From assembly GCF_003024235.1 (NCBI RefSeq), contig NZ_KZ679092.1:62001-126000 (forward strand): a DNA stretch of 64,000 nucleotides, written 5' to 3'. Positions within the stretch are counted from its first letter, which is position 1. Each line of letters opens with the position of its first letter. A program made the translations under genes and the position numbers. Below the pieces are notes generated by a model, which ran no database searches, had not been told where the DNA came from, and saw nothing but the letters and a program-made list of their open reading frames with translations. Below are positions 1 through 64,000 of the stretch, one piece after another. The DNA is from Arenimonas caeni. GTDB lineage: Bacteria; Pseudomonadota; Gammaproteobacteria; Xanthomonadales; Xanthomonadaceae.

Positions 1-2
1 CC

Positions 3-716
3 GAAATGGCCGTGCTCGACCACGCCATGCGCGAGCATCCCGGGCTGGCCCGGCACCTGTCGGTGCAGGGGTCGGCCACCAGCGCGCCGGCGCTTCGCTA
101 CATGCACGATCGCTTCGGCATCAGCCGCGCGGTGCTGCCGCGGGTGCTTTCGCTGCAGCAGGTCGAGCGCCTGTGCGAGCGCTCGCCGGTGCCGCTGGAG
201 GTGTTCGCCTTCGGCAGCCTGTGCATCATGGTCGAAGGCCGCTGCCAGCTCTCAAGCTATGTCACCGGCGCCTCGCCCAACCGCCACGGCGTCTGCTCGC
301 CGGCGCGCTTCGTGCGCTGGGAGGAACACGGCGACGGCCAGCGCGCCGTGCGCCTGAACGGCCTGCTGATGGATCGCTACGCACCGGGCGAGCCGGCCGC
401 CTACCCGACGGTCTGCAAGGGCCGCTTCGACGTGGGCGGCGAAACCTTCCACGCGCTCGAGGAGCCGACCAGCCTCAACACCCTCGAACTGCTGCCGCAG
501 CTGGCGGAGGCCGGCGTGGCGGCGCTGAAGATCGAGGGCCGCCAGCGCGGCGTGGCCTACGTGAGCTCGGTGACGCGTACCTGGCGCGAGGCCATCGACC
601 GCCACCGTGCCGACGCAGCCGGCTGGCAGGCCCGCCCCGAGTGGCAGAAGGCGCTTTCGGCCCACGCCGAAGGCCACCAGACCACGCTCGGCCCCTACCA
701 CCGCGCCTGGCACTGA
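3..716 (+). CDS. ubiU: UbiU, O2-independent ubiquinone hydroxylation protein (5' truncated)
   Basis: This U32-family protein works with UbiV and UbiT in oxygen-independent ubiquinone synthesis, where the UbiU-UbiV pair carries iron-sulphur clusters. The window starts inside the gene: the frame is open to the left edge and about 95 N-terminal residues are missing compared with the roughly 330-residue E. coli protein. The four cluster cysteines are visible in SLCIMVEGRC, GVC and PTVC, and the U32 signatures EVFAFGSLCIM, ALEEPTSLNTLELLP and KIEGRQR are intact. It ends 4 bases before ubiV and is cotranscribed with it. Its promoter lies outside the window. Identification rests on close similarity to the remembered E. 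coli sequence over the whole visible part. Confidence 0.95.
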   Translation, partial: EMAVLDHAMREHPGLARHLSVQGSATSAPALRYMHDRFGISRAVLPRVLSLQQVERLCERSPVPLEVFAFGSLCIMVEGRCQLSSYVTGASPNRHGVCSPARFVRWEEHGDGQRAVRLNGLLMDRYAPGEPAAYPTVCKGRFDVGGETFHALEEPTSLNTLELLPQLAEAGVAALKIEGRQRGVAYVSSVTRTWREAIDRHRADAAGWQARPEWQKALSAHAEGHQTTLGPYHRAWH

Positions 717-720
717 CCGC

Positions 721-1632
721 ATGAAACTCAGCCTCGGACCGCTGCAATACTTCTGGCCGCGCGAGCGCACGCTCGCCTTCTACCGCGAGGCGGCCGGCTG
801 GCCGGTCGACGTGGTCTACCTGGGCGAAACGGTGTGCAGCAAGCGCCGCGAACTGGGCACGCGCGACTGGATCGCGCTGGCCGGGGAGCTGGCCACGGCC
901 GGCAAGGAAGTGGTGCTTTCCAGCCTGGCGCTGGTGGAGGCCGAATCCGAGCTCAACGCGGTGCAGCGCATGCTCGAGCACGGTGGCTTCCTCGTCGAAG
1001 CCAACGACCTGACCGCGGTGCAGCTATGCCGCGAGGCGGGCGCCGGCTTCGTGGCCGGGCCAAGCCTGAACATCTACAACCACCGCGCGCTGGCGATGCT
1101 GGCCGAAGACGGGCTGCGGCGCTGGGTGCCCGGCGTCGAGCAGGGCCTGCGGCAGATCGACGAGCTGCTGGCGGCGCACGCGGCGGAAGGACTGCCGGCG
1201 CCCGAGGTGGAGGTGATCGCCTGGGGACGCCTGCCGCTGTCGTACTCGGCCCGCTGCTTCACGGCCCGCGCCTTCGACGTGCCCAAGGACGCCTGCGGCT
1301 TCCGCTGCATCGAACATCCGGACGGCCTGCCGCTGGCCACGCGCGAGGGCACGCCCTTCCTGCGCATCAACGGCATCCAGATCCAGGGTGAAGAAATCAC
1401 CGACCTTGGCCCGGAACTCCCGGCCCTGCGCGAACTCGGCGTCGGCCTGCTGCGGCTCTACCCGCAGCACGAAGGCATGCGCGAGATCGTCGAACACTTC
1501 GACCTCGCCCGCCACTCCACCCTTCCTCCGCCCCGCCTCGGCGCCGTCAACGGCTACTGGCACGAACACCCCGGCAAACCCGGCCTCCCCGACGCCCCCA
1601 CCCCACCCGCGCCTGCCCACCCCACGCCGTAG
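721..1632 (+). CDS. ubiV: UbiV, O2-independent ubiquinone hydroxylation protein
   Basis: UbiV is the partner of UbiU in anaerobic hydroxylation of the ubiquinone ring. The protein is 303 residues. Four [4Fe-4S] cysteines are at C39 (ETVC), C179 (ARC), C192 and C196 (ACGFRC), the same arrangement as in E. coli UbiV. The ATG start is 4 bases after the ubiU stop, with no intergenic space, so the two are translated from one message. The last residues are a proline-rich tail rather than a domain. The stop codon lies inside a 13-bp palindrome (1627-1656) shared with the convergent fabB end. The third partner, UbiT, is encoded about 4.3 kb further on the opposite strand. Confidence 0.95.
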   Translation: MKLSLGPLQYFWPRERTLAFYREAAGWPVDVVYLGETVCSKRRELGTRDWIALAGELATAGKEVVLSSLALVEAESELNAVQRMLEHGGFLVEANDLTAVQLCREAGAGFVAGPSLNIYNHRALAMLAEDGLRRWVPGVEQGLRQIDELLAAHAAEGLPAPEVEVIAWGRLPLSYSARCFTARAFDVPKDACGFRCIEHPDGLPLATREGTPFLRINGIQIQGEEITDLGPELPALRELGVGLLRLYPQHEGMREIVEHFDLARHSTLPPPRLGAVNGYWHEHPGKPGLPDAPTPPAPAHPTP

Positions 1633-1656
1633 GAGCGCCCTCAGGCGCTCCTACGG
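1627..1656. repeat. REP-like palindrome between convergent ubiV and fabB
   Basis: A perfect 13-bp stem (1627-1639 with 1644-1656) with a CTCA loop begins CCGTAGGAGCGCC. The GTAGGAGCG head is that of the REP elements seen again in murL and near 49.75 kb. It contains the ubiV stop codon and ends 9 bases before the fabB stop, so it may also stop transcription from both sides, although no T-run follows. Confidence 0.7.
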
Positions 1657-1664
1657 GAAAGCGG

Positions 1665-2876
1665 TCAGGCGGGGGTGCCGAAGACGAGGCAGGCGTTGGT
1701 GCCGCCGAAGCCGAAGCTGTTGGACATCACCGTGCGAAGCGTGGCGTCGCGGCTCTCGCGCAGGATCGGGAAATCGGCCGCCTGAGGGTCGAGGTTGGCG
1801 ACGTGGGCCGAGCCGGCCATGAAACCGTCGCGCATCATCAGCAGGCTGTAGATCGCCTCGTGCACGCTGGCGGCGCCGAGCGAGTGGCCCGACAGTGCCT
1901 TGGTGGACGAGATCGGCGGCATCGCCTCGCCGAAGGCCTCGCGGACCGCACGCAGCTCGATGATGTCGCCCAGCGGCGTCGACGTGCCGTGGGTATTGAG
2001 GTAGTCGATGGGGCGGTCGAGGCCGGCCATCGCCATCTGCATGCAGCGCACCGCGCCTTCGCCCGAGGGCGCGACCATGTCGGCGCCGTCGGAGCTGATG
2101 CCGTAGCCGAGCAGCTCGGCGTGGATGCGGGCGCCGCGCGCCTTCGCGTGCTCGTAGTCCTCGAGCACCACCATGCCGCCGCCACCGGCGATGACGAACC
2201 CGTCGCGGTCGGCGTCGTAGGGGCGCGAGGCCGTGGCCGGCGTGTCGTTGTGCCTGGTCGACAGCGCGCCCATCGCATCGAACTGCAGGCTCAGCGACCA
2301 GTGCAGCTCCTCGCCGCCGCCCGCGAACATGATGTCCTGGCGGCCGGCGCGGATCTGGTCGGCTGCGGCGCCGATGCAGTGCGCCGAGGTCGCGCAGGCC
2401 GCGGCGATCGAATAGCTCGCGCCACGGATGCCGAAGGCCGTGGCCAGGTTGGCCGACACCGTCGAGCCCATCGTGCGCGGCACCATGTACGGGCCCACCT
2501 TGCGCACGCCGCGCTGGCGCAGCAGGTCGGCGGCCTCGACCTGCCACTGGGTCGAGCCGCCGCCGGAGCCGGCGAACAGGCCGGTGCGGTCGGAGCGCAC
2601 TTGTGCGTCCCCGAGGCCGGCGTCGGTGATGGCTTCCTGCATGGCCACGTGCGCATAGGCCGCGCCGTCACCCATGAAGCGCAGCGCCTTGCGGTCGATG
2701 CGCGCGGCCAGGTCGATCTCCGGCGCGCCGGAAACCTGGCTGCGCAGGCCGGCTTCGGCGGCGGCGGCGTCGAAGCGGATGCCGCTGTGCCCTTCGCGCA
2801 GCGCCACCGAGACGCCGTCCAGCGTGTTGCCCAGGCACGAGACGATGCCCATGCCCGTGATGACGACGCGACGCAT
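1665..2876 (-). CDS. fabB: Beta-ketoacyl-ACP synthase I (FabB)
   Basis: FabB condenses malonyl-ACP with acyl-ACP and is the elongation step needed for anaerobic unsaturated fatty acids. The protein is 403 residues (E. coli 406). The catalytic triad is visible: C161 in [10 protein letters not shown]296 in NTHGTSTP and H331 in SGHSLGA. The glycine-rich C-terminal signature [11 protein letters not shown] is present. The ATG was chosen because it gives the canonical N-terminus [10 protein letters not shown] and lies 2 bases after the fabA stop, so it is the second gene of a fabAB operon. A longer in-frame extension upstream only overlaps fabA and is not used. Confidence 0.97.
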
Positions 2877-2878
2877 GC

Positions 2879-3394
2879 CTACATTCCTTCGGTGGAGGAG
2901 AACAGGCCGACGCGCAGTTCCTCGGCCGTGTAGATCTCGCGGCCGTCGACCAGGGTGCGGCCGTCGGCGATCACCATTTTCAGGCGCCCGCGCACCACGC
3001 GCCGGATATCGATTTCGTAGGTGACGAGCTTGGCGCTCGGCAGCACCTGGCCGGTGAACTTCACCTGGCCCACGCCGAGCGCGCGGCCGCGGCCGGGCTC
3101 GCCAAGCCAGGGCAGGTAGAAACCGGCCAGCTGCCACATCGCGTCCAGGCCCAGGCAACCCGGCATCACTGGGTCGTCGGCGAAGTGGCAGGCGAAGAAC
3201 CAAAGGTCCGGCCGGATGTCGAGTTCGGCGCGGATGAATCCCTTGCCGTGCTTGCCGCCGCTCTCGCTGATCTCGGTGATGCGGTCGAACATCAGCATCG
3301 GGTCGGACGGAAGGCGCGCGCCGCCGGGGCCGAACATGGCGCCGCTGGCGCATTCGAGCAACTGCGCGCGGTCGAAGGACTGGGAGATATTCAT
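2879..3394 (-). CDS. fabA: 3-hydroxydecanoyl-ACP dehydratase/isomerase (FabA)
   Basis: FabA dehydrates 3-hydroxydecanoyl-ACP and isomerises the product to the cis-3 form, the branch point of oxygen-independent unsaturated fatty acid synthesis. It is 171 residues, and catalytic H70 (FACHFADDP) and D84 (LGLDAMWQ) fall at the same numbers as in E. coli FabA. The start MNISQSF was picked for this length; an upstream in-frame ATG would add about 20 unrelated residues. fabB follows 2 bases later. An FNR-like box (3449-3462) sits about 60 bp upstream and overlaps the nadB stop, so the operon may be induced at low oxygen, which fits the enzyme's role. Confidence 0.97.
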
Positions 3395-3448
3395 CGCTGC
3401 CGGAACATTGGGGAAAACCGAGTTTCGTTGGTCAATGTGGGGCATGGA

Positions 3449-3462
3449 ATGATCCGCATCAA
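3449..3462 (-). promoter_or_regulatory. FNR-like box upstream of fabAB
   Basis: Read on the minus strand this is TTGATGCGGATCAT, 9 of 10 matches to the FNR consensus TTGAT-N4-ATCAA. A hexamer GAAACT (3421-3426), which keeps the A2 and T6 of a -10 box, is 32 bp from the box centre. That is the spacing of a class II FNR promoter and predicts a start near 3414. Regulation is inferred. Confidence 0.55.
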
Positions 3463-4931
3463 GCGGTTTCGCCGTACGCCGGCGTGTCGATTCCGTGGCG
3501 TATGTTGCGGTTTTTCCCTTTGTCCACGCGATGATGCGCGCCCAGGGAGCCCCTGCGCGCGAGCGCCGCGGCGAGCATCGCCAGCAGCAGTCTTCCCTGT
3601 CTGGCGGCTGAAAGTGCGCGATCGGAGTCGATCGCCTGCAGCGCATGCGCCAGCGTCGCGCCGTCACGGACCGGCCCCAGAGCGCGCCCGGCCAGCCGCG
3701 CGATCGCAGCGCGCGCGGCGGCATCGGCGCCGGGCCCGGCATCCACCCAGTGCTCCGCCGGCGCCGTGCCCGCCGTCGCCTGGCGCAACCGTTCGCCCAG
3801 GCGCCTGCCGCAAACCACGCCCTCGAGCAGCGAGTTGCTGGCGAGCCGGTTCGCGCCATGCACGCCGGTGCAGGCCACCTCGCCCACCGCGTGCAGGCCG
3901 GGTACCGTGCTGGCGCCATCGGGGTCGACCGCGATGCCGCCCATGTGGAAGTGCATCGCCGGCGTCACCGGGATGGGTTCGCTGCGCGGATCGAAGCCGT
4001 GCCTTGCACACAGTGCGAGCACGGTGGGGAACTGGCGCCACGCCTCGGCATCGAGGCCGCGCGCGTCGAGCCAGGCCCGGCCACCCTCCTGCTGGTGCCG
4101 GCAGATGCGCCGCGCCACCACGTCGCGTGGCGCAAGGTCGCCGGGCAGGTGCCCGCCCGGCATGAGCAGGTCGCCATTGCCGTCGACCAGGCGCGCGCCG
4201 GCGCCGCGCAGCGCCTCGGTGACCAGGGGCAGCTTGCCGGCGCCCGGAACGTCCAGCGCCGTCGGATGCCACTGGATGAATTCCAGGTCGCGCAGGTCGG
4301 CGCCCGCGGCCAGCGCCAGCGACAGACCGCTGCCGTCGGCGCCGGGGGGATTGGTGGTGGCCGCGAAGAGCGCGCCGATGCCGCCGGTGGCCAGCACCAG
4401 GTCGGGCGTCGCGATTTCCCGCGACCGTTCCTGCGCATCGCGCAGGCGCACCCCGGCCACGCGCCCGCGCGCCAGGCCGATCGCCTCCAGCCGCCACCCC
4501 GGCAGCCAGCCCACGTGCGGCGCCGCCGCCGCGGCCTGCGCCAGGGTGGTGGTGATCGCACGGCCGGTGGCGTCGCCGCCGGCATGCACGATGCGCGCGC
4601 GACCGTGGCCGCCTTCGCGGCCCAGCTGCAGCCGGCCTTCGCCATCGCGGTCGAACGGCACGCCGAGCCCGGCCAGCCACTGCACGACGCCCGGCGCCGC
4701 GGCCACCAGCGCGTGCACCGCGGCCACGTCGTTGTGCCAGGCGCCTGCGGCCAGGGTGTCGGCGGCGTGCTGCGTCGGGTCGTCGCCCTCGCCCACCGCC
4801 GCCGCCAGCCCGCCCTGCGCCATGGCGCTGGCGGTGCCCACCGGGCAGGCGGAGCGGCAGACCAGCCAGACCGGACGCGGCGCCGCGGCCAGCGCCGTGC
4901 ACAGGCCGGCCACGCCCGCACCGACCACCAC
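3459..4931 (-). CDS. nadB: L-aspartate oxidase (NadB)
   Basis: NadB oxidises L-aspartate to iminoaspartate with FAD, passing electrons to O2 or fumarate; NadA then makes quinolinate for NAD. The protein is about 490 residues, slightly short of the 540 in E. coli because of a reduced C-terminal helical domain. The FAD motif [10 protein letters not shown] is at the N-terminus. Active-site stretches [19 protein letters not shown] and PAMHFHMGG are present, and [13 protein letters not shown] closes the FAD domain. No ATG is available. The GTG at 4931 gives a normal N-terminus, but a CTG overlapping the nadA stop (4952) is possible, so the start is uncertain. Third gene of the ubiT-nadA-nadB operon. 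Confidence 0.93.
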
Positions 4932-4948
4932 CAGCGGCGGGACCGCGC

Positions 4949-5953
4949 TCAGACCCGTTCGCCGCGACCGACGGCCAGCATGCGCTCGAGCGCGCGCCGC
5001 GCGCGCGCGGCCACCTCGTCGGGCACCGTCACCTCGGGCCCGAGGTCGCGCAGGCAGGCGTGGATGTTCTGCAGCGTGATGCGCTTCATGTGCGGACAGA
5101 GGTTGCAGGGCTTGATGAACTCGGTGGCCGGGAAGCGCAGGCGCAGGTTGTCGGCCATCGAGCACTCGGTGATCAGCGCCACACGCTCGGGCTGCTCGCG
5201 CTCGAGCCAGGCGCCCATGGCGCTGGTGGAACCCACGAAGTCGGCCTCGGCGAGCACCTCGGGCGGGCATTCGGGATGCGCGACCAAGCGCGCGTCGAAG
5301 CGCTCGCGCGCGTGCCGGGCCTCGGCCGCGGTGAAGGTCTCGTGCACCTCGCAGCGGCCGTCCCATAGCACCAGCTGCACGCTCGTCTGGCTGGCCACGT
5401 GGGCGCCCAGGTAGCGATCGGGCAGGAAGATCACCTTGTCCGCGCCCATGGCCTCGACCACCTGCACCGCGTTTGCCGAGGTGCAGCAGGCATCGGATTC
5501 GGCCTTCACCTCGGCGCTGGTGTTGACGTAGGTGACCACCGGCGCGCCGGGGTGGCGCGCGCGCAGCATGCGCACGTCGGCGGCGGTGATCGAGTCGGCC
5601 AGCGAGCAGCCCGCCAGCGGGTCGGGGATGAGCACCTTCACGTGGGGCGCGAGGATCTTCGCGCTCTCGGCCATGAAGTGCACGCCGGCCAGCACCACGA
5701 TCCCGGCGTCGCAGTCGGCGGCGGCCTGCGCCAGCGCCAGCGAGTCGCCGGTGACGTCGGCCACGCCATGGAAGATCTCCGGCGACTGGTAGCTGTGCGC
5801 CATCACCACCGCGCCGCGCTCGCGCTTGAGGGTGTTGATCGCATCGATCCAGGGCAGGTGCAGCGGCACCTCCAGGCAGGGCAGCAGCCGTTCGAGCTTT
5901 TCGCTCAGCCCGGCGTACTCGACTGCCAGTTCGTCACGCCAGCGTGGTTTCAT
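4949..5953 (-). CDS. nadA: Quinolinate synthase A (NadA)
   Basis: NadA is a [4Fe-4S] enzyme that condenses iminoaspartate with dihydroxyacetone phosphate to quinolinate. The protein is 334 residues. Cluster cysteines are visible at C116 (AGCSLAD), in DACCTSANA (C156/C157) and in the C-terminal KPCNLCPHMK. The substrate motifs MAHSYQSPEI and NTSAEVKAESD are intact. The ATG overlaps the stop of the chorismate mutase-UbiT gene by the sequence ATGA, which points to translational coupling, and nadB follows at once. The cluster is oxygen-sensitive, which agrees with this operon having an FNR-type promoter. Confidence 0.97.
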   Translation of the reverse strand: MKPRWRDELAVEYAGLSEKLERLLPCLEVPLHLPWIDAINTLKRERGAVVMAHSYQSPEIFHGVADVTGDSLALAQAAADCDAGIVVLAGVHFMAESAKILAPHVKVLIPDPLAGCSLADSITAADVRMLRARHPGAPVVTYVNTSAEVKAESDACCTSANAVQVVEAMGADKVIFLPDRYLGAHVASQTSVQLVLWDGRCEVHETFTAAEARHARERFDARLVAHPECPPEVLAEADFVGSTSAMGAWLEREQPERVALITECSMADNLRLRFPATEFIKPCNLCPHMKRITLQNIHACLRDLGPEVTVPDEVAARARRALERMLAVGRGERV

Positions 5954-6789
5954 CGACCGGCCCTCCAGGCCTCGCGGGCCGCGCGCGCGGCGCGTGCACC
6001 CCGGTTGAGCGCGATGCGCACCGCCAGCGGCACCTCTTCCCAGGGCAGGCGGTCGAGCAGGTTGCGCGCGGTCAGGCCCAGTTCGGTGTCGCCGGTGAGT
6101 TCGAGCCGGCGCTGGAAGAACAGCGTGTCGGCGTCCTCGAGCCGGCTGGCGAGCAGCAGCAGGTCGGTGGCCGAGCCGCGCACGCTGGCTTCGGCCGGGC
6201 CGTCGACGCTGCGCAGTCGGCCATCTTCCAGGCCCAGCACCCAGGCCAGGCCCAGGTCCGGCACCTCGATGCCGATGCGACGCCCCTGCAGGAAGCCTAG
6301 CTCGCCGGCGCGCAGCGGCTTGTCGAGCAGTTGCCCGACCGCACGTTCCAGCAGCTGGCGCTGCCAGGCCTGCGGCACCCGCCGCAGCACCGGCGCCCAG
6401 CGCCGGGGCGGCGGCAGCCAGCGAAGGTAGGGGTGGGTGGGTGCACCGACCATGGCCTGGTCTCCTGGATTCGGGTTCGGGAAGGGCGCGTCGGGAACCG
6501 GGAGGCCGTCGGCGGCCAGGCCCTGCAGGTGGCGGCCGTCGGCGATCAGCAGCGCCAGCTGGCCGCGCGCCAGGCCCGGCGGCAGGCCGAGCCGGCGCGC
6601 CAGCCCGTCGCCGCGCGCGAGCACGGCGTGCTCACGCGCCGGATCGCAGGCCGGCAGCCCGCCGCGCCGCTTGCTCGCGGCCAGCCCCGCCACCAGCCGG
6701 CGACGGCCGGCGAGCAGCAGCAGCATGGCGTCGTCGAGTCCATCGATGCCGCGGCGAAGCAGCGACACCGCGAACGGAACCTGGTTCAT
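5950..6789 (-). CDS. ubiT: Chorismate mutase (AroQ)-UbiT (SCP2) fusion
   Basis: The 279-residue protein has two parts. Residues 8-95 are an AroQ chorismate mutase: aligned to the E. coli P-protein, every active-site residue is kept with an offset of one, namely R12, R29, K40, D49, R52, E53 and Q89. Residues 118-279 match UbiT (YhbT), the SCP2-fold accessory factor of anaerobic ubiquinone synthesis, including DTLFFQRRL, LTGDTELGL and the RNLLD stretch. A proline-rich linker (about 93-117) joins them. The ATG at 6789 puts R12 in register; earlier in-frame ATGs add nothing conserved. The stop overlaps nadA by ATGA. An FNR-like box precedes it. The SCP2 part is confidently UbiT. Mutase activity is inferred from residue conservation. 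Confidence 0.9.
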   Translation of the reverse strand: MNQVPFAVSLLRRGIDGLDDAMLLLLAGRRRLVAGLAASKRRGGLPACDPAREHAVLARGDGLARRLGLPPGLARGQLALLIADGRHLQGLAADGLPVPDAPFPNPNPGDQAMVGAPTHPYLRWLPPPRRWAPVLRRVPQAWQRQLLERAVGQLLDKPLRAGELGFLQGRRIGIEVPDLGLAWVLGLEDGRLRSVDGPAEASVRGSATDLLLLASRLEDADTLFFQRRLELTGDTELGLTARNLLDRLPWEEVPLAVRIALNRGARAARAAREAWRAGR

Positions 6790-6854
6790 TGCCTGCACTC
6801 CCGGTGCCATGGCGGCACCGGGGCGCATTGCATCGCCGGCGCGCCCGGCGCGCC

Positions 6855-6868
6855 CTGACCTCGGTCAA
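6855..6868 (-). promoter_or_regulatory. FNR-like box upstream of ubiT-nadA-nadB
   Basis: On the minus strand this reads TTGACCGAGGTCAG, a TTGAC-N4-GTCA palindrome. A hexamer TGCAAT (6827-6832, 4 of 6 matches to TATAAT) is exactly 32 bp from the centre, the class II FNR geometry, predicting a start near 6820 and a leader of about 30 nt. Confidence 0.6.
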
Positions 6869-6884
6869 CCGGGGCCGGTTTGGC

Positions 6885-9077
6885 TCAGAAGTCGAACACC
6901 AGGCCCAGGCGGGCGCCGCGGCCGGGGCGCGAATAGAAGTCCTTGTCACCCGCGTTCGCCGGCAGGCCCCGCAGCGCCGACCAGTCCCAGGCGCGGTGGT
7001 CGGCCAGGTTGAACAGCGACAGGTTCAGGCGCACCTGCTCGCCCAGCGAGGCCCAGGCATGCAGGTCCCACTGGCTGTAGCCGGGCGGTAGGAACAGCGC
7101 CCCGGCCGACTGGTCGGCGCGGGTCACCGCCCGGACGCCGGTCAGGCGCAGCTCGCCACCCCAGCGGCCGTCGGCCGCCTCGAAACCGGCGGCCAGGCTG
7201 GCGCGCGCCGGCGGCACGGTGTTGAGCGGCCGGTCGCGCGAGGTGTCGTCGCCCCGCGACCAGGACGCCACGCCGTCGAGGTACCAGCCCTCGGCGCGCT
7301 CCGACAGCGACGCCAGCCACCAGCGCCCCTCCAGTTCGAGGCCGCGGATGCGCGCCCGGTCGCGGTTGACCGACTGGAACACCAGCTGGCCGCTCGGGTT
7401 GCGGCCCAGGTTGGCGCGCGACTCGATCAGGTCGCGGTAGCGGTTGTCGTACACCGCCAGCGTGCCCTTGAGGAACTCGCCGTCCCAGCGCAGGCCCAGT
7501 TCCAGGCCTTCGCTGCGCTCGGGCCGGAGCTCGGGGTTGGGCAGGGCCACGTAATTGAAGGTCGGCAGGTTCAGGCCGATGTTGACGTCGGAAAACGGCG
7601 GCGCCCGGAAGCCACGCGCGTACTGCGCGTACAGGCCCAGCCGGCCGCGGCTCCAGCGCAGGCCAAGCTTGGGCGTGACCTGTTCGCTGTCGAGCGAGGC
7701 CGGCTGCACGGAAGGATTGTCCTCGCGCCACAGTGCATCGGGACGGGCGCGCAGGCGGTAACGCTCCCAGCGCAGGCCGGGCACCAGGGCCCAGGCCTCG
7801 CCGAACCGGATCTCGTCCTGCCAGAACACGCCGATCTCGTCGGCGCGCGTGTTGGGGAAGTCGCGCAGCGGCAGCACCTCGCCCAAGATCACGTTGCTGC
7901 TGGCGCCGGTGGCGAGGTTGGTCTCGAGACCGTCGCGGTAGCCGAGGTAGTCGTGCCGGGCCAGGTCGATGCCGAACACCTGCCAGTGCTCGGCGCCCAG
8001 GAACCGGCCCCGCCACTGCGCGTTGAGCTCCAGGCCGCTGCTTTCCTGCTCGAACAGGAAGCGGCGCGTGCGCAGCGACTCGAAGGGCGTGGCCATGTCC
8101 GGCAGCCGGTACTGGTCGCTGTACTGGTCGGTGCGGCTGTCCTGCCGCCAGGCCAGCAGGCGGACCGGGCCCAGCGGCCCCGCCTGCGGCCACTCCACGC
8201 CGAGGCTGGCGCGGGTGCGCTCGTAGCGGTCGTCGCCGAACAGCGCATAGGTCGTGGCGAAGCGGCCCGGGCCGAACAGCTGCGACTGCACGTCGGTTTC
8301 GCGCCGGCCCTCGGCCCGCTCGACGATGCCGCTCCAGCGGCCGGCCGCGCCGGCGTCGAAGGAGAGCCGCAGCAGCGCGCTGTCGTTGCGGTAATCGGCC
8401 GGGTTGGCGGCATCGGCGTCGTCGCGCGCGCTGTTGCCGGTCTCGTTGCCCTCGCGCCGGCCCAGCGCGACCAGCGCCGCGAGCCGCTCGTCCGCGCTCC
8501 GCGCCATCAGCCGCCCCGACAGCCAGCGCGCGTCATCGCGCGTGCCCAGGCCGGTGCGGGCCTGGCCCTGCCAGCGCTCGCCCTCGTCCCAGGCCTCGTC
8601 GGAGGGATCCGGGGTCCAGTAGGCCACCACGCCGGCCAGGGCCTTGCTGCCGTGCAGCGTTGAGGCCGGCCCGCGCAGCACCTCGACGCGGTCGACGATG
8701 CCCAGCTCCACCAAGTCGCGCCCGGCGAGCGCGAACTGGCCCACGCCGAACCCATCCGGAAGCGGCACGCCGTCGAGCTCCACCCCGACCCGGTTGCCCT
8801 CGAGCCCGCGCAGGTTGAAGCCCTGGGAACCGAAACGGTTCGCATCCGCGGCCACGTCGACACCGGGCATCAGCCGCGCCAGGTCTTCGATGCCCTGCAC
8901 GCCCCGGCGCTCCATGGCCTCGCGGTCGACCCGGCTCACCGCGCCGACCACCTGCTTGACCGGCTCGGCGCTGCGGCTGCCGACCACCACCACGGCATCG
9001 AGGGTGCGCAGCGTGTCCTCGTCGGGCGATGCCGACAGGGCGGCGGCCAGGGCGAGCAGGATGGAGCTCGTTGACAT
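6885..9077 (-). CDS. TonB-dependent outer-membrane receptor, haem/haemoglobin type
   Basis: Predicted energy-dependent outer-membrane importer of 730 residues. A short signal peptide is followed by a possible TonB box (LDAVVVVG), a plug domain with RGLEGNRVGVELDGVPLP and VEVLRGPASTLHGSKALAG, and a 22-strand barrel ending in LGLVFDF with a terminal Phe as usual for outer-membrane proteins. The FRAP and NPEL motifs of haem receptors occur (GFRAPPFSD, LPNPELRPE), but the segment between them has no histidine, so haem as substrate is likely rather than certain. The ATG at 9077 was preferred over an in-frame TTG four codons earlier because GGTGAAG precedes it. It diverges from nirS. Supply of haem or iron to the cytochromes here would fit but is inference. 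Confidence 0.85.
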   Translation of the reverse strand: MSTSSILLALAAALSASPDEDTLRTLDAVVVVGSRSAEPVKQVVGAVSRVDREAMERRGVQGIEDLARLMPGVDVAADANRFGSQGFNLRGLEGNRVGVELDGVPLPDGFGVGQFALAGRDLVELGIVDRVEVLRGPASTLHGSKALAGVVAYWTPDPSDEAWDEGERWQGQARTGLGTRDDARWLSGRLMARSADERLAALVALGRREGNETGNSARDDADAANPADYRNDSALLRLSFDAGAAGRWSGIVERAEGRRETDVQSQLFGPGRFATTYALFGDDRYERTRASLGVEWPQAGPLGPVRLLAWRQDSRTDQYSDQYRLPDMATPFESLRTRRFLFEQESSGLELNAQWRGRFLGAEHWQVFGIDLARHDYLGYRDGLETNLATGASSNVILGEVLPLRDFPNTRADEIGVFWQDEIRFGEAWALVPGLRWERYRLRARPDALWREDNPSVQPASLDSEQVTPKLGLRWSRGRLGLYAQYARGFRAPPFSDVNIGLNLPTFNYVALPNPELRPERSEGLELGLRWDGEFLKGTLAVYDNRYRDLIESRANLGRNPSGQLVFQSVNRDRARIRGLELEGRWWLASLSERAEGWYLDGVASWSRGDDTSRDRPLNTVPPARASLAAGFEAADGRWGGELRLTGVRAVTRADQSAGALFLPPGYSQWDLHAWASLGEQVRLNLSLFNLADHRAWDWSALRGLPANAGDKDFYSRPGRGARLGLVFDF

Positions 9078-9134
9078 GATCTTCACCAATGCTTAGCAAT
9101 GCCGAACCCTACGATAGCCGGCGTCGCCTCGAAA

Positions 9135-9148
9135 TTGACGGCTGTCAA
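9135..9148. promoter_or_regulatory. Perfect TTGAC-N4-GTCAA palindrome in the receptor/nirS intergenic region
   Basis: TTGACGGCTGTCAA is a fully symmetric FNR/DNR-type box in the 204-bp divergent space. A TGCAAT hexamer (9168-9173) lies 29 bp to the right and a TATCGT (minus strand, 9111-9116) 28 bp to the left. Neither has the 32-bp class II spacing, so which gene it serves is unclear. Confidence 0.5.
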
Positions 9149-9184
9149 TCGGAAGGCCGGAAGGCGATGCAATTGTCGTTGCGC

Positions 9185-11387
<2,203 letters not shown>

Positions 11388-11410
11388 CCGCGAGCAAGCT
11401 GCAACAAGAA

Positions 11411-11440
11411 GGGCCCCGCATCGCGGGGCCCTTTCTTTTT
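11411..11440. terminator. Intrinsic terminator between nirS and the porin gene
   Basis: A 9-bp GC stem (11411-11419 with 11423-11431, GGGCCCCGC) with a 3-nt loop is followed by TTTCTTTTT, a textbook terminator for nirS. The convergent porin gene ends at 11466, so the same hairpin may act on that transcript, though the T-tract on the minus strand is weak. Confidence 0.92.
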
Positions 11441-11465
11441 GACCTCTGTTGGAGGGCCTTCAGGC

Positions 11466-12656
11466 TTACGGCCAGTTGCGCTCGATCTGCAGCCAGAGCT
11501 TGCGGGTGTCGTGGGCGAAGCCGTCGCTGCGGTAGTCGGCGAGCTTGACGAGGCCGGCGAAACCGGCGGGCAGCGGGAAGGACAGCGACGCGTTGAGTTC
11601 GCGGCCGTAGTCGGCGTCGCCGCGGTCGGCGACATAGTCGTGCCAGGCCACGGTCCAGCCGAGCTTGCCGTCCAGCCGGCCGCTGCCGAACTTGCCCGAG
11701 ACCGAGGCGTAGCGATCGTCGAGGCCGTTGGCCGGCGTCACCAGGAACTTGTCGGCCCAGCCGTTGAAGGCGTGCAGGGTCGCCAGCGGCGTCTGGAAGG
11801 CGGTGCTGCCGTTGCCGCCCAGCCGCTCCCAGCCCACCTTCCAGGTCAGCCCCCTGGCGGACAGCGAGGGTTCGAACAACACGTAGTCGGCGCTCACCTG
11901 CAGCGGGTTGTCGGCATGGTCGCGCTGCTTGGCGTATTCGAGCGTCCAGCCCAGCTTCACCGCGTCGAACGCGCGCTGGCCGGTGTAGCGCAGGCCCAGG
12001 GTGCGGGTGGAGGCCGTGGCCACGTCCTGGTCGTCGAGCCAATACCCGTAGGCCGCCAGGGTGCCGGCCGCGCCGGTCCAGGACAGGTTGGCGAGGTGGG
12101 CGTTGAGGTCGCGCTCGCGCGCCAGCGGGTCGATCGCCTCGTCGGAGAAGACGCGGTGTACGCGGTCGAGCCAGGAATAGCGCAGCACCAGGCCTTCGCG
12201 CGGCGAGAAGTCCGCCGAGAAGGCGTCGTAGGTCTGCTCGTTCTGGCGCCAGCCGACGTTGCCGACGAAGCGCTGGTTGTCGAGCAGCAGCCGCTGGCGG
12301 CCGAGCGTCGCGCCACCGCGCTCGCCGCGCCAGCGCAGCCAGGCCTGGTTGAGTTCGAACGACTCAGGATCGGCCACCACCGGGTAGGTGGTGCGGCCGT
12401 TGGCCGTGGAGTTGTAGCTGCCGTCGGCGGCGGCCACCGCCTCGAGCTCCGCGCCGGCGCTGAAGCCGTTGACGAAGGCATGGCTGTAGCCGAGGCGCAG
12501 GCGCAGGGTGTCGGCCGAAGCGTCGCGCGCGAAGGCATCGTCGGAGACCGCTTCGTGGCGGTAGCGCAGGTTCGCGCTCCAGCCATCGTCGGCCTGTGCG
12601 GCGACGGGCTGGAGCGCCAGTGCCAGTGCGATGGCAAGGCAGTTCCTGGAGGTCAT
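11466..12656 (-). CDS. Outer-membrane porin, alginate-export (AlgE-like) family
   Basis: The protein is 396 residues, with a signal peptide cleaved near AQA-DD (about residue 22) and then an alternating amphipathic pattern throughout, as in a beta-barrel. The segments [36 protein letters not shown] and [11 protein letters not shown] are characteristic of alginate_exp-type porins in gammaproteobacteria. The ATG at 12656 was chosen because it starts the signal peptide. The gene sits between nirS and nirK, reads towards nirS, and has an FNR-like box upstream. A role in anion passage for nitrite reduction is plausible from context only. The substrate cannot be told from sequence. Confidence 0.8.
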
Positions 12657-12722
12657 GGTTCGGTTCCAAGCAAGGCCCGGATCGGGTCGCGCCAAGCGTG
12701 CTCCGGTGGCGCCCGGTTTCCC

Positions 12723-12736
12723 CTGAGCCACGTCAA
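12723..12736 (-). promoter_or_regulatory. Possible FNR-like box upstream of the porin gene
   Basis: On the minus strand the sequence is TTGACGTGGCTCAG, a good left half-site and a weaker right one. The hexamer 32 bp from the centre is CACGCT, keeping only A2 and T6 of a -10 box. Weaker than the other boxes here. Confidence 0.35.
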
Positions 12737-12805
12737 GATAGCTGCATTCTTCCAAGGGGTTCACATCGGCGGCCGGGGGCGTCAGACTGTCCAGGCCCGC
12801 ACCGC

Positions 12806-12819
12806 TTGATGTGCATCAG
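12806..12819 (+). promoter_or_regulatory. FNR-like box upstream of nirK
   Basis: TTGATGTGCATCAG matches TTGAT-N4-ATCAA at 9 of 10 positions. AAGCTT begins 23 bp downstream (12843-12848), the same distance as in the nirS promoter, giving GAAGCT at the -10 position and a predicted start near 12854. Confidence 0.6.
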
Positions 12820-12895
12820 GGACGATTGCGCGCCGCCGCACGAAGCTTTCGCCAAGGTTGGGAACCCAACCTCAAGCCCCGGAGACCTGATCACA

Positions 12896-14425
12896 ATGAA
12901 ACGCCCCCTGCTCCTCGCCTGCATCGCCGCAGCCCTCGCCCTCGCCGGCTGCCGCGACAACCCCAACGCCAACCTCGACGCCCACGAAGCCGTGGCGGCC
13001 AAGCGCGCCGCCGGCGCCGCCGACACCGGCGGCTCGCGCAAGGGCGACTTCGGCCCGCCGCAGGGCGAGATGATCGAGGCCGTGCTCACCGCACCGCCGC
13101 ACGTCCCGCCGCCGACCAACCGCGACTACCCGGCCAAGGTCAAGGTCCAGCTGGAGGTGCGCGAGGTCGACCTGGAGATCGCCGACGGCGTCACCTACAC
13201 CTTCTGGACCTTCGGCGGCACCGTGCCGGGCAGCTTCATCCGCGTGCGCCAGGGCGACACGGTGGAGTTCCACCTGCACAACCACCCCGACTCGAAGATG
13301 CCGCACAACATCGACCTGCACGGCGTCACCGGCCCCGGTGGCGGCGCGAGCTCGACGTTCACGGCCCCGGGCCACGGCTCGCAGTTCACCTTCAAGGCGC
13401 TCAACGCCGGCCTGTACGTGTACCACTGCGCCACCGCGCCGGTGGGCATGCACATCGCCAACGGCATGTACGGCCTGATCCTGGTCGAGCCGCCCGAGGG
13501 CATGCCGCCGGTGGACAAGGAGTTCTACGTCATGCAGGGCGACTTCTACACCACCACCAAGTACCGCGAGAAGGGCCACGCACCGTTCGACATGCAGCGG
13601 GCGATCGACGAGAACGCCACCTACGTGCTGTTCAATGGCTCGGAGACCGCGCTCACGGGCGAAGGCGCGCTCAAGGCCAGCGTCGGCGAGAACGTGCGCC
13701 TGTACGTGGGCAACGGCGGCCCGAACCTGGTGTCGAGCTTCCACGTCATCGGCGAGATCTTCGACAAGGTCTGGTACGAGGGCGGCACCCGCTACCAGGA
13801 GAACGTGCAGACCACGCTGATCCCGGCCGGCGGCGCCATGATCGCCGACTTCCACCTGGAAGTGCCGGGCAGCTACGTGCTGGTCGACCACTCGATCTTC
13901 CGCGCCTTCAACAAGGGCGCGCTGGGCATCCTCCAGGTCGATGGCCCCGAGGACAAGTCGATCTACTCGGGCAAGGAAGTCGACCACGTCTACCTGGGCG
14001 ACAAGGCCGCCAGCATGCAGCCGGTGGCCGCCGCCGCCGCCGCCGAGAAGGCCGGCACGCTCACCCTCGAGGAGCAGGTCGCGGCCGGCAAGGCGCTGTT
14101 CGCCGGCACCTGCTCGACCTGCCATGGCGTCGAAGGCGCCGGCATGCCGGGCGTGTTCCCGCCGCTGGCGGGCTCCGACTGGCTCGACCGCCCGCACGAC
14201 GAGCTCGCCGCCATCGTGCTCAACGGCCTGTCCGGCCCGATCAAGGTCAATGGCCAGGACTACAACTCGGTGATGCCGCCGATGAGCCAGCTCACCGATG
14301 ACGAGGTCGCCAACATCCTCACGTACACGCTCAACAGCTGGGGCAACCCGGGTGGCCGCGTGAGCACCGAGGACGTGGCCCGCGTCCGCGCCACCACCGA
14401 GCGCGGCGAAGGCGCGGCGCACTGA
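12896..14425 (+). CDS. nirK: Copper nitrite reductase (NirK), AniA-type lipoprotein with a C-terminal cytochrome c domain
   Basis: Reduces nitrite to NO. The protein is 509 residues. The N-terminus has a lipobox LAGC (C19), so it is probably anchored in a membrane as Neisseria AniA is. Two cupredoxin domains carry type 1 copper ligands H137, C178, H186 and M191 and type 2 ligands H142, H177 and H283, with D140 as the catalytic Asp (PHNIDLH). The short CATAPVGMH loop marks class II NirK. After a linker rich in Ala a cytochrome c domain (about 390-500) has C406-S-T-C409-H410 and resembles the extra domain of NirS, including NGLSG and [15 protein letters not shown] ribosome site precedes the ATG. 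nirV and a SCO gene follow in one operon. Confidence 0.97.
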
Positions 14426-14427
14426 GC

Positions 14428-15210
14428 ATGCGCGCCGCGGCCGCCCTGCTGCTGGCCCTGCTGCCCGTCCCCGGCCTCGCGGCCGCGGACGACGGCTGGG
14501 CCCGGCTGCCGGGCGGCGAGTTCCGCTCGGTGCTGCGCTACGAGGACAGCGGCGGCCTGGTGAAGGTGGCGCCGTTCGAACTCCAGCGCACGCCGGTCAG
14601 CAACGGCCAGTTCCTGGCCTTCGTGCGCAAGCATCCCGAGTGGCGGCGCGACCAGGTCGCGCCGCTGTTCGCCGAACAGCGCTACCTGCAGCACTGGGCC
14701 GGCCCGCTCGAACTGGGCCCGGCCGGCGCCGGCCAGCCGGTGGTCAACGTCAGCTGGTTCGCGGCCCAGGCCTACTGCGAGGCGCAGGGCGCCCGCCTGC
14801 CCACCTGGTCCGAATGGGAATACGCCGCCGCGGCCGACGAGACCCGCGCCGACGCCCGCCAGGATCCCGCCTGGCGCGAACGCATCCTGTCCTGGTACTC
14901 CCGGCCCTCGAACCAGCCGCTGCCGGCGGTGGGCCAAGGCCCGGCCGACGTCAACGGCGTCAGGGACCTGCACGGCCTGGTCTGGGAATGGGTGGACGAC
15001 TACGCCGCCATGCTGGTCTCGGCCGACAACCGCGAGCAGGGCGACCCCGACCGGCGGCGCTTCTGCGGCGCCGGCGCTCTGTCCATGGACGACCGCGAGA
15101 ACTACGCGGTGATGATGCGCGTGGCCATGCTCTCGGCCCTCGAGGGCAACGACACCACCGCCAACCTCGGGCTGCGCTGCGCGCGCGACCCGGCCGGAGC
15201 CCGACCGTGA
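14428..15210 (+). CDS. nirV: NirV, formylglycine-generating-enzyme (SUMF1) family protein
   Basis: This 260-residue exported protein has an FGE-sulfatase/SUMF1 fold. Its signal peptide ends near LAA-AD (about 20), and the fold signatures are LPGGEF, RTPVSNGQFLAF, PVVNVSWFAAQAYCEAQG, ARLPTWSEWEYAA, VWEWVDDY and the final LGLRCARD. Genes of this family named nirV commonly follow nirK; the exact role (maturation or electron supply to NirK) is not settled. It starts 2 bases after the nirK stop and its stop overlaps the next GTG start (GTGA), so the three genes form one operon. Confidence 0.88.
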   Translation: MRAAAALLLALLPVPGLAAADDGWARLPGGEFRSVLRYEDSGGLVKVAPFELQRTPVSNGQFLAFVRKHPEWRRDQVAPLFAEQRYLQHWAGPLELGPAGAGQPVVNVSWFAAQAYCEAQGARLPTWSEWEYAAAADETRADARQDPAWRERILSWYSRPSNQPLPAVGQGPADVNGVRDLHGLVWEWVDDYAAMLVSADNREQGDPDRRRFCGAGALSMDDRENYAVMMRVAMLSALEGNDTTANLGLRCARDPAGARP

Positions 15211-15776
15211 AAGCCTGGAACCTGCTGCTGGCCCTGCTGCTGGCCCTGCCCGCCGCCGCCGGCGAACTGCCGGGCGACTCGGTCTACCGGCTGGCCGACA
15301 CCTACACCAGCCAGGCCGGCCGCGACTTCACCCTGGCCGAGGGCCGCGGCGAGGTCCGCCTGGTGGCGATGTTCTATACCTCGTGCCGCTATGTCTGCCC
15401 GCTGATCGTCGACAGCGCCAAGGGCGTCGAACATGCCCTGGCCCCGGACGAGCGCGCCCGCCTGCACGTGCTCCTGGTCAGCCTCGACCCGGCCCGCGAC
15501 GACCCCGCGGCGCTCAAGTCGGTCTTCGACAAGCGCCGCCTGCCGGCCGACCGCTGGACCCTGGCCCGCACCGAGGCCCCCGGCGTGCGCCGGCTGGCCG
15601 CCGTGCTGGGCATCCGCTACCGGCCCCTGGCCGACGGCGAGTTCAACCATACTTCGGCCCTGGTCCTGCTCGACCGGGAGGGACGGGTGCTTGCCCGCAC
15701 CGAGACGCTGGGCAGCAAGCCCGACCCGGCCTTCCTGGCCGCCGTGAAGGCTGCGCTGGCCGGCCCGGCCGGCTGA
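15207..15776 (+). CDS. SCO1/SenC/PrrC family copper chaperone or thiol-redox protein
   Basis: The protein is 189 residues with an N-terminal hydrophobic signal (LLLALLLALPAAAG) and a thioredoxin-like fold. Copper-binding cysteines are in CRYVCP and the distal histidine in FNHTSALVLLD. Such proteins load copper into oxidases or, in nirK operons, presumably into NirK. The GTG start overlaps the nirV stop by GTGA; no ATG is suitable. It ends 45 bases before the FNR-like box that drives ccoN, so it is the last gene of the nirK operon. Copper delivery to NirK rather than to the neighbouring oxidase is inferred from operon position. Confidence 0.88.
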   Translation: MKAWNLLLALLLALPAAAGELPGDSVYRLADTYTSQAGRDFTLAEGRGEVRLVAMFYTSCRYVCPLIVDSAKGVEHALAPDERARLHVLLVSLDPARDDPAALKSVFDKRRLPADRWTLARTEAPGVRRLAAVLGIRYRPLADGEFNHTSALVLLDREGRVLARTETLGSKPDPAFLAAVKAALAGPAG

Positions 15777-15820
15777 AAAGGGGAATCCGGGCCGCCAAGC
15801 ACGCCGGCGGCCGGGAGGAA

Positions 15821-15862
15821 TTGACGCGGGTCAACCCGGAGCCACTCCGGGATGTACATAAT
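15821..15862 (+). promoter_or_regulatory. Class II FNR promoter of ccoNOQP
   Basis: TTGACGCGGGTCAA (15821-15834) is a perfect TTGAC-N4-GTCAA box. CATAAT (15857-15862, 5 of 6 matches to -10) is centred exactly 32 bp from the box centre, which puts the box at -41.5 of a start near 15869. This is the clearest FNR-type promoter in the window. Confidence 0.75.
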
Positions 15863-15888
15863 TGCACCACGACTACGGGGAAGATCCG

Positions 15889-17331
15889 ATGACGCTCGAC
15901 AACAAGGCGGAAACCTATAACGACAAGGTCGTGATGCAGTTCGCCATCATGACCGTGGTCTGGGGCGTGGTGGGCATGCTGGTGGGGGTGATCATCGCCG
16001 CCCAGCTGTACTGGCCGTCCCTGAACTTCGACCTGCCCTGGTTCAGCTTCGGCCGCCTGCGGCCGCTGCACACCAATGCGGTCATCTTCGCCTTCGGCGG
16101 CTGCGCACTGTTCGCCACCAGCCTGTACGTGGTGCAGCGCACCTGCCACGTGCGCCTGATCAGCGACAAGCTCGCCGCCTTCGTGTTCTGGGGCTGGCAG
16201 GCGGTGATCGTGCTGGCCGCCATCACACTGCCGCTGGGCTACACCCAGTCCAAGGAGTACGCCGAGCTGGCCTGGCCGATCGACGTGCTGATCACCCTGG
16301 TCTGGGTGGCCTATGGCTGGATCTTCTTCGGCACCATCGCCAAGCGGCGCGTGAAGCACATCTTCGTCGCCAACTGGTTCTACGGCGCCTACATCATCGC
16401 CGTGGCCCTGCTGCACATCGTCAATTCGCTGGCCATGCCGGCCGGCCTGTGGCACAGCTACCCGGTCTACTCCGGCGCCGTCGACGCGATGGTGCAGTGG
16501 TGGTACGGCCACAACGCGGTCGGCTTCTTCCTGACCGCCGGCTTCCTGGGCATGATGTATTACTTCGTGCCGCGCCAGGCCAACCGGCCGATCTACAGCT
16601 ACCGCCTGTCGATCGTGCACTTCTGGGCCCTGATCGCCGTCTACATGTGGGCCGGCCCGCACCACCTGCACTACACCGCCCTGCCCGACTGGGTGCAGTC
16701 GGTGGGCATGGTGTTCTCGCTGATCCTGCTGGCGCCCAGCTGGGGCGGCGCGATCAACGGCATCATGACCCTCTCGGGCGCCTGGCATAAGCTGCGCACC
16801 GACCCGATCATCAAGTTCCTCGTCGTCGCCATCTCGTTCTACATGATGAGCACCTTCGAGGGCCCGATGATGTCGATCAAGACGGTCAACGCGCTCAGCC
16901 ACTACACCGACTGGACCATCGGCCACGTGCACTCCGGCGCGCTGGGCTGGGTGGCGATGATCTCGATCGGCTCGATCTACATGCTGATCCCGCGCTGCCT
17001 GGGCCTGAAGGAAATGGCCAGCGTGAAGATGATCGACCAGCACTTCTGGGTGCACACCATCGGCGTGGTGCTCTACACCGTCTCGATGTGGATCGCCGGC
17101 ATCTACCAGGGCCTGATGGCGCGCGCCGCCAACGACGACGGCACGCTCACCTACGCCTTCGCCGAGATCGTCGAGTTCAACTACCCCTACTACCTGGTTC
17201 GCCTGCTGGGTGGCGTCCTGGTCATCATCGGCATGGTCCTGATGTCCGTGAACACCGTGCGCACCTTCCGCATGGCGCGGGGCCTGACCGAGTCCCCCGT
17301 CATCCCGCCCGCCGCCGAGAAGCACGCCTGA
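15889..17331 (+). CDS. ccoN: cbb3-type cytochrome oxidase subunit I (CcoN)
   Basis: Catalytic haem-copper subunit of the high-affinity cbb3 oxidase, in the inner membrane. It has 480 residues with about 12 membrane spans. Haem and CuB histidines are visible in [26 protein letters not shown] and [11 protein letters not shown]. The ATG at 15889 is preceded by GGGGAAGAT; a TTG 27 bases upstream is possible but less likely. It begins the cco operon (NOQP, a small gene, GHIS) with an FNR-type promoter just upstream, matching the known microaerobic use of this oxidase. Confidence 0.98.
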
Positions 17332-17340
17332 GGATCCGAC

Positions 17341-17946
17341 ATGAGCCACGAGAAGATCGAAACCAATGTCGGCTGGATGGCGATCCTGATCGCCATCGTG
17401 ATCAGCTTCGGCGGCATCGCCGAGATCGTCCCGCTGATGTACCAGGCCGAGGCGGTCAAGCCGCTGCCGGGCGTCAAGCCCTACCCCGCCCTGGAGCTGG
17501 CCGGCCGCGACGTCTACGTCCGCGAAGGCTGCTACAACTGCCACTCGCAGATGGTGCGCACCCTGCGCCACGAGACCGAGCGCTACGGCCACTACTCGCT
17601 CGCCGGTGAGTCGGTCTACGACCGGCCCTTCCAGTGGGGCTCCAAGCGCACCGGCCCGGACCTGGCCCGCGTCGGCGGCCGCTACTCCGACGACTGGCAC
17701 CGCGTGCACCTGATGGACCCGCGCGCGGTGGTGCCGGTGTCGAACATGCCCGCCTACCCCTGGCTGGCCGAAGCCCAGGTCGACCCGGCCGTGGTGGCCC
17801 GCAACATGCGCGCGCTGCAGCGCCTGGGCGACCCGTACACGCAGGAGGACCTCGACGGCGTTGCCGCCGCCGTGGCCGGCAAGTCCGAGATGGACGCGCT
17901 GATCGCCTACCTGCAGGGCCTCGGCAAGCACGCGCCGAAGGGCTGA
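17341..17946 (+). CDS. ccoO: cbb3-type cytochrome oxidase subunit II (CcoO)
   Basis: Monohaem cytochrome c subunit, 201 residues, anchored by one N-terminal membrane helix (about 10-32) with the haem site CYNCHSQ in the periplasmic domain. The motifs [33 protein letters not shown] and SNMPAYPWL are strongly conserved in CcoO. It passes electrons from CcoP to CcoN. It starts 9 bases after ccoN and is followed 2 bases later by ccoQ. Confidence 0.98.
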
Positions 17947-17948
17947 CC

Positions 17949-18089
17949 ATGGTCGCCGGAATTTCCACCGTACTGCTCCTGATCCTGTTCCTGGCCGGCG
18001 TGGCCTGGGCTTACAGCCGCAAGCGCAAGCCCGATTTCGACGCCGCCGCCCGCCTGCCCCTCGAAGACGACCGCGAGAACAACCCATGA
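17949..18089 (+). CDS. ccoQ: cbb3 oxidase small subunit (CcoQ/FixQ)
   Basis: A 46-residue protein with one N-terminal membrane helix followed by a basic stretch SRKRKPDF and an acidic tail ending DDRENNP. Size, position between ccoO and ccoP, and the LPLEDD-type tail identify it as CcoQ, which stabilises the oxidase. Its stop overlaps the ccoP start (ATGA). Confidence 0.9.
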   Translation: MVAGISTVLLLILFLAGVAWAYSRKRKPDFDAAARLPLEDDRENNP

Positions 18090-19006
18090 CTACCGGCTGG
18101 TCCCTATTCGTCATCTTCCTGGTCGTCCTGAACATCGGCGGCTGTGCCTGGCTGCTGTGGTGGACGTCCAAGCGCCGCGGCGACGAAGCCCGCAACGCCG
18201 AAACCACAGGCCATGTCTGGGACGGCGACCTCACCGAATACAACAAGCCGCTGCCGCGCTGGTGGATCATCCTGTTCTGGCTGACCATCGCCTACTCGGT
18301 GGCCTACCTGGCCTGGTATCCCGGCATGGGCAACTTCGCCGGCACCTCGGGCTGGACCTCGGCCAAGGAACACGACGCCGACAAGGCCGAGGCCGATGCG
18401 CGCCTGGCCGAGGCCTTCGGCCGCTTCGACGGCATGGCCATCGACGAGATCGCCGGCCATCCCGAGGCCGTGGCCTTCGGTGCCCGCCTGTTCCAGAACT
18501 ACTGCGCGCAGTGCCACGGCTCGGACGCCCGCGGTGCCCGCGGCTTCCCGAACCTCACCGACGGCGACTGGCTCTGGGGCGACAGCCCCGACCAGATCCT
18601 CACCACCATCCTGGCCGGCCGCCAGGCGGCGATGCCGCCGCTGGCCGCGGCGATCGGTGGCGACATCGGCGTCACCGAGGTCACCGCCTACGTGCAGAGC
18701 CTGTCGGGCATCAAGGCCGACCCGGCCCTGGCCGCCGCCGGCCAGGCGCGCTACGCCGGCGTCTGCGCCGCCTGCCACGGCCCCGAGGGCAAGGGCAACC
18801 CGATCCTCGGCGCGCCCAACCTCACCGACGACACCTGGCTGTACGGCAGCGACTTCAACAGCATCGCCGAGGGCATCCGCAACGGCCGCAACGGCATGAT
18901 GCCGGCGCACGAGCCGATCATCGGCGAGACCCGCAGCCGCCTGGTCGGTGCCTATGTCTGGTCCATCTCCCACGGGAGCAACGAGGCTGCGACGGAGGCG
19001 CCGTGA
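18086..19006 (+). CDS. ccoP: cbb3-type cytochrome oxidase subunit III (CcoP)
   Basis: Dihaem cytochrome c subunit of 306 residues that takes electrons from soluble or membrane cytochromes. Two N-terminal membrane helices (about 5-27 and 56-78) flank the conserved HVWDGDLTEYNKPLPRWW. Two haem sites follow, CAQCHGSDARG and CAACHGPEGKG, each with a downstream Met (MPP, MMP) as axial ligand. It overlaps ccoQ by ATGA and the next small gene by GTGA. Confidence 0.98.
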   Translation: MTTGWSLFVIFLVVLNIGGCAWLLWWTSKRRGDEARNAETTGHVWDGDLTEYNKPLPRWWIILFWLTIAYSVAYLAWYPGMGNFAGTSGWTSAKEHDADKAEADARLAEAFGRFDGMAIDEIAGHPEAVAFGARLFQNYCAQCHGSDARGARGFPNLTDGDWLWGDSPDQILTTILAGRQAAMPPLAAAIGGDIGVTEVTAYVQSLSGIKADPALAAAGQARYAGVCAACHGPEGKGNPILGAPNLTDDTWLYGSDFNSIAEGIRNGRNGMMPAHEPIIGETRSRLVGAYVWSISHGSNEAATEAP

Positions 19007-19296
19007 GCGCTCCGCACGACCGCTTCGACCACCCGCCCCGGCCGCTCGCGCAGCGGCTCGGGGCGATCCTCTGGCCGAGCTTCTTCGCCGCCGGCGTGGC
19101 CACGATGGTGTTCTTCGCCTTCGTCGACCCGCTGGCGCTGCGTGACATGACCTTCCCGGAAGTCGAGATCAGCCGCGGCATGGGCTACACGATCGGCTTC
19201 TTCATGTTCTGGGCCTGCACTGCCGCCAGCAGCCTGTTCACCTGGATCCTGCTGCGGCCGGCCAGCCGCTTCAACAAACCGCTGTCGGGAGGCTGA
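19003..19296 (+). CDS. Small two-helix membrane protein in the cco operon
   Basis: A 97-residue protein of unknown function. Two hydrophobic helices are visible: about 23-41 (LWPSFFAAGVATMVFFAF) and 64-86 (YTIGFFMFWACTAASSLFTW). The N-terminus is hydrophilic and the tail (RPASRFNKPL) is basic and cytoplasmic by the positive-inside rule. It has a GTG start overlapping the ccoP stop and ends 3 bases before ccoG, so it is part of the operon. It is not CcoQ, which is present separately. A role in oxidase assembly is inferred only from position. Confidence 0.8.
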   Translation: MSAPHDRFDHPPRPLAQRLGAILWPSFFAAGVATMVFFAFVDPLALRDMTFPEVEISRGMGYTIGFFMFWACTAASSLFTWILLRPASRFNKPLSGG

Positions 19297-19299
19297 GCC

Positions 19300-20853
19300 A
19301 TGGCCCGCAAGATCCCCAGCGAACTGGTCGAGGAAGTCTCCCTCTACGTCGCCGAGAAGAAGGTCTACCCGCGCGAGCAGGACGGCTTCACCCAGCGCCT
19401 GCGCAAGGCCGCCGTCATCTGGCTGCTCGGCATGTACTACGGCTTCGCCTGGCTGCAGTGGGACGACCGCCAGGCCGTGCTCTGGGACCTGCCGGCGCGC
19501 AAGTTCTACGTCTTCGGCCTGGTGTTCTGGCCGCAGGACTTCTTCTACCTGGCCCTGCTGCTGGTGATGGCCGGCCTGAGCCTGTTCTTCTTCACCGCGA
19601 TCGCCGGCCGCCTGTGGTGCGGTTACGCCTGCCCGCAGACGGTGTGGACCGAAGTCTTCATCTGGATGGAGCGCTGGACCGAGGGCGACCGCAACAAGCG
19701 CATGAAGCTCGACGCCAGTCCCTGGACGCGCGAGAAGGTGCTGCGCAAGGGTTCCAAGCACGTCCTGTGGCTGCTGTTCGCGCTGTGGACGGGCTTCACC
19801 TTCGTCGGCTACTTCACCCCCATCCGCGACCTCGCCGACCGGCTCGTTCCCTTCGCCTGGGGCGGCTGGGAGATCTTCTGGGTGCTGTTCTACTCGCTGG
19901 CCACCTGGGGCAATGCCGGCGTGCTGCGCGAGCAGGTCTGCAAGTACATGTGCCCCTACGCGCGCTTCCAGGGCGCGATGTTCGACCGCAACACCCTGAT
20001 CATCGCCTACGACCCCATGCGCGGCGAGCCGCGCGGCCCGCGCAAGAAGGGCAAGCTGGGCAGCGTGCTCGAGCGCGCGCGCGGCCTGCTGCCGCTGGAC
20101 GTGGCCACCAGCGCGGTGGTGCACGCGGCCCAGCACCGCAGCGCCGCCGACCTGCAGCTCGGCGCCCGTGCCACCACCGGCCTGGTGGTGGACGAACAGC
20201 ACGGCTTGCCGCCGCCGCCCAAGGCTGAGTCGCCCGACGACCTCGGCGACTGCATCGACTGCACCATCTGCGTGCAGGTGTGCCCGACCGGCATCGACAT
20301 CCGCAACGGCCTGCAGTACGAGTGCATCGCCTGCGGCGCCTGCGTGGACGCCTGCGACATGGTGATGGACAAGATGGGCTATCCGCGCGGCCTGGTGCGC
20401 TACACCTCGCAGAACGCGGTGGAAGGCAAGGCGGCGCGCCTGCTGCGCCCGCGCGTGCTGGTCTACGGCGGCCTGCTGCTGGCGCTGGCGGTCGGCTTCG
20501 CGGTGGGCATCGCCCAGCGCAGCCCGCTGATCGTCGACGTGATGCGCGACCGCAACGCGCTCTATCGCCAGGCCAGCGACGGCAGCATCGAGAACACCTA
20601 CACGGTGCGCATCGTCAACAAGGACATCGTGCCCCGCAACTTCACCATCCGCATCAACGGCCCCGAGGGCCTGGTGCTGGTCGAGCAGGGCGCCGTGCAC
20701 GCGGCCGCCGCCGAGGAAGTGCTCACGGTGCCGGTGACGCTGCGGGCCCCCGCGGGGCTGGCAAAGGGCCGGGTGGACGTCGAACTGGTGGTCGAGTCCG
20801 ACGCCGAGGGCGTCAGCGAGACCGAGGAGACCCGTTTCTTCGGGCCCTTCTGA
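19300..20853 (+). CDS. ccoG: CcoG/FixG/RdxA, membrane Fe-S copper reductase for cbb3 assembly
   Basis: A membrane protein of 517 residues with several helices and a cytoplasmic di-cluster ferredoxin domain: CGYACPQTVWTEVF and CKYMCPYARFQ are the conserved membrane-side motifs, and CIDCTICVQVCPTGID with CIACGACVDACD bind two [4Fe-4S] clusters. A C-terminal Ig-like domain (about 410-517) is typical. CcoG is reported to reduce Cu(II) for transfer to the oxidase. Between PRGPRKKG and DLGDCIDC, normally a short loop, there are roughly 55-60 additional residues without obvious homology. It is 3 bases after the small gene and abuts ccoH (TGATG). Confidence 0.95.
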   Translation: MARKIPSELVEEVSLYVAEKKVYPREQDGFTQRLRKAAVIWLLGMYYGFAWLQWDDRQAVLWDLPARKFYVFGLVFWPQDFFYLALLLVMAGLSLFFFTAIAGRLWCGYACPQTVWTEVFIWMERWTEGDRNKRMKLDASPWTREKVLRKGSKHVLWLLFALWTGFTFVGYFTPIRDLADRLVPFAWGGWEIFWVLFYSLATWGNAGVLREQVCKYMCPYARFQGAMFDRNTLIIAYDPMRGEPRGPRKKGKLGSVLERARGLLPLDVATSAVVHAAQHRSAADLQLGARATTGLVVDEQHGLPPPPKAESPDDLGDCIDCTICVQVCPTGIDIRNGLQYECIACGACVDACDMVMDKMGYPRGLVRYTSQNAVEGKAARLLRPRVLVYGGLLLALAVGFAVGIAQRSPLIVDVMRDRNALYRQASDGSIENTYTVRIVNKDIVPRNFTIRINGPEGLVLVEQGAVHAAAAEEVLTVPVTLRAPAGLAKGRVDVELVVESDAEGVSETEETRFFGPF

Positions 20854-21353
20854 TGAGCGACGTCGTCGAAAAGCGCGGCTCCGGCCGCAACCCCGTGCTC
20901 TGGCTCGTGCTGGGCATCCCCGCCGCCACCATCGTGGCCGGCATCTGGACGCTGGTGGTCGCCACCGGCAACAGCGCCGTCGACGCCGACCCGGACCCTG
21001 TGCGCCGCACCGCCCAGGTGCAGGTGGCCTCGGTGGAGGCCGACGCCGAGGCCTCGCGCCTGGGCCTGTCGGCCACGGCGAAGGTGCAGGCCGACGGCGT
21101 GGTGGTCACCCTGCAGGGCCCGGCCGGGCCGCAGGCACCGGTGCTGCAGCTGGTGCACCCGCTGGAGTCTTCCTTCGACCGCACCCTGTCGCTGCAGCCC
21201 GGCCCCGACGGCTGGCGGAGCGCCGAAACGCTGGCTGCCGCGCACGGCTGGCAGCTGCGCCTGCAGGCCGCCGACGGCCACTGGCGGCTGGTGGGGCGCT
21301 ACCGCCCCGGTGACACCGAGGTGGCGCTGACGCCGGCCATCGGCGCCGACTGA
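20853..21353 (+). CDS. ccoH: CcoH/FixH family protein
   Basis: A 166-residue protein with one N-terminal membrane helix (about 15-38, NPVLWLVLGIPAATIVAG) and a periplasmic beta-rich domain with HPLESSFDRTLSLQPG and the closing WRLVGRYRPGD, as in FixH. The family is needed for assembly or stability of the cbb3 oxidase. The ATG overlaps the ccoG stop (TGATG), and ccoI starts 5 bases after its stop. Confidence 0.9.
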   Translation: MSDVVEKRGSGRNPVLWLVLGIPAATIVAGIWTLVVATGNSAVDADPDPVRRTAQVQVASVEADAEASRLGLSATAKVQADGVVVTLQGPAGPQAPVLQLVHPLESSFDRTLSLQPGPDGWRSAETLAAAHGWQLRLQAADGHWRLVGRYRPGDTEVALTPAIGAD

Positions 21354-21358
21354 CGACC

Positions 21359-23722
21359 ATGCCCCTGCCGGTCTGTTTCCACTGCGGCGAGCCCCTGCCC
21401 GCCGAGCCACTGCATGTCCGGATCGATGGCGTCGAACGCGCGGTCTGCTGCAACGGCTGCGGCGCAGCCGCCAACTGGATCCGCGACGCCGGCCTGGCCG
21501 ACTACTACCGCCTGCGCGACGGCGCCGGCGCCCGCGTGGACGTGCTGCCCGGCGACTACAGCGCCTGGGACCGAGCCGACGTGCAGGCCGGGCACGCCAG
21601 CACCACCCCCACCGGCCGCGGCATCACCGTGGTCTGCGAAGGAATGCACTGCGCCGCCTGCGCCTGGCTCATCGACCACGCCCTGCGGCGCGAGCCGGGC
21701 GTGCAGGACGTCGGCGCCAACGCGGTCACCGGCCGCGTGCACATCGAATGGGACCCGGCGCGCACGCCGCTTTCGGCCGTGCTCGCCCGCCTGGCGGCGC
21801 TGGGCTACAAGCCACACCTGGCCCAGGGCGAGGACGCCGAGCGCGAGCGCCGGCGTGAGCGCAACCGCATGATCGCCCGGCTCGGCGTGGCCGCGCTGGG
21901 CGCCACCCAGGCCATGATGTTCGCCGAGGCGCTCTACCTCGACACCGCCAGGGAGATGGCGCCGGCCACGCGCGACTTCTTCCGCTGGATCACCTTCCTG
22001 GTGAGCACGCCGGTGGTGTTCTTCTCGGGCTGGCCCTTCCTGGCCGGCATGGCCACCGAACTGCGGCACCGGCGCCCGGGCATGGACACCCTGGTCGCCA
22101 CCTCGGTGCTGCTGGCCTATTTCGCCAGCCTGGTGGAAACGCTGCGCGAGGGCGCCCACGTCTGGTACGACGCGGCGGTGATGTTCGTGCTGTTCCTGCT
22201 GGCCGCGCGCTTCCTCGAACGCATGGCGCGGCGGCAGGCCAGCGCACGCCTGGACACGCTGGCCCGGGCGCAGCCGGCCCTGGCCTGGCGCGAAGCCGAC
22301 GGCGGCCGCGAGCAGGTACCGGTGGCCGCACTGGCGGCCGGCGACGTGGTGCAGGTGGCGGCCGGCGACACCGTACCCGCCGACGGCGAGCTGCTCGACG
22401 CCGGCGCGGCGGTGGACGAGTCCCTGCTCACCGGCGAATCGACCCCGGTAGCCAAGGCCGCAGGCGACACGCTCTACGCCGGCAGCACCTGCCGCGAGTC
22501 GGCGGCGCGCCTGCGCGTGCTGCGCACCGGTGCCGAAACCCGCCTGTCCCAGCTCACCCGCGCAGTGGAGAAGGCCCAGGCCAACCGGCCGCGCATAGCG
22601 CATTTCGCCGACACGGTGGCGATGCGTTTCGTGATCACGCTCTTCCTCATCGCCGGCGTGGTGTTCTGGGCCTGGTGGCAGGTGGAGCCGGCGCGCGCCT
22701 TCGAGATCGCGCTGGCGGTGCTGGTGGTCAGCTGCCCCTGCGCGCTGTCGCTGGCGGTGCCGGCGGCGCTGGCCACCGCCCACGGCGCGCTGGCGCGCAT
22801 GGGCGTGCTGGCGCTCGGCGCCGATGCGCTCGAATCGCTGGCGCGCGCCGACACCGTGGTGCTCGACAAGACCGGCACGCTGACGCTGGGCCAGCCCCGC
22901 CTGCAGCGGGCCGAGGCGATCGAGGGCGACATCGAGCGCTGGCTGGCGGTGGCGGCGGCGCTGGAGAGCAACGCGGGCCATCCGCTGGCGCTGGCGTTCG
23001 GCGACGGCCGTGGCGCCTCCGCGGCGCAGGTGCAGGCCAGCCCCGGGCGCGGCGTGTCGGGCTTCGTGGACGGCGTCGAATACCGTCTTGGCCAGGCCGC
23101 CTTCGCCGCCGGCCGCGACGACGACGGCGCGCTGTGGCTGGGCGATGGTTCGCGCGCCCTCGCCCGCTTCGAAGTGGCCGACCCGCTGCGCGCGGACGCC
23201 GGCGCGGCCGTGGCGGCCCTGCGCGGGCTCGGCCTGCGGCCGGTGCTGCTCAGCGGCGACGGCGAGGCAACCGTCCGCGCGGTAGCGGGCACCCTGGGCA
23301 TCGAGGACTTCGCCGCGCGGCAATCGCCCGAGGGCAAGCTCGAGGCGGTGCATGCGCTGCAGGCCGCCGGCCACCGGGTGCTCGCCGTCGGCGACGGCAT
23401 CAACGACGCGCCGCTGCTGGCGGGCGCCGACGTCTCGGCGGCGATGGCGGCGGGTGCGCCGCTGGCACAGCGCTCGGCCGACCTGGTGCTGGCCGGGCCG
23501 CGGCTGATGCGCCTGCCGGAGTCGGTGGCGCTGGCGCGGCGCACGCGCCGGATCATCCGCCAGAACCTCGGCTGGGCCCTGGCCTACAATGTGCTGGCCC
23601 TGCCCTTCGCGGCACTCGGCTGGGTCACGCCGGGCATCGCGGCGCTGGGCATGGCGGCCTCCTCGCTGGTGGTCACGGTCAACGCGCTGCGCCTGGGGCG
23701 CACGCCCCAGGGCGAACAATGA
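21359..23722 (+). CDS. ccoI: CcoI/FixI, P1B-type copper-exporting ATPase
   Basis: A P1B ATPase of 787 residues that exports copper to the periplasm for the cbb3 oxidase. It has an N-terminal zinc-ribbon-like part (CFHCGEPL, CCNGCGA), a heavy-metal domain with GMHCAAC, and about 8 membrane helices. CPCALSLAVP is the translocation motif. The cytoplasmic motifs are TGES, DKTGTLTLGQP (phosphorylated Asp), GHPLALAF and GDGINDAPLL. The start lies 5 bases after ccoH. The next gene, ccoS, overlaps its end by 4 bases (ATGA). Confidence 0.96.
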   Translation: MPLPVCFHCGEPLPAEPLHVRIDGVERAVCCNGCGAAANWIRDAGLADYYRLRDGAGARVDVLPGDYSAWDRADVQAGHASTTPTGRGITVVCEGMHCAACAWLIDHALRREPGVQDVGANAVTGRVHIEWDPARTPLSAVLARLAALGYKPHLAQGEDAERERRRERNRMIARLGVAALGATQAMMFAEALYLDTAREMAPATRDFFRWITFLVSTPVVFFSGWPFLAGMATELRHRRPGMDTLVATSVLLAYFASLVETLREGAHVWYDAAVMFVLFLLAARFLERMARRQASARLDTLARAQPALAWREADGGREQVPVAALAAGDVVQVAAGDTVPADGELLDAGAAVDESLLTGESTPVAKAAGDTLYAGSTCRESAARLRVLRTGAETRLSQLTRAVEKAQANRPRIAHFADTVAMRFVITLFLIAGVVFWAWWQVEPARAFEIALAVLVVSCPCALSLAVPAALATAHGALARMGVLALGADALESLARADTVVLDKTGTLTLGQPRLQRAEAIEGDIERWLAVAAALESNAGHPLALAFGDGRGASAAQVQASPGRGVSGFVDGVEYRLGQAAFAAGRDDDGALWLGDGSRALARFEVADPLRADAGAAVAALRGLGLRPVLLSGDGEATVRAVAGTLGIEDFAARQSPEGKLEAVHALQAAGHRVLAVGDGINDAPLLAGADVSAAMAAGAPLAQRSADLVLAGPRLMRLPESVALARRTRRIIRQNLGWALAYNVLALPFAALGWVTPGIAALGMAASSLVVTVNALRLGRTPQGEQ

Positions 23723-23946
23723 ACATCCTGCTGGCGCTGATCCCAATTTCCCTGATGCTGCTGGGCCTGGCCATCTGGGCCTTCCTGTGGGCGGTGCGGC
23801 GGGGCCAGTTCGACGACCTCGACACGCCGGCGCTGGACATGCTGCGCGAGAACGACCGGCCGGACCGGCCGCAGCCCGACGCCAGGGCGCAGGCGGCCGA
23901 CGCCGCCAGGCCCGCGCCCGACGACCGCGACGCCCCGCCCCGCTGA
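23719..23946 (+). CDS. ccoS: cbb3 oxidase assembly protein CcoS
   Basis: A 75-residue protein with one N-terminal helix (LLALIPISLMLLGLAIWAFLW) and the conserved RRGQFDDLDTPALDMLR segment that defines CcoS. It is required for cofactor insertion in the cbb3 oxidase. The C-terminal tail is low-complexity (Asp, Ala, Pro, Arg). It overlaps ccoI by ATGA and the following gene by TGATG. Confidence 0.93.
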   Translation: MNILLALIPISLMLLGLAIWAFLWAVRRGQFDDLDTPALDMLRENDRPDRPQPDARAQAADAARPAPDDRDAPPR

Positions 23947-24659
23947 TGCCCATCGACCTGATCACGCTCGGCGCGGCCCTGCTCACCGGCCTGCTCGGCG
24001 GCGTGCACTGCGTGGCCATGTGCGGCGGCATCGCCACCGGCCTGGCGGCCACGGCGGGCAAGCCGGGCCTGGGCAATGCCTTCGCCCTCAACGGCGGCCG
24101 CGTGCTGGGCTACACCGTGGCCGGCGCGATCGTCGGCGGCTTCGGCGGCGGCCTGCTGCTGCTCGCGCGCTCCGACGCCGTGGCCACGGGCCTGCGCGTG
24201 GCCATGGGCGCGGTGCTGCTGATGGTCGCCGTGCGCCTGATGTGGCCGCACGCGCTGGGCTTCTTCAACCGCGGCGGCCAGTGGCTCTGGAAGGCGCTGC
24301 GCCCGCTGCAATCACGCCTGCCGGCCGCCGGCCCGCTGCGGCCCTGGGCCATGGGCCTGCTCTGGGGCTGGCTGCCCTGCGGATTGTCGAGCACCGTGCT
24401 CGTCGCCGCCTGGCTCGAGGCCAGCGCCCTGCACGGCGCGCTGGTGATGGCCAGCTTTGGCCTGGGCACGATGGCGACGATGGTGCCCGTCACCTGGAGC
24501 GGCGCGCGCCTGGGTGGCCTGCTCGCCGATCGCCGCTGGCGCCTCGGCGCCGCCGGGTTGGTTGCCCTCGCCGGCCTGGTCACCATGGCCGGCCCCTGGC
24601 TCGCCGGCCAGCCGGCGATCCATGCGGTGCTCGAGGCGATGGGCTGCCGCTCGGTCTAG
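23946..24659 (+). CDS. SafE/TauE-like membrane protein (DsbD_2 type) in the cco operon
   Basis: A 237-residue integral membrane protein with about six helices. The N-terminal GVHCVAMCGGIATGL and a second PCGLSSTV motif give the HCxxMCGG and PCG signatures of the family annotated as sulfite exporter TauE/SafE or DsbD_2. Proteins of this type often end cco operons and are thought to handle copper or thiol redox rather than sulphite; that role is inference. The start overlaps the ccoS stop. It ends tail-to-tail with the DUF2165 gene, the two stop codons sharing the tetramer CTAG (24656-24659). Confidence 0.85.
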   Translation: MPIDLITLGAALLTGLLGGVHCVAMCGGIATGLAATAGKPGLGNAFALNGGRVLGYTVAGAIVGGFGGGLLLLARSDAVATGLRVAMGAVLLMVAVRLMWPHALGFFNRGGQWLWKALRPLQSRLPAAGPLRPWAMGLLWGWLPCGLSSTVLVAAWLEASALHGALVMASFGLGTMATMVPVTWSGARLGGLLADRRWRLGAAGLVALAGLVTMAGPWLAGQPAIHAVLEAMGCRSV

Positions 24660-25165
24660 GCATCCTCCTGCTGGACAAAGATGCCTACGGCCAGCAGGGT
24701 GAGGTAGAAGCGAAATGCGCTTTCCTGTCCGTTCCATTGGCTCGATTGCCACATCAGGAACCATTCGCCGCCAACCACCATGAAACCGCCGAACCACAGC
24801 ACGAAGCCGGCCAGGACACCCCAGAGCGCACTTTGCCTGGCACGGGAAAACTCGGCGGGGCTGGCCCGGCGCGCACGCCACAAGGCCCAGGCGCCCCGGC
24901 CCAGGAGGCCAGCCACCAGCAGCTCGCTGGCAATGATCAGCCAATAGGCCAGGTGCCATGCCAGCGGCTGCCCGATCGCGCGCCAGCGCGCCGTGCTGTC
25001 GGCAAACACGGTGTCCATCGCCAGTACATGCTGCACGAAGGCGAAGTTACTGTCGTAGTCGCTCAGGTTGTTGTATGCGACCAGCGCCGCAAAGGCGCTG
25101 AGGCAGGCCAGCATCACTGCTTTGGCGCAGCGGCTGGCAGACAGGGGGGAGCGTGGAATAGACAT
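24656..25165 (-). CDS. DUF2165 family small integral membrane protein
   Basis: A 169-residue protein of unknown function with four predicted membrane helices. The segment VAYNNLSDYDSNFAFVQHVLAMDTVF and the C-terminal WFLMWQSSQWNGQESAFRF are typical of DUF2165, a family widespread in proteobacteria without assigned role. The ATG at 25165 gives the normal N-terminus. Its stop overlaps that of the convergent SafE-like gene. It is 38 bases downstream of fnr on the same strand and may be cotranscribed with it. Nothing in the sequence links it to the oxidase. Confidence 0.82.
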   Translation of the reverse strand: MSIPRSPLSASRCAKAVMLACLSAFAALVAYNNLSDYDSNFAFVQHVLAMDTVFADSTARWRAIGQPLAWHLAYWLIIASELLVAGLLGRGAWALWRARRASPAEFSRARQSALWGVLAGFVLWFGGFMVVGGEWFLMWQSSQWNGQESAFRFYLTLLAVGIFVQQEDA

Positions 25166-25203
25166 GGATGGGGACGAAAGCCGGGTGCGGCCGCGAAGGC
25201 TGA

Positions 25204-25959
25204 TCAGCGCTGCCCGCGCACCTTCGCACCGGCCGCCGCCGGCGCATGCACCAGCCCGTCGAGCCGCACGCGATCGAGGATCTTCAGCTGGCGGCCGCGC
25301 ACCGCGATGATGCCCTCGTCCTGCAGCTTGCCCAGCGTGCGGCTCACGGTTTCGATCACCAGGCCGAGGTAGCTGGCGATGTCCTCGCGGCTCATCGGCA
25401 GGGTGAACACGTCGCCGGGCAGGCCGAGCAGGCGGTAGCGCTCGCCCAGGCCGTGCAGGAACAGGGCCACGCGCTCGTGGGCCTGCTTGCGGCCCAGCAT
25501 CTCCAGGTGGCTCTGGTCGCGGTTGATGCCCTGGCCGATGATGCGCAGCAGCTGGTGCTGCAGGCCGGGGATCTGCCGGCAGACCGATTCGAGCTGGGCG
25601 AGCGGGATTTCGCATACCGTCGCCGGACTCAGCGCCTCGGCCTCGCAGGCGTGCTTGCCGCTGCCCATCGCGTCCAGGCCCATCAGTTCGCCCGGCAGGT
25701 GGAAACCGACCACCTGCTGTTCGCCCTCGGCATCGATGGCCACGGTCTTGAACGCACCCTCGCGCGCCACGTAAAGCGAGCCCAGCGGCTGGCCGGCACG
25801 GAACAGCGTGTCGCCACGCGCCAGCGGGCGGCGCGCCTTGACGATCTCGTCGAGTTGCCCGAGGTCGCCGGCGCCGATGCCGGCGGGCAGGCAGAGCACG
25901 TGCAGCGAACACTGCGCGCAGCTGCGCCTGAGTTTCTCTATGTCGACGACCTCGGTCAC
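25204..25959 (-). CDS. fnr: FNR-type oxygen-sensing transcription regulator
   Basis: CRP/FNR family activator of 251 residues. The [4Fe-4S] sensor cysteines are C14, C17 and C23 (CAQCSLHVLC) and C116 (TVCEIP, equivalent to C122 of E. coli FNR). The cyclic-nucleotide-like barrel has FHLPGELMGLDAM. The recognition helix holds E203, S206 and R207 (ETVSRTL), the residues that read TTGAT-type half-sites. This makes it the likely regulator of the TTGAY-N4-RTCAR boxes across the window. The start is GTG, one base after the stop of the upstream S9 peptidase, with AGGAG just before; no ATG fits. Expression may depend on the peptidase promoter. Confidence 0.95.
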   Translation of the reverse strand: MTEVVDIEKLRRSCAQCSLHVLCLPAGIGAGDLGQLDEIVKARRPLARGDTLFRAGQPLGSLYVAREGAFKTVAIDAEGEQQVVGFHLPGELMGLDAMGSGKHACEAEALSPATVCEIPLAQLESVCRQIPGLQHQLLRIIGQGINRDQSHLEMLGRKQAHERVALFLHGLGERYRLLGLPGDVFTLPMSREDIASYLGLVIETVSRTLGKLQDEGIIAVRGRQLKILDRVRLDGLVHAPAAAGAKVRGQR

Positions 25960-25960
25960 G

Positions 25961-28030
<2,070 letters not shown>

Positions 28031-28108
28031 GGCGGGAATCCGTGGGGCGAACGCCCATGGTAGGCAGCCGACCGGCCGGACGCAAAGCGCCGGGGCCCTG
28101 GCCGTGCC

Positions 28109-28114
28109 TATACT
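28109..28114 (+). promoter_or_regulatory. Possible -10 element of the POT transporter gene
   Basis: TATACT lies 26 bp before the GTG start in the 109-bp divergent space. It matches the -10 consensus at 5 of 6 positions. No good -35 is seen 17 bp upstream. Confidence 0.4.
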
Positions 28115-28139
28115 TCGCCGTCCAGAACGGAGCGTTCAC

Positions 28140-29858
28140 GTGGCCATCACAAACAATCCCCCGGCCGGCGACTTCCTCGGCCATCCCAAGGGCCTGTTCG
28201 TCTGCTTCTTCACGGAGATGTGGGAACGCTTCTCGTTCTACGGAATGAAGGCGCTCCTGCTCCTGTACCTGCTCAAGTACCACCTGTTCACCGACGACCT
28301 GGGCTACGACCTGCTCGGCGCCTACGGTGGGCTGGTCTACGCGGTGCCGGTGATCGGCGGCCTGCTGGCCGACCGCTACCTGGGCATGCGCAAGGCCGTG
28401 GTGCTCGGCGGCGTGCTGCTGGTGCTGGGCCACCTGGGCATGGCCTTCGAGGGCGAGCAGGCCCGGCTGGTGGACGGCGTGGTGGTGCGCGACGAGGGCG
28501 CGCTGCAGGTGTTCTACCTGTCGCTGGCGCTGATCATCATGGGCGTGGGCTTCCTCAAGCCCAACATCTCCACCATCGTCGGCCGGCTCTATCCGCCCAA
28601 CGACCCGCGCCTGGACTCGGGCTTCACCCTCTTCTACGCCGGCATCAACGTCGGCGCCATGTTCGCCAGCCTGGTCTGCGCCTTCCTCGGCGAGACCTAC
28701 GGCTGGAAGTACGGCTTCGGCGCCGCCGGCATCGGCATGGTGGCCGGCCTGGTGATGTTCCTGTGGGGCCAGAAGTACCTGATGGGCCACGCCGAGCCGA
28801 ACGACCCGGCCCGACTGCGCGAGAAGGTCGGCCCGATCAGCCGCGAATGGCTGATCTACCTGGGCAGCTTCGGCGGCGTGCTGGTGGTCTGGCAGCTGAT
28901 CCAGCGCACCTGGACCGTGCACGGCGCGATGCACCTGATCGCCCTGGCCTTCACGGCCTGGTTCGTCTGGTTCCTGGTGCGCAAGTGCAGCCGCAAGGAG
29001 CGCGAGCAGATGGTGGCGCTGGTGCTGCTGATCTTCGGCGTGCTCATCTTCTTCGCGCTCTACGAGCAGACCTACGGCTCCTGGGTGACCTTCACCGACC
29101 GCATGCTCACCAAGGACCTGTTCGGATTGGCCATCGCCGACTACGTGCCGGCCGTGCCCTGGGCGATCTACTCGCTGGGCCTGAGCCCGCTGCTGATGAT
29201 CGCCGCGCTCATGGCCAGCGACCGCGGGCGCCCGGGCCTGGCCAAGGCCCTGGTGTCGCTGCTGGCGATCGGCCTGGCGGTGGCGATCACCCACGACGTG
29301 GTGATGGTGCCGCAGACCGCCGGCTCGCTGACCTTCCTCGGCGCCTTCTTCATCGTCATCCTCTCGCCGATCTTCGCCTGGCTCTGGCCCTGGCTCGACC
29401 GCCGCGGCCTCAACCCGAGCAAGCCCGTGAAGATGGCCATCGGCCTGGTCTTCGCCGGCCTGGCCTTCGTGCCGATGATGTGGGCCGCCGAATCCGCCTC
29501 GGGTGGCCAGATGGCCAGCGTCTGGTGGCTGGTGCTGGCCTACTTCGTGCTCGAGATCGGCGAGATGTGCCTGTCGCCGATCGGCCTGTCGGCCGTCACC
29601 CAGCTTTCGGTCGCCCGCGTGGTGGGCCTGATGATGGGCGCGTTCTGGCTGGCCACGGCCTATTCGGAGGTGCTGGCCGCGCAGTTCGGCAAGCTCGCCT
29701 CGCTCGACCTGGTCGAGGGCGCGGGCGTGGACATGGCCCTGGCCGGCGAGAAGTACGGCGGCCTGTTCGAGCTGATGCTCTGGATCGGCGTGGGCTCGGG
29801 CATCGTCTACCTGCTCATCAGCCCGCTGGTGCGGCGCTGGATGCACGACATCCGCTGA
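28140..29858 (+). CDS. POT/PTR family proton-coupled di/tripeptide transporter
   Basis: Inner-membrane symporter of 572 residues with about 14 helices. The family signature EMWERFSFYGMKALLLLYL near residue 30 is the ExxERFxYY proton/peptide motif. Also present are GGLLADRYLGMRKAV and the second POT motif FTLFYAGINVGAMF. The start is GTG, with CGGAG 6 bases upstream; earlier in-frame codons give no conserved sequence. It lies between two secreted S9 peptidase genes, so the three probably serve uptake of peptides released outside the cytoplasm. A shared terminator separates it from the second peptidase. Confidence 0.93.
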   Translation: MAITNNPPAGDFLGHPKGLFVCFFTEMWERFSFYGMKALLLLYLLKYHLFTDDLGYDLLGAYGGLVYAVPVIGGLLADRYLGMRKAVVLGGVLLVLGHLGMAFEGEQARLVDGVVVRDEGALQVFYLSLALIIMGVGFLKPNISTIVGRLYPPNDPRLDSGFTLFYAGINVGAMFASLVCAFLGETYGWKYGFGAAGIGMVAGLVMFLWGQKYLMGHAEPNDPARLREKVGPISREWLIYLGSFGGVLVVWQLIQRTWTVHGAMHLIALAFTAWFVWFLVRKCSRKEREQMVALVLLIFGVLIFFALYEQTYGSWVTFTDRMLTKDLFGLAIADYVPAVPWAIYSLGLSPLLMIAALMASDRGRPGLAKALVSLLAIGLAVAITHDVVMVPQTAGSLTFLGAFFIVILSPIFAWLWPWLDRRGLNPSKPVKMAIGLVFAGLAFVPMMWAAESASGGQMASVWWLVLAYFVLEIGEMCLSPIGLSAVTQLSVARVVGLMMGAFWLATAYSEVLAAQFGKLASLDLVEGAGVDMALAGEKYGGLFELMLWIGVGSGIVYLLISPLVRRWMHDIR

Positions 29859-29880
29859 GTCCCGCTGCCCGGCGGGCCGG

Positions 29881-29912
29881 AAAAAGAAAACGGCGCCTTC
29901 GTGGCGCCGTTT
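29881..29912. terminator. Bidirectional terminator between the POT gene and an S9 peptidase
   Basis: A 10-bp stem AAACGGCGCC (29888-29897) pairs with GGCGCCGTTT (29903-29912) around a 5-nt loop. On the minus strand it is followed by a strong T-tract (complement of 29881-29890), so it fits best the end of the peptidase gene; the plus-strand tail is weaker. Confidence 0.85.
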
Positions 29913-29934
29913 CCTTCCTGCCTCGTTGGCCGGC

Positions 29935-31917
29935 TCAGTTGGCCGCGGCCGTGCGCGGCGCGCCGCCGATGTGGCGGTTGAAGAAGTCGAGCATCTGCGT
30001 GTACAGCTTCACGCGGTTGTCGACGTCGTAGAAGCCGTGCATTTCGCCGGACTGGATGATCATGCCCTCGGGCTTGTTGCCGGCCTTGCTCAGCGCGGCG
30101 TACATGGCCTCGGTGTGCTCCGGCGGGCAGCGCGGGTCGCGGGCGCCGGCGGCCAGGAACACCGGCAGGCGGATCTTGTCGACGTGGTTGATCGGCGACA
30201 TCGCGTCCTGCTCGGCGCGGGTCCTGCCGAAGGCACGCTCGAGGTAGCGCTTGCCGCCGTCGCTCTTGCTGGTGTCGCTGAGCCGGTTCTGGATCTGCGC
30301 GTCGTACATGCCCACGTAGCCGAAGGCGCACTTGAACAGCGCCTGGTCCACGGCCGGCGCCATCATGGCCGAGTAGCCGCCGAAGCTGCCGCCATAGATG
30401 CAGATGCGGTCCTTGTCGGCGACTCCCTCCTGGATGGCCCAGCGGGTGGCGTCGATGATGTCGTGCATGATGCCGGTGTTCCACTGGCCGTAGGCCATGT
30501 CCTGGAACGCCTTGCCGAAACCACCCGAGCCGCGGAAGTTCACCTGCAGGGTGGCGTAGCCGCGGCTGGCGAACAGCTGGGTCTCCGGGTTGTAGCCCCA
30601 GCTGTCGCGCGGACCCATCGGGCCGCCGTGCGGGTTGACGATCATCGGCAGGTTCTTGCCGTCGCTGCCGGCCGGGATCGTGAGGTAGCCGTGGATGCGC
30701 ATGCCGTCGCGGTTGACGAAGTCAAAGGCGCGCACGCTGGCGGCGGTGCTGTTGTCCACCCAGTCGCGGTTCTTCATCAGGAACTGCGCCCGGCCGCTGC
30801 TGCGGTCGTAGAGGTAGAGCTCGCCCGGGTTGCGGTCGCTGGAAACGGAAACGATGATCTTGTTGCCGTCGCGGGTGGCGGAGCTGAAGTTCACCACCTG
30901 CCCCGGGAACGCGGCGGCCAGCGAGGTGTAGAGGCCGGCGTCCGGGTGCTCCTCGTCGAGCACGGTCAGCTTCGGCAGCCCGGCGGCGGTGAACACCGCC
31001 AGCGCCTTGTCGTCCCTCGGCGACACGACGATGCCCGCCACATCGGACACGGGATCCTGGAACAGGCGCTGGAACTTGCCGGTGGCCCGGTCGAGGGTGC
31101 CGAAGGCCGCCGGCGCCTTGCCGTCGTCCTGGTCGGCATAGATGGTGCCGTCGGCGGCGGCCCAGCGCACGCGCAGCTGCTTGCCTTCGTCGATGTCCTC
31201 GTTGTTCACCAGCACCCACTTGCCGTCGTCGCCGAGCTTGTGCAGCTCGGTGCGGGGATCGTACTGGCCCGCCTCGTCGCGTTCGTCGTAGCACAGGGCG
31301 TACCGGGGCTGCTTCTTCTCGTCGATCTGCAGCGAGCAGTTCTCGCGCGGTGCGCGGGCGATCGAGCGGCGGCTGCCGGTGAAGGTGTCCACCAGCACCA
31401 GCTCGGTGCCGGCGCCGTCCTTCGATCGCGGGTAGGTGACCGTCATGAGCACGTTGCGCGGATCGTCGACCAGCGGGTCGAGCAGGTTGAAACGCTCGTT
31501 GCCCACTGCCTTGCTGCGCTCGGCGGCCGAGCGGCTGCCGTAGAAGATGATCGGCTGCGGCTTGCTGCCGTCGGCATTGACGGCGTACCACTCGCCGGTG
31601 CCTCTGGGCTGCTCGTAGCTGCCGATCTTCTGCACCGCGGTGAACACCAGGCGGTCGTCGCTGGCCCAGCGGTAGCCGGCCACCGACTTGTCGTTCGGCA
31701 GCACGTTGATCTTGAGCAGCTTCATGTCCGCCAGGCGGATCACGGTGAGCACGTCCTGGCCGCCCCGGTCGACGCCGACCGCGAGGTATTCGCCGTTGGG
31801 CGAGATGCGCGCGCTCGAATAGGCGGCATGGCGCATGAAGTATTCGATCGACGGCGGCTCGGCGGCGTTGGCGCCTGCACCGGCCATCAGGCCCAGCGCC
31901 AGGAAGGCGGATTTCAT
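29935..31917 (-). CDS. Secreted S9 family peptidase (acylaminoacyl/dipeptidyl type)
   Basis: A 660-residue serine peptidase with a signal peptide (cleavage near ANA-AE, about 19), a propeller domain and a C-terminal hydrolase domain. The nucleophile is in YGGSFGGYSAMM, the acid in AAGARDPRCPPEH and the His in SGEMHGFYD. The lid segment NPHGGPMGPRD is the oxyanion region of the family. It is a distant paralogue of the peptidase at 26-28 kb and not a recent duplicate. It follows rmlD on the same strand after 35 bases but has unrelated function. Its substrate is unknown. Confidence 0.92.
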   Translation of the reverse strand: MKSAFLALGLMAGAGANAAEPPSIEYFMRHAAYSSARISPNGEYLAVGVDRGGQDVLTVIRLADMKLLKINVLPNDKSVAGYRWASDDRLVFTAVQKIGSYEQPRGTGEWYAVNADGSKPQPIIFYGSRSAAERSKAVGNERFNLLDPLVDDPRNVLMTVTYPRSKDGAGTELVLVDTFTGSRRSIARAPRENCSLQIDEKKQPRYALCYDERDEAGQYDPRTELHKLGDDGKWVLVNNEDIDEGKQLRVRWAAADGTIYADQDDGKAPAAFGTLDRATGKFQRLFQDPVSDVAGIVVSPRDDKALAVFTAAGLPKLTVLDEEHPDAGLYTSLAAAFPGQVVNFSSATRDGNKIIVSVSSDRNPGELYLYDRSSGRAQFLMKNRDWVDNSTAASVRAFDFVNRDGMRIHGYLTIPAGSDGKNLPMIVNPHGGPMGPRDSWGYNPETQLFASRGYATLQVNFRGSGGFGKAFQDMAYGQWNTGIMHDIIDATRWAIQEGVADKDRICIYGGSFGGYSAMMAPAVDQALFKCAFGYVGMYDAQIQNRLSDTSKSDGGKRYLERAFGRTRAEQDAMSPINHVDKIRLPVFLAAGARDPRCPPEHTEAMYAALSKAGNKPEGMIIQSGEMHGFYDVDNRVKLYTQMLDFFNRHIGGAPRTAAAN

Positions 31918-31952
31918 CTCGACGGCTCCTGTTCCCCTTGGAAACCTGAACC

Positions 31953-32870
31953 TTAGGGACGACCACCCTCGCTGGCAAGGGAGGCGAGCACCTCGTCCAG
32001 GCCTTCACGCCAGTGGCCGATGTGAAGGCCGAAGTCGCGGGTGAAGGCCGAGGTGTCGAGCACCGACCACGCCGGACGACGCGCGCGGGTCGGATAGGCC
32101 TCCGACGGCACCGCCTCGAGCACCGGCGCCGCCGCCAGCAGGCCCCGGGCCACCGCAGCCTCGAAGATCGCGTCCGCGAAGCCGTGCCAGCTGCTCTCAC
32201 CGCCGGCCGCCAGGTGCCAGGTACCCGTGCGGCCGGGGCCGTTGCGCAGCGCGCCGGCGACGGCGGCGGCGATGCGCGGGACCGCGGTGGGCGTGCCGTG
32301 CTGGTCGTCCACCACGCGCAGGTGGCCGCGTTCGCGCGCAAGGCGCAGCATGGTGAGCAGGAAATTGTGGCCGCGCGGGCCATAGACCCAGCACAGGCGG
32401 AAGATCTTGTGCGCCGCCCCGCCCTCGCGCACCGCCTGCTCGCCGGCAAGCTTGCTGGCGCCGTAAACGCCCAGCGGGCCGGTGGGGTCGTCCTCGCGCC
32501 AGGGGCGCTGGCTGCTGCCGTCGAAGACGTAGTCGGTGGAGAAGTGCACCAGGCCGATGCCTGCCGCCGCACAGGCCCGCGAGAGCACGCCCGGCGCCTC
32601 GGCGTTGACGCGATGGGCCAGCTCCGGCTCATCCTCGGCACGGTCGACGGCGGTATAGGCGGCGGCATTGACCACCAGGTCCGGCGCGACCCGCTCCACC
32701 AGCGCAGGCAGGCTGGCGGGCGCGGACAGGTCGGCGACTTCGGCCTCGCCACCGCCCGACAGGCGGCCGTCTCGCGTGGCCGGCAGCACCGTCCCGAGTT
32801 CGCCCAGGGCGACGTGCAGGGCCTGCCCGAGCTGGCCATTGGCGCCGAGCAGGAGGATGCGCACCGCCAC
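31953..32870 (-). CDS. rfbD: dTDP-4-dehydrorhamnose reductase (RmlD)
   Basis: Last enzyme of dTDP-L-rhamnose synthesis, an SDR-fold NAD(P)H-dependent reductase of 305 residues. The nucleotide motif is LLLGANGQLGQAL, the catalytic pair is in VYGASKLAGEQ (Tyr-x3-Lys), and FSTDYVFDG is conserved. The GTG start directly abuts the rmlC stop; a second GTG two codons later is also possible. Last gene of the rmlBACD operon. Confidence 0.94.
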   Translation of the reverse strand: MAVRILLLGANGQLGQALHVALGELGTVLPATRDGRLSGGGEAEVADLSAPASLPALVERVAPDLVVNAAAYTAVDRAEDEPELAHRVNAEAPGVLSRACAAAGIGLVHFSTDYVFDGSSQRPWREDDPTGPLGVYGASKLAGEQAVREGGAAHKIFRLCWVYGPRGHNFLLTMLRLARERGHLRVVDDQHGTPTAVPRIAAAVAGALRNGPGRTGTWHLAAGGESSWHGFADAIFEAAVARGLLAAAPVLEAVPSEAYPTRARRPAWSVLDTSAFTRDFGLHIGHWREGLDEVLASLASEGGRP

Positions 32871-33428
32871 TCAGCCCTCGTAGGTTGGCAGGCGCCCGGC
32901 CGGGATGTCGGCCAGGAAGGGCGCGGCGGCATCCTTGGCCGACAGCACCGGGGCGCTCACCGGCCAGTCGATGGCTAGGTCGGCGTCGTCCCAGCGCAGG
33001 GCGGCATCGGCCTGCGGGTCGTAGGTGGCGGTGCACAGGTAGTGGAACGTGGCGTGCTCGCTGAGCACCACGAAGCCGTGCGCGAAGCCTTCCGGGATCC
33101 AGAACTGGCGCTTGTTCTCGGCGCCCAGCACCGCCGCCGTCCAGCGGCCGAACGTGGGCGCGCCGCGGCGGATGTCCACCGCCACGTCCCACACTTCACC
33201 CTCGGACACCGAGATGAACTTGCCCTGCGGCCGGGGCCACTGGTAGTGCAGGCCGCGCAGGACGCCCCGCGCCGAGCGCGAGACGTTGCCCTGCACGAAC
33301 GTCGGCTTCAGGCCGACGGCGGCGAGCTTGTCGTGGTTGAAGGCTTCGTAGAAGAACCCGCGATCGTCGCCGAACACCCGCGGTTCGAACAGCAGGCAGC
33401 CCGGCAGGTCGGTCTCGATCACCTTCAA
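32871..33428 (-). CDS. rfbC: dTDP-4-dehydrorhamnose 3,5-epimerase (RmlC)
   Basis: A cupin-fold epimerase of 185 residues, the same length as E. coli RfbC. Catalytic His and neighbours are in GVLRGLHYQ, and the sugar-binding stretches [16 protein letters not shown] and [13 protein letters not shown] are intact. The start is taken as TTG at 33428, overlapping the rmlA stop as TTGA, because it yields the canonical [15 protein letters not shown] at 33422 is the alternative. It abuts rmlD. Confidence 0.94.
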
Positions 33429-34309
33429 CGCACCACCCCGCGGCCCAGCAGGCCCAGCAGGTACTCGCCGTAGCCGCTCTTGGCCAGCGGCTCGGCCAGC
33501 GTGCGCAGCTGCGCGTCGCCCACCCAGCCGTTCTGCCAGGCGATCTCCTCCGGGCAGCACACCCGCAGGCCCTGCCGCGCCTCGATGGTCTCGATGAAGT
33601 TTGCCGCCTCCAGCAGGGAGCCGTGCGTCCCGGTGTCGAGCCAGGCATAGCCGCGGCCCAGCTGCTCGAGGTGCAGCGCGCCTTCCTCGAGGTAGCAGCG
33701 GTTGAGGTCGGTGATCTCCAGCTCGCCGCGCGGGGACGGCTTCAGGCTGCGCGCGAACGCCGGCGCCCGGCCGTCGTAGAAATACAGGCCCGTGACGGCG
33801 TAGTTCGACTTTGGCTGCGTCGGCTTCTCTTCCAGCCCCACTACCCGGCCGCTGGCGTCGAACTCGGCCACGCCGTAGCGCTCCGGGTCACGCACCCAGT
33901 AGCCGAACACCGTGGCGCCGTGCCCGCGCTCGCCGGCCCGCTGCAGGCGTTCGGTCAGGCCGTCGCCGTGGAAGATGTTGTCGCCCAGCACCAGGCAGCT
34001 CGGCGCGCCCGCCAGCCAGTCCTCGGCGATCAGGAAGGCCTGCGCCAGCCCGTCCGGGCTCGGCTGCACGGCGTAGTCGATCTTCATGCCCCACTGGCTG
34101 CCGTCGCCCAGCAGGCGCTTGAACAGCTCCTGCTCGTGCGGGGTGTTGATCACCAGCACGTCGCGGATGCCCGCCAGCATCAGCACGCTCAGCGGGTAGT
34201 AGATCATCGGCTTGTCGTACACCGGCAGCAGCTGTTTGCTGACCGACTGCGTGATCGGGTACAGACGCGTGCCCGAGCCGCCCGCGAGGATGATGCCTTT
34301 GCGCTGCAT
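33425..34309 (-). CDS. rfbA: Glucose-1-phosphate thymidylyltransferase (RmlA)
   Basis: First enzyme of dTDP-rhamnose synthesis, joining dTTP and glucose-1-phosphate. It has 294 residues. The nucleotidyltransferase signature [16 protein letters not shown] is at the N-terminus, followed by [18 protein letters not shown], the metal-binding VLGDNIFHG and [20 protein letters not shown]. The start is 1 base after the rmlB stop and its own stop overlaps rmlC. Confidence 0.97.
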
Positions 34310-34310
34310 G

Positions 34311-35366
34311 TCAGGCCTCCTGGCCGATGCGTTCGAGGCGGTAGCTGCCGTCCAGCACCCGCTCCACCCAGGCCGTGTTGGCCAGGTACCAGTCCACCGT
34401 GGCCGCCAGGCCCTGCTCGAAGCTCACCGACGGGCGCCAGCCGAGCTCGGACTGCAGCTTGCCGGCATCGATGGCGTAGCGCCGATCGTGGCCAGGGCGG
34501 TCCTTCACGAAGGTGATCTGCGACTCGCGCGGCTGGCCGTCTTCGCGCGGGCGGCGCTGGTCGAGCAGCGCGCAGATGGCCTTCACCACTTCGATGTTCT
34601 GGCGCTCGGCGTCGCCGCCGACGTTGTAGGTCTCGCCCACCCGGCCGGCCTCGAGCACGCGCCGGATCGCGGCCACGTGGTCCTTCACGTACAGCCAGTC
34701 GCGCACGTTGCGGCCGTCGCCGTACACCGGCAGCGGCTCGCCGGCCAAGGCCTTCTGGATGACCAGCGGGATGAGCTTTTCCGGGAACTGGAACGGACCG
34801 TAGTTGTTCGAGCAGTTCGTGGTCAGCACCGGCAGCCCGTAGGTGTGGTGCCAGGCCCGCACGAAGTGGTCGGAGGCGGCCTTGGAGGCCGAGTACGGCG
34901 AGTTCGGGGCGTAGGGCGTGTCCTCGCGGAACTGGCCCTCGTCGCCCAGCGAGCCGTAGACCTCGTCGGTGGACACGTGCAGGAAGCGGAACGCCGCCTG
35001 GCCGGCGGCGTCGAGCGACCGCCAGAAGCCGCGCACGGCCTCGAGCAGGTTGAAGGTGCCCACCACGTTGGTCTGCACGAAGGCACCGGGGCCGTCGATG
35101 CTGCGGTCGACGTGGCTTTCGGCCGCGAAATTGAGCACCGCGTCGGGTTGGTGCTCGGCCAGCAGCCGCGCCACCAGGGCGCGGTCGCCGATGTCGCCCT
35201 GCACGAACACGTGCCGCGGGTCGCCTTCCAGCGCCGCCAGCGTGTCGCGGTTGCCCGCGTAGGTCAGTGCGTCAAGGTTGACGATCTTCACGTCCGACGC
35301 GACCGCGTCGAGCACGAAGTTGCCGCCGATGAAACCGGCGCCGCCGGTGACCAGCCAAGTCGTCAT
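34311..35366 (-). CDS. rfbB: dTDP-glucose 4,6-dehydratase (RmlB)
   Basis: NAD-dependent SDR of 351 residues: [11 protein letters not shown] binds NAD, STDEVYG and [10 protein letters not shown] supply the catalytic Thr, Asp-Glu and Tyr-x3-Lys, and [14 protein letters not shown] is typical. It is the first gene of rmlBACD, which makes dTDP-L-rhamnose for O-antigen or exopolysaccharide. A CATAAT hexamer on the minus strand (35377-35382) lies just 11-16 bases before the ATG, with GGAG between, so the operon promoter may be very close. Confidence 0.97.
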
Positions 35367-35410
35367 TCGGGCTCCGATTATGCCTTCGGGGGGAAAGGGT
35401 GGACGGTGCC

Positions 35411-35905
35411 TCAGAACGGGATGTCGTCGTCCGGGAACGGATCGTCGTTGCGCTGCTGCGCCGGGCTGCCGCCGCCGGAGCGACCGCCGCCGTACTCACC
35501 GCCGCCGCGCGGGCCGGCCGCCGGACGCGCCGGACGCTCGGAGCGCATGCCACCGCCGCCACCGCCCTCGCCGCCACCGCCGAGCATCTGCATCTCGTCG
35601 GCGACGATCTCGGTGATGTAGCGCTCCTGGCCGTCCTGGCCGGTGAACTTGTCGTAGCGGATCGAGCCCTCGATGTACACCTGGCGGCCCTTCTTGAGGT
35701 ACTCGCCGGCGATCTCGCCGAGCTTGCCGAACAGCTTCACCCGGTGCCACTCGGTGCGCTCCTGCTGGTTGCCTTCCTTGTCCTTGCGCACCGAAGTGGT
35801 GGCCAGGGAAAGCGTGCAGATGGCCATGCCACCCTGCGTGTATTTCATGTCGGGGTCGTTGCCGAGGTTGCCGACCAGGATGACTTTGTTGACACCACGC
35901 GCCAT
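35411..35905 (-). CDS. ssb: Single-stranded DNA-binding protein (SSB)
   Basis: An OB-fold protein of 164 residues. The first 110 residues are the DNA-binding domain ([50 protein letters not shown]). A Gly/Arg-rich disordered linker follows and then the acidic tip DDDIPF that binds partner proteins. It diverges from ispB. GGCAGGA lies before the ATG. Confidence 0.98.
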
Positions 35906-35944
35906 GGCGGTCCTGCCTTTTTGGGTTCAGCCGAGTGAAGGGGG

Positions 35945-35950
35945 ATTATG
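35945..35950 (-). promoter_or_regulatory. -10 element of ssb
   Basis: On the minus strand CATAAT (5 of 6 matches) lies 40-45 bp upstream of the ssb ATG. No convincing -35 hexamer is seen. Confidence 0.4.
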
Positions 35951-36027
35951 CCAGCACCGCCCCGGCCCCACATCGTCCGCCGGCCCGGGCCGGGGTCGGA
36001 AAGCACCGATCGGGCGGTCGGCAAACG

Positions 36028-36033
36028 TATAAT
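36028..36033 (+). promoter_or_regulatory. Consensus -10 element of ispB, possibly giving a leaderless message
   Basis: TATAAT, a perfect -10 hexamer, is separated from the ispB ATG (36040) by only 6 bases, the normal distance from -10 to the transcription start. No ribosome-binding site fits in this space. The A of the ATG would therefore be the first transcribed base. Confidence 0.6.
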
Positions 36034-36039
36034 CGGGCC

Positions 36040-37038
36040 ATGTCCGCCCAGCCCCTGCCCCCCGCCGTGCCCGGCATCGCCGCCATCCAGGCCCTCGCCG
36101 CCGGCGAAATGGCCGCCGTCGACGCCCTGATCCGCAGCCGACTGGCCTCGGACGTGGTCCTGATCAACCAGATCTCCGAGCACATCATCGCCGCCGGCGG
36201 CAAGCGCCTGCGCCCGATGCTGGTGGTGATGGCCGCCCGGGCGGCGGGCGGCGGCGGCCCCGGCGCCCACCAGCTGGCGGCGATCATCGAGTTCATCCAC
36301 ACCTCCACCCTGCTGCACGACGACGTGGTGGACGAGTCCGACCTGCGTCGCGGCCGCAAGACCGCCAACGCGCTCTGGGGCAACGCGCCCAGCGTGCTGG
36401 TGGGCGACTTCCTGTATTCGCGCAGCTTCCAGCTGATGGTCGAACTCGACTCGATGCCGGTGATGCGGATCCTGGCCGACACCACCAACCGCATCGCCGA
36501 GGGCGAGGTGCTGCAGCTGCTGCACGTGCACAACCCCGACACCGACGAGGCGGCCTACCTGCGGGTGATCGAGCGCAAGACGGCGGTGCTGTTCGCCGCG
36601 GCCACCCGCCTGGGCGGGCTGATGGCCGGCGCCGACGAGGCCACCCAGCAGGCGCTGCACGACTACGGCCTGGCCCTGGGCCTGGCTTTCCAGATCGCCG
36701 ACGACGTGCTCGACTACACCGCCGACGCCGATGCCCTGGGCAAGAACCTGGGCGACGACCTCGCCGAGGGCAAGGCCACGCTGCCGCTGATCCACGCGAT
36801 GGCGCATTCCGACGATGCCTGCCGGGAGCGCCTGCGCTCGATCATCGAATCGGGTGACGCCGGCGCGATGCCGGAAGTGCTGGCTGCCATCGGCCAGACC
36901 GGCGGCATCGGCTACAGCCGCGGCCGCGCCGAGCACTTCGCCGCCCAGGCCGAGGCGGCCCTGGACGCCCTGCCCGCCTCCGAGTGGCGCGAAGCCCTGC
37001 GCGGCCTGGCCCGCTACGCCGTCGCCCGCAACCACTGA
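36040..37038 (+). CDS. ispB: Polyprenyl (octaprenyl) diphosphate synthase
   Basis: A trans-isoprenyl diphosphate synthase of 332 residues that makes the ubiquinone side chain. The two aspartate-rich motifs are LLHDDVVDESDLRRGR and QIADDVLDY, and GGKRLRPMLV binds the isopentenyl substrate. It was placed in the IspB group by length and by the FIHTSTLLHDDVVDES stretch. Chain length cannot be read with certainty. The ATG lies immediately after a perfect -10 element. A long hairpin of the GGGGACGGG family follows its stop at 37047. Confidence 0.94.
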   Translation: MSAQPLPPAVPGIAAIQALAAGEMAAVDALIRSRLASDVVLINQISEHIIAAGGKRLRPMLVVMAARAAGGGGPGAHQLAAIIEFIHTSTLLHDDVVDESDLRRGRKTANALWGNAPSVLVGDFLYSRSFQLMVELDSMPVMRILADTTNRIAEGEVLQLLHVHNPDTDEAAYLRVIERKTAVLFAAATRLGGLMAGADEATQQALHDYGLALGLAFQIADDVLDYTADADALGKNLGDDLAEGKATLPLIHAMAHSDDACRERLRSIIESGDAGAMPEVLAAIGQTGGIGYSRGRAEHFAAQAEAALDALPASEWREALRGLARYAVARNH

Positions 37039-37046
37039 CCCACGGC

Positions 37047-37118
37047 AAGGGGACGGGTGCATTTAACGAAACAGGCCCGCATTCGCGGGCCTGTTTCGTT
37101 AAATGCACCCGTCCCCTT
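37047..37118. repeat. Long hairpin A (34-bp perfect stem), GGGGACGGG family
   Basis: Arms 37047-37080 and 37085-37118 are perfectly complementary with a 4-nt loop ATTC. The arm begins AAGGGGACGGGTGCATTT. It fills the space between convergent ispB and the dienelactone hydrolase gene and touches the latter's stop codon. There is no T-run, so it is not a standard terminator. It shares the outer motif with hairpins B, C and D. Confidence 0.95.
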
Positions 37119-37894
37119 CAAAACAGCTCGTCGAAGAAGTCTTCCATCATCGCGTAGGCGCGCTTCGCGGCCCTGGGCTCGTAGAGGCAGCCCGGGCTGT
37201 TGGCGTCGGCCTCGGCGAAGCAGTGCACCGCGCCACCGAAGTTGACGAACTGCCAGTCGGCGCCGGCCGCGGCCATCTCGGCCTGGAAGCCGTTGATCTG
37301 CGCCTGCGGCACGTAGGTGTCGGCGGCGCCGTTGAGCACCAGCACGCTGGCCCCGACCTCGCCGGCCTTCGCCGGCAGCGGGGTGGAAAGGTTGCCATGG
37401 AAGCTGACCACGCCGGCCACGTCGGCACCCGAGCGCGCGAGCTCGAGCACGATGGCACCGCCGAAGCAGAAGCCGATGCCGCCGATGCGGTCCGGGTCCA
37501 CCGGCGCCTTGCCGGCAGACCCGCGCAGCACGCCCAGCGCGGCGTTGATGCGGCCGCGCAGGGCGTCGCGGTCGGCATAGACGGCGCCGGCGGCCTTGCC
37601 GGCCTCGTCGGCGTTGGCCGGGCGCAGGCCGCGGCCGTACATGTCCACCAGCAGGATCACGTAATCGTCGTCGGCCAGGGCCTTGGCCTTCTCCAGCGCC
37701 GACTCGTTCACACCCATCCAGTTGGGCACCATCAGCAGGCCCGGGCGCAGGTCGTCCTCGTCGGCGTCGTACACCAGGTAGCCATCGAACGTGGTCTCGC
37801 CGTGCTGCCAGCTCACCGGCTTGGCGATGGTCTCGGCGGCGACCGGGGCGGACAGGCCCAGCGCGAGGGCAAGGGCGAACAGGGTGCGGCGCAT
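37118..37894 (-). CDS. Dienelactone hydrolase family protein, exported
   Basis: An alpha/beta hydrolase of 258 residues with a signal peptide (cleavage near VAA-ET, about 20). The triad of dienelactone hydrolases is visible: Cys in GFCFGGAI, Asp in NGAADTYVP and His in GAVHCFAE, plus the Glu in PNWMGVNE. The substrate is unknown; proteins of this type are often annotated from fold alone. The TGA stop shares bases with the end of hairpin A, and hairpin B lies upstream of its start, so it is bracketed by two elements of the same family. Confidence 0.88.
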   Translation of the reverse strand: MRRTLFALALALGLSAPVAAETIAKPVSWQHGETTFDGYLVYDADEDDLRPGLLMVPNWMGVNESALEKAKALADDDYVILLVDMYGRGLRPANADEAGKAAGAVYADRDALRGRINAALGVLRGSAGKAPVDPDRIGGIGFCFGGAIVLELARSGADVAGVVSFHGNLSTPLPAKAGEVGASVLVLNGAADTYVPQAQINGFQAEMAAAGADWQFVNFGGAVHCFAEADANSPGCLYEPRAAKRAYAMMEDFFDELF

Positions 37895-37955
37895 GGCGGG
37901 CTCCTCGGGAACGGGTGGGCCGATTCTAGACCCCGCGCGTCAGGGCGGCGTGAGT

Positions 37956-38028
37956 AAGGGGACAGGTACATTTTCCCCGGGGTGGCCCGCGTTGCGGGCC
38001 ACCCCGGGGAAAATGTACCTGTCCCCTT
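37956..38028. repeat. Long hairpin B (35-bp perfect stem), GGGGACAGG family
   Basis: Arms 37956-37990 and 37994-38028 pair perfectly around a 3-nt loop GTT. The arm starts AAGGGGACAGGTACATTTT. It lies downstream of murD2 and upstream of the dienelactone hydrolase. Between it and the murD2 stop an extra copy of the head motif (AAGGGGACA on the minus strand, about 38035-38045) is repeated in tandem. Confidence 0.95.
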
Positions 38029-38042
38029 TGGGCGTGTCCCCT

Positions 38043-39422
38043 TCAGGCGACGCCGAGGCCGGGGATGGCGCAGATGAGCTCGGGGTCGAAGCCCGCGGCC
38101 TGGGCGAAATGGCGGCCGCGTTCGGCGTAGTCGCGGTAGCGGGGAAAGCTCGGCGCGCCCGGCGAAAGCAGCAGCACGCCGTCGTGGCCGAGCACCTGCA
38201 GGCCCAGCTTCACCGCCTGCTCCATCTCTTCGGCCTCGGCCAGGAAGAAACGGTTGCCCAGCGACAGCGGCTTGAGCTTCTCGAAAACGCGCGGGCCGTT
38301 CTGGCCCATGGTGATCACCGCGGCCACCGGTTCGGCGGCGATGCGCTCGGCGAAGATGCCCCAGTCCAGGCCGCGGTCGTAACCGCCCACCAGGATCGCC
38401 ACGCGACGGCCGCGGTAGCAGTCGAGCGCCGCGATGGCCGACTGCGGCGTGGTGGAGATCGAGTCGTTCACCGACTCGATGCCGTGGCGCAGGCCCAGCG
38501 ACTGCAGGCGGTGCGGCAGCGGACGGAACGAATGCGCCTGGGCCGCCAGGCCCACCGCATCCAGGCCCAGGGCCTCGATCGTGGCCAGCGCGGCGCACAG
38601 GTTCAGTCGGTTGTGCCGACCCGGCAGCGCCACGTGGCGGGCATCGAGCACGGGCACGTCGCCGCGGTAGACCATCGCCTCGCGCAGGTGCCAGCCGTCG
38701 GCGTGGTTGAACCACAGCACGCGGGTGTCGGCCGGCACGTCGAGCTCCACCAGCCGCTGGTCGCCGGCGTTGAGCACCGCCAGCCGCGGCGCCGCCTGCG
38801 TCACCAGCCTGAGCTTGTCGGCGTAATAACGCGCCTCGCTGCCGTGCCAGTCCAGGTGCTCGGGAAACAGGTTGAGCACCACCGCCACGTCTACGTCGGC
38901 GGCGTCGCCGGTCTGGTAGCTCGACAGCTCGATGGCCCAGTACTCCGGCGGCGGCTGCACGTCGAGCAGCTCCAGCAGCGGCAGGCCGATGTTGCCCGCC
39001 AGCGCCGTCCTCGCGCCCGAGGCGCGCAGCAGGTGCGCCACCAGCGCGGTGGTCGTGGACTTGCCCTTGCTGCCGGTGATGCAGATGCGCCTGCCGGCGC
39101 GCGGCTCGGCGAACCACAGCCCGCTGGCGCCGACGAAACGCACGCCCTCGAGCGCGGCGTCGGCCGCCGGCGAGGTGTAGGGGCTGATGCCCGGCGACTT
39201 CACCACGATCTCGTGCCCGGCCAGCATCTCGGCATTGACGCTGGTTTCGATGCGCAGGGCCGGGTCCTGCATCTCGCGCAGCGGTTCGGCCTCGTCGTGC
39301 GAGCAGAACACCGTCACCGGCTGGCTGGGCAGACGCCAGCGCAGCGCCGCCAGCGCCGAGCGGCCTTCGCGGCCGTAGCCCCAGATCGCTACCCGTTTCC
39401 CCTCAAGCTCCGAAATGCGCAC
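38043..39422 (-). CDS. murD2: MurD2, UDP-MurNAc-L-alanine--L-glutamate ligase
   Basis: Mur ligase of 459 residues. The ATP motif is [11 protein letters not shown]. The central domain has ELSSYQTGD and [13 protein letters not shown], and the C-terminal domain has [10 protein letters not shown]. In Xanthomonas oryzae the enzyme of this type adds L-Glu, not D-Glu, and the partner MurL then epimerises it. The upstream neighbour here is MurL, which supports MurD2 rather than canonical MurD. The only suitable start is GTG at 39422, giving [15 protein letters not shown] and overlapping the murL end by 20 bases. Hairpin B follows its stop. Confidence 0.9.
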
Positions 39423-40797
39423 GCACCCGCTCCCACAAGGCGTCCGGAATGCCGTGATCATCCGAGGGTTCGAGCAAGTTCGCCAGCCCCCGCTCCGAAT
39501 CGTCCAGCTGCGGCCGGATCTCGCGCAGGTAGCGACGCACCAGCGCGTCCTCGCGCCAGGCCGGGCTCTGCGACAGCAGTTCCATCGCCGCGCGCGACTC
39601 GCGGCCCTCGCCCACGCACTCGAAGGGCTTGTGGTCGCGGAATTCCATCAGCGCATCGAAACCCGGCGCCTGCTCGGGCTCGTCGAGCAGGTTGCGGCCG
39701 AAGATCGCCACCAGCCGCGGCTTGGGCATGAACGGCGCCAGCGCCAGGAACACGAAATGGCACTTCGGGCACACGCCGCACCAGCGCTGCGCCGGGCGCT
39801 CGCCGAGCAGGTGGAAGTTGCGGTTGCAGCTGGAGAAATGGGCGTCGTAGCGGTCGAGCCTGGCGAACTGGCGCGCCACCGCCAGCTCGGAGAACGGCCG
39901 CAGCAGCGAGTAGTACCACAGGCCCGGGGCCACGTGCGAACGCAGGTGGGCGGCGAAGGCGCGCTCGAACTCCCAGCCCTTGGACCACTGGTGGTTCACC
40001 TCGCCGGTGCCGGGGATGAGGCTGCCGTAGCTGGCCGAGCGTTCGTTGGAGAACACGACCTGGTCGTGCTCGGTGAGCAGCGCCGCCATCGCCACGATGG
40101 CCGAGTTCACCGCCGTCACCGGGATGTGGCCGTTGAGCGCGCCGCGGCGGTTGAGCTCGAACAGCTCCGGTGACAGCGAGCGGCCGATCGCCAGCGTGGG
40201 CAGACCGGTGCGGGCGGCGCAGGCGGCGATCAGCGGCGAGCCGCCGACCCAGGTAACGGTTTGTTCGACGCCGGCGGCGCGCAGGGCTTCGATGCTGACC
40301 AGGGAGTCCTTGCCGCCGCCGATGGCGACCAGGGCACGGGGGCTGGCGGACAAAGGCTTCGCGCCTGAAGGCGCTCCTACAGAGCCCCCCTCCTGTAGGA
40401 GCGGCTTCAGCCGCGACCCATCGACCGGAAAGCGGATCTTCCCGCGCAGCGACAGCCCGTTGCGGTAGGCGAACTCGCCCAGCCCGTTCTCGTACACCGT
40501 CGTCAGCAGCGCCGCGGTGGCCGCGTCGATGTCGTAGGCCTCGAAGCGGATCTCCGGCGGCACCGCGGCCTTGTAGTAGCTCACGCCGGCCAGGCCGTGC
40601 AGCAGCCGCAGCGCGCGCTGCACCGCTGCCGTGCGCTCATCGTCGAGCGCGAAGGGCGCGCCCGGGAACTGCAGCACCTCGGTCATCACCGGGCCGTCGT
40701 CGAAGGCGTAGTCCAGCCGCGCCTCGCCGGTGGCGGCGTCGAAGGCGGCGTCGAGGAAGCGGAAGGCGCGCACCGCGCCGGGGTTGAAGTCAGTCAT
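39403..40797 (-). CDS. murL: MurL, UDP-MurNAc-L-Ala-L-Glu epimerase, with a REP-encoded insertion
   Basis: A 464-residue enzyme that converts the terminal L-Glu on UDP-MurNAc-L-Ala-L-Glu to D-Glu, replacing MurI in xanthomonads. The PP-loop-like motif [24 protein letters not shown], and the cysteines of [15 protein letters not shown] are characteristic. Just before the PP-loop about 20 residues ([21 protein letters not shown]) are encoded by two REP sequences (40358-40417), yet the frame is kept. The ATG at 40797 overlaps the lysC-lysA stop by 8 bases, and murD2 overlaps its own end, so the three genes are one tightly packed operon. Confidence 0.9.
40358..40417. repeat. REP doublet inserted in frame in murL
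   Basis: Two REP units face away from each other: GTAGGAGCGCCTTCAGGCG on the minus strand (40358-40380) and GTAGGAGCGGCTTCAGCCGC on the plus strand (40395-40417), with 14 bases between. Each has a stem with a TTCA loop after the GTAGGAGC head. The doublet is 60 bp, a multiple of three, and carries no stop in the murL frame. Confidence 0.88.
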
Positions 40798-43414
40798 CGA
40801 GCACGTCCTCCTGCGGCAGCGCACGCAGGTTGTAGCGATTGGCCATCACCGCGCCGTAGGCACCGGCATGGCCGACCAGCAGCACGTCGCCCTCGGCGGT
40901 GGCGTCGGGCAGGCGACGCTGGCGGCCGAGCACGTCGCTCGACTCGCACACCGGCCCGACCACGTCGCAGGGCGCGCCGGGCGGCTCGGCCAGGCGCGTG
41001 AGGTTGACGATCTCGTGCCAGGCGCCGTACAGCGCCGGGCGCATCAGCGCATTCATGCCGCCGTCGGCGCCGACGCGGCGCTGGCCCTGCTTGTCGACCA
41101 CCTGGGTGACCGACAGCAGCAGCGCGCCGGCCTCGGCGACGAGGTAACGGCCCGGCTCCACCCACAGCGCGTACTGCGGGTAGGCGGCCTTGAGCTCGGC
41201 GAGCGCGGCGCCGTAGGCAGCCAGGTCGAAGGGTTCGGCCTCGGGGTCGTAGGCCACGCCCAGGCCACCGCCGACGTCGATAAAGGACACCGTGCCGATG
41301 CCCTCGGCGATCGCCGCCAGGCTGGCGTACACGGTGTGCCAGTGGCGCGCGTCGTGGATGCCGCTGCCGATGTGCGCGTGCAGGCCGGCGACGCGGGCGC
41401 CGGCGGCGCGCGCAGCGGCGACGAAAGCCGGCACGTCGGCCGCGGCCAGGCCGAACTTGGCGTCCTTGCCGCCGGTGCGCACCTTTTCGTGGTGGCCCTG
41501 GCCGAAGCCCGGATCCACGCGCAGCACGATGTCGCGGCCCTGGAACAGGCCCGGCCACTGCGTGAGCGGCGCCAGCGAATCGAGCGTCACGTGCACGCCG
41601 CGCGCCAGCGCCGCCTCGAACTCGGCGCGCGGCGCGAAGCTGGGCGTGAACAGCACGCGGTCGGGCGCCAGCTTCGGCAGCACCTCGAACAGATGCGCCA
41701 GCTCGCCGGCCGACACGCATTCGAAACCGAATCCCTCGGCTTCGAGCGTGCGCAGGATGGCCGGATGCGGGTTGGCCTTGAGCGCGAAGAAACGCCGGTC
41801 CACCGCCGCCACCGACATCAGCTCGCGGGCGCGCTCGCGCACGGTCGGCAGGTGGTAGGCGTAACGCGGCGTGCCTTCTGCGGCAAGCGCCAGCAGCGCG
41901 TCGCGGCGCTGCTGCCACCACGGCGCGGGGCGGGCGTCGACCGGCTTGCCCAGGCTGCGCCAGCTGGGGCCGAACACCGCGGTTTCGGTCACCGGCATCG
42001 CGCCCGACTGCGCCAGCAGCGCGTGCAGGCGGGCGAGCATGTCGTCGTCCAGGCCTTCGTCGAGCACGAAGGTGAGGTTGAGGTCGTTGGACGACTGCGA
42101 GATCAGGTGCACGCGCTCGCGGCCGAACTCGGCCCACACGTCCGAGAGCTTGTGCAGCAGCGAGCGCATGCCGCGGCCGACGAGGGTGACCGCCGCGCAG
42201 GGCGCGATCACCTTCACCCGGCACACCTGGGCCAGGTCGGCGCATAGCGCGTCGAGCACGTTGGTGCTCACGAGGTTGTCGCTGGGGTCGAGCGAGACGG
42301 TGACGTTGGCCTCGGACGAACCGATCAGGTCCACCGACAGGCCGTGCGCCTTGAAGCGCTCGAAGACGTCGGAAAGGAATCCCACCTGCTGCCACATGCC
42401 GATGGTTTCCATCGACACCAGCACGATGCCGCGGCGCGAGCTGATCGCCTTGACGCCGGGCACGGTGGCGGCCGAAGCGTCGATGACGGTGCCGGGCATG
42501 TCGGGGCGCGTGGTGTCGCGGATCCACAGCGGCACCCGCGACTCGCGGCAGGGGTGGATGCAGCGCGGGTGCAGCACCTTGGCGCCGGTGGTGGCGATTT
42601 CCTGGGCCTCGGCGTAATCGAGGCGCGAAAGCAGGCGCGCGTCCGGCACCTGGCGCGGGTTGGCGCTGAACATGCCCGGCACGTCGGTCCAGATCTCCAC
42701 GCGCCGGGCCTTGAGCAGGGCGCCGAAATACGCCGCCGAGGTATCCGAGCCACCGCGGCCGAGGATGGCGGTGCCAGCATCGGGCGCGCGGGCGATGAAA
42801 CCCTGGGCGATGCGCAGGGCCGGGCCGGCGGCGTCGAAGCGGGCGCGCAGCGCGGCGTCGCCCTCGAAGTCGCAGGAGGCACTCAGGCGCCGGCTCCACT
42901 CGTTCTGGTTGGGCAGCGCCTGCGCCCGGAGCCACTCGCGCGAATCGGTCCAGCCGACGTCCAGCCCCTGCGAACGCAGGTAGGCCACGCCCAGCGTGGA
43001 CGAGAGCAGTTCGCCCTGGGCCAGCACCTCGGCCTGCCAGGCCAGGTCGCCGGCGGCGCGGCGCGGGTCGTCGGCGAGCGCGCGCAGCGCGGCCAGGCGC
43101 TCGCCGAGCACGACGTCGGGATCGAGGCCGAGTTCGTCGCGGCAGAACTCGCGATGGCGCGCGACCAGGGCGTCCAGGCGCGCGGCGGTGCCGGCCGCAT
43201 CGGCGTGGCCGTCGCAAACCGCCTGCAGCTCGTTGGTGACGCCGGACACGGCCGAGACCACCACCAGCACTTTCGCGCCCTCTTCGGACGCGCGCCGTTT
43301 CATCAGCTCGCCGATCGTGTCCCAGCGGTGGCGTCGGGACACCGAGGTGCCTCCGAACTTCAGGACGATCCAATCCGGCGCAGGGGCGCCGGCGACGGGC
43401 GCGGCAGGGGTCAT
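40790..43414 (-). CDS. Bifunctional aspartate kinase/diaminopimelate decarboxylase
   Basis: Fusion of the first and last enzymes of the lysine pathway, 874 residues. Residues 1-465 are aspartate kinase: VLKFGGTSV, AILGRGGSDTSAAYFG, WTDVPGMFSANPR and two ACT repeats (VSMETIGMWQQVG, then SQSSNDLNLTFV). Residues 490-874 are the PLP enzyme LysA: FFALKANPHP holds the PLP lysine, HAHIGSG and DVGGGLG bind phosphate, and CESSDVLG completes the site. Such LysC-LysA fusions are known from Xanthomonadales. It leads the operon with murL and murD2, linking diaminopimelate/lysine flux to murein precursors. Confidence 0.96.
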   Translation of the reverse strand: MTPAAPVAGAPAPDWIVLKFGGTSVSRRHRWDTIGELMKRRASEEGAKVLVVVSAVSGVTNELQAVCDGHADAAGTAARLDALVARHREFCRDELGLDPDVVLGERLAALRALADDPRRAAGDLAWQAEVLAQGELLSSTLGVAYLRSQGLDVGWTDSREWLRAQALPNQNEWSRRLSASCDFEGDAALRARFDAAGPALRIAQGFIARAPDAGTAILGRGGSDTSAAYFGALLKARRVEIWTDVPGMFSANPRQVPDARLLSRLDYAEAQEIATTGAKVLHPRCIHPCRESRVPLWIRDTTRPDMPGTVIDASAATVPGVKAISSRRGIVLVSMETIGMWQQVGFLSDVFERFKAHGLSVDLIGSSEANVTVSLDPSDNLVSTNVLDALCADLAQVCRVKVIAPCAAVTLVGRGMRSLLHKLSDVWAEFGRERVHLISQSSNDLNLTFVLDEGLDDDMLARLHALLAQSGAMPVTETAVFGPSWRSLGKPVDARPAPWWQQRRDALLALAAEGTPRYAYHLPTVRERARELMSVAAVDRRFFALKANPHPAILRTLEAEGFGFECVSAGELAHLFEVLPKLAPDRVLFTPSFAPRAEFEAALARGVHVTLDSLAPLTQWPGLFQGRDIVLRVDPGFGQGHHEKVRTGGKDAKFGLAAADVPAFVAAARAAGARVAGLHAHIGSGIHDARHWHTVYASLAAIAEGIGTVSFIDVGGGLGVAYDPEAEPFDLAAYGAALAELKAAYPQYALWVEPGRYLVAEAGALLLSVTQVVDKQGQRRVGADGGMNALMRPALYGAWHEIVNLTRLAEPPGAPCDVVGPVCESSDVLGRQRRLPDATAEGDVLLVGHAGAYGAVMANRYNLRALPQEDVLDD

Positions 43415-43542
43415 GGTTTGGGTCTTGTGTCAGGGGCCGGCGCAGTCGGCGCGGGCCCGCCGAGTGTAAACGATGCCCCGCCGGCGCGGCGCGTGGCGCG
43501 GGCTGGTAACCTGCGCGTCCCCCACCGGGCAGGACGCCCCCG

Positions 43543-44415
43543 ATGCAGCGCCCCTTCGTACAACTCGACGTCTTCGCCGCCCGTCCGGGCGACGGCAATC
43601 CGCTGGCGGTGGTGTTCGACGCCGCCGGCCTCGACGAGGCGACCATGCAGGCCATCGCCCGCTGGACGCGCCTGCCGGAAACCACCTTCGTGCTGCCGCC
43701 CTCGACGCCGGAGGCCAGCTACCGCCTGCGCATCTTCAGCCCGCGCCGCGAGGTGCCCTTCGCCGGACACCCCAGCATCGGCAGCGCCCATGCCGTGCTC
43801 GAGGCGGGCCTCGCGACCCCGCGCGACGGCCTGCTCTGGCAGGAATGCGCGGTTGGCCTGCTGCCGATCCGCGTCGACGGCGGGGGCGCGGCGCGGCGGC
43901 TGTCGGTGCGTGCGCCGCGGGCCCGGGTGCTGGAAGTGGGCTCAGCCGACGCCGGGCGGCTGCGGCCCGTGCTCGACGGCCTGCCGCTGGGCGCGCTGCC
44001 GCCGGTGCTGATGGACGGCGGCCGGCGCTGGTGGCTGGTGGAACTGAGCGACGAGACGGCACTGCGCGCGCTGTCGCCGCCGTGGCCGGCGATCGCCGCG
44101 CTGGCGGCGGACACCGACTCGATGGGCGTGTGCGTGTACGCCCGCTGCGCCGGCGGCGGGCACGACCTGGCCGTGCGGGCCTTCGTCGGACAGCCGGCCC
44201 AGGTGGAGGACGCCGCCTCGGGCGCCGCCAACGCCACGCTGGCCGCGTGGCTGCGCCACGCCGGCGCCCTGCCCCATGCCGACGGCCGCTACGTCGTCAG
44301 CCAGGGCCGCGAGGTCGGCCACGACGCGCTGCTGTACCTGCACGTGGACGCCGACGGCGAGGTCTGGTCCGGTGGCCAGGTGCAGACCGTCGTGCGCGGC
44401 ACCCTCGACTGGTAA
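43543..44415 (+). CDS. PhzF family isomerase-like protein
   Basis: A 290-residue protein of the diaminopimelate-epimerase fold. The catalytic Glu of PhzF is at E46 (LPETTFV), and the hallmark EVPFAGHPSIGSAHAV and EDAASGAANATLAAWL are intact. No phenazine genes are near, so it is one of the many PhzF-like proteins of unknown substrate. It diverges from the lysC-lysA gene after 128 bases. Its TAA stop overlaps the first two bases of hairpin C. Confidence 0.88.
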   Translation: MQRPFVQLDVFAARPGDGNPLAVVFDAAGLDEATMQAIARWTRLPETTFVLPPSTPEASYRLRIFSPRREVPFAGHPSIGSAHAVLEAGLATPRDGLLWQECAVGLLPIRVDGGGAARRLSVRAPRARVLEVGSADAGRLRPVLDGLPLGALPPVLMDGGRRWWLVELSDETALRALSPPWPAIAALAADTDSMGVCVYARCAGGGHDLAVRAFVGQPAQVEDAASGAANATLAAWLRHAGALPHADGRYVVSQGREVGHDALLYLHVDADGEVWSGGQVQTVVRGTLDW

Positions 44416-44488
44416 GAAACGGGGTCAGGTTCACTTATTGCCCGTGCGCAGCGCACGCGGGCAATAAGTGAACCTGACCCCGTTTCTT
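44414..44488. repeat. Long hairpin C (about 31-bp outer stem), GGGGTCAGG family
   Basis: Arms 44414-44444 and 44458-44488 are perfectly complementary; the 13-nt centre TGCGCAGCGCACG can fold further. The arm reads AAGAAACGGGGTCAGGTTCA. It fills exactly the gap between convergent phzF and the amidohydrolase gene: the phzF TAA overlaps its left end, and the amidohydrolase TAA is 2 bases beyond its right end. Confidence 0.95.
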
Positions 44489-44489
44489 G

Positions 44490-46148
44490 TTACCTGGCGG
44501 TGTAGACGGCCTGGCCGTCGACCCAGGTCGAAAGCACCTTCAGCTTCGGCAGCCTGGACGGCTCGACGGTGAGCGGGTCGGCGTCGAAGACCACGAAATC
44601 CGCGCGCAGTCCCGGCACCAGCCGGCCGGTCTCGTCCTCGTCGAACGAGGCATGGGCCGCGCCGGCGGTGAAGCCTTGCAGCGCCTGCGCAGGCGTCAGG
44701 CGCTGGTCGGCCAGCCAGCCGCCGGCCGGCGAACCGGCGAGGTCCTGGCGCGTCACCGACGAATACAGGCCCAGCCGCGGGTCCACCGACTCGACCGGGA
44801 AATCCGAGCCCAGCGCCAGCGGCACGCCCAGGGCACGCATGCGCTGCCAGGCGTAGGCCCCGTACAGGCGCTCGCGGCCCACGCGGGCCTCGGCCCAGGG
44901 CATGTCGGAGGTGGCGTGGGTGGGCTGCATCGAGGCGATGAGCCTGAGCGAGGCGAAACGCGGCAGGTCGTCGCGGTGCACGACCTGGGCGTGCTCGACG
45001 CGCCAGCGGTGGTCGCCGCCGGCCTTGTCGCCCAGGGCCTGGGCGTAGGTGTCGAGCACGATGCGGTTGCCGCGGTCGCCGATCGCGTGGCTGGCCGGCT
45101 GGACGCCGCAGTCGCGCGCCTTGGCCACGGCGGCGGCATAGGCGGCCGGCTCGGTCACGAGCAGGCCGCGGTGGCCGGGCTCGTCGCTGTAATCCTCGAC
45201 CAGCGCGGCGCCCCGGCTGCCGAGCGCGCCGTCCACGTAGAACTTCACGCCGCGCATGGCCAGGCGCCCGGAGGCATGCTCGTAGGCGCCCATGCGGCAC
45301 AGCGTGGCCAGGGCCTCGCTGTCGCCGTCGGCGTAGGCGCGGATGCGCAGCGGCAGTTTCCCGGCGTTGGCGAAGTCGCGCATCAGCTTCAGGTCGGCCA
45401 GCGACACGCCCATGTCGTGCACGCCGGTCAGGCCGTTGGCCACCGCGGCTTCGAGCGCGCGGCCGAGCGCCTCGGCGCGCAGCGCGTCGTCCGGCGGCGG
45501 CACCGCGGCATCGATGAAGGCGGAGGCGGTGTCGATGAACACGCCGGTGGGCCGGCCCGCCGCATCGCGCAGGATGCGGCCGCCGTCGGGCTGCCAGTCG
45601 CCGGCAAGCTCACGGGTGGCCTGGCGCATCGCCGCGGAATTGGCCCAGCCGGCGTGGCCGTCAACACGCTCGAGCCAGACCGGACGGTCGGGGAAGGCCG
45701 CGTCGAGGTCGGCGGCGGTGGGGAACTGCTTGCCCGGCCAGTCGTTCTGGTCCCAGCCCCGGCCCAGCAGCCAGGCGCCGTCGGGCAGCGTGGCCTCGAA
45801 CGCCTTGAGGCGGCTGACCACTTCGTCCTTGCTGCCGGCATCGACGAGGTCGGCGCGCAGCAGGGCGAAGCCGAGGTTCATCAGGTGCGCGTGGGCATCG
45901 ACCAGCCCGGGCACGACGGTGGCATCGCGCGCCTCGTGCCTTGCCGCGGCCGGGAACTGCTTCGACAGCGCTTCGGCGCTGCCTACCGCCAGCACCCGCC
46001 CCTGCGCGTCCCAGGCCATGGCCTCGACCACCGGCCGCTCCGGATCACCGGTATGGATGCGCCCGGCCACCAGCAGCGACTCCCCTTCCGCATGCGCCGA
46101 GCCACAGGCCGCCGCCAACGCCACCACCAAGCCAAGTCGCCGCATCAC
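44490..46148 (-). CDS. Exported amidohydrolase, YtcJ-like (amidohydrolase 3 family)
   Basis: A 552-residue metal-dependent hydrolase. The N-terminus is a signal peptide (LGLVVALAAACGSAHA) with probable cleavage near residue 20. The TIM-barrel motifs are VVPGLVDAHAHLMNLG (first metal site), the internal SHAIGDRGNR and VEHAQVV histidines, and LALGSDFPVESVDP (metal Asp). The C-terminal LVPGLRADFVVFDADPL belongs to the small beta domain. Members act on cyclic amides or related bonds; the substrate is not predictable. It is flanked by hairpin C at its 3' end and hairpin D at its 5' end. Confidence 0.9.
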   Translation of the reverse strand: MMRRLGLVVALAAACGSAHAEGESLLVAGRIHTGDPERPVVEAMAWDAQGRVLAVGSAEALSKQFPAAARHEARDATVVPGLVDAHAHLMNLGFALLRADLVDAGSKDEVVSRLKAFEATLPDGAWLLGRGWDQNDWPGKQFPTAADLDAAFPDRPVWLERVDGHAGWANSAAMRQATRELAGDWQPDGGRILRDAAGRPTGVFIDTASAFIDAAVPPPDDALRAEALGRALEAAVANGLTGVHDMGVSLADLKLMRDFANAGKLPLRIRAYADGDSEALATLCRMGAYEHASGRLAMRGVKFYVDGALGSRGAALVEDYSDEPGHRGLLVTEPAAYAAAVAKARDCGVQPASHAIGDRGNRIVLDTYAQALGDKAGGDHRWRVEHAQVVHRDDLPRFASLRLIASMQPTHATSDMPWAEARVGRERLYGAYAWQRMRALGVPLALGSDFPVESVDPRLGLYSSVTRQDLAGSPAGGWLADQRLTPAQALQGFTAGAAHASFDEDETGRLVPGLRADFVVFDADPLTVEPSRLPKLKVLSTWVDGQAVYTAR

Positions 46149-46155
46149 TGCCTCC

Positions 46156-46230
46156 GGAAAATGGGGTCGGGGAACATTACCGTTTCACCCGGCATTTGAA
46201 ACACAAATGTTCCCCGACCCCATCCTTTCC
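46156..46230. repeat. Imperfect hairpin D, GGGGTCGGGG family
   Basis: ATGGGGTCGGGGAACATT (46161-46178) pairs with 46206-46223. An inner stem GTTTC/GAAAC (46182-46186 with 46198-46202) and an outer GGAAA/TTTCC extend the fold. It begins 7 bases upstream of the amidohydrolase ATG and runs into the alpha/beta hydrolase frame, supplying its stop codon and last residues. Confidence 0.9.
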
Positions 46231-46895
46231 TGCAGCCAGGCGAGGGCCTGGTTGGCGGCGAAGGGAGCGCTGCGGCCCAGGAGGGGGTCGACGTGGCCGC
46301 CCTCGATCGGCAGGAAAGTGGCTGGCCAGACGGCGGCCAGCGCAGCCGAGGCGGCAAAGGGAACGTCGGTGTCGGCCCGGGAACCAAGCACCAGCACCGG
46401 TGCGGTCGGCACGGGCAGCGCCAGGCCGGCGGCGGCTTCATCGAGCACCGCGCCGGATTCATCGCGCCAGCGGCGGAAGGCGTGCAGCGCCGCCGCATCG
46501 TCGGCGCCGGGCATCGCCCGCCGGGTGCCGGACAAGGTGGCACGGCGGCCCCAGGGCACGATGGCCGGCCGCCGCGCCGCGCCGGGCGATCCGGCCGGAG
46601 GCATCGGGTTCACCAGCACCAGGGCATCGGCCAGGTCGGCATTCATGGCCACCAGCAGGCCACCGAGGCTGGCCCCCACCGCCACCCGCGGCCGCGGCGC
46701 GGCGGCGAGCCAGCCGCGCACCTGCGCCGCGTAGTCCTGCAGGCGCGTCGCCGCGAGCCCGGCCGGCGCCGCCCGCAGGTCGGGCGCCAGCACCTGCCAG
46801 CCCGCGGCCGCGAAAACCCGGGACCACGCCGCCCACTCCCAGCCGCCGGCGCCGGCGCCATGCACGAACACGACGCTGCCGCCGCGCTCAGCCAT
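46185..46895 (-). CDS. Alpha/beta hydrolase
   Basis: A cytoplasmic hydrolase of about 236 residues. The N-terminal VVFVHGAGAGGWEW is the oxyanion motif, the nucleophile elbow is VGASLGGLLVA, the acid is in LVLGSRADTDVPF, and the His is in IEGGHVDPLLG. No substrate is suggested. The ATG at 46895 is chosen; another in-frame ATG is 9 bases upstream. The last dozen residues (about MGSGNICVSNAG) are encoded by hairpin D and are not part of the fold, so the natural stop may have been lost when the element inserted. It diverges from the EF-G paralogue across 250 bases in which no further gene was found. Confidence 0.8.
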   Translation of the reverse strand: MAERGGSVVFVHGAGAGGWEWAAWSRVFAAAGWQVLAPDLRAAPAGLAATRLQDYAAQVRGWLAAAPRPRVAVGASLGGLLVAMNADLADALVLVNPMPPAGSPGAARRPAIVPWGRRATLSGTRRAMPGADDAAALHAFRRWRDESGAVLDEAAAGLALPVPTAPVLVLGSRADTDVPFAASAALAAVWPATFLPIEGGHVDPLLGRSAPFAANQALAWLQERMGSGNICVSNAG

Positions 46896-47145
46896 GGCTC
46901 GCATCCACGTCGGTCGCCAATTGCGGCATGGCTCGTCCTCGCCCAACTGGCCGCGGGGCGGCCGGGGGCCCAGTCTACCGCCCGCCCTTGACCCCGCCGG
47001 CCACCGGTGGAAGGCTGGTCGCCCCGGCCCAGGCCGGGCGTCCGCCATGACCGACGCGCGGTCGCGCAAGACGACCGATGAAGGCAGCGCCATCGCGCCG
47101 CCGACCATGACGGCCCAACCACCCAGCACCGGGAGGAACGGCCTC

Positions 47146-49182
47146 ATGTCCTACAGCACCAACCAGATCCGCAACGTGGCCCTGGCAGGCCACGCCGGCG
47201 CCGGCAAGACCACGCTCTTCGAAGCCCTGCTGCATGCCGGCGGCGCCATCCCCGCGGCAGGCAGCCTCGAACGCGGCACCACCGTGTCCGACTTCGACCC
47301 GATGGAGAAGGCGCGCGGCCACTCCCTCAACACCGCCATCGCCAGCACCGACCACGCGGGCGTGCACATCAACCTGATCGACACCCCCGGCTACAACGAT
47401 TTCCGCGGCCCGACGCTCTCGGCCTTCTCCGCCGTCGAAACCGTCGCCGTGGTGGTGAACGCCGCCAACGGCGTCGAGTACGGCACGCGCCGCATCATGG
47501 ACTACGCGAAATCGCGCAACCTGTGCCGCATGCTGGTGGTCAACAGGATGGACATCGACCCAGGCCGCCTGCCCGAACTGCTCGAGGAACTGCGCGAGGC
47601 CTTCGGCCCCGAATGCCTGCCGGTCAACCTGCCCGCCGGCAAGGGCATGCGCGTGGTCGACTGCTTCTTCAACCCGTCCGGCGACTCCGACCTCGGGCCC
47701 GTCGCCGACGCGCACCAGCGCATCGTCGACCAGGTGGTCGAGATCAACGAACAGGTGATGGAGCGCTACCTCGAGGACGGCGAGGAGGGCCTGTCGGGCC
47801 AGGCCCTGCACGACGCCTTCGAGCAGTGCCTGCGCGAAGGCCACCTGGTGCCCGTGTGCTTCGTCTCGGCGCGCAACGGCGTCGGCGTGAAGGAGTTGCT
47901 CGAGCTGGCCGAAAGGCTGCTCCCCAGCCCGCTGGAGGGCAACCTGCCGCCCTTCGAGAAGAACGGCCAGCCCTTTGCGGCCACGCCCGACCCCGACGCG
48001 CACGTGGTGGCGGACGTCTTCAAGATCGTCAACGACCCCTTCGTCGGCAAGCTCAGCGTGTTCCGCGTTTTCCAGGGCACGGTGCGCAGGGACAGCCAGC
48101 TGTTCGTCGACGACGGCCGCAAGCCGTTCAAGGTGGGCCACCTGTTCAGGCTCAGGGGCAAGGAGCACATAGAAGCAGAGCAGGCGGTACCCGGCGACAT
48201 CGCCGCGGTGGCCAAGGTCGACGAGATCCACTTCGACGCGGTGCTGCACGACAGCCACGACGAGGACGACATCCGGCTCAAGCCGCTGGAGTTCCCGAAG
48301 CCGATGTTCGGCCTGGCCATCGAGGCTGCCACCCGCGGCCAGGAGCAGAAGCTGGCCACGGCCCTGCACAAGCTGGCCGAGGAAGACCCCGGCTTCCATG
48401 TGGAGCACAACCACGAACTGAACGAGACGGTGATCCGCGGCCTGGGCGAGCTGCACCTGCGGGTGATGCTCGAACGCATCCGCGAGCGCTACGGCGTGGA
48501 CGTGGTGACCCGCCCTCCGCGCATCGCCTACCGCGAGACCATCGGCGCGCCGGCCGAGGGCCACCACCGGCACAAGAAGCAGACCGGCGGCGCCGGCCAG
48601 TTCGGCGAAGTCTTCCTGCGCATCGAGCCGCTGGAGCGCGGCAAGGGCTTCGAGTTCGTCGACGCCATCAAGGGCGGCACCATCCCCGGCCAGTTCATCC
48701 CGGCCGTCGAGAAGGGCGTGCGCCAGGTGCTCGACGGCGGCGCCATCGCCGGCTACCAGCTGCAGGACGTGCGCGTGACGGTGTACGACGGCAAGTACCA
48801 CAGCGTCGATTCCAAGGAAGTGGCCTTCGTCGCCGCCGGCAAGAAAGCCTTCCTCGACGCCGTGCTCAAGGCCCGGCCGCAGGTGCTCGAGCCGATCGTC
48901 GACCTCACCGTGGCCGTGCCCGAGCAGCACATGGGCGACATCACCGGCCAGCTGGCCGGCAAGCGCGCGCGCATCCACGGCACCGACGCCGGACGCGGCG
49001 GCGAGATCGTGGTCAAGGCCCAGGTGCCGCTGTCGGAACTGGGCGACTACGCCGCCGAGCTCAAGGGCGCCACCGCCGGCCGCGGCCGCTACGAGCTCGA
49101 GTTCAGCCACTACGAGCCGGTGCCGCCGCAGGTGCAGAAGCAGCTGGTGGAGTCGTTCCGGCCCCGACACGACGACGACTGA
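47146..49182 (+). CDS. Elongation factor G-like GTPase (EF-G paralogue)
   Basis: A translational GTPase of 678 residues with all five EF-G domains. G1 is LAGHAGAGKTT, G3 is DTPGYNDF, and G4 is NRMD rather than the usual NKMD. Domain IV has the TGGAGQFGEVFLRIEP stretch, and domain V ends with the QVPLSELGDYAAELKG segment. The spacing GGATSDF-like switch I of true EF-G is replaced by GTTVSDFDPMEKARGHS, typical of the FusA2/EF-G-like group, whose role is less clear. It is not next to rpsL, rpsG or tuf. The ATG at 47146 has GGGAGG 10 bases before it; an in-frame upstream extension lacks conservation. Confidence 0.93.
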   Translation: MSYSTNQIRNVALAGHAGAGKTTLFEALLHAGGAIPAAGSLERGTTVSDFDPMEKARGHSLNTAIASTDHAGVHINLIDTPGYNDFRGPTLSAFSAVETVAVVVNAANGVEYGTRRIMDYAKSRNLCRMLVVNRMDIDPGRLPELLEELREAFGPECLPVNLPAGKGMRVVDCFFNPSGDSDLGPVADAHQRIVDQVVEINEQVMERYLEDGEEGLSGQALHDAFEQCLREGHLVPVCFVSARNGVGVKELLELAERLLPSPLEGNLPPFEKNGQPFAATPDPDAHVVADVFKIVNDPFVGKLSVFRVFQGTVRRDSQLFVDDGRKPFKVGHLFRLRGKEHIEAEQAVPGDIAAVAKVDEIHFDAVLHDSHDEDDIRLKPLEFPKPMFGLAIEAATRGQEQKLATALHKLAEEDPGFHVEHNHELNETVIRGLGELHLRVMLERIRERYGVDVVTRPPRIAYRETIGAPAEGHHRHKKQTGGAGQFGEVFLRIEPLERGKGFEFVDAIKGGTIPGQFIPAVEKGVRQVLDGGAIAGYQLQDVRVTVYDGKYHSVDSKEVAFVAAGKKAFLDAVLKARPQVLEPIVDLTVAVPEQHMGDITGQLAGKRARIHGTDAGRGGEIVVKAQVPLSELGDYAAELKGATAGRGRYELEFSHYEPVPPQVQKQLVESFRPRHDDD

Positions 49183-49233
49183 TCGCGGTTAGACTCGGTG
49201 CGTGGCCGCGTGGCCACGCCCGACGTCTTCCGG

Positions 49234-49740
49234 ATGAAATCACCCGCCTACATTTTCGTCGCGCTGGTCCTGGTGGTGCTGTTCTCGCTGGTCGCGTACC
49301 GCGTGTCGGTGCACTTCGCGATCCTGCCGGGGGATGCCGCGCCGGCCGCCGGAACCGTGGCTGCGCCGACGGAGCCCGCCGACCAGGCCCCCGCCGATGA
49401 ACCTGCGCCCGCGCTGCCGCCGGCCCGGGCCGAGGCGCTCGACGCGATCGGGCGCAGCGCGGCGGTGCGCGCCGCGGTCGAAGACTACGTTCGCGAGAGC
49501 GGCGACTGGCCGCAGAGCCTCTCCCAGCTCGGCCTCGGCGTGCCCGGCGACCACGCCGGCGGCCCGGTGGCGGGCATCACGGTGCACACCCAGGGCGTGG
49601 TCGCGGTGTCACTCAAGCCGCACGTGGCCCGCGGCGGCGTCATCCGCCTCACGCCCTCGCGGGCGCCCGACGGCGCCATCACCTGGCAGTGCCGCGCCAG
49701 CAACTACCCGGCCGCCACCCGCCTGCCCGACTGCCGCTGA
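49234..49740 (+). CDS. Membrane-anchored protein with a pilin-like C-terminal domain
   Basis: A 168-residue protein of unknown function. One N-terminal membrane helix (about 4-26) is followed by an Ala/Pro-rich linker (28-65) and a C-terminal domain that looks like the globular part of type IV pilins: RAAVEDYVRESGDWPQSLSQLG, GITVHTQGVVAVSLKP, IRLTPSR and the closing ITWQCRASNYPAATRLPDC with the two cysteines of the pilin D-loop. The GFTLIE prepilin peptidase site is missing. It starts 51 bases after the EF-G paralogue. The fold assignment is by pattern only. Confidence 0.7.
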   Translation: MKSPAYIFVALVLVVLFSLVAYRVSVHFAILPGDAAPAAGTVAAPTEPADQAPADEPAPALPPARAEALDAIGRSAAVRAAVEDYVRESGDWPQSLSQLGLGVPGDHAGGPVAGITVHTQGVVAVSLKPHVARGGVIRLTPSRAPDGAITWQCRASNYPAATRLPDCR

Positions 49741-49752
49741 CGCACGGCTCCC

Positions 49753-49770
49753 GCAGGAGCGCCTTCAGGC
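49753..49770. repeat. REP fragment
   Basis: GCAGGAGCGCCTTCAGGC is a degenerate copy of the REP head and stem seen in murL (GTAGGAGCGCCTTCAGGCG), lacking the distal part. It lies between two convergent genes, and the stop codon of the SET-domain gene (49765-49767) lies within it. Confidence 0.6.
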
Positions 49771-50247
49771 CTTCTTCTTGCCCTTCTTGGGCTGGAGCAT
49801 GGTGCCGGTGCACCTGGGCGAGCCGCAGCGGCAGGCCCAGAGCTTCTTGTTGGCCTCGGTGTGCGGCTCGCTGAGCACGATGCCGTAGTTGTAGGTCAGC
49901 TCCTCGCCCGCGGCGATGTCGCGCATGGCCTCGATGTAGATGCGGTCCTTGCGCTTCTTGCCGCTGTCGCTCTCTTCGTACACCGCTTCGCAGTTCGGGT
50001 CGCAGCTGTGGTTGATCCAGCGCGCGACGTTGCCGTCGATGTTGGCGTCGATGACGTACTTGTCGTTGAGCGTGAACAGGAAGGTGTGGCCGGTCTCGGG
50101 CTCCTCGCCGTACTCGCCGTCGACTTCCTCGTGCGTGCGCAGCTTGCCCTTGTAGCGCACCACCCGCTCGCCCTTGGCGATCGCTTCGGTGGCGAAGACG
50201 CCGTTGCCATGGATGGCGGAGCGACGGGCTTCGATCTTCTTGGGCAT
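49765..50247 (-). CDS. SET domain protein, putative lysine methyltransferase
   Basis: A 160-residue stand-alone SET protein. It has the N-terminal IHGNGVFATEAIAKGERVVRY, the core NHSCDPNCE and the substrate/cofactor motif AGEELTYNYG, and a post-SET zinc motif CRCGSPRCTG. A basic tail QPKKGKKKA ends it. Such small SET proteins are widespread in proteobacteria, and their targets are mostly unknown. The stop lies in a REP fragment. It diverges from the VIT transporter gene across 96 bases. Confidence 0.88.
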   Translation of the reverse strand: MPKKIEARRSAIHGNGVFATEAIAKGERVVRYKGKLRTHEEVDGEYGEEPETGHTFLFTLNDKYVIDANIDGNVARWINHSCDPNCEAVYEESDSGKKRKDRIYIEAMRDIAAGEELTYNYGIVLSEPHTEANKKLWACRCGSPRCTGTMLQPKKGKKKA

Positions 50248-50343
50248 GGCGTGGTCCGTGGGGCCAGGGGAGGCCATTGTGGCCAATCCGCGCACGTCGC
50301 GCAGCCCCGGGCGTATGCTGCGCGCATCCGAGGGAGACGGACC

Positions 50344-51378
50344 ATGGACCCGGCCAACAGCTGGAGCGAAGAAAAGCAGTCTGCCTGGTTGTACCGGGCC
50401 CTGGCACGGGCCGAGCGCGACCCGCGCATCGCCGCGCTGTTCGGTTCGCTCGCCGACGCCGCCGACGAGCAGGCCGCCACGTGGGAAAAGGCGGCGGCCG
50501 ACGCCGGCCAGCCCCTGCCCCTGCCCTTCGAACCCACGCCGCGCGCCAGGCTGGTGGCCGCGCTGGCCAGGCGCCTGGGCCCGCGCCGGGTGAAGCCCGC
50601 GCTCGCCGCGCTCAAGGTGCGCGGCCTCTCGGCCTACACCGCCGCCCTCGGTGGCCACCTGCTGCCCACCGACCTGGCCCAGGTCGGGCTCAGCCACCGC
50701 ACCGTGGGCGGCGGCAACCTGCGCGCGGCCATCTTCGGCGTCAACGACGGCCTGGTGTCGAACGCCAGCCTGATCCTGGGCGTGGTGGGCGCCCAGGCCA
50801 GCACCGGCACTGTGCTGGCCACCGGCATCGCCGGCCTGCTGGCGGGCGCGCTGTCCATGGCCGCCGGCGAATATGTGTCGGTGCGCTCGCAGCGCGAACT
50901 GTTCGAATACCAGATCGGCCTCGAGGCCGACGAACTCAGGCAGTACCCCGAAGCCGAGGCCGAAGAGCTCGCGCTGATCTACATCGCCCGCGGCATGCAG
51001 CCGGAGCAGGCGCGCGGCTTCGCCCACCAGCTGGTGAAGGACCCCAAGCAGGCGCTCGACGTGCTGGCGCGCGAAGAGCTGGGCCTCAACCCCGATGACC
51101 TGGGGTCGCCGCTGGGCGCCGCCGTGTTCTCCTTCAGCGCCTTCACGGTGGGCGCGCTGGTGCCGCTGGTGCCCTTCTTCGCCGGCAGCGCGCTGCCGCA
51201 GGCGGCCTGGTGGGGCACGGGCCTGGCCGCGGCCGGCCTGTTCGTCACGGGCGCCGCCATGAGCCTGTTCAGCGGCCGCAACCCCTGGCTGGGCGGCCTG
51301 CGCATGCTGGGCATCGGCGCCCTGGCGGGCGCCACGGTGTTCCTGATCGGCCACCTGATCGGCGTGGACGTGGCCTGA
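50344..51378 (+). CDS. VIT1/CCC1 family transporter with an N-terminal ferritin-like segment
   Basis: Predicted iron or manganese transporter of the vacuolar-iron-transporter family, 344 residues. The N-terminal 120 residues are a ferritin/rubrerythrin-like helical part (ALARAERDPRIAALFGSLADAADEQA). The VIT domain has LRAAIFGVNDGLVSNASLILGV and SMAAGEYVSVRSQREL, the two signature stretches, and about five membrane helices. A GGGAGA precedes the ATG. It lies just upstream of the iron-sulphur assembly operon, so iron handling is consistent with context. Direction of transport is not evident. Confidence 0.9.
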   Translation: MDPANSWSEEKQSAWLYRALARAERDPRIAALFGSLADAADEQAATWEKAAADAGQPLPLPFEPTPRARLVAALARRLGPRRVKPALAALKVRGLSAYTAALGGHLLPTDLAQVGLSHRTVGGGNLRAAIFGVNDGLVSNASLILGVVGAQASTGTVLATGIAGLLAGALSMAAGEYVSVRSQRELFEYQIGLEADELRQYPEAEAEELALIYIARGMQPEQARGFAHQLVKDPKQALDVLAREELGLNPDDLGSPLGAAVFSFSAFTVGALVPLVPFFAGSALPQAAWWGTGLAAAGLFVTGAAMSLFSGRNPWLGGLRMLGIGALAGATVFLIGHLIGVDVA

Positions 51379-51400
51379 GACGGGCTTCACACCGCGCGGA

Positions 51401-51429
51401 TTGAGCCTGGCGGGGCCAAAGCGTACAAT
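51401..51429 (+). promoter_or_regulatory. Sigma-70 promoter of the suf operon
   Basis: TTGAGC (51401-51406) and TACAAT (51424-51429) are separated by 17 bp and match -35 and -10 at 4 and 5 of 6 positions. The start is predicted near 51436, inside GTCCTGATTAGTCCTG, where a repeated GTCCTG could be part of an Rrf2-type operator. Confidence 0.65.
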
Positions 51430-51462
51430 TTCGGTCCTGATTAGTCCTGCCAGGCCGGCGCC

Positions 51463-51918
51463 ATGCTCCGCGTCACCAAGCTCACCGACTACGCCACCGT
51501 CATCCTGGTCGCCCTGGCCGAGGCGCCGGGCCGCGTGCACTCGTCCGCCGAGCTGGCCGAACGGGCCCGGCTCGAGCCGCCCACCGTGGCCAAGGTGCTC
51601 AAGCCCCTGGCCCACGCCGGCCTGGTGGAAAGCTTTCGCGGGGCCAGCGGCGGCTACCGCCTCGCCCGCCCCGCCCACGACATCCCGCTGATCGCCATCG
51701 TCGAGGCCATCGAGGGCCCGCTGGGCATGACCGAGTGCTCGGGCGAGCACAGCAGTTGCGAGCACGAAGCGCACTGCGGCGTGCAGACGCACTGGCGACG
51801 CATCAACGACGTGATCGCCGAGGCGCTCGGCGGCATCACCCTGGCCGAGATGCTGCCGCCTTCCGCGGCGCGCAAGGCCATCCCGATGACGCTGGCGTCC
51901 GCGCCGGCCGGAGCCTGA
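51463..51918 (+). CDS. Rrf2 family regulator of the suf operon (SufR/IscR-like)
   Basis: A 151-residue winged-helix regulator. The HTH region [21 protein letters not shown] and the wing [14 protein letters not shown] are those of Rrf2 proteins. Three cysteines C92, C99 and C105 ([11 protein letters not shown]) match the Fe-S ligands of IscR-type sensors. Its place as first gene before sufBCDS matches the xanthomonad suf regulator. It probably represses the operon when clusters are plentiful. A good promoter lies 34 bp upstream, and sufB starts 1 base after its stop. Confidence 0.92.
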
Positions 51919-51919
51919 C

Positions 51920-53362
<1,443 letters not shown>

Positions 53363-53380
53363 GAACCCAAGGAAAAGACC

Positions 53381-54147
<767 letters not shown>

Positions 54148-54151
<4 letters not shown>

Positions 54152-55446
54152 GCGCCCTGGTCGACGCCTTCCGCCGCGGTTTCGAGGCGCTGCCGGCCAC
54201 GCTGGTGGACGCCCAGGGCCTGGGCGCGCCGCGCCGCGCCGCGCTGGCCGCGGTGCTCGCCGACGGCCTGCCGGGCCCGCGCACCGAAGCCTGGAAATAC
54301 ACCTCGCTGCGCGCGCTGTCGGCGCGCGACTTCGCGCCGGCCGCCCCGGCTGCGGTGGACGCCGCCCTGCTCGCGCACGTGCCCGCGCCGAGGCTGGTGT
54401 TCGTCAACGGCGTCTTCGATGCCGGCCTGAGCCGGCTCGAAGGCCTGCCCGACGGCGTCGAGCTGCGGCCGCTGTCCTCGGCCCTGGCCGGCGACGACCC
54501 GCGCGCGGTCTCGGTGCTGGCGCGCCGCTACGAGCGCGCCGACGAGCCGTTCGCGCGCTTCAACGCCGCCCTGGCCACCGAGGGCGTGCTGCTGCGCCTC
54601 CAGCAGGGCGCCGTCGCCAGCGCGCCGGTCCACCTTGTGTTCGTGGGCGCCGCCGCCGGCACCGACCAGGCCGCGCACCTGCGCCACCTGATCGAACTGC
54701 GCAAGGGCGCCTCGCTCACCGTGGTCGAGCACCACCTGGGTGGCGGCGAACACCGGCACCTGGCCAACCACGTAATGCACGTGCACCTGGCCGGCGGCGC
54801 GCGCCTGCGGCATGCCCGCCTGCAGGACGAGAGCGCCGGCGCGAGCCTGCTGCTTCGCACCGATGTGGTGCTGGCCTCGGACACCGAATACCGCCGCGTC
54901 GACCTCGAGCTCGGCGCAGGCCTGTCGCGCCACGAACTCAACGTCGCGCTGCAGGGCGAGGGCGCGGCCCTGCACGCCGGCGGCGTGCTGCTGGCCGACG
55001 GCCGCCGCCATCTCGACACCCGCCTGGGCATCGTGCACCAGGCCCGCGACACCCGCTGCGAACTGCCCTGGCGTGGCCTGGCGGACGAGCGCGGGCGCGC
55101 GGTCTTCCACGGCGGCATCGAGATCCGCGCCGGCGCCGACGGCAGCGAGGCCGACCTGTCGAACAAGAACCTGCTGCTCTCCGACGCGGCCGAGGTGGAC
55201 AGCCAGCCGGTGCTGGTGATCCACGCCGACGAAGTGAAGGCCGCGCACGGCGCGACGGTCGGCCGGCTCGACGAAAACGCGCTGTTCTACCTGCGCAGCC
55301 GCGGCATCCCCGGCCCGCTGGCGCGGGGGCTGCTGATGCAGGCCTTCCTGCGCGAGTCGCTGGCCGTGCTGGACGACGCCGCCCTGGCCGCCTCGCTGGG
55401 CGACGCGGTCGCCGCGCGCCTGGTGCGCGAAGGCTCGCCGGCATGA
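54148..55446 (+). CDS. sufD: Fe-S assembly protein SufD
   Basis: A 432-residue partner of SufB. The first half is divergent and Ala-rich, as is common; the second half is a right-handed beta-helix with VHVHLAGGARLRHARLQDES, LHAGGVLLADGRRHLDTR, SQPVLVIHADEVKAAHGATVG (His and SufB-interface motif) and FYLRSRGIPGPLARGLL. It overlaps sufC and sufS by ATGA on both sides. Confidence 0.96.
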
Positions 55447-56681
55447 ACGCCTCCGTCGCCAGGGCACGGCCGGACTGGCTGCGCATCCGCGCCGACTTCC
55501 CGGTGCTCACGCGCCAGGTGCACGGCAAGCCGCTGGTCTACCTCGATTCGGCCAACACCTCGCAAAAGCCGCAGGCGGTGATCAAGGCGGTGGACGACTT
55601 CTACCGCGAGCACAACGCCAACGTCTCGCGCGCCGTGCACACGCTGGGCACCGAAGCCACCGAGGCCTACGAGGGCGCGCGCAACCGAATCGCCCGCTTC
55701 CTCAACGTGCCCGCCGACGAGCTGGTGCTCACCTCCGGCACCACCTTCGGCATCAACCTGGTGGCCTACAGCTGGGCGCTGCCGCGCCTGAAGGCCGGCG
55801 ACGCGATCCTGCTCACGCGCATGGAGCACCACGCCAACATCGTGCCCTGGCAGCTGGTGGCCCAGCGCACGGGCGCGCGCATCAAGGTGGTGGAGATCAC
55901 CCCCGAGGGCGTGCTCGACCTCGACGACCTGCGCGCCAAGCTCACCCCCGAGGTGAAGCTGCTGGCCTTCACCCACGTCTCGAACGTGCTGGGCACGGTG
56001 AACCCGGTGGCCGAGATCTGCCGCGAGGCGCGCAGGCGCGGCATCCCCACCCTGGTGGACGGCTCGCAGGCGCTGCCGCACCGCGCGGTGGACATCCCGA
56101 TGCTGGGCTGCGATTTCTACGCCTTCACCGGCCACAAGATGCTCGGCCCGACCGGCACCGGTGGCCTGTGGGCGCGGCGCCAGCACCTGCGCGAGATGCC
56201 GCCCTTCCTCGGCGGCGGCGAGATGATCAAGGAAGTGCGCTTCGAGGGCACGGTGTTCAACGAGCCGCCGCACAAGTTCGAAGCGGGCACGCCCAACATC
56301 GCCGGCGTGGTCGGCCTGGGCGCGGCGGTCGACTACCTGTCGGGCATCGGCATGGCCGAGGTCGAGGCGCGCGAGCAGGCGCTGCTGGCGCTGGCCACCG
56401 AACGGCTGTCGGCGATCCCGGGGCTGCGCATCTACGGCACCGCGCCGGGCAAGGCCGCCGTGATCAGCTTCCTGGTCGAAGGCGCGCATGCGCACGACCT
56501 GGCCACCCTGCTCGACCTCGAGGGCATCGCCGTGCGCTCCGGCCACCACTGCGCGCACCCGCTGATGGCCCACTTCGGCGTGCCGGCCACCTGCCGGGCC
56601 TCGCTGGCCTTCTACAACACCCATGTCGAAGTCGAGCAGCTGGCCGCCGGCATCGAGAAGGCCCGCAAACTGCTGCTCTGA
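55443..56681 (+). CDS. sufS: Cysteine desulfurase SufS
   Basis: A group II PLP-dependent cysteine desulfurase of 412 residues supplying sulphur. The PLP lysine is in FTGHKMLGPTGTG, and the catalytic Cys is in VRSGHHCAHPLM. Other marks are YLDSANTSQKPQAV at the N-terminus and DGSQALPHRAVDIP. SufS normally needs SufE or SufU; neither is in the operon, so the sulphur acceptor must be elsewhere or replaced. Confidence 0.98.
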   Translation: MNASVARARPDWLRIRADFPVLTRQVHGKPLVYLDSANTSQKPQAVIKAVDDFYREHNANVSRAVHTLGTEATEAYEGARNRIARFLNVPADELVLTSGTTFGINLVAYSWALPRLKAGDAILLTRMEHHANIVPWQLVAQRTGARIKVVEITPEGVLDLDDLRAKLTPEVKLLAFTHVSNVLGTVNPVAEICREARRRGIPTLVDGSQALPHRAVDIPMLGCDFYAFTGHKMLGPTGTGGLWARRQHLREMPPFLGGGEMIKEVRFEGTVFNEPPHKFEAGTPNIAGVVGLGAAVDYLSGIGMAEVEAREQALLALATERLSAIPGLRIYGTAPGKAAVISFLVEGAHAHDLATLLDLEGIAVRSGHHCAHPLMAHFGVPATCRASLAFYNTHVEVEQLAAGIEKARKLLL

Positions 56682-56694
56682 CCCGAGGCGACGC

Positions 56695-57258
56695 ATGAGC
56701 TGGCAAGACCCCAACAGGGCCGGCGACGGCTGGCAGGCTCCCCTCGCCTTCCGCGCGGCCACGCCGGAGGACGCCGACGCGGTCGTCGCGCTGGTCGAGT
56801 CGGCCTACCGCGGCCACGCCAGCCGTGCCGGCTGGACCACCGAGGCCGACCTGCTCGACGGCCGCCGCACCAATGCCGACGACGTGCTGGCGAACATCCT
56901 GCGCCCGCGCAGCCAGGTGCTGCTGGCCTTCCGCGCTGGCCAGCTGGTCGCCTGCGCCCACGTGGCGGTCGAGGATGGCGCCGGCTACTTCGGCATGTTC
57001 TCGGTGCTGCCCACGCTCCAGCGCGGCGGGCTGGGCAAGGCCATGATGGCCGAGGCCGAGCGCATCGCCCGCCAGGACTACGGAATGACGGTGATGCGCA
57101 TGACCGTGATCGACGTGCGCGACGAACTCATCGCCTGGTACGAGCGCCGCGGCTACCGGCGCACCGGCATCACCAGGCCCTTCCCCTACGGCGACGAGCG
57201 CTTCGGCATCCCGCTGCGCGACGACCTTCGCTTCGAAGTCCTGGAGAAACCGCTGTGA
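56695..57258 (+). CDS. GNAT family N-acetyltransferase
   Basis: A 187-residue acetyltransferase. The motif A region LPTLQRGGLGKAMMAEAERIA binds acetyl-CoA, followed by VMRMTVIDVRDELIAWYERRGYRRTG, the usual C-terminal half. It begins 13 bases after sufS and its stop overlaps the Rieske gene (GTGA), so it belongs to the operon. The substrate is unknown, and no link to Fe-S assembly is known to me. Confidence 0.88.
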   Translation: MSWQDPNRAGDGWQAPLAFRAATPEDADAVVALVESAYRGHASRAGWTTEADLLDGRRTNADDVLANILRPRSQVLLAFRAGQLVACAHVAVEDGAGYFGMFSVLPTLQRGGLGKAMMAEAERIARQDYGMTVMRMTVIDVRDELIAWYERRGYRRTGITRPFPYGDERFGIPLRDDLRFEVLEKPL

Positions 57259-57569
57259 ACGACTGGGTTCGCGTCTGCGCCACCTCCGAGCTGCTGCCCG
57301 GCGAGTCGAAGGTGGCCTGGGACGGCGACACGCCGATCCTGGTCGTGAACCTGGACGGCGATTTCTACGCCGTCGAGGACCAGTGCACGCACGAGGACTT
57401 CGAGCTCAGCGCCGGCGTCATCGAGGGCGGCCAGGTCGAATGCACCCTGCACGGCGCCCGTTTCGACCTGCGCACGGGCGAGGCGCTCTGCGCCCCTGCC
57501 TACGCGCCGGTGGCGAAGTTCCCGGTGAAGGTGGAAGACGGCGCGGTCTGGACCCGCGACGACCGCTGA
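57255..57569 (+). CDS. Rieske-type [2Fe-2S] ferredoxin
   Basis: A 104-residue soluble Rieske protein like the ferredoxin components of dioxygenases. The cluster ligands are Cys-x-His in DQCTHEDFEL and Cys-x2-His in VECTLHGARFDL, with LCAPAYAPVAKFPVKVEDG closing the domain. It has a GTG start overlapping the GNAT stop. As last gene of the suf operon it may be an electron donor or client of the machinery. It ends 7 bases before the convergent di-iron protein gene, with no terminator between them. Confidence 0.92.
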   Translation: MNDWVRVCATSELLPGESKVAWDGDTPILVVNLDGDFYAVEDQCTHEDFELSAGVIEGGQVECTLHGARFDLRTGEALCAPAYAPVAKFPVKVEDGAVWTRDDR

Positions 57570-57576
57570 GCGGGGC

Positions 57577-58362
57577 TCAGCCGATGACGCGGCGCGGGAT
57601 CCGGTAGTCGGCGGGACCGAGCAGGTCGCTGCCGCAGTCGAGGTTCTCCAGCCACGACAGGAACTCGCCGATGGCGGCACCGCGCATCGGCAGGCCGTGC
57701 TGGGGCACGATCCACTCGGGATCGAGCTCGCGCACCATCGCCACCCACAGCCGCGCCACGCGGCGCGAGGCCATGTAGCGGCGGTGGAAGCCGAGCATGG
57801 TCTTGGAATGCGGGCCGAAGTCCTCCACCGGCACGTAGGGCGCGCCCGAAGGCACCAGCGAGGAGCCCACGTCGCCCGAGAGCAGGATGCGGCTGGTCGG
57901 GTCGTAGAAGCTGAAATTGCCCACCGAGTGCAGGAAATGCGCCGGCAGCGCGATCAGGTCGGTGCCACCCATCGGGATCAGGCCGCCGTCGTCGTCGAGC
58001 AGCAGGTAGCGGTCGGTGCCGGCGTTCTTCTGGTAGTGCGGCACCGAATGCGGGACGAAGCGGCCCCAGAGCTTGGAGCACACCACGGTGGCACCGGTGT
58101 ACATGAGCCAGCGGTCGACCGCGCCGATGATGTCCGGGTCCTGGTGCGAGGCCAGGATGTAGGTCAGGTCCTTGGGCTGCAGGTAGCGGCTGAGCGCCAG
58201 CGTCAGCGGCGTGTACAGCAGCGCGCCGCCCGGGTCGACCAGGGCCGACTGGTTGCCGTGCTGGACCAGGAACTGGTTGGCCTGCACACCGTCGTCGCCG
58301 CGCACCAGGTCGTTGAACACCACCACGCGATGGTTGTCGCGCTCGAACAGCACCGTAGGCAT
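57577..58362 (-). CDS. Stand-alone di-iron (ODP-type) metallo-beta-lactamase-fold protein
   Basis: A 261-residue protein with the oxygen/nitric-oxide-binding di-iron fold of flavodiiron proteins but no flavodoxin domain. Ligands expected for two irons are all there: H73-x-D75-x-D77 (SHQDPD), H145 (HFLHSVGNF), D164 (LSGDVG) and H222 (PQHGLP). D75 takes the place of the Glu usual in flavodiiron enzymes. Stand-alone ODP proteins are thought to sense or reduce O2 or NO. The ATG at 58362 was chosen since MPTVLFERDNHRVVVF is the domain start. An FNR-like box 70 bp upstream suits a role in NO or O2 handling. Confidence 0.85.
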   Translation of the reverse strand: MPTVLFERDNHRVVVFNDLVRGDDGVQANQFLVQHGNQSALVDPGGALLYTPLTLALSRYLQPKDLTYILASHQDPDIIGAVDRWLMYTGATVVCSKLWGRFVPHSVPHYQKNAGTDRYLLLDDDGGLIPMGGTDLIALPAHFLHSVGNFSFYDPTSRILLSGDVGSSLVPSGAPYVPVEDFGPHSKTMLGFHRRYMASRRVARLWVAMVRELDPEWIVPQHGLPMRGAAIGEFLSWLENLDCGSDLLGPADYRIPRRVIG

Positions 58363-58425
58363 GGGGCCAGTCGCCTCGAATCCAGGGGAAGGGGTGAAGG
58401 CTAAGGCCTCGGGGCCACGGACGGC

Positions 58426-58439
58426 TTGACTGAACTCAA
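58426..58439 (-). promoter_or_regulatory. FNR-like box upstream of the di-iron protein gene
   Basis: On the minus strand TTGAGTTCAGTCAA keeps TTGA-N6-TCAA symmetry. TAGCCT (58398-58403), with T1, A2 and T6 of a -10 box, is 32 bp from the centre, the class II position. It overlaps the stop codon of the HutD gene. Confidence 0.5.
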
Positions 58440-59038
58440 ATCGCAGGCGAAACCGCGACGGATCGCAACTTCGCGAGCAGCATCTCGCCGCCACCCTCGA
58501 GGATCAGCCGCGAAGGACCGTCCGGATCGGGCAGCAGCAGCACGCTGTCGCCTTGGGCCAGCCGCAGCGGCCGGGCCAGGTCCTTGAAGGCCGCCTGGCC
58601 GTGGATCAGGTGCGCCAGCCAGGTCGTGCCCGGTTCGGCGAAGAACACCATCGGCCCCACCAGCGGGCGGTGCAGCAGCGTGGCCTCGACCTCGTCGCGG
58701 CGCCAGATGAGGTTGAAATCGTGCGTGGGGCCGGCGATGAGTTCGGCCCGGAGCGGCCGTTCGCCGGCGAAACGCAGGCGCTGGTGCGGCGGCAGCAGCG
58801 TCGCCGACTCGCCGTCGTCGAAGTGCAGGTGCATGCCCTCGCCCGCCAGCAGCACCAGCTCGCGGTCGCAGCCGGGGAAGGCCGAGAACGGCGCATCGTG
58901 GTCGATCTCGGCGATCGAGGCCCGCCAGCTCCACTGCGCCGAACCTTCCGGGTGTCGGTGGATCTCGCGCGTCCAGCCGCGCTCGTTGCGCCAGCGTTCG
59001 CGGCGGTACTCCTGCGCGGGCAGGTGCAGCAGTCGCAT
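58436..59038 (-). CDS. HutD/Ves family protein
   Basis: A 200-residue bicupin-like protein of the HutD family, recognised by WTREIHRHPEG, WRASIAEIDHDAPFSAFPG and CDRELVLLAGEGMHLHF. HutD is linked to histidine utilisation in pseudomonads, but no other hut gene lies here, so the role is open. The ATG overlaps the stop of the second SET gene (TGATG), so both are read from one message. Confidence 0.85.
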   Translation of the reverse strand: MRLLHLPAQEYRRERWRNERGWTREIHRHPEGSAQWSWRASIAEIDHDAPFSAFPGCDRELVLLAGEGMHLHFDDGESATLLPPHQRLRFAGERPLRAELIAGPTHDFNLIWRRDEVEATLLHRPLVGPMVFFAEPGTTWLAHLIHGQAAFKDLARPLRLAQGDSVLLLPDPDGPSRLILEGGGEMLLAKLRSVAVSPAI

Positions 59039-59502
59039 CAGCCGGCCTGCAGCGCCGCCAGCGCCCGGGTGGATTCGGCCAGGGAGCGCGCCCAGGACCA
59101 GCCGACGATCTCGCGCCCCGTGCCGGCATCGCGGAAGGCCTCGGCCTCGCCCTCGGGCAGCAGGTGCCGGTAGTCCACGGTCAGCTCCTCGCCGGGGGCC
59201 AGGTCGCGGGCGGCGAAGATGAAACCCAGGTGCCAGAGGCCGTTGGGCTCGAAGCTGTGGTTGACGTAGCACTCGTCGGGCCAGTCGAGGCTGATCGTGT
59301 AGCGGTCTTCGAACCAGCGCACGGCGGCGGCCATCGCTGCCTCCGGATCAGGCTGCGCGCGCACTTCCTCCCAGCGCCAGGTGCGCGGGATGTCGTCGGG
59401 GGCGACCACGATGCGTCCGCGCGCCACCGGCTCGTCCAGGAACAGCCCTTTCCCGGCCCCGGGGATGCCCGAGTCGGCGATGCGATAGCGCGGCAGGATC
59501 AT
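59038..59502 (-). CDS. SET domain-like protein
   Basis: A 154-residue protein with a reduced SET domain: IPGAGKGLFLDEPVARGRIV, the core YVNHSFEPNGLWHLG and PGEELTVDYRHLL. Unlike the SET protein at 49.8 kb it has no post-SET cysteines and the NHSC core is NHSF. It is translationally coupled to HutD. Whether it methylates anything is unknown. It lies 24 bases after the RAYT-like gene on the same strand. Confidence 0.82.
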   Translation of the reverse strand: MILPRYRIADSGIPGAGKGLFLDEPVARGRIVVAPDDIPRTWRWEEVRAQPDPEAAMAAAVRWFEDRYTISLDWPDECYVNHSFEPNGLWHLGFIFAARDLAPGEELTVDYRHLLPEGEAEAFRDAGTGREIVGWSWARSLAESTRALAALQAG

Positions 59503-59526
59503 GCCGCGAAGTCTAGCGCATGCGGC

Positions 59527-60027
59527 TCAGCCGCCGCCCGGGTCGAGCCAGGCGGTGTTCCAGTAGGCGTAGTCGCCGAGCCGCCGCACCAGGCCCGCAC
59601 GCAGGGGCGCCCCGACCAGGTGGCGGGCGGCCGCCATCGGCGCCTCGTCCGGGCGCAGCACCCGGTCCTCGAAGCCGCGGCCCCAGAGCCAGCCGTTGAC
59701 CCGGTGCCGGTCTTCGACGGCGCGCGAGGTCAGCGACTTGAAGCGGCCCACCAGCGTCGACAGGCTGTCGCGCTCCCCCAGCGTGACCAGGCCCTGCCAG
59801 CGGTCGGGCATCAGCACCCAGGCCAGCACCGTGCTGTCGCGCCAGGGCCAGTGCGCGGTGTGCACCCGGCACACCGCCCGCGCGGCCTCGTCGTCCTCGA
59901 ACACCGGCCGGCAATACAGGGTGGAGACCGCCAGCAGGTAGGTCTGCCCCGGCACCGACCGCCGCTGCAGCCGCACGCGCCGGAATTCGGCGATGACGGG
60001 GTCGGCCAGGGGCTTGGGCAAGGTCAT
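59527..60027 (-). CDS. RAYT-type (Y1) transposase relative without catalytic residues
   Basis: A 166-residue intact frame of the REP-associated tyrosine transposase family (Y1_Tnp). Overall pattern is clear: VLAWVLMPDRWQGLVTL, VGRFKSLTSRAV, GWLWGRGFEDRVLR and RHLVGAPLRAGLVRR. In active xanthomonad members, as I recall them, the HUH motif is MPDHWHGL and the nucleophile is in ARYLVANPLRAGLV. Here both HUH histidines are replaced (R76, Q78) and the Tyr by H136. No frameshift or stop is present. It may be a domesticated or decaying copy. It is the only RAYT-like gene in the window. Confidence 0.85.
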   Translation of the reverse strand: MTLPKPLADPVIAEFRRVRLQRRSVPGQTYLLAVSTLYCRPVFEDDEAARAVCRVHTAHWPWRDSTVLAWVLMPDRWQGLVTLGERDSLSTLVGRFKSLTSRAVEDRHRVNGWLWGRGFEDRVLRPDEAPMAAARHLVGAPLRAGLVRRLGDYAYWNTAWLDPGGG

Positions 60028-60053
60028 GGCGGCGTACCTCCGGACAGGGATGG

Positions 60054-60081
60054 AAAAAAGCGGGCCCGGCAACCGGGCCCG
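60054..60081 (-). terminator. Intrinsic terminator of the ComEA-like gene
   Basis: A 9-bp stem CGGGCCCGG (60061-60069 with 60073-60081) and 3-nt loop are followed on the minus strand by six T (60059-60054). It lies 23 bases after the ComEA stop and 27 bases before the RAYT start. Confidence 0.88.
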
Positions 60082-60103
60082 AACGGGGTCCCACGGTGGC
60101 GTT

Positions 60104-60418
60104 TCAGTCGCCGGCGGCGGCCGCGGCGGCGGGTGCGCGCGCCTTGCCGGCGCCGACGGTGATGCGGTCGCGGTTGGCCTCGACCAGGGCCAGGCCGATG
60201 CCCTTGACCTCGGCCAGTTCGTCGGCGCTGCGGAAGGCGCCGTGCTTGAGGCGGTGGGCGACGATGGCCTCGGCCTTGCTGGGGCCGACGCCGTCGAGCA
60301 CGCGGTCGAGGGTGGCGGCATCGGCATTGTTGATGTCCACCTTGTCGGCGGCCAGGGCACCGGCGGAAAGCAGGGCGCCCAGCAGCAGCGGGGCGAGGCG
60401 GGAGACGATCTTGTTCAT
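60104..60418 (-). CDS. ComEA-like helix-hairpin-helix DNA-binding protein, exported
   Basis: A 104-residue protein with a signal peptide (LLLGALLSAGALA, cleavage about 23) and a double HhH domain: VDINNADAATLDRVLDGVGP, KAEAIVAHRLKHGAF and LAEVKGIGLALVEAN. It resembles the periplasmic DNA receptor part of ComEA used in natural transformation and type IV pilus DNA uptake. A short Ala-rich tail ends it. No other competence gene is adjacent. The ATG at 60418 begins the signal peptide. Confidence 0.9.
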   Translation of the reverse strand: MNKIVSRLAPLLLGALLSAGALAADKVDINNADAATLDRVLDGVGPSKAEAIVAHRLKHGAFRSADELAEVKGIGLALVEANRDRITVGAGKARAPAAAAAAGD

Positions 60419-60588
60419 GGCGGTTCCTCGGTTGGGGTCGCGCCGCGCCGGGCTGGCGTCGGCAGGAGGAGGATCCGCCGGCGGGCGGCCACGGCCCATC
60501 GCCAATCGCCGCTGCGACGGCTGGGAAACACGCGGCCCCGGCCGTCGGCGGCTTCCTACCCCGCCACGCGGCCGGGGCGCGGAACCGG

Positions 60589-60594
60589 TAAAAT
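60589..60594 (+). promoter_or_regulatory. -10 element of the M20 peptidase gene
   Basis: TAAAAT (5 of 6 matches) lies 28-33 bp before the ATG in the 203-bp divergent space, followed by a good AGGAAGGA ribosome site. No clear -35 is seen. Confidence 0.4.
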
Positions 60595-60621
60595 CAGCGT
60601 GTTGCCGCAGGAAGGACCGCC

Positions 60622-62100
<1,479 letters not shown>

Positions 62101-62110
62101 GCCCCTGACC

Positions 62111-63418
62111 ATGACCACCACGACCACGCAAGGCCTGCCCGGCCACATCCAGGCCCTGGCCCACGAAGCCGAGCTGCACGTCCGCACCGGCCAGCGCGGC
62201 GCCGCGTCCGCCGCCTGGGACCGCGTGCTGGCGCTGTCGCCCGGGCATGCCGGCGCGCTGAACTTCAAGGGCGAGGAAGCCATGGCCCGCGGCAACATCG
62301 CCGAGGCGCGCCGCCTGTTCCAGGCGGCCGCCGCCGGCCAGCCGCGGATGGCCATCGCCCTGGCCAACCTGGCCCGGGTGCGGCGCATGGATGGCGACCT
62401 GCGCGGGGCGCTCGCGGCCCTGGACGAGGCCGGCAAGCTCGAGCCCAGCGCCTATGCGGTGCACTTCGAGAAGGCCTCGATCTACGAAGAGCAGGACCGC
62501 ACGCGCGACGCCGCCCTCGCCTACGAGATGGCCCTGCACCTGCTGCCCGCGCGCGCGGCGGCGGCGCCGCAGCTGGCGGAGCTGGTGTCGCACGCCCGCG
62601 CCTGCGTGGCCGCCAACAAGGACGCCCTGTCGAGCTTCCTCGACGAGCGCCTGGCCGGCCTGCGCGGCGCACCGGGCAGCCGCGCGATGCGTCGCTTCGA
62701 GGAGAGCCTGGACATCAACCTCGGCCGCAAGCCCGCCTACGTGGCGCGGCCGCTGATGTTCAATTTCCCCGGCCTGCCCGCCATCGCCTTCTTCGACCGG
62801 GAGGACTTCGACTGGGTCCCGGCCGTCGAGGCCCACACCGCCGCCATCCAGGCCGAGCTGGCCCAGGTGCTGGCCGACGACCAGAGCGGTTTCGTGCCCT
62901 ACGTGCAGACCCTGCCCGACGAGCCGGCCGGCCAGTTCGCGCCGCTCGACCGCAACCCGGACTGGAGCGCCTATTTCCTCTGGAAGCACGGCAAGCGGAT
63001 CGAGGAGCACGCACGCCGTTGTCCGGCCACCATGGCGGCGCTCGACGTCGCGCCGCAGATCCGCGTGGCCAACCGCGCGCCGGCGGCGATGTTCTCCGCG
63101 CTCAAGCCGCACACGCACATCCCGGCCCACAATGGCGCCACCAACTGCCGGCTCACCGTGCACCTGCCGCTGATCGTGCCCGACAACTGCCGCTTCCGCG
63201 TCGGAAACCAGGTGCGGCAGTGGACCCCGGGCGAGCTGCTGATCTTCGACGACACCATCGAGCACGAGGCCTGGAACGACAGCGACCACCTGCGCGTGGT
63301 GCTGATCTTCGATATCTGGCACCCGATGCTCACCGAGGTCGAGCGCGAACTCGTGCGCGCGACCCAGGAAGGCATGATGGCTTACTACGGCATGGACGCG
63401 CCGCTGGGCGAGTTCTGA
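62111..63418 (+). CDS. Aspartyl/asparaginyl beta-hydroxylase domain protein with TPR repeats
   Basis: A 435-residue protein. Residues 5-150 form about four TPR units (LARVRRMDGDLRGALAALDEAGKLEP and similar). The C-terminal 250 residues are an iron/2-oxoglutarate hydroxylase domain with SALKPHTHIPAHNGATNCRLTVHLPL and IFDDTIEHEAWNDSD, which provide the two iron histidines. The substrate is unknown. The ATG follows the M20 gene by 10 bases, so they are cotranscribed. An in-frame ATG 42 bases earlier lies inside the M20 gene and is less likely. Confidence 0.9.
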   Translation: MTTTTTQGLPGHIQALAHEAELHVRTGQRGAASAAWDRVLALSPGHAGALNFKGEEAMARGNIAEARRLFQAAAAGQPRMAIALANLARVRRMDGDLRGALAALDEAGKLEPSAYAVHFEKASIYEEQDRTRDAALAYEMALHLLPARAAAAPQLAELVSHARACVAANKDALSSFLDERLAGLRGAPGSRAMRRFEESLDINLGRKPAYVARPLMFNFPGLPAIAFFDREDFDWVPAVEAHTAAIQAELAQVLADDQSGFVPYVQTLPDEPAGQFAPLDRNPDWSAYFLWKHGKRIEEHARRCPATMAALDVAPQIRVANRAPAAMFSALKPHTHIPAHNGATNCRLTVHLPLIVPDNCRFRVGNQVRQWTPGELLIFDDTIEHEAWNDSDHLRVVLIFDIWHPMLTEVERELVRATQEGMMAYYGMDAPLGEF

Positions 63419-63434
63419 AGCCCGGCGCCGGCCG

Positions 63435-64000
63435 CTAGCCGGCGCTGACCGCCCAGGCCATCAGGTGGCCGTCGAAGGTGATCGGCTCGGCCCGTGCGGC
63501 CGGGCGGCCGCCGGCTGCCAGCGCGGCGCACAGCGCCGCGATACCCGCCTCGTCGCGCGCACAGTCCACCAGCTCGACCAGGCGCACGCGGGAATCGGCC
63601 AGGCGCGCACGCAGGGCATCGAGCACCTCGATGCCACGCACCGCGCCACCGGCCTGGCTGGCCTGGAAGGCGCCCACCACCGCCTCGGCGACTTCCGCCA
63701 GCACGTCGGGGCAGTCGCTGGCGTCCATGCGCTGCTGCAGCCGCAGGCGCGCGTCGTCGAAACCGGCGCGCGCACGCGCCGCGGCCGGGTCCGCGGCCAG
63801 CGCGCGGCGTCCCTCCGGTGTGGCGGCCAGGGCCATCGGCGCGAGCATCGCCAGCGCGGCGTCGAAGTAGCCGCCGGGGGCCTGCAGCCAGTCGATGTGG
63901 CCAAGCTCCTCGCGCGCCAGCTGCACGGGCCGCGAGCCGGCATGGTGCACCAGCAGGCGCACCCGTCCGCCGGGCGCGAGCACGCGCAGCAGTTCGGGCA
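63435..64000 (-). CDS. SAM-dependent methyltransferase (5' part outside the window)
   Basis: The C-terminal part of a class I methyltransferase is visible: near the right edge the frame reads ELLRVLAPGGRVRLLVHHA, the usual post-motif III segment, followed by a helical region with QLAREELGHIDWLQAPGGYFDAAL and a final strand ITFDGHLMAWAVSAG. The frame is open through the edge, so the SAM-binding motif I is not seen and the substrate cannot be guessed. It converges with the hydroxylase-like gene, 16 bases apart. Confidence 0.75.
   Translation of the reverse strand, partial: PELLRVLAPGGRVRLLVHHAGSRPVQLAREELGHIDWLQAPGGYFDAALAMLAPMALAATPEGRRALAADPAAARARAGFDDARLRLQQRMDASDCPDVLAEVAEAVVGAFQASQAGGAVRGIEVLDALRARLADSRVRLVELVDCARDEAGIAALCAALAAGGRPAARAEPITFDGHLMAWAVSAG

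Follow-up and report, generated by a model that had tools for sequence, protein, structure and literature searches.

The SCP2 protein UbiT of Escherichia coli, which belongs to the UbiTUV pathway, comprises 174 amino acids with the SCP2 domain at residues 45-133 (PMC6747719). UbiU and UbiV use an oxygen donor other than O2, for which prephenate has been raised as a possibility (Arias-Cartin et al., PMC10470549). Prephenate is reported as oxygen donor in anaerobic ubiquinone synthesis in a review that cites a PNAS paper of 2024; according to that review, the U32 proteins and the chemistry still lack direct evidence (PMC11574389). The U32 protein TrhP requires prephenate, and a pheA allele having only the mutase activity restored its product. 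TrhP and RlhA, both prephenate-dependent U32 proteins, have RNA as their substrate, and the accessible sections of the source mention no mutase fusion (PMC6599085). Zymomonas mobilis carries a ubiT-ubiU fusion (PMC6747719). FNR boxes have been predicted before 1001 of 1566 ubiT genes and 1180 of 1566 ubiU genes of Pseudomonadota (PMC11707229).

A gene of Arenimonas caeni, CM-ubiT, codes for an AroQ-type chorismate mutase joined to UbiT. The product resembles E. coli UbiT in an SCP2 domain scoring over the UbiT cut-off, with ubiU and ubiV nearby in its own genome, but adds an N-terminal chorismate mutase. With the AroQ mutases, including the E. coli P-protein PheA, it shares the three-helix fold and the seven active-site residues, whereas a lipid-binding quinone factor takes the place of an amino-acid enzyme or DAHP synthase as fusion partner. 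The Zymomonas fusion is likewise a UbiT fusion of the same pathway. It joins two known pathway members, while CM-UbiT would add an enzyme making the donor. TrhP and RlhA resemble UbiU and UbiV as U32 proteins; UbiU and UbiV are the only U32 proteins of the A. caeni genome. As in the FNR-controlled ubiTUV loci of Pseudomonadota, a predicted FNR-type box stands before both ubiT and ubiU. The fusions differ in that in 54 of 80 loci the ubiT box is embedded in the coding sequence of the joined gene. No mention of a chorismate mutase-UbiT fusion was found in the literature searched; the 2024 PNAS donor paper stands outside that search and may mention it. The words 'fusion', 'fused' and 'prephenate' are absent from the main text of PMC11707229, and the available portions of PMC10470549 and PMC6747719 describe no mutase fusion.

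The joined gene and its neighbours

The window is the whole stretch of A. caeni DNA that was analysed, with a length of 64,000 nucleotides. The following features were assigned (the box before ubiU is given in the coordinates of locus L094):

1..716, plus strand: ubiU (U32), start lying before the window
721..1632, plus strand: ubiV (U32), 349.1 bits against a cut-off of 275
1665..2876, minus strand: fabB (beta-ketoacyl-ACP synthase I)
2879..3919, minus strand: open reading frame with fabA, true start inside the frame
3459..5366, minus strand: open reading frame with nadB (L-aspartate oxidase), true start inside the frame, best model below its cut-off
4949..5953, minus strand: nadA, 4-base overlap (ATGA) with the stop of CM-ubiT
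5950..6789, minus strand: CM-UbiT fusion gene, 279 amino acids, over the cut-offs for Pfam CM_2 and NCBIfam UbiT
5953..6438, minus strand: UbiT (SCP2 lipid-binding) domain, residues 118-279
6439..6504, minus strand: linker, residues 96-117, low confidence in the structure model
6505..6789, minus strand: AroQ-type chorismate mutase domain, residues 1-95, seven active-site residues present
6855..6868, no strand assigned: FNR/DNR-type box CTGACCTCGGTCAA upstream of CM-ubiT, one mismatch, 65 nt gap to the ATG at 6789
9135..9148, no strand assigned: exact TTGACNNNNGTCAA box between a TonB-receptor gene and the cytochrome cd1 gene
15821..15834, no strand assigned: exact TTGACNNNNGTCAA box before ccoN
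L094 3649-3662: box CTGACCCAGGTCAA, one mismatch, 53 nt before the listed GTG start of ubiU

A preliminary description of the window had proposed a chorismate mutase fused to UbiT with all seven active-site residues kept, and both points were borne out. The protein scored 44.6 bits with Pfam CM_2 (cut-off 27) and 128.8 bits with the NCBIfam UbiT equivalog (cut-off 46.9), and R12, R29, K40, D49, R52, E53 and Q89 are all present in the window copy. None of the narrower NCBIfam mutase equivalogs reached its cut-off, the top score being 38.6 bits against 120 for PRK09239; the mutase half is therefore assigned to no named mutase subfamily. Comparison of the predicted monomer structure by VIA-align revealed the three-helix AroQ fold in the mutase half and the SCP2 fold in the UbiT half.

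The tie to the anaerobic quinone pathway, likewise proposed at the outset, was judged correct. CM-ubiT is linked to ubiU/ubiV in 48 of the 51 titled Xanthomonadales loci longer than 20 kb. Within the window, CM-ubiT and ubiUV are accompanied by fabA, fabB, nadA and nadB (1665-5953), apparently a cluster of oxygen-independent biosyntheses. The same 51 loci contain nadA in 32, nadB in 33, fabA in 29 and fabB in 29 cases. The corresponding counts in 80 loci of other class members, which are shorter (up to 12.5 kb) and come from among the matches listed, are 1, 0, 4 and 3. At 9282-11387 and 12596-14425, the window holds a cytochrome cd1-type protein with cytochrome c domains near a copper nitrite reductase, followed by cbb3 oxidase genes.

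Spread of the fusion and conservation of the mutase half

The query protein was matched in 71 of 297 genomes of the family. UbiT is present in 64 of them, and both domains lie in a single open frame in 59 of these 64. The remaining 12 of the 71 comprise two genomes with the gene split across contigs (G151 and G168), one with a run of N (G282), one with three frames (G292), one with UbiT only (G104) and seven with the mutase only. The UbiT without a mutase domain (G104, L325 1464-2042) belongs to a genome with a match for prephenate dehydratase (PDT). Among 357 relatives detected in genome contigs, 80 titled Xanthomonadales loci were kept, and mutase and UbiT share one frame in 79. The search for AroQ-SCP2 fusions across the order, suggested in the preliminary description, thus found them in many genera, including Arenimonas, Lysobacter, Thermomonas, Luteimonas, Pseudoxanthomonas, Stenotrophomonas, Xanthomonas, Dyella, Frateuria, Rhodanobacter and Dokdonella. 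The single exception, L190 from Arenimonas daejeonensis, shows a frame change near the end of the mutase domain (about 10196-10260); its sequence was left as is. Among 369 genomes of the class, the matches listed from outside the family include no protein spanning both domains. The same description had named a stop between the domains in relatives as the sign of two genes joined by a sequencing error; such a join is ruled out by the 59 family genomes and 79 titled loci with one frame.

In 12 diverse fusions, the window copy and 11 others with 49-74% identity to it, the invariant columns of the mutase half (start Met excluded) are R12, I15, D16, D19, R29, K40, D49, R52, E53, G68, I82 and Q89, i.e., the seven active-site residues and five others. 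Across 109 distinct fusions (64 clusters at 80% identity), R12, R29, K40, R52 and E53 are invariant, Q89 is found in 108 and D49 in 104. The equivalents of E. coli Arg11, Arg28, Lys39, Asp48, Arg51, Glu52 and Gln88 are each kept in 104-109 of the 109, and the commonest residue averages 62% across the mutase-domain columns. Ser84 is not conserved. Judged from the sequences, selection maintains the active site of the mutase half, which is very probably active as a chorismate mutase. All seven residues are intact in 56 of the 59 family fusion genomes. Three genomes of one genus (G073, G126 and G100) have lost Q89, one of them K40 as well, with the fusion retained; all three have a PDT match. They likely represent a natural decay series of the mutase half. 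These losses in PDT-bearing genomes indicate that the mutase can decay where PheA persists.

Outside the family, 80 UbiT loci from at least 87 rows were compared; G553 (internal stop), G506, G615, G378, G625, G328 and G297 were left out. Among these matches listed, 62 of 80 loci contain a U32 gene. Five (G581, G335, G443, G475 and G528), all of which contain U32 genes, carry a mutase as a gene of its own at a distance of 0.16-0.33 kb from the ubiT match. About 0.1 or fewer such neighbours would be expected by chance in 80 loci, a rough estimate that assumes two mutase genes per 2.9 Mb. Four of the five mutases are oriented divergently to ubiT, and an FNR-type box lies in the intervening DNA (three exact, one with one mismatch; raw counts without shuffle comparison). 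The equivalents of Arg11, Arg28, Lys39, Arg51 and Glu52 are kept in all five, that of Asp48 in one and that of Gln88 in none, which makes the activity of the separate mutases uncertain. The other 75 of the 80 matches listed have no mutase nearby, so a local mutase is not generally required. Of 30 training mutases, two were dropped as too short. A weak mutase tree of 40 rows and 98 columns placed the fused domains in a group of their own with support 99/93. The five separate mutases fell outside, ADJ_G528 at a poorly supported fork. Descent of the fused domain from a separate mutase beside ubiT was considered and is unsupported by this weak tree. The mutase-ubiT link may have arisen more than once.

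Prephenate genes in fusion genomes

CM-UbiT was the single match to PF01817 at E<=1 in the A. caeni genome, and chorismate synthase was found there. Prephenate dehydratase (PF00800) gave no match in this genome and was matched in 14 of 14 control genomes. No match to CmoA was obtained. TyrA was not detected by PF02153 (one sub-cut-off match) or by NF006457. The sub-cut-off candidate, G000:C12:65560, was rejected: its best score, again below the cut-off, is that of a different oxidoreductase, related to 2-hydroxy-3-oxopropionate reductase. This search for TyrA has little weight, since certain PDT-positive Arenimonas likewise give no match, G042 with both models and G103 and G147 with NF006457; either TyrA is truly absent in these Arenimonas or the models fail to detect it. 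The prephenate users covered were PDT, TyrA, CmoA and the U32 proteins; a periplasmic cyclohexadienyl dehydratase (PheC-type) would be a further one. A PDT gene could be hidden in an assembly gap of the 41-contig genome; the one-contig genome G083 also has none. On the present gene content, CM-UbiT looks like the sole prephenate source in A. caeni.

The preliminary description had asked for other AroQ or PheA proteins in fusion genomes. None was detected in the A. caeni genome, and a PDT match is present in 51 of the 59 family fusion genomes. The suggestion that the mutase may be the main one of the cell under low oxygen holds insofar as no other was detected in the genome; a general role does not follow, with neither PDT nor TyrA detected. 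The description had further framed the fusion as a competition for chorismate between prephenate and 4-hydroxybenzoate, and missed the reported role of prephenate as hydroxyl donor.

Loss of PDT was followed across the family. A PF00800 match at E<=0.1 is lacking in 31 of 297 genomes, 11 of which were identified by absence from the matched rows; G236, with one sub-cut-off match, is not among them. Eight of the 31 carry CM-UbiT, G083 with its single contig included, and the seven residues are intact in all eight. The other 23 have no UbiT match. Seventeen of these lack any PF01817 match at E<=0.1, four show sub-cut-off matches only (E 0.008-0.09) and two have a mutase that scores over the cut-off. 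G082 and G184, PDT-less and without the fusion, have their mutase in a PDH-type frame. In this sample, therefore, loss of PheA goes with loss of the mutase unless the latter resides in CM-UbiT or a PDH-type protein. U32 proteins were found in 11 of 11 fusion genomes tested (one match in G076, two in the others) and were absent from all 24 genomes that lack PDT or CM and carry no fusion. These two groups form the U32 set; the comparison genomes for the chorismate synthase, U32, TyrA and CmoA searches were hand-picked. Extra chorismate mutase frames occur within about 6 kb of CM-ubiT in L096 (1052-2116, G210), L146, L148, L178 and L204. The extra frame of G210 encodes a prephenate-dehydrogenase-like protein with a C-terminal mutase.

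Regulation and proposed role

At <=1 mismatch, four FNR/DNR-type boxes are present in the window versus 0.57 expected, and four or more occurred in one of 100 shuffles. A box (<=1 mismatch) lies within 250 nt upstream of the mutase in 28 of 79 titled loci, whereas shuffled sequences gave 0.8 and random windows 24 of 395. The core TGAYNNNNRTCA was detected within the linker-coding DNA in 54 of 80 loci (79 titled loci and the window copy) versus 0 of 483 control windows of the same open reading frames. For the full box at <=1 mismatch, the counts are 52 of 80 and 2 of 483. The 54 boxed loci, between L134 and L207, span 38 of 59 clusters at 80% identity. Considering both positions, 43 of the 80 loci have the inner box only, 18 the upstream box only (the window copy included), 11 both and 8 neither.

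The boxed linkers encode the motif DxDQG. The codon of its second Asp is GAT in 35 of 35 cases versus 571 of 1424 elsewhere, and a T precedes the codon of the first Asp in all 49 cases; what shows in the protein as DxDQG is a DNA motif. After the box, A at +24 and T at +28 are invariant (54 of 54), and an in-frame ATG follows at +36 or +39 in 52 of 54. The invariant A and T fit key bases of a -10 element, and box and -10 element are arranged as in an FNR class II promoter. The two elements form a probable inner promoter for UbiT alone, whose message would be almost leaderless. Reading frame and promoter are both kept, which suggests that most of these loci yield two products and the window copy mainly the fusion. 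In the window copy, residue 113 is encoded by the linker ATG, with AGGAG 8 nt ahead of it (6451-6466); UbiT alone might also be translated there. Shine-Dalgarno sequences are not enriched at linker ATGs (18 of 73 loci versus 82 of 273 other internal ATGs), and a ribosome site before them is unsupported as a general feature.

CM-UbiT is proposed, with a probability of about 0.78, to serve the O2-independent ubiquinone pathway through both its domains, the mutase supplying prephenate to UbiUV and the fusion so coupling donor supply to the substrate carrier. The SCP2 half, by its membership in UbiT, would hold the greasy quinone intermediate for UbiU-UbiV. The mutase half, by its fold and residues, would convert chorismate to prephenate. 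UbiU-UbiV would take prephenate as oxygen donor for ring hydroxylation, in keeping with the reported donor role (PMC11574389). Prephenate would apparently be made only for ubiquinone in A. caeni, in the genome of which no other mutase and no other user among those covered was detected. CM-ubiT stands behind an FNR/DNR-type box like that before ubiU, and a regulator of this type would presumably act on it. Prephenate may be handed over physically to UbiUV. The need of U32 proteins for prephenate makes local donor supply the best reading of a mutase on UbiT, and prephenate supply explains both the undetected PDT and TyrA and the reported donor role. The five loci outside the family with a mutase gene next to ubiT lend this reading support. 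In a stricter form, CM-UbiT would be a dedicated oxygen-donor unit: the mutase kept only for UbiUV, prephenate handed over within a UbiT-UbiUV complex, the fusion serving as sole mutase after loss of PDT and, with it, of the route from prephenate to amino acids, and the linker FNR promoter adding a low-oxygen boost of UbiT over a fixed supply of fusion in most loci. The odds for this form are about even.

A general chorismate mutase feeding phenylalanine or tyrosine synthesis, fused to UbiT for low-oxygen co-expression, would agree with CM-UbiT as the only PF01817 match in a genome that contains chorismate synthase. However, among the enzymes covered, PF00800 has no match there and TyrA none by two models. 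With neither detectable, supply of the two amino acids by the PDT and TyrA routes is unlikely, and the activity would be redundant in most family fusion genomes, which have a PDT match; this explanation appears improbable. Slightly less credible still is a barely catalytic mutase half that binds chorismate and senses or gates the flux to prephenate versus 4-hydroxybenzoate. The logic of a branch point and the lack of conservation at Ser84 would suit it. Yet R12, R29, K40, R52 and E53 are invariant in 109 of 109 fusions against the 62% column average, and a protein that only senses would scarcely depend on every one of them.

Two genes could also share one frame, a mutase followed by ubiT with its own promoter, the joined protein being unimportant. 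The FNR-like box and -10-like element in the linker DNA of 54 loci, the in-frame ATG 36 or 39 nt on in 52 and the AGGAG of the window copy point in this direction. Yet the frame is free of stops in 79 of 80 loci although the box contains an out-of-frame TGA. In addition, the 18 loci with the upstream box only, the window copy among them, show no separate ubiT box, and Shine-Dalgarno enrichment is lacking at the linker ATGs. Independence of the two halves is accordingly rated as doubtful as the sensing function.

With the supply of prephenate to UbiUV as the preferred role, a prephenate-making enzyme fused to a UbiUV partner, and intact where the amino-acid use appears lost, provides evolutionary support for the donor role of prephenate. 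The linker promoter would exemplify in-frame coding DNA that holds a complete regulatory element. CM-UbiT of A. caeni represents a compact system, with one mutase and one detected prephenate user.
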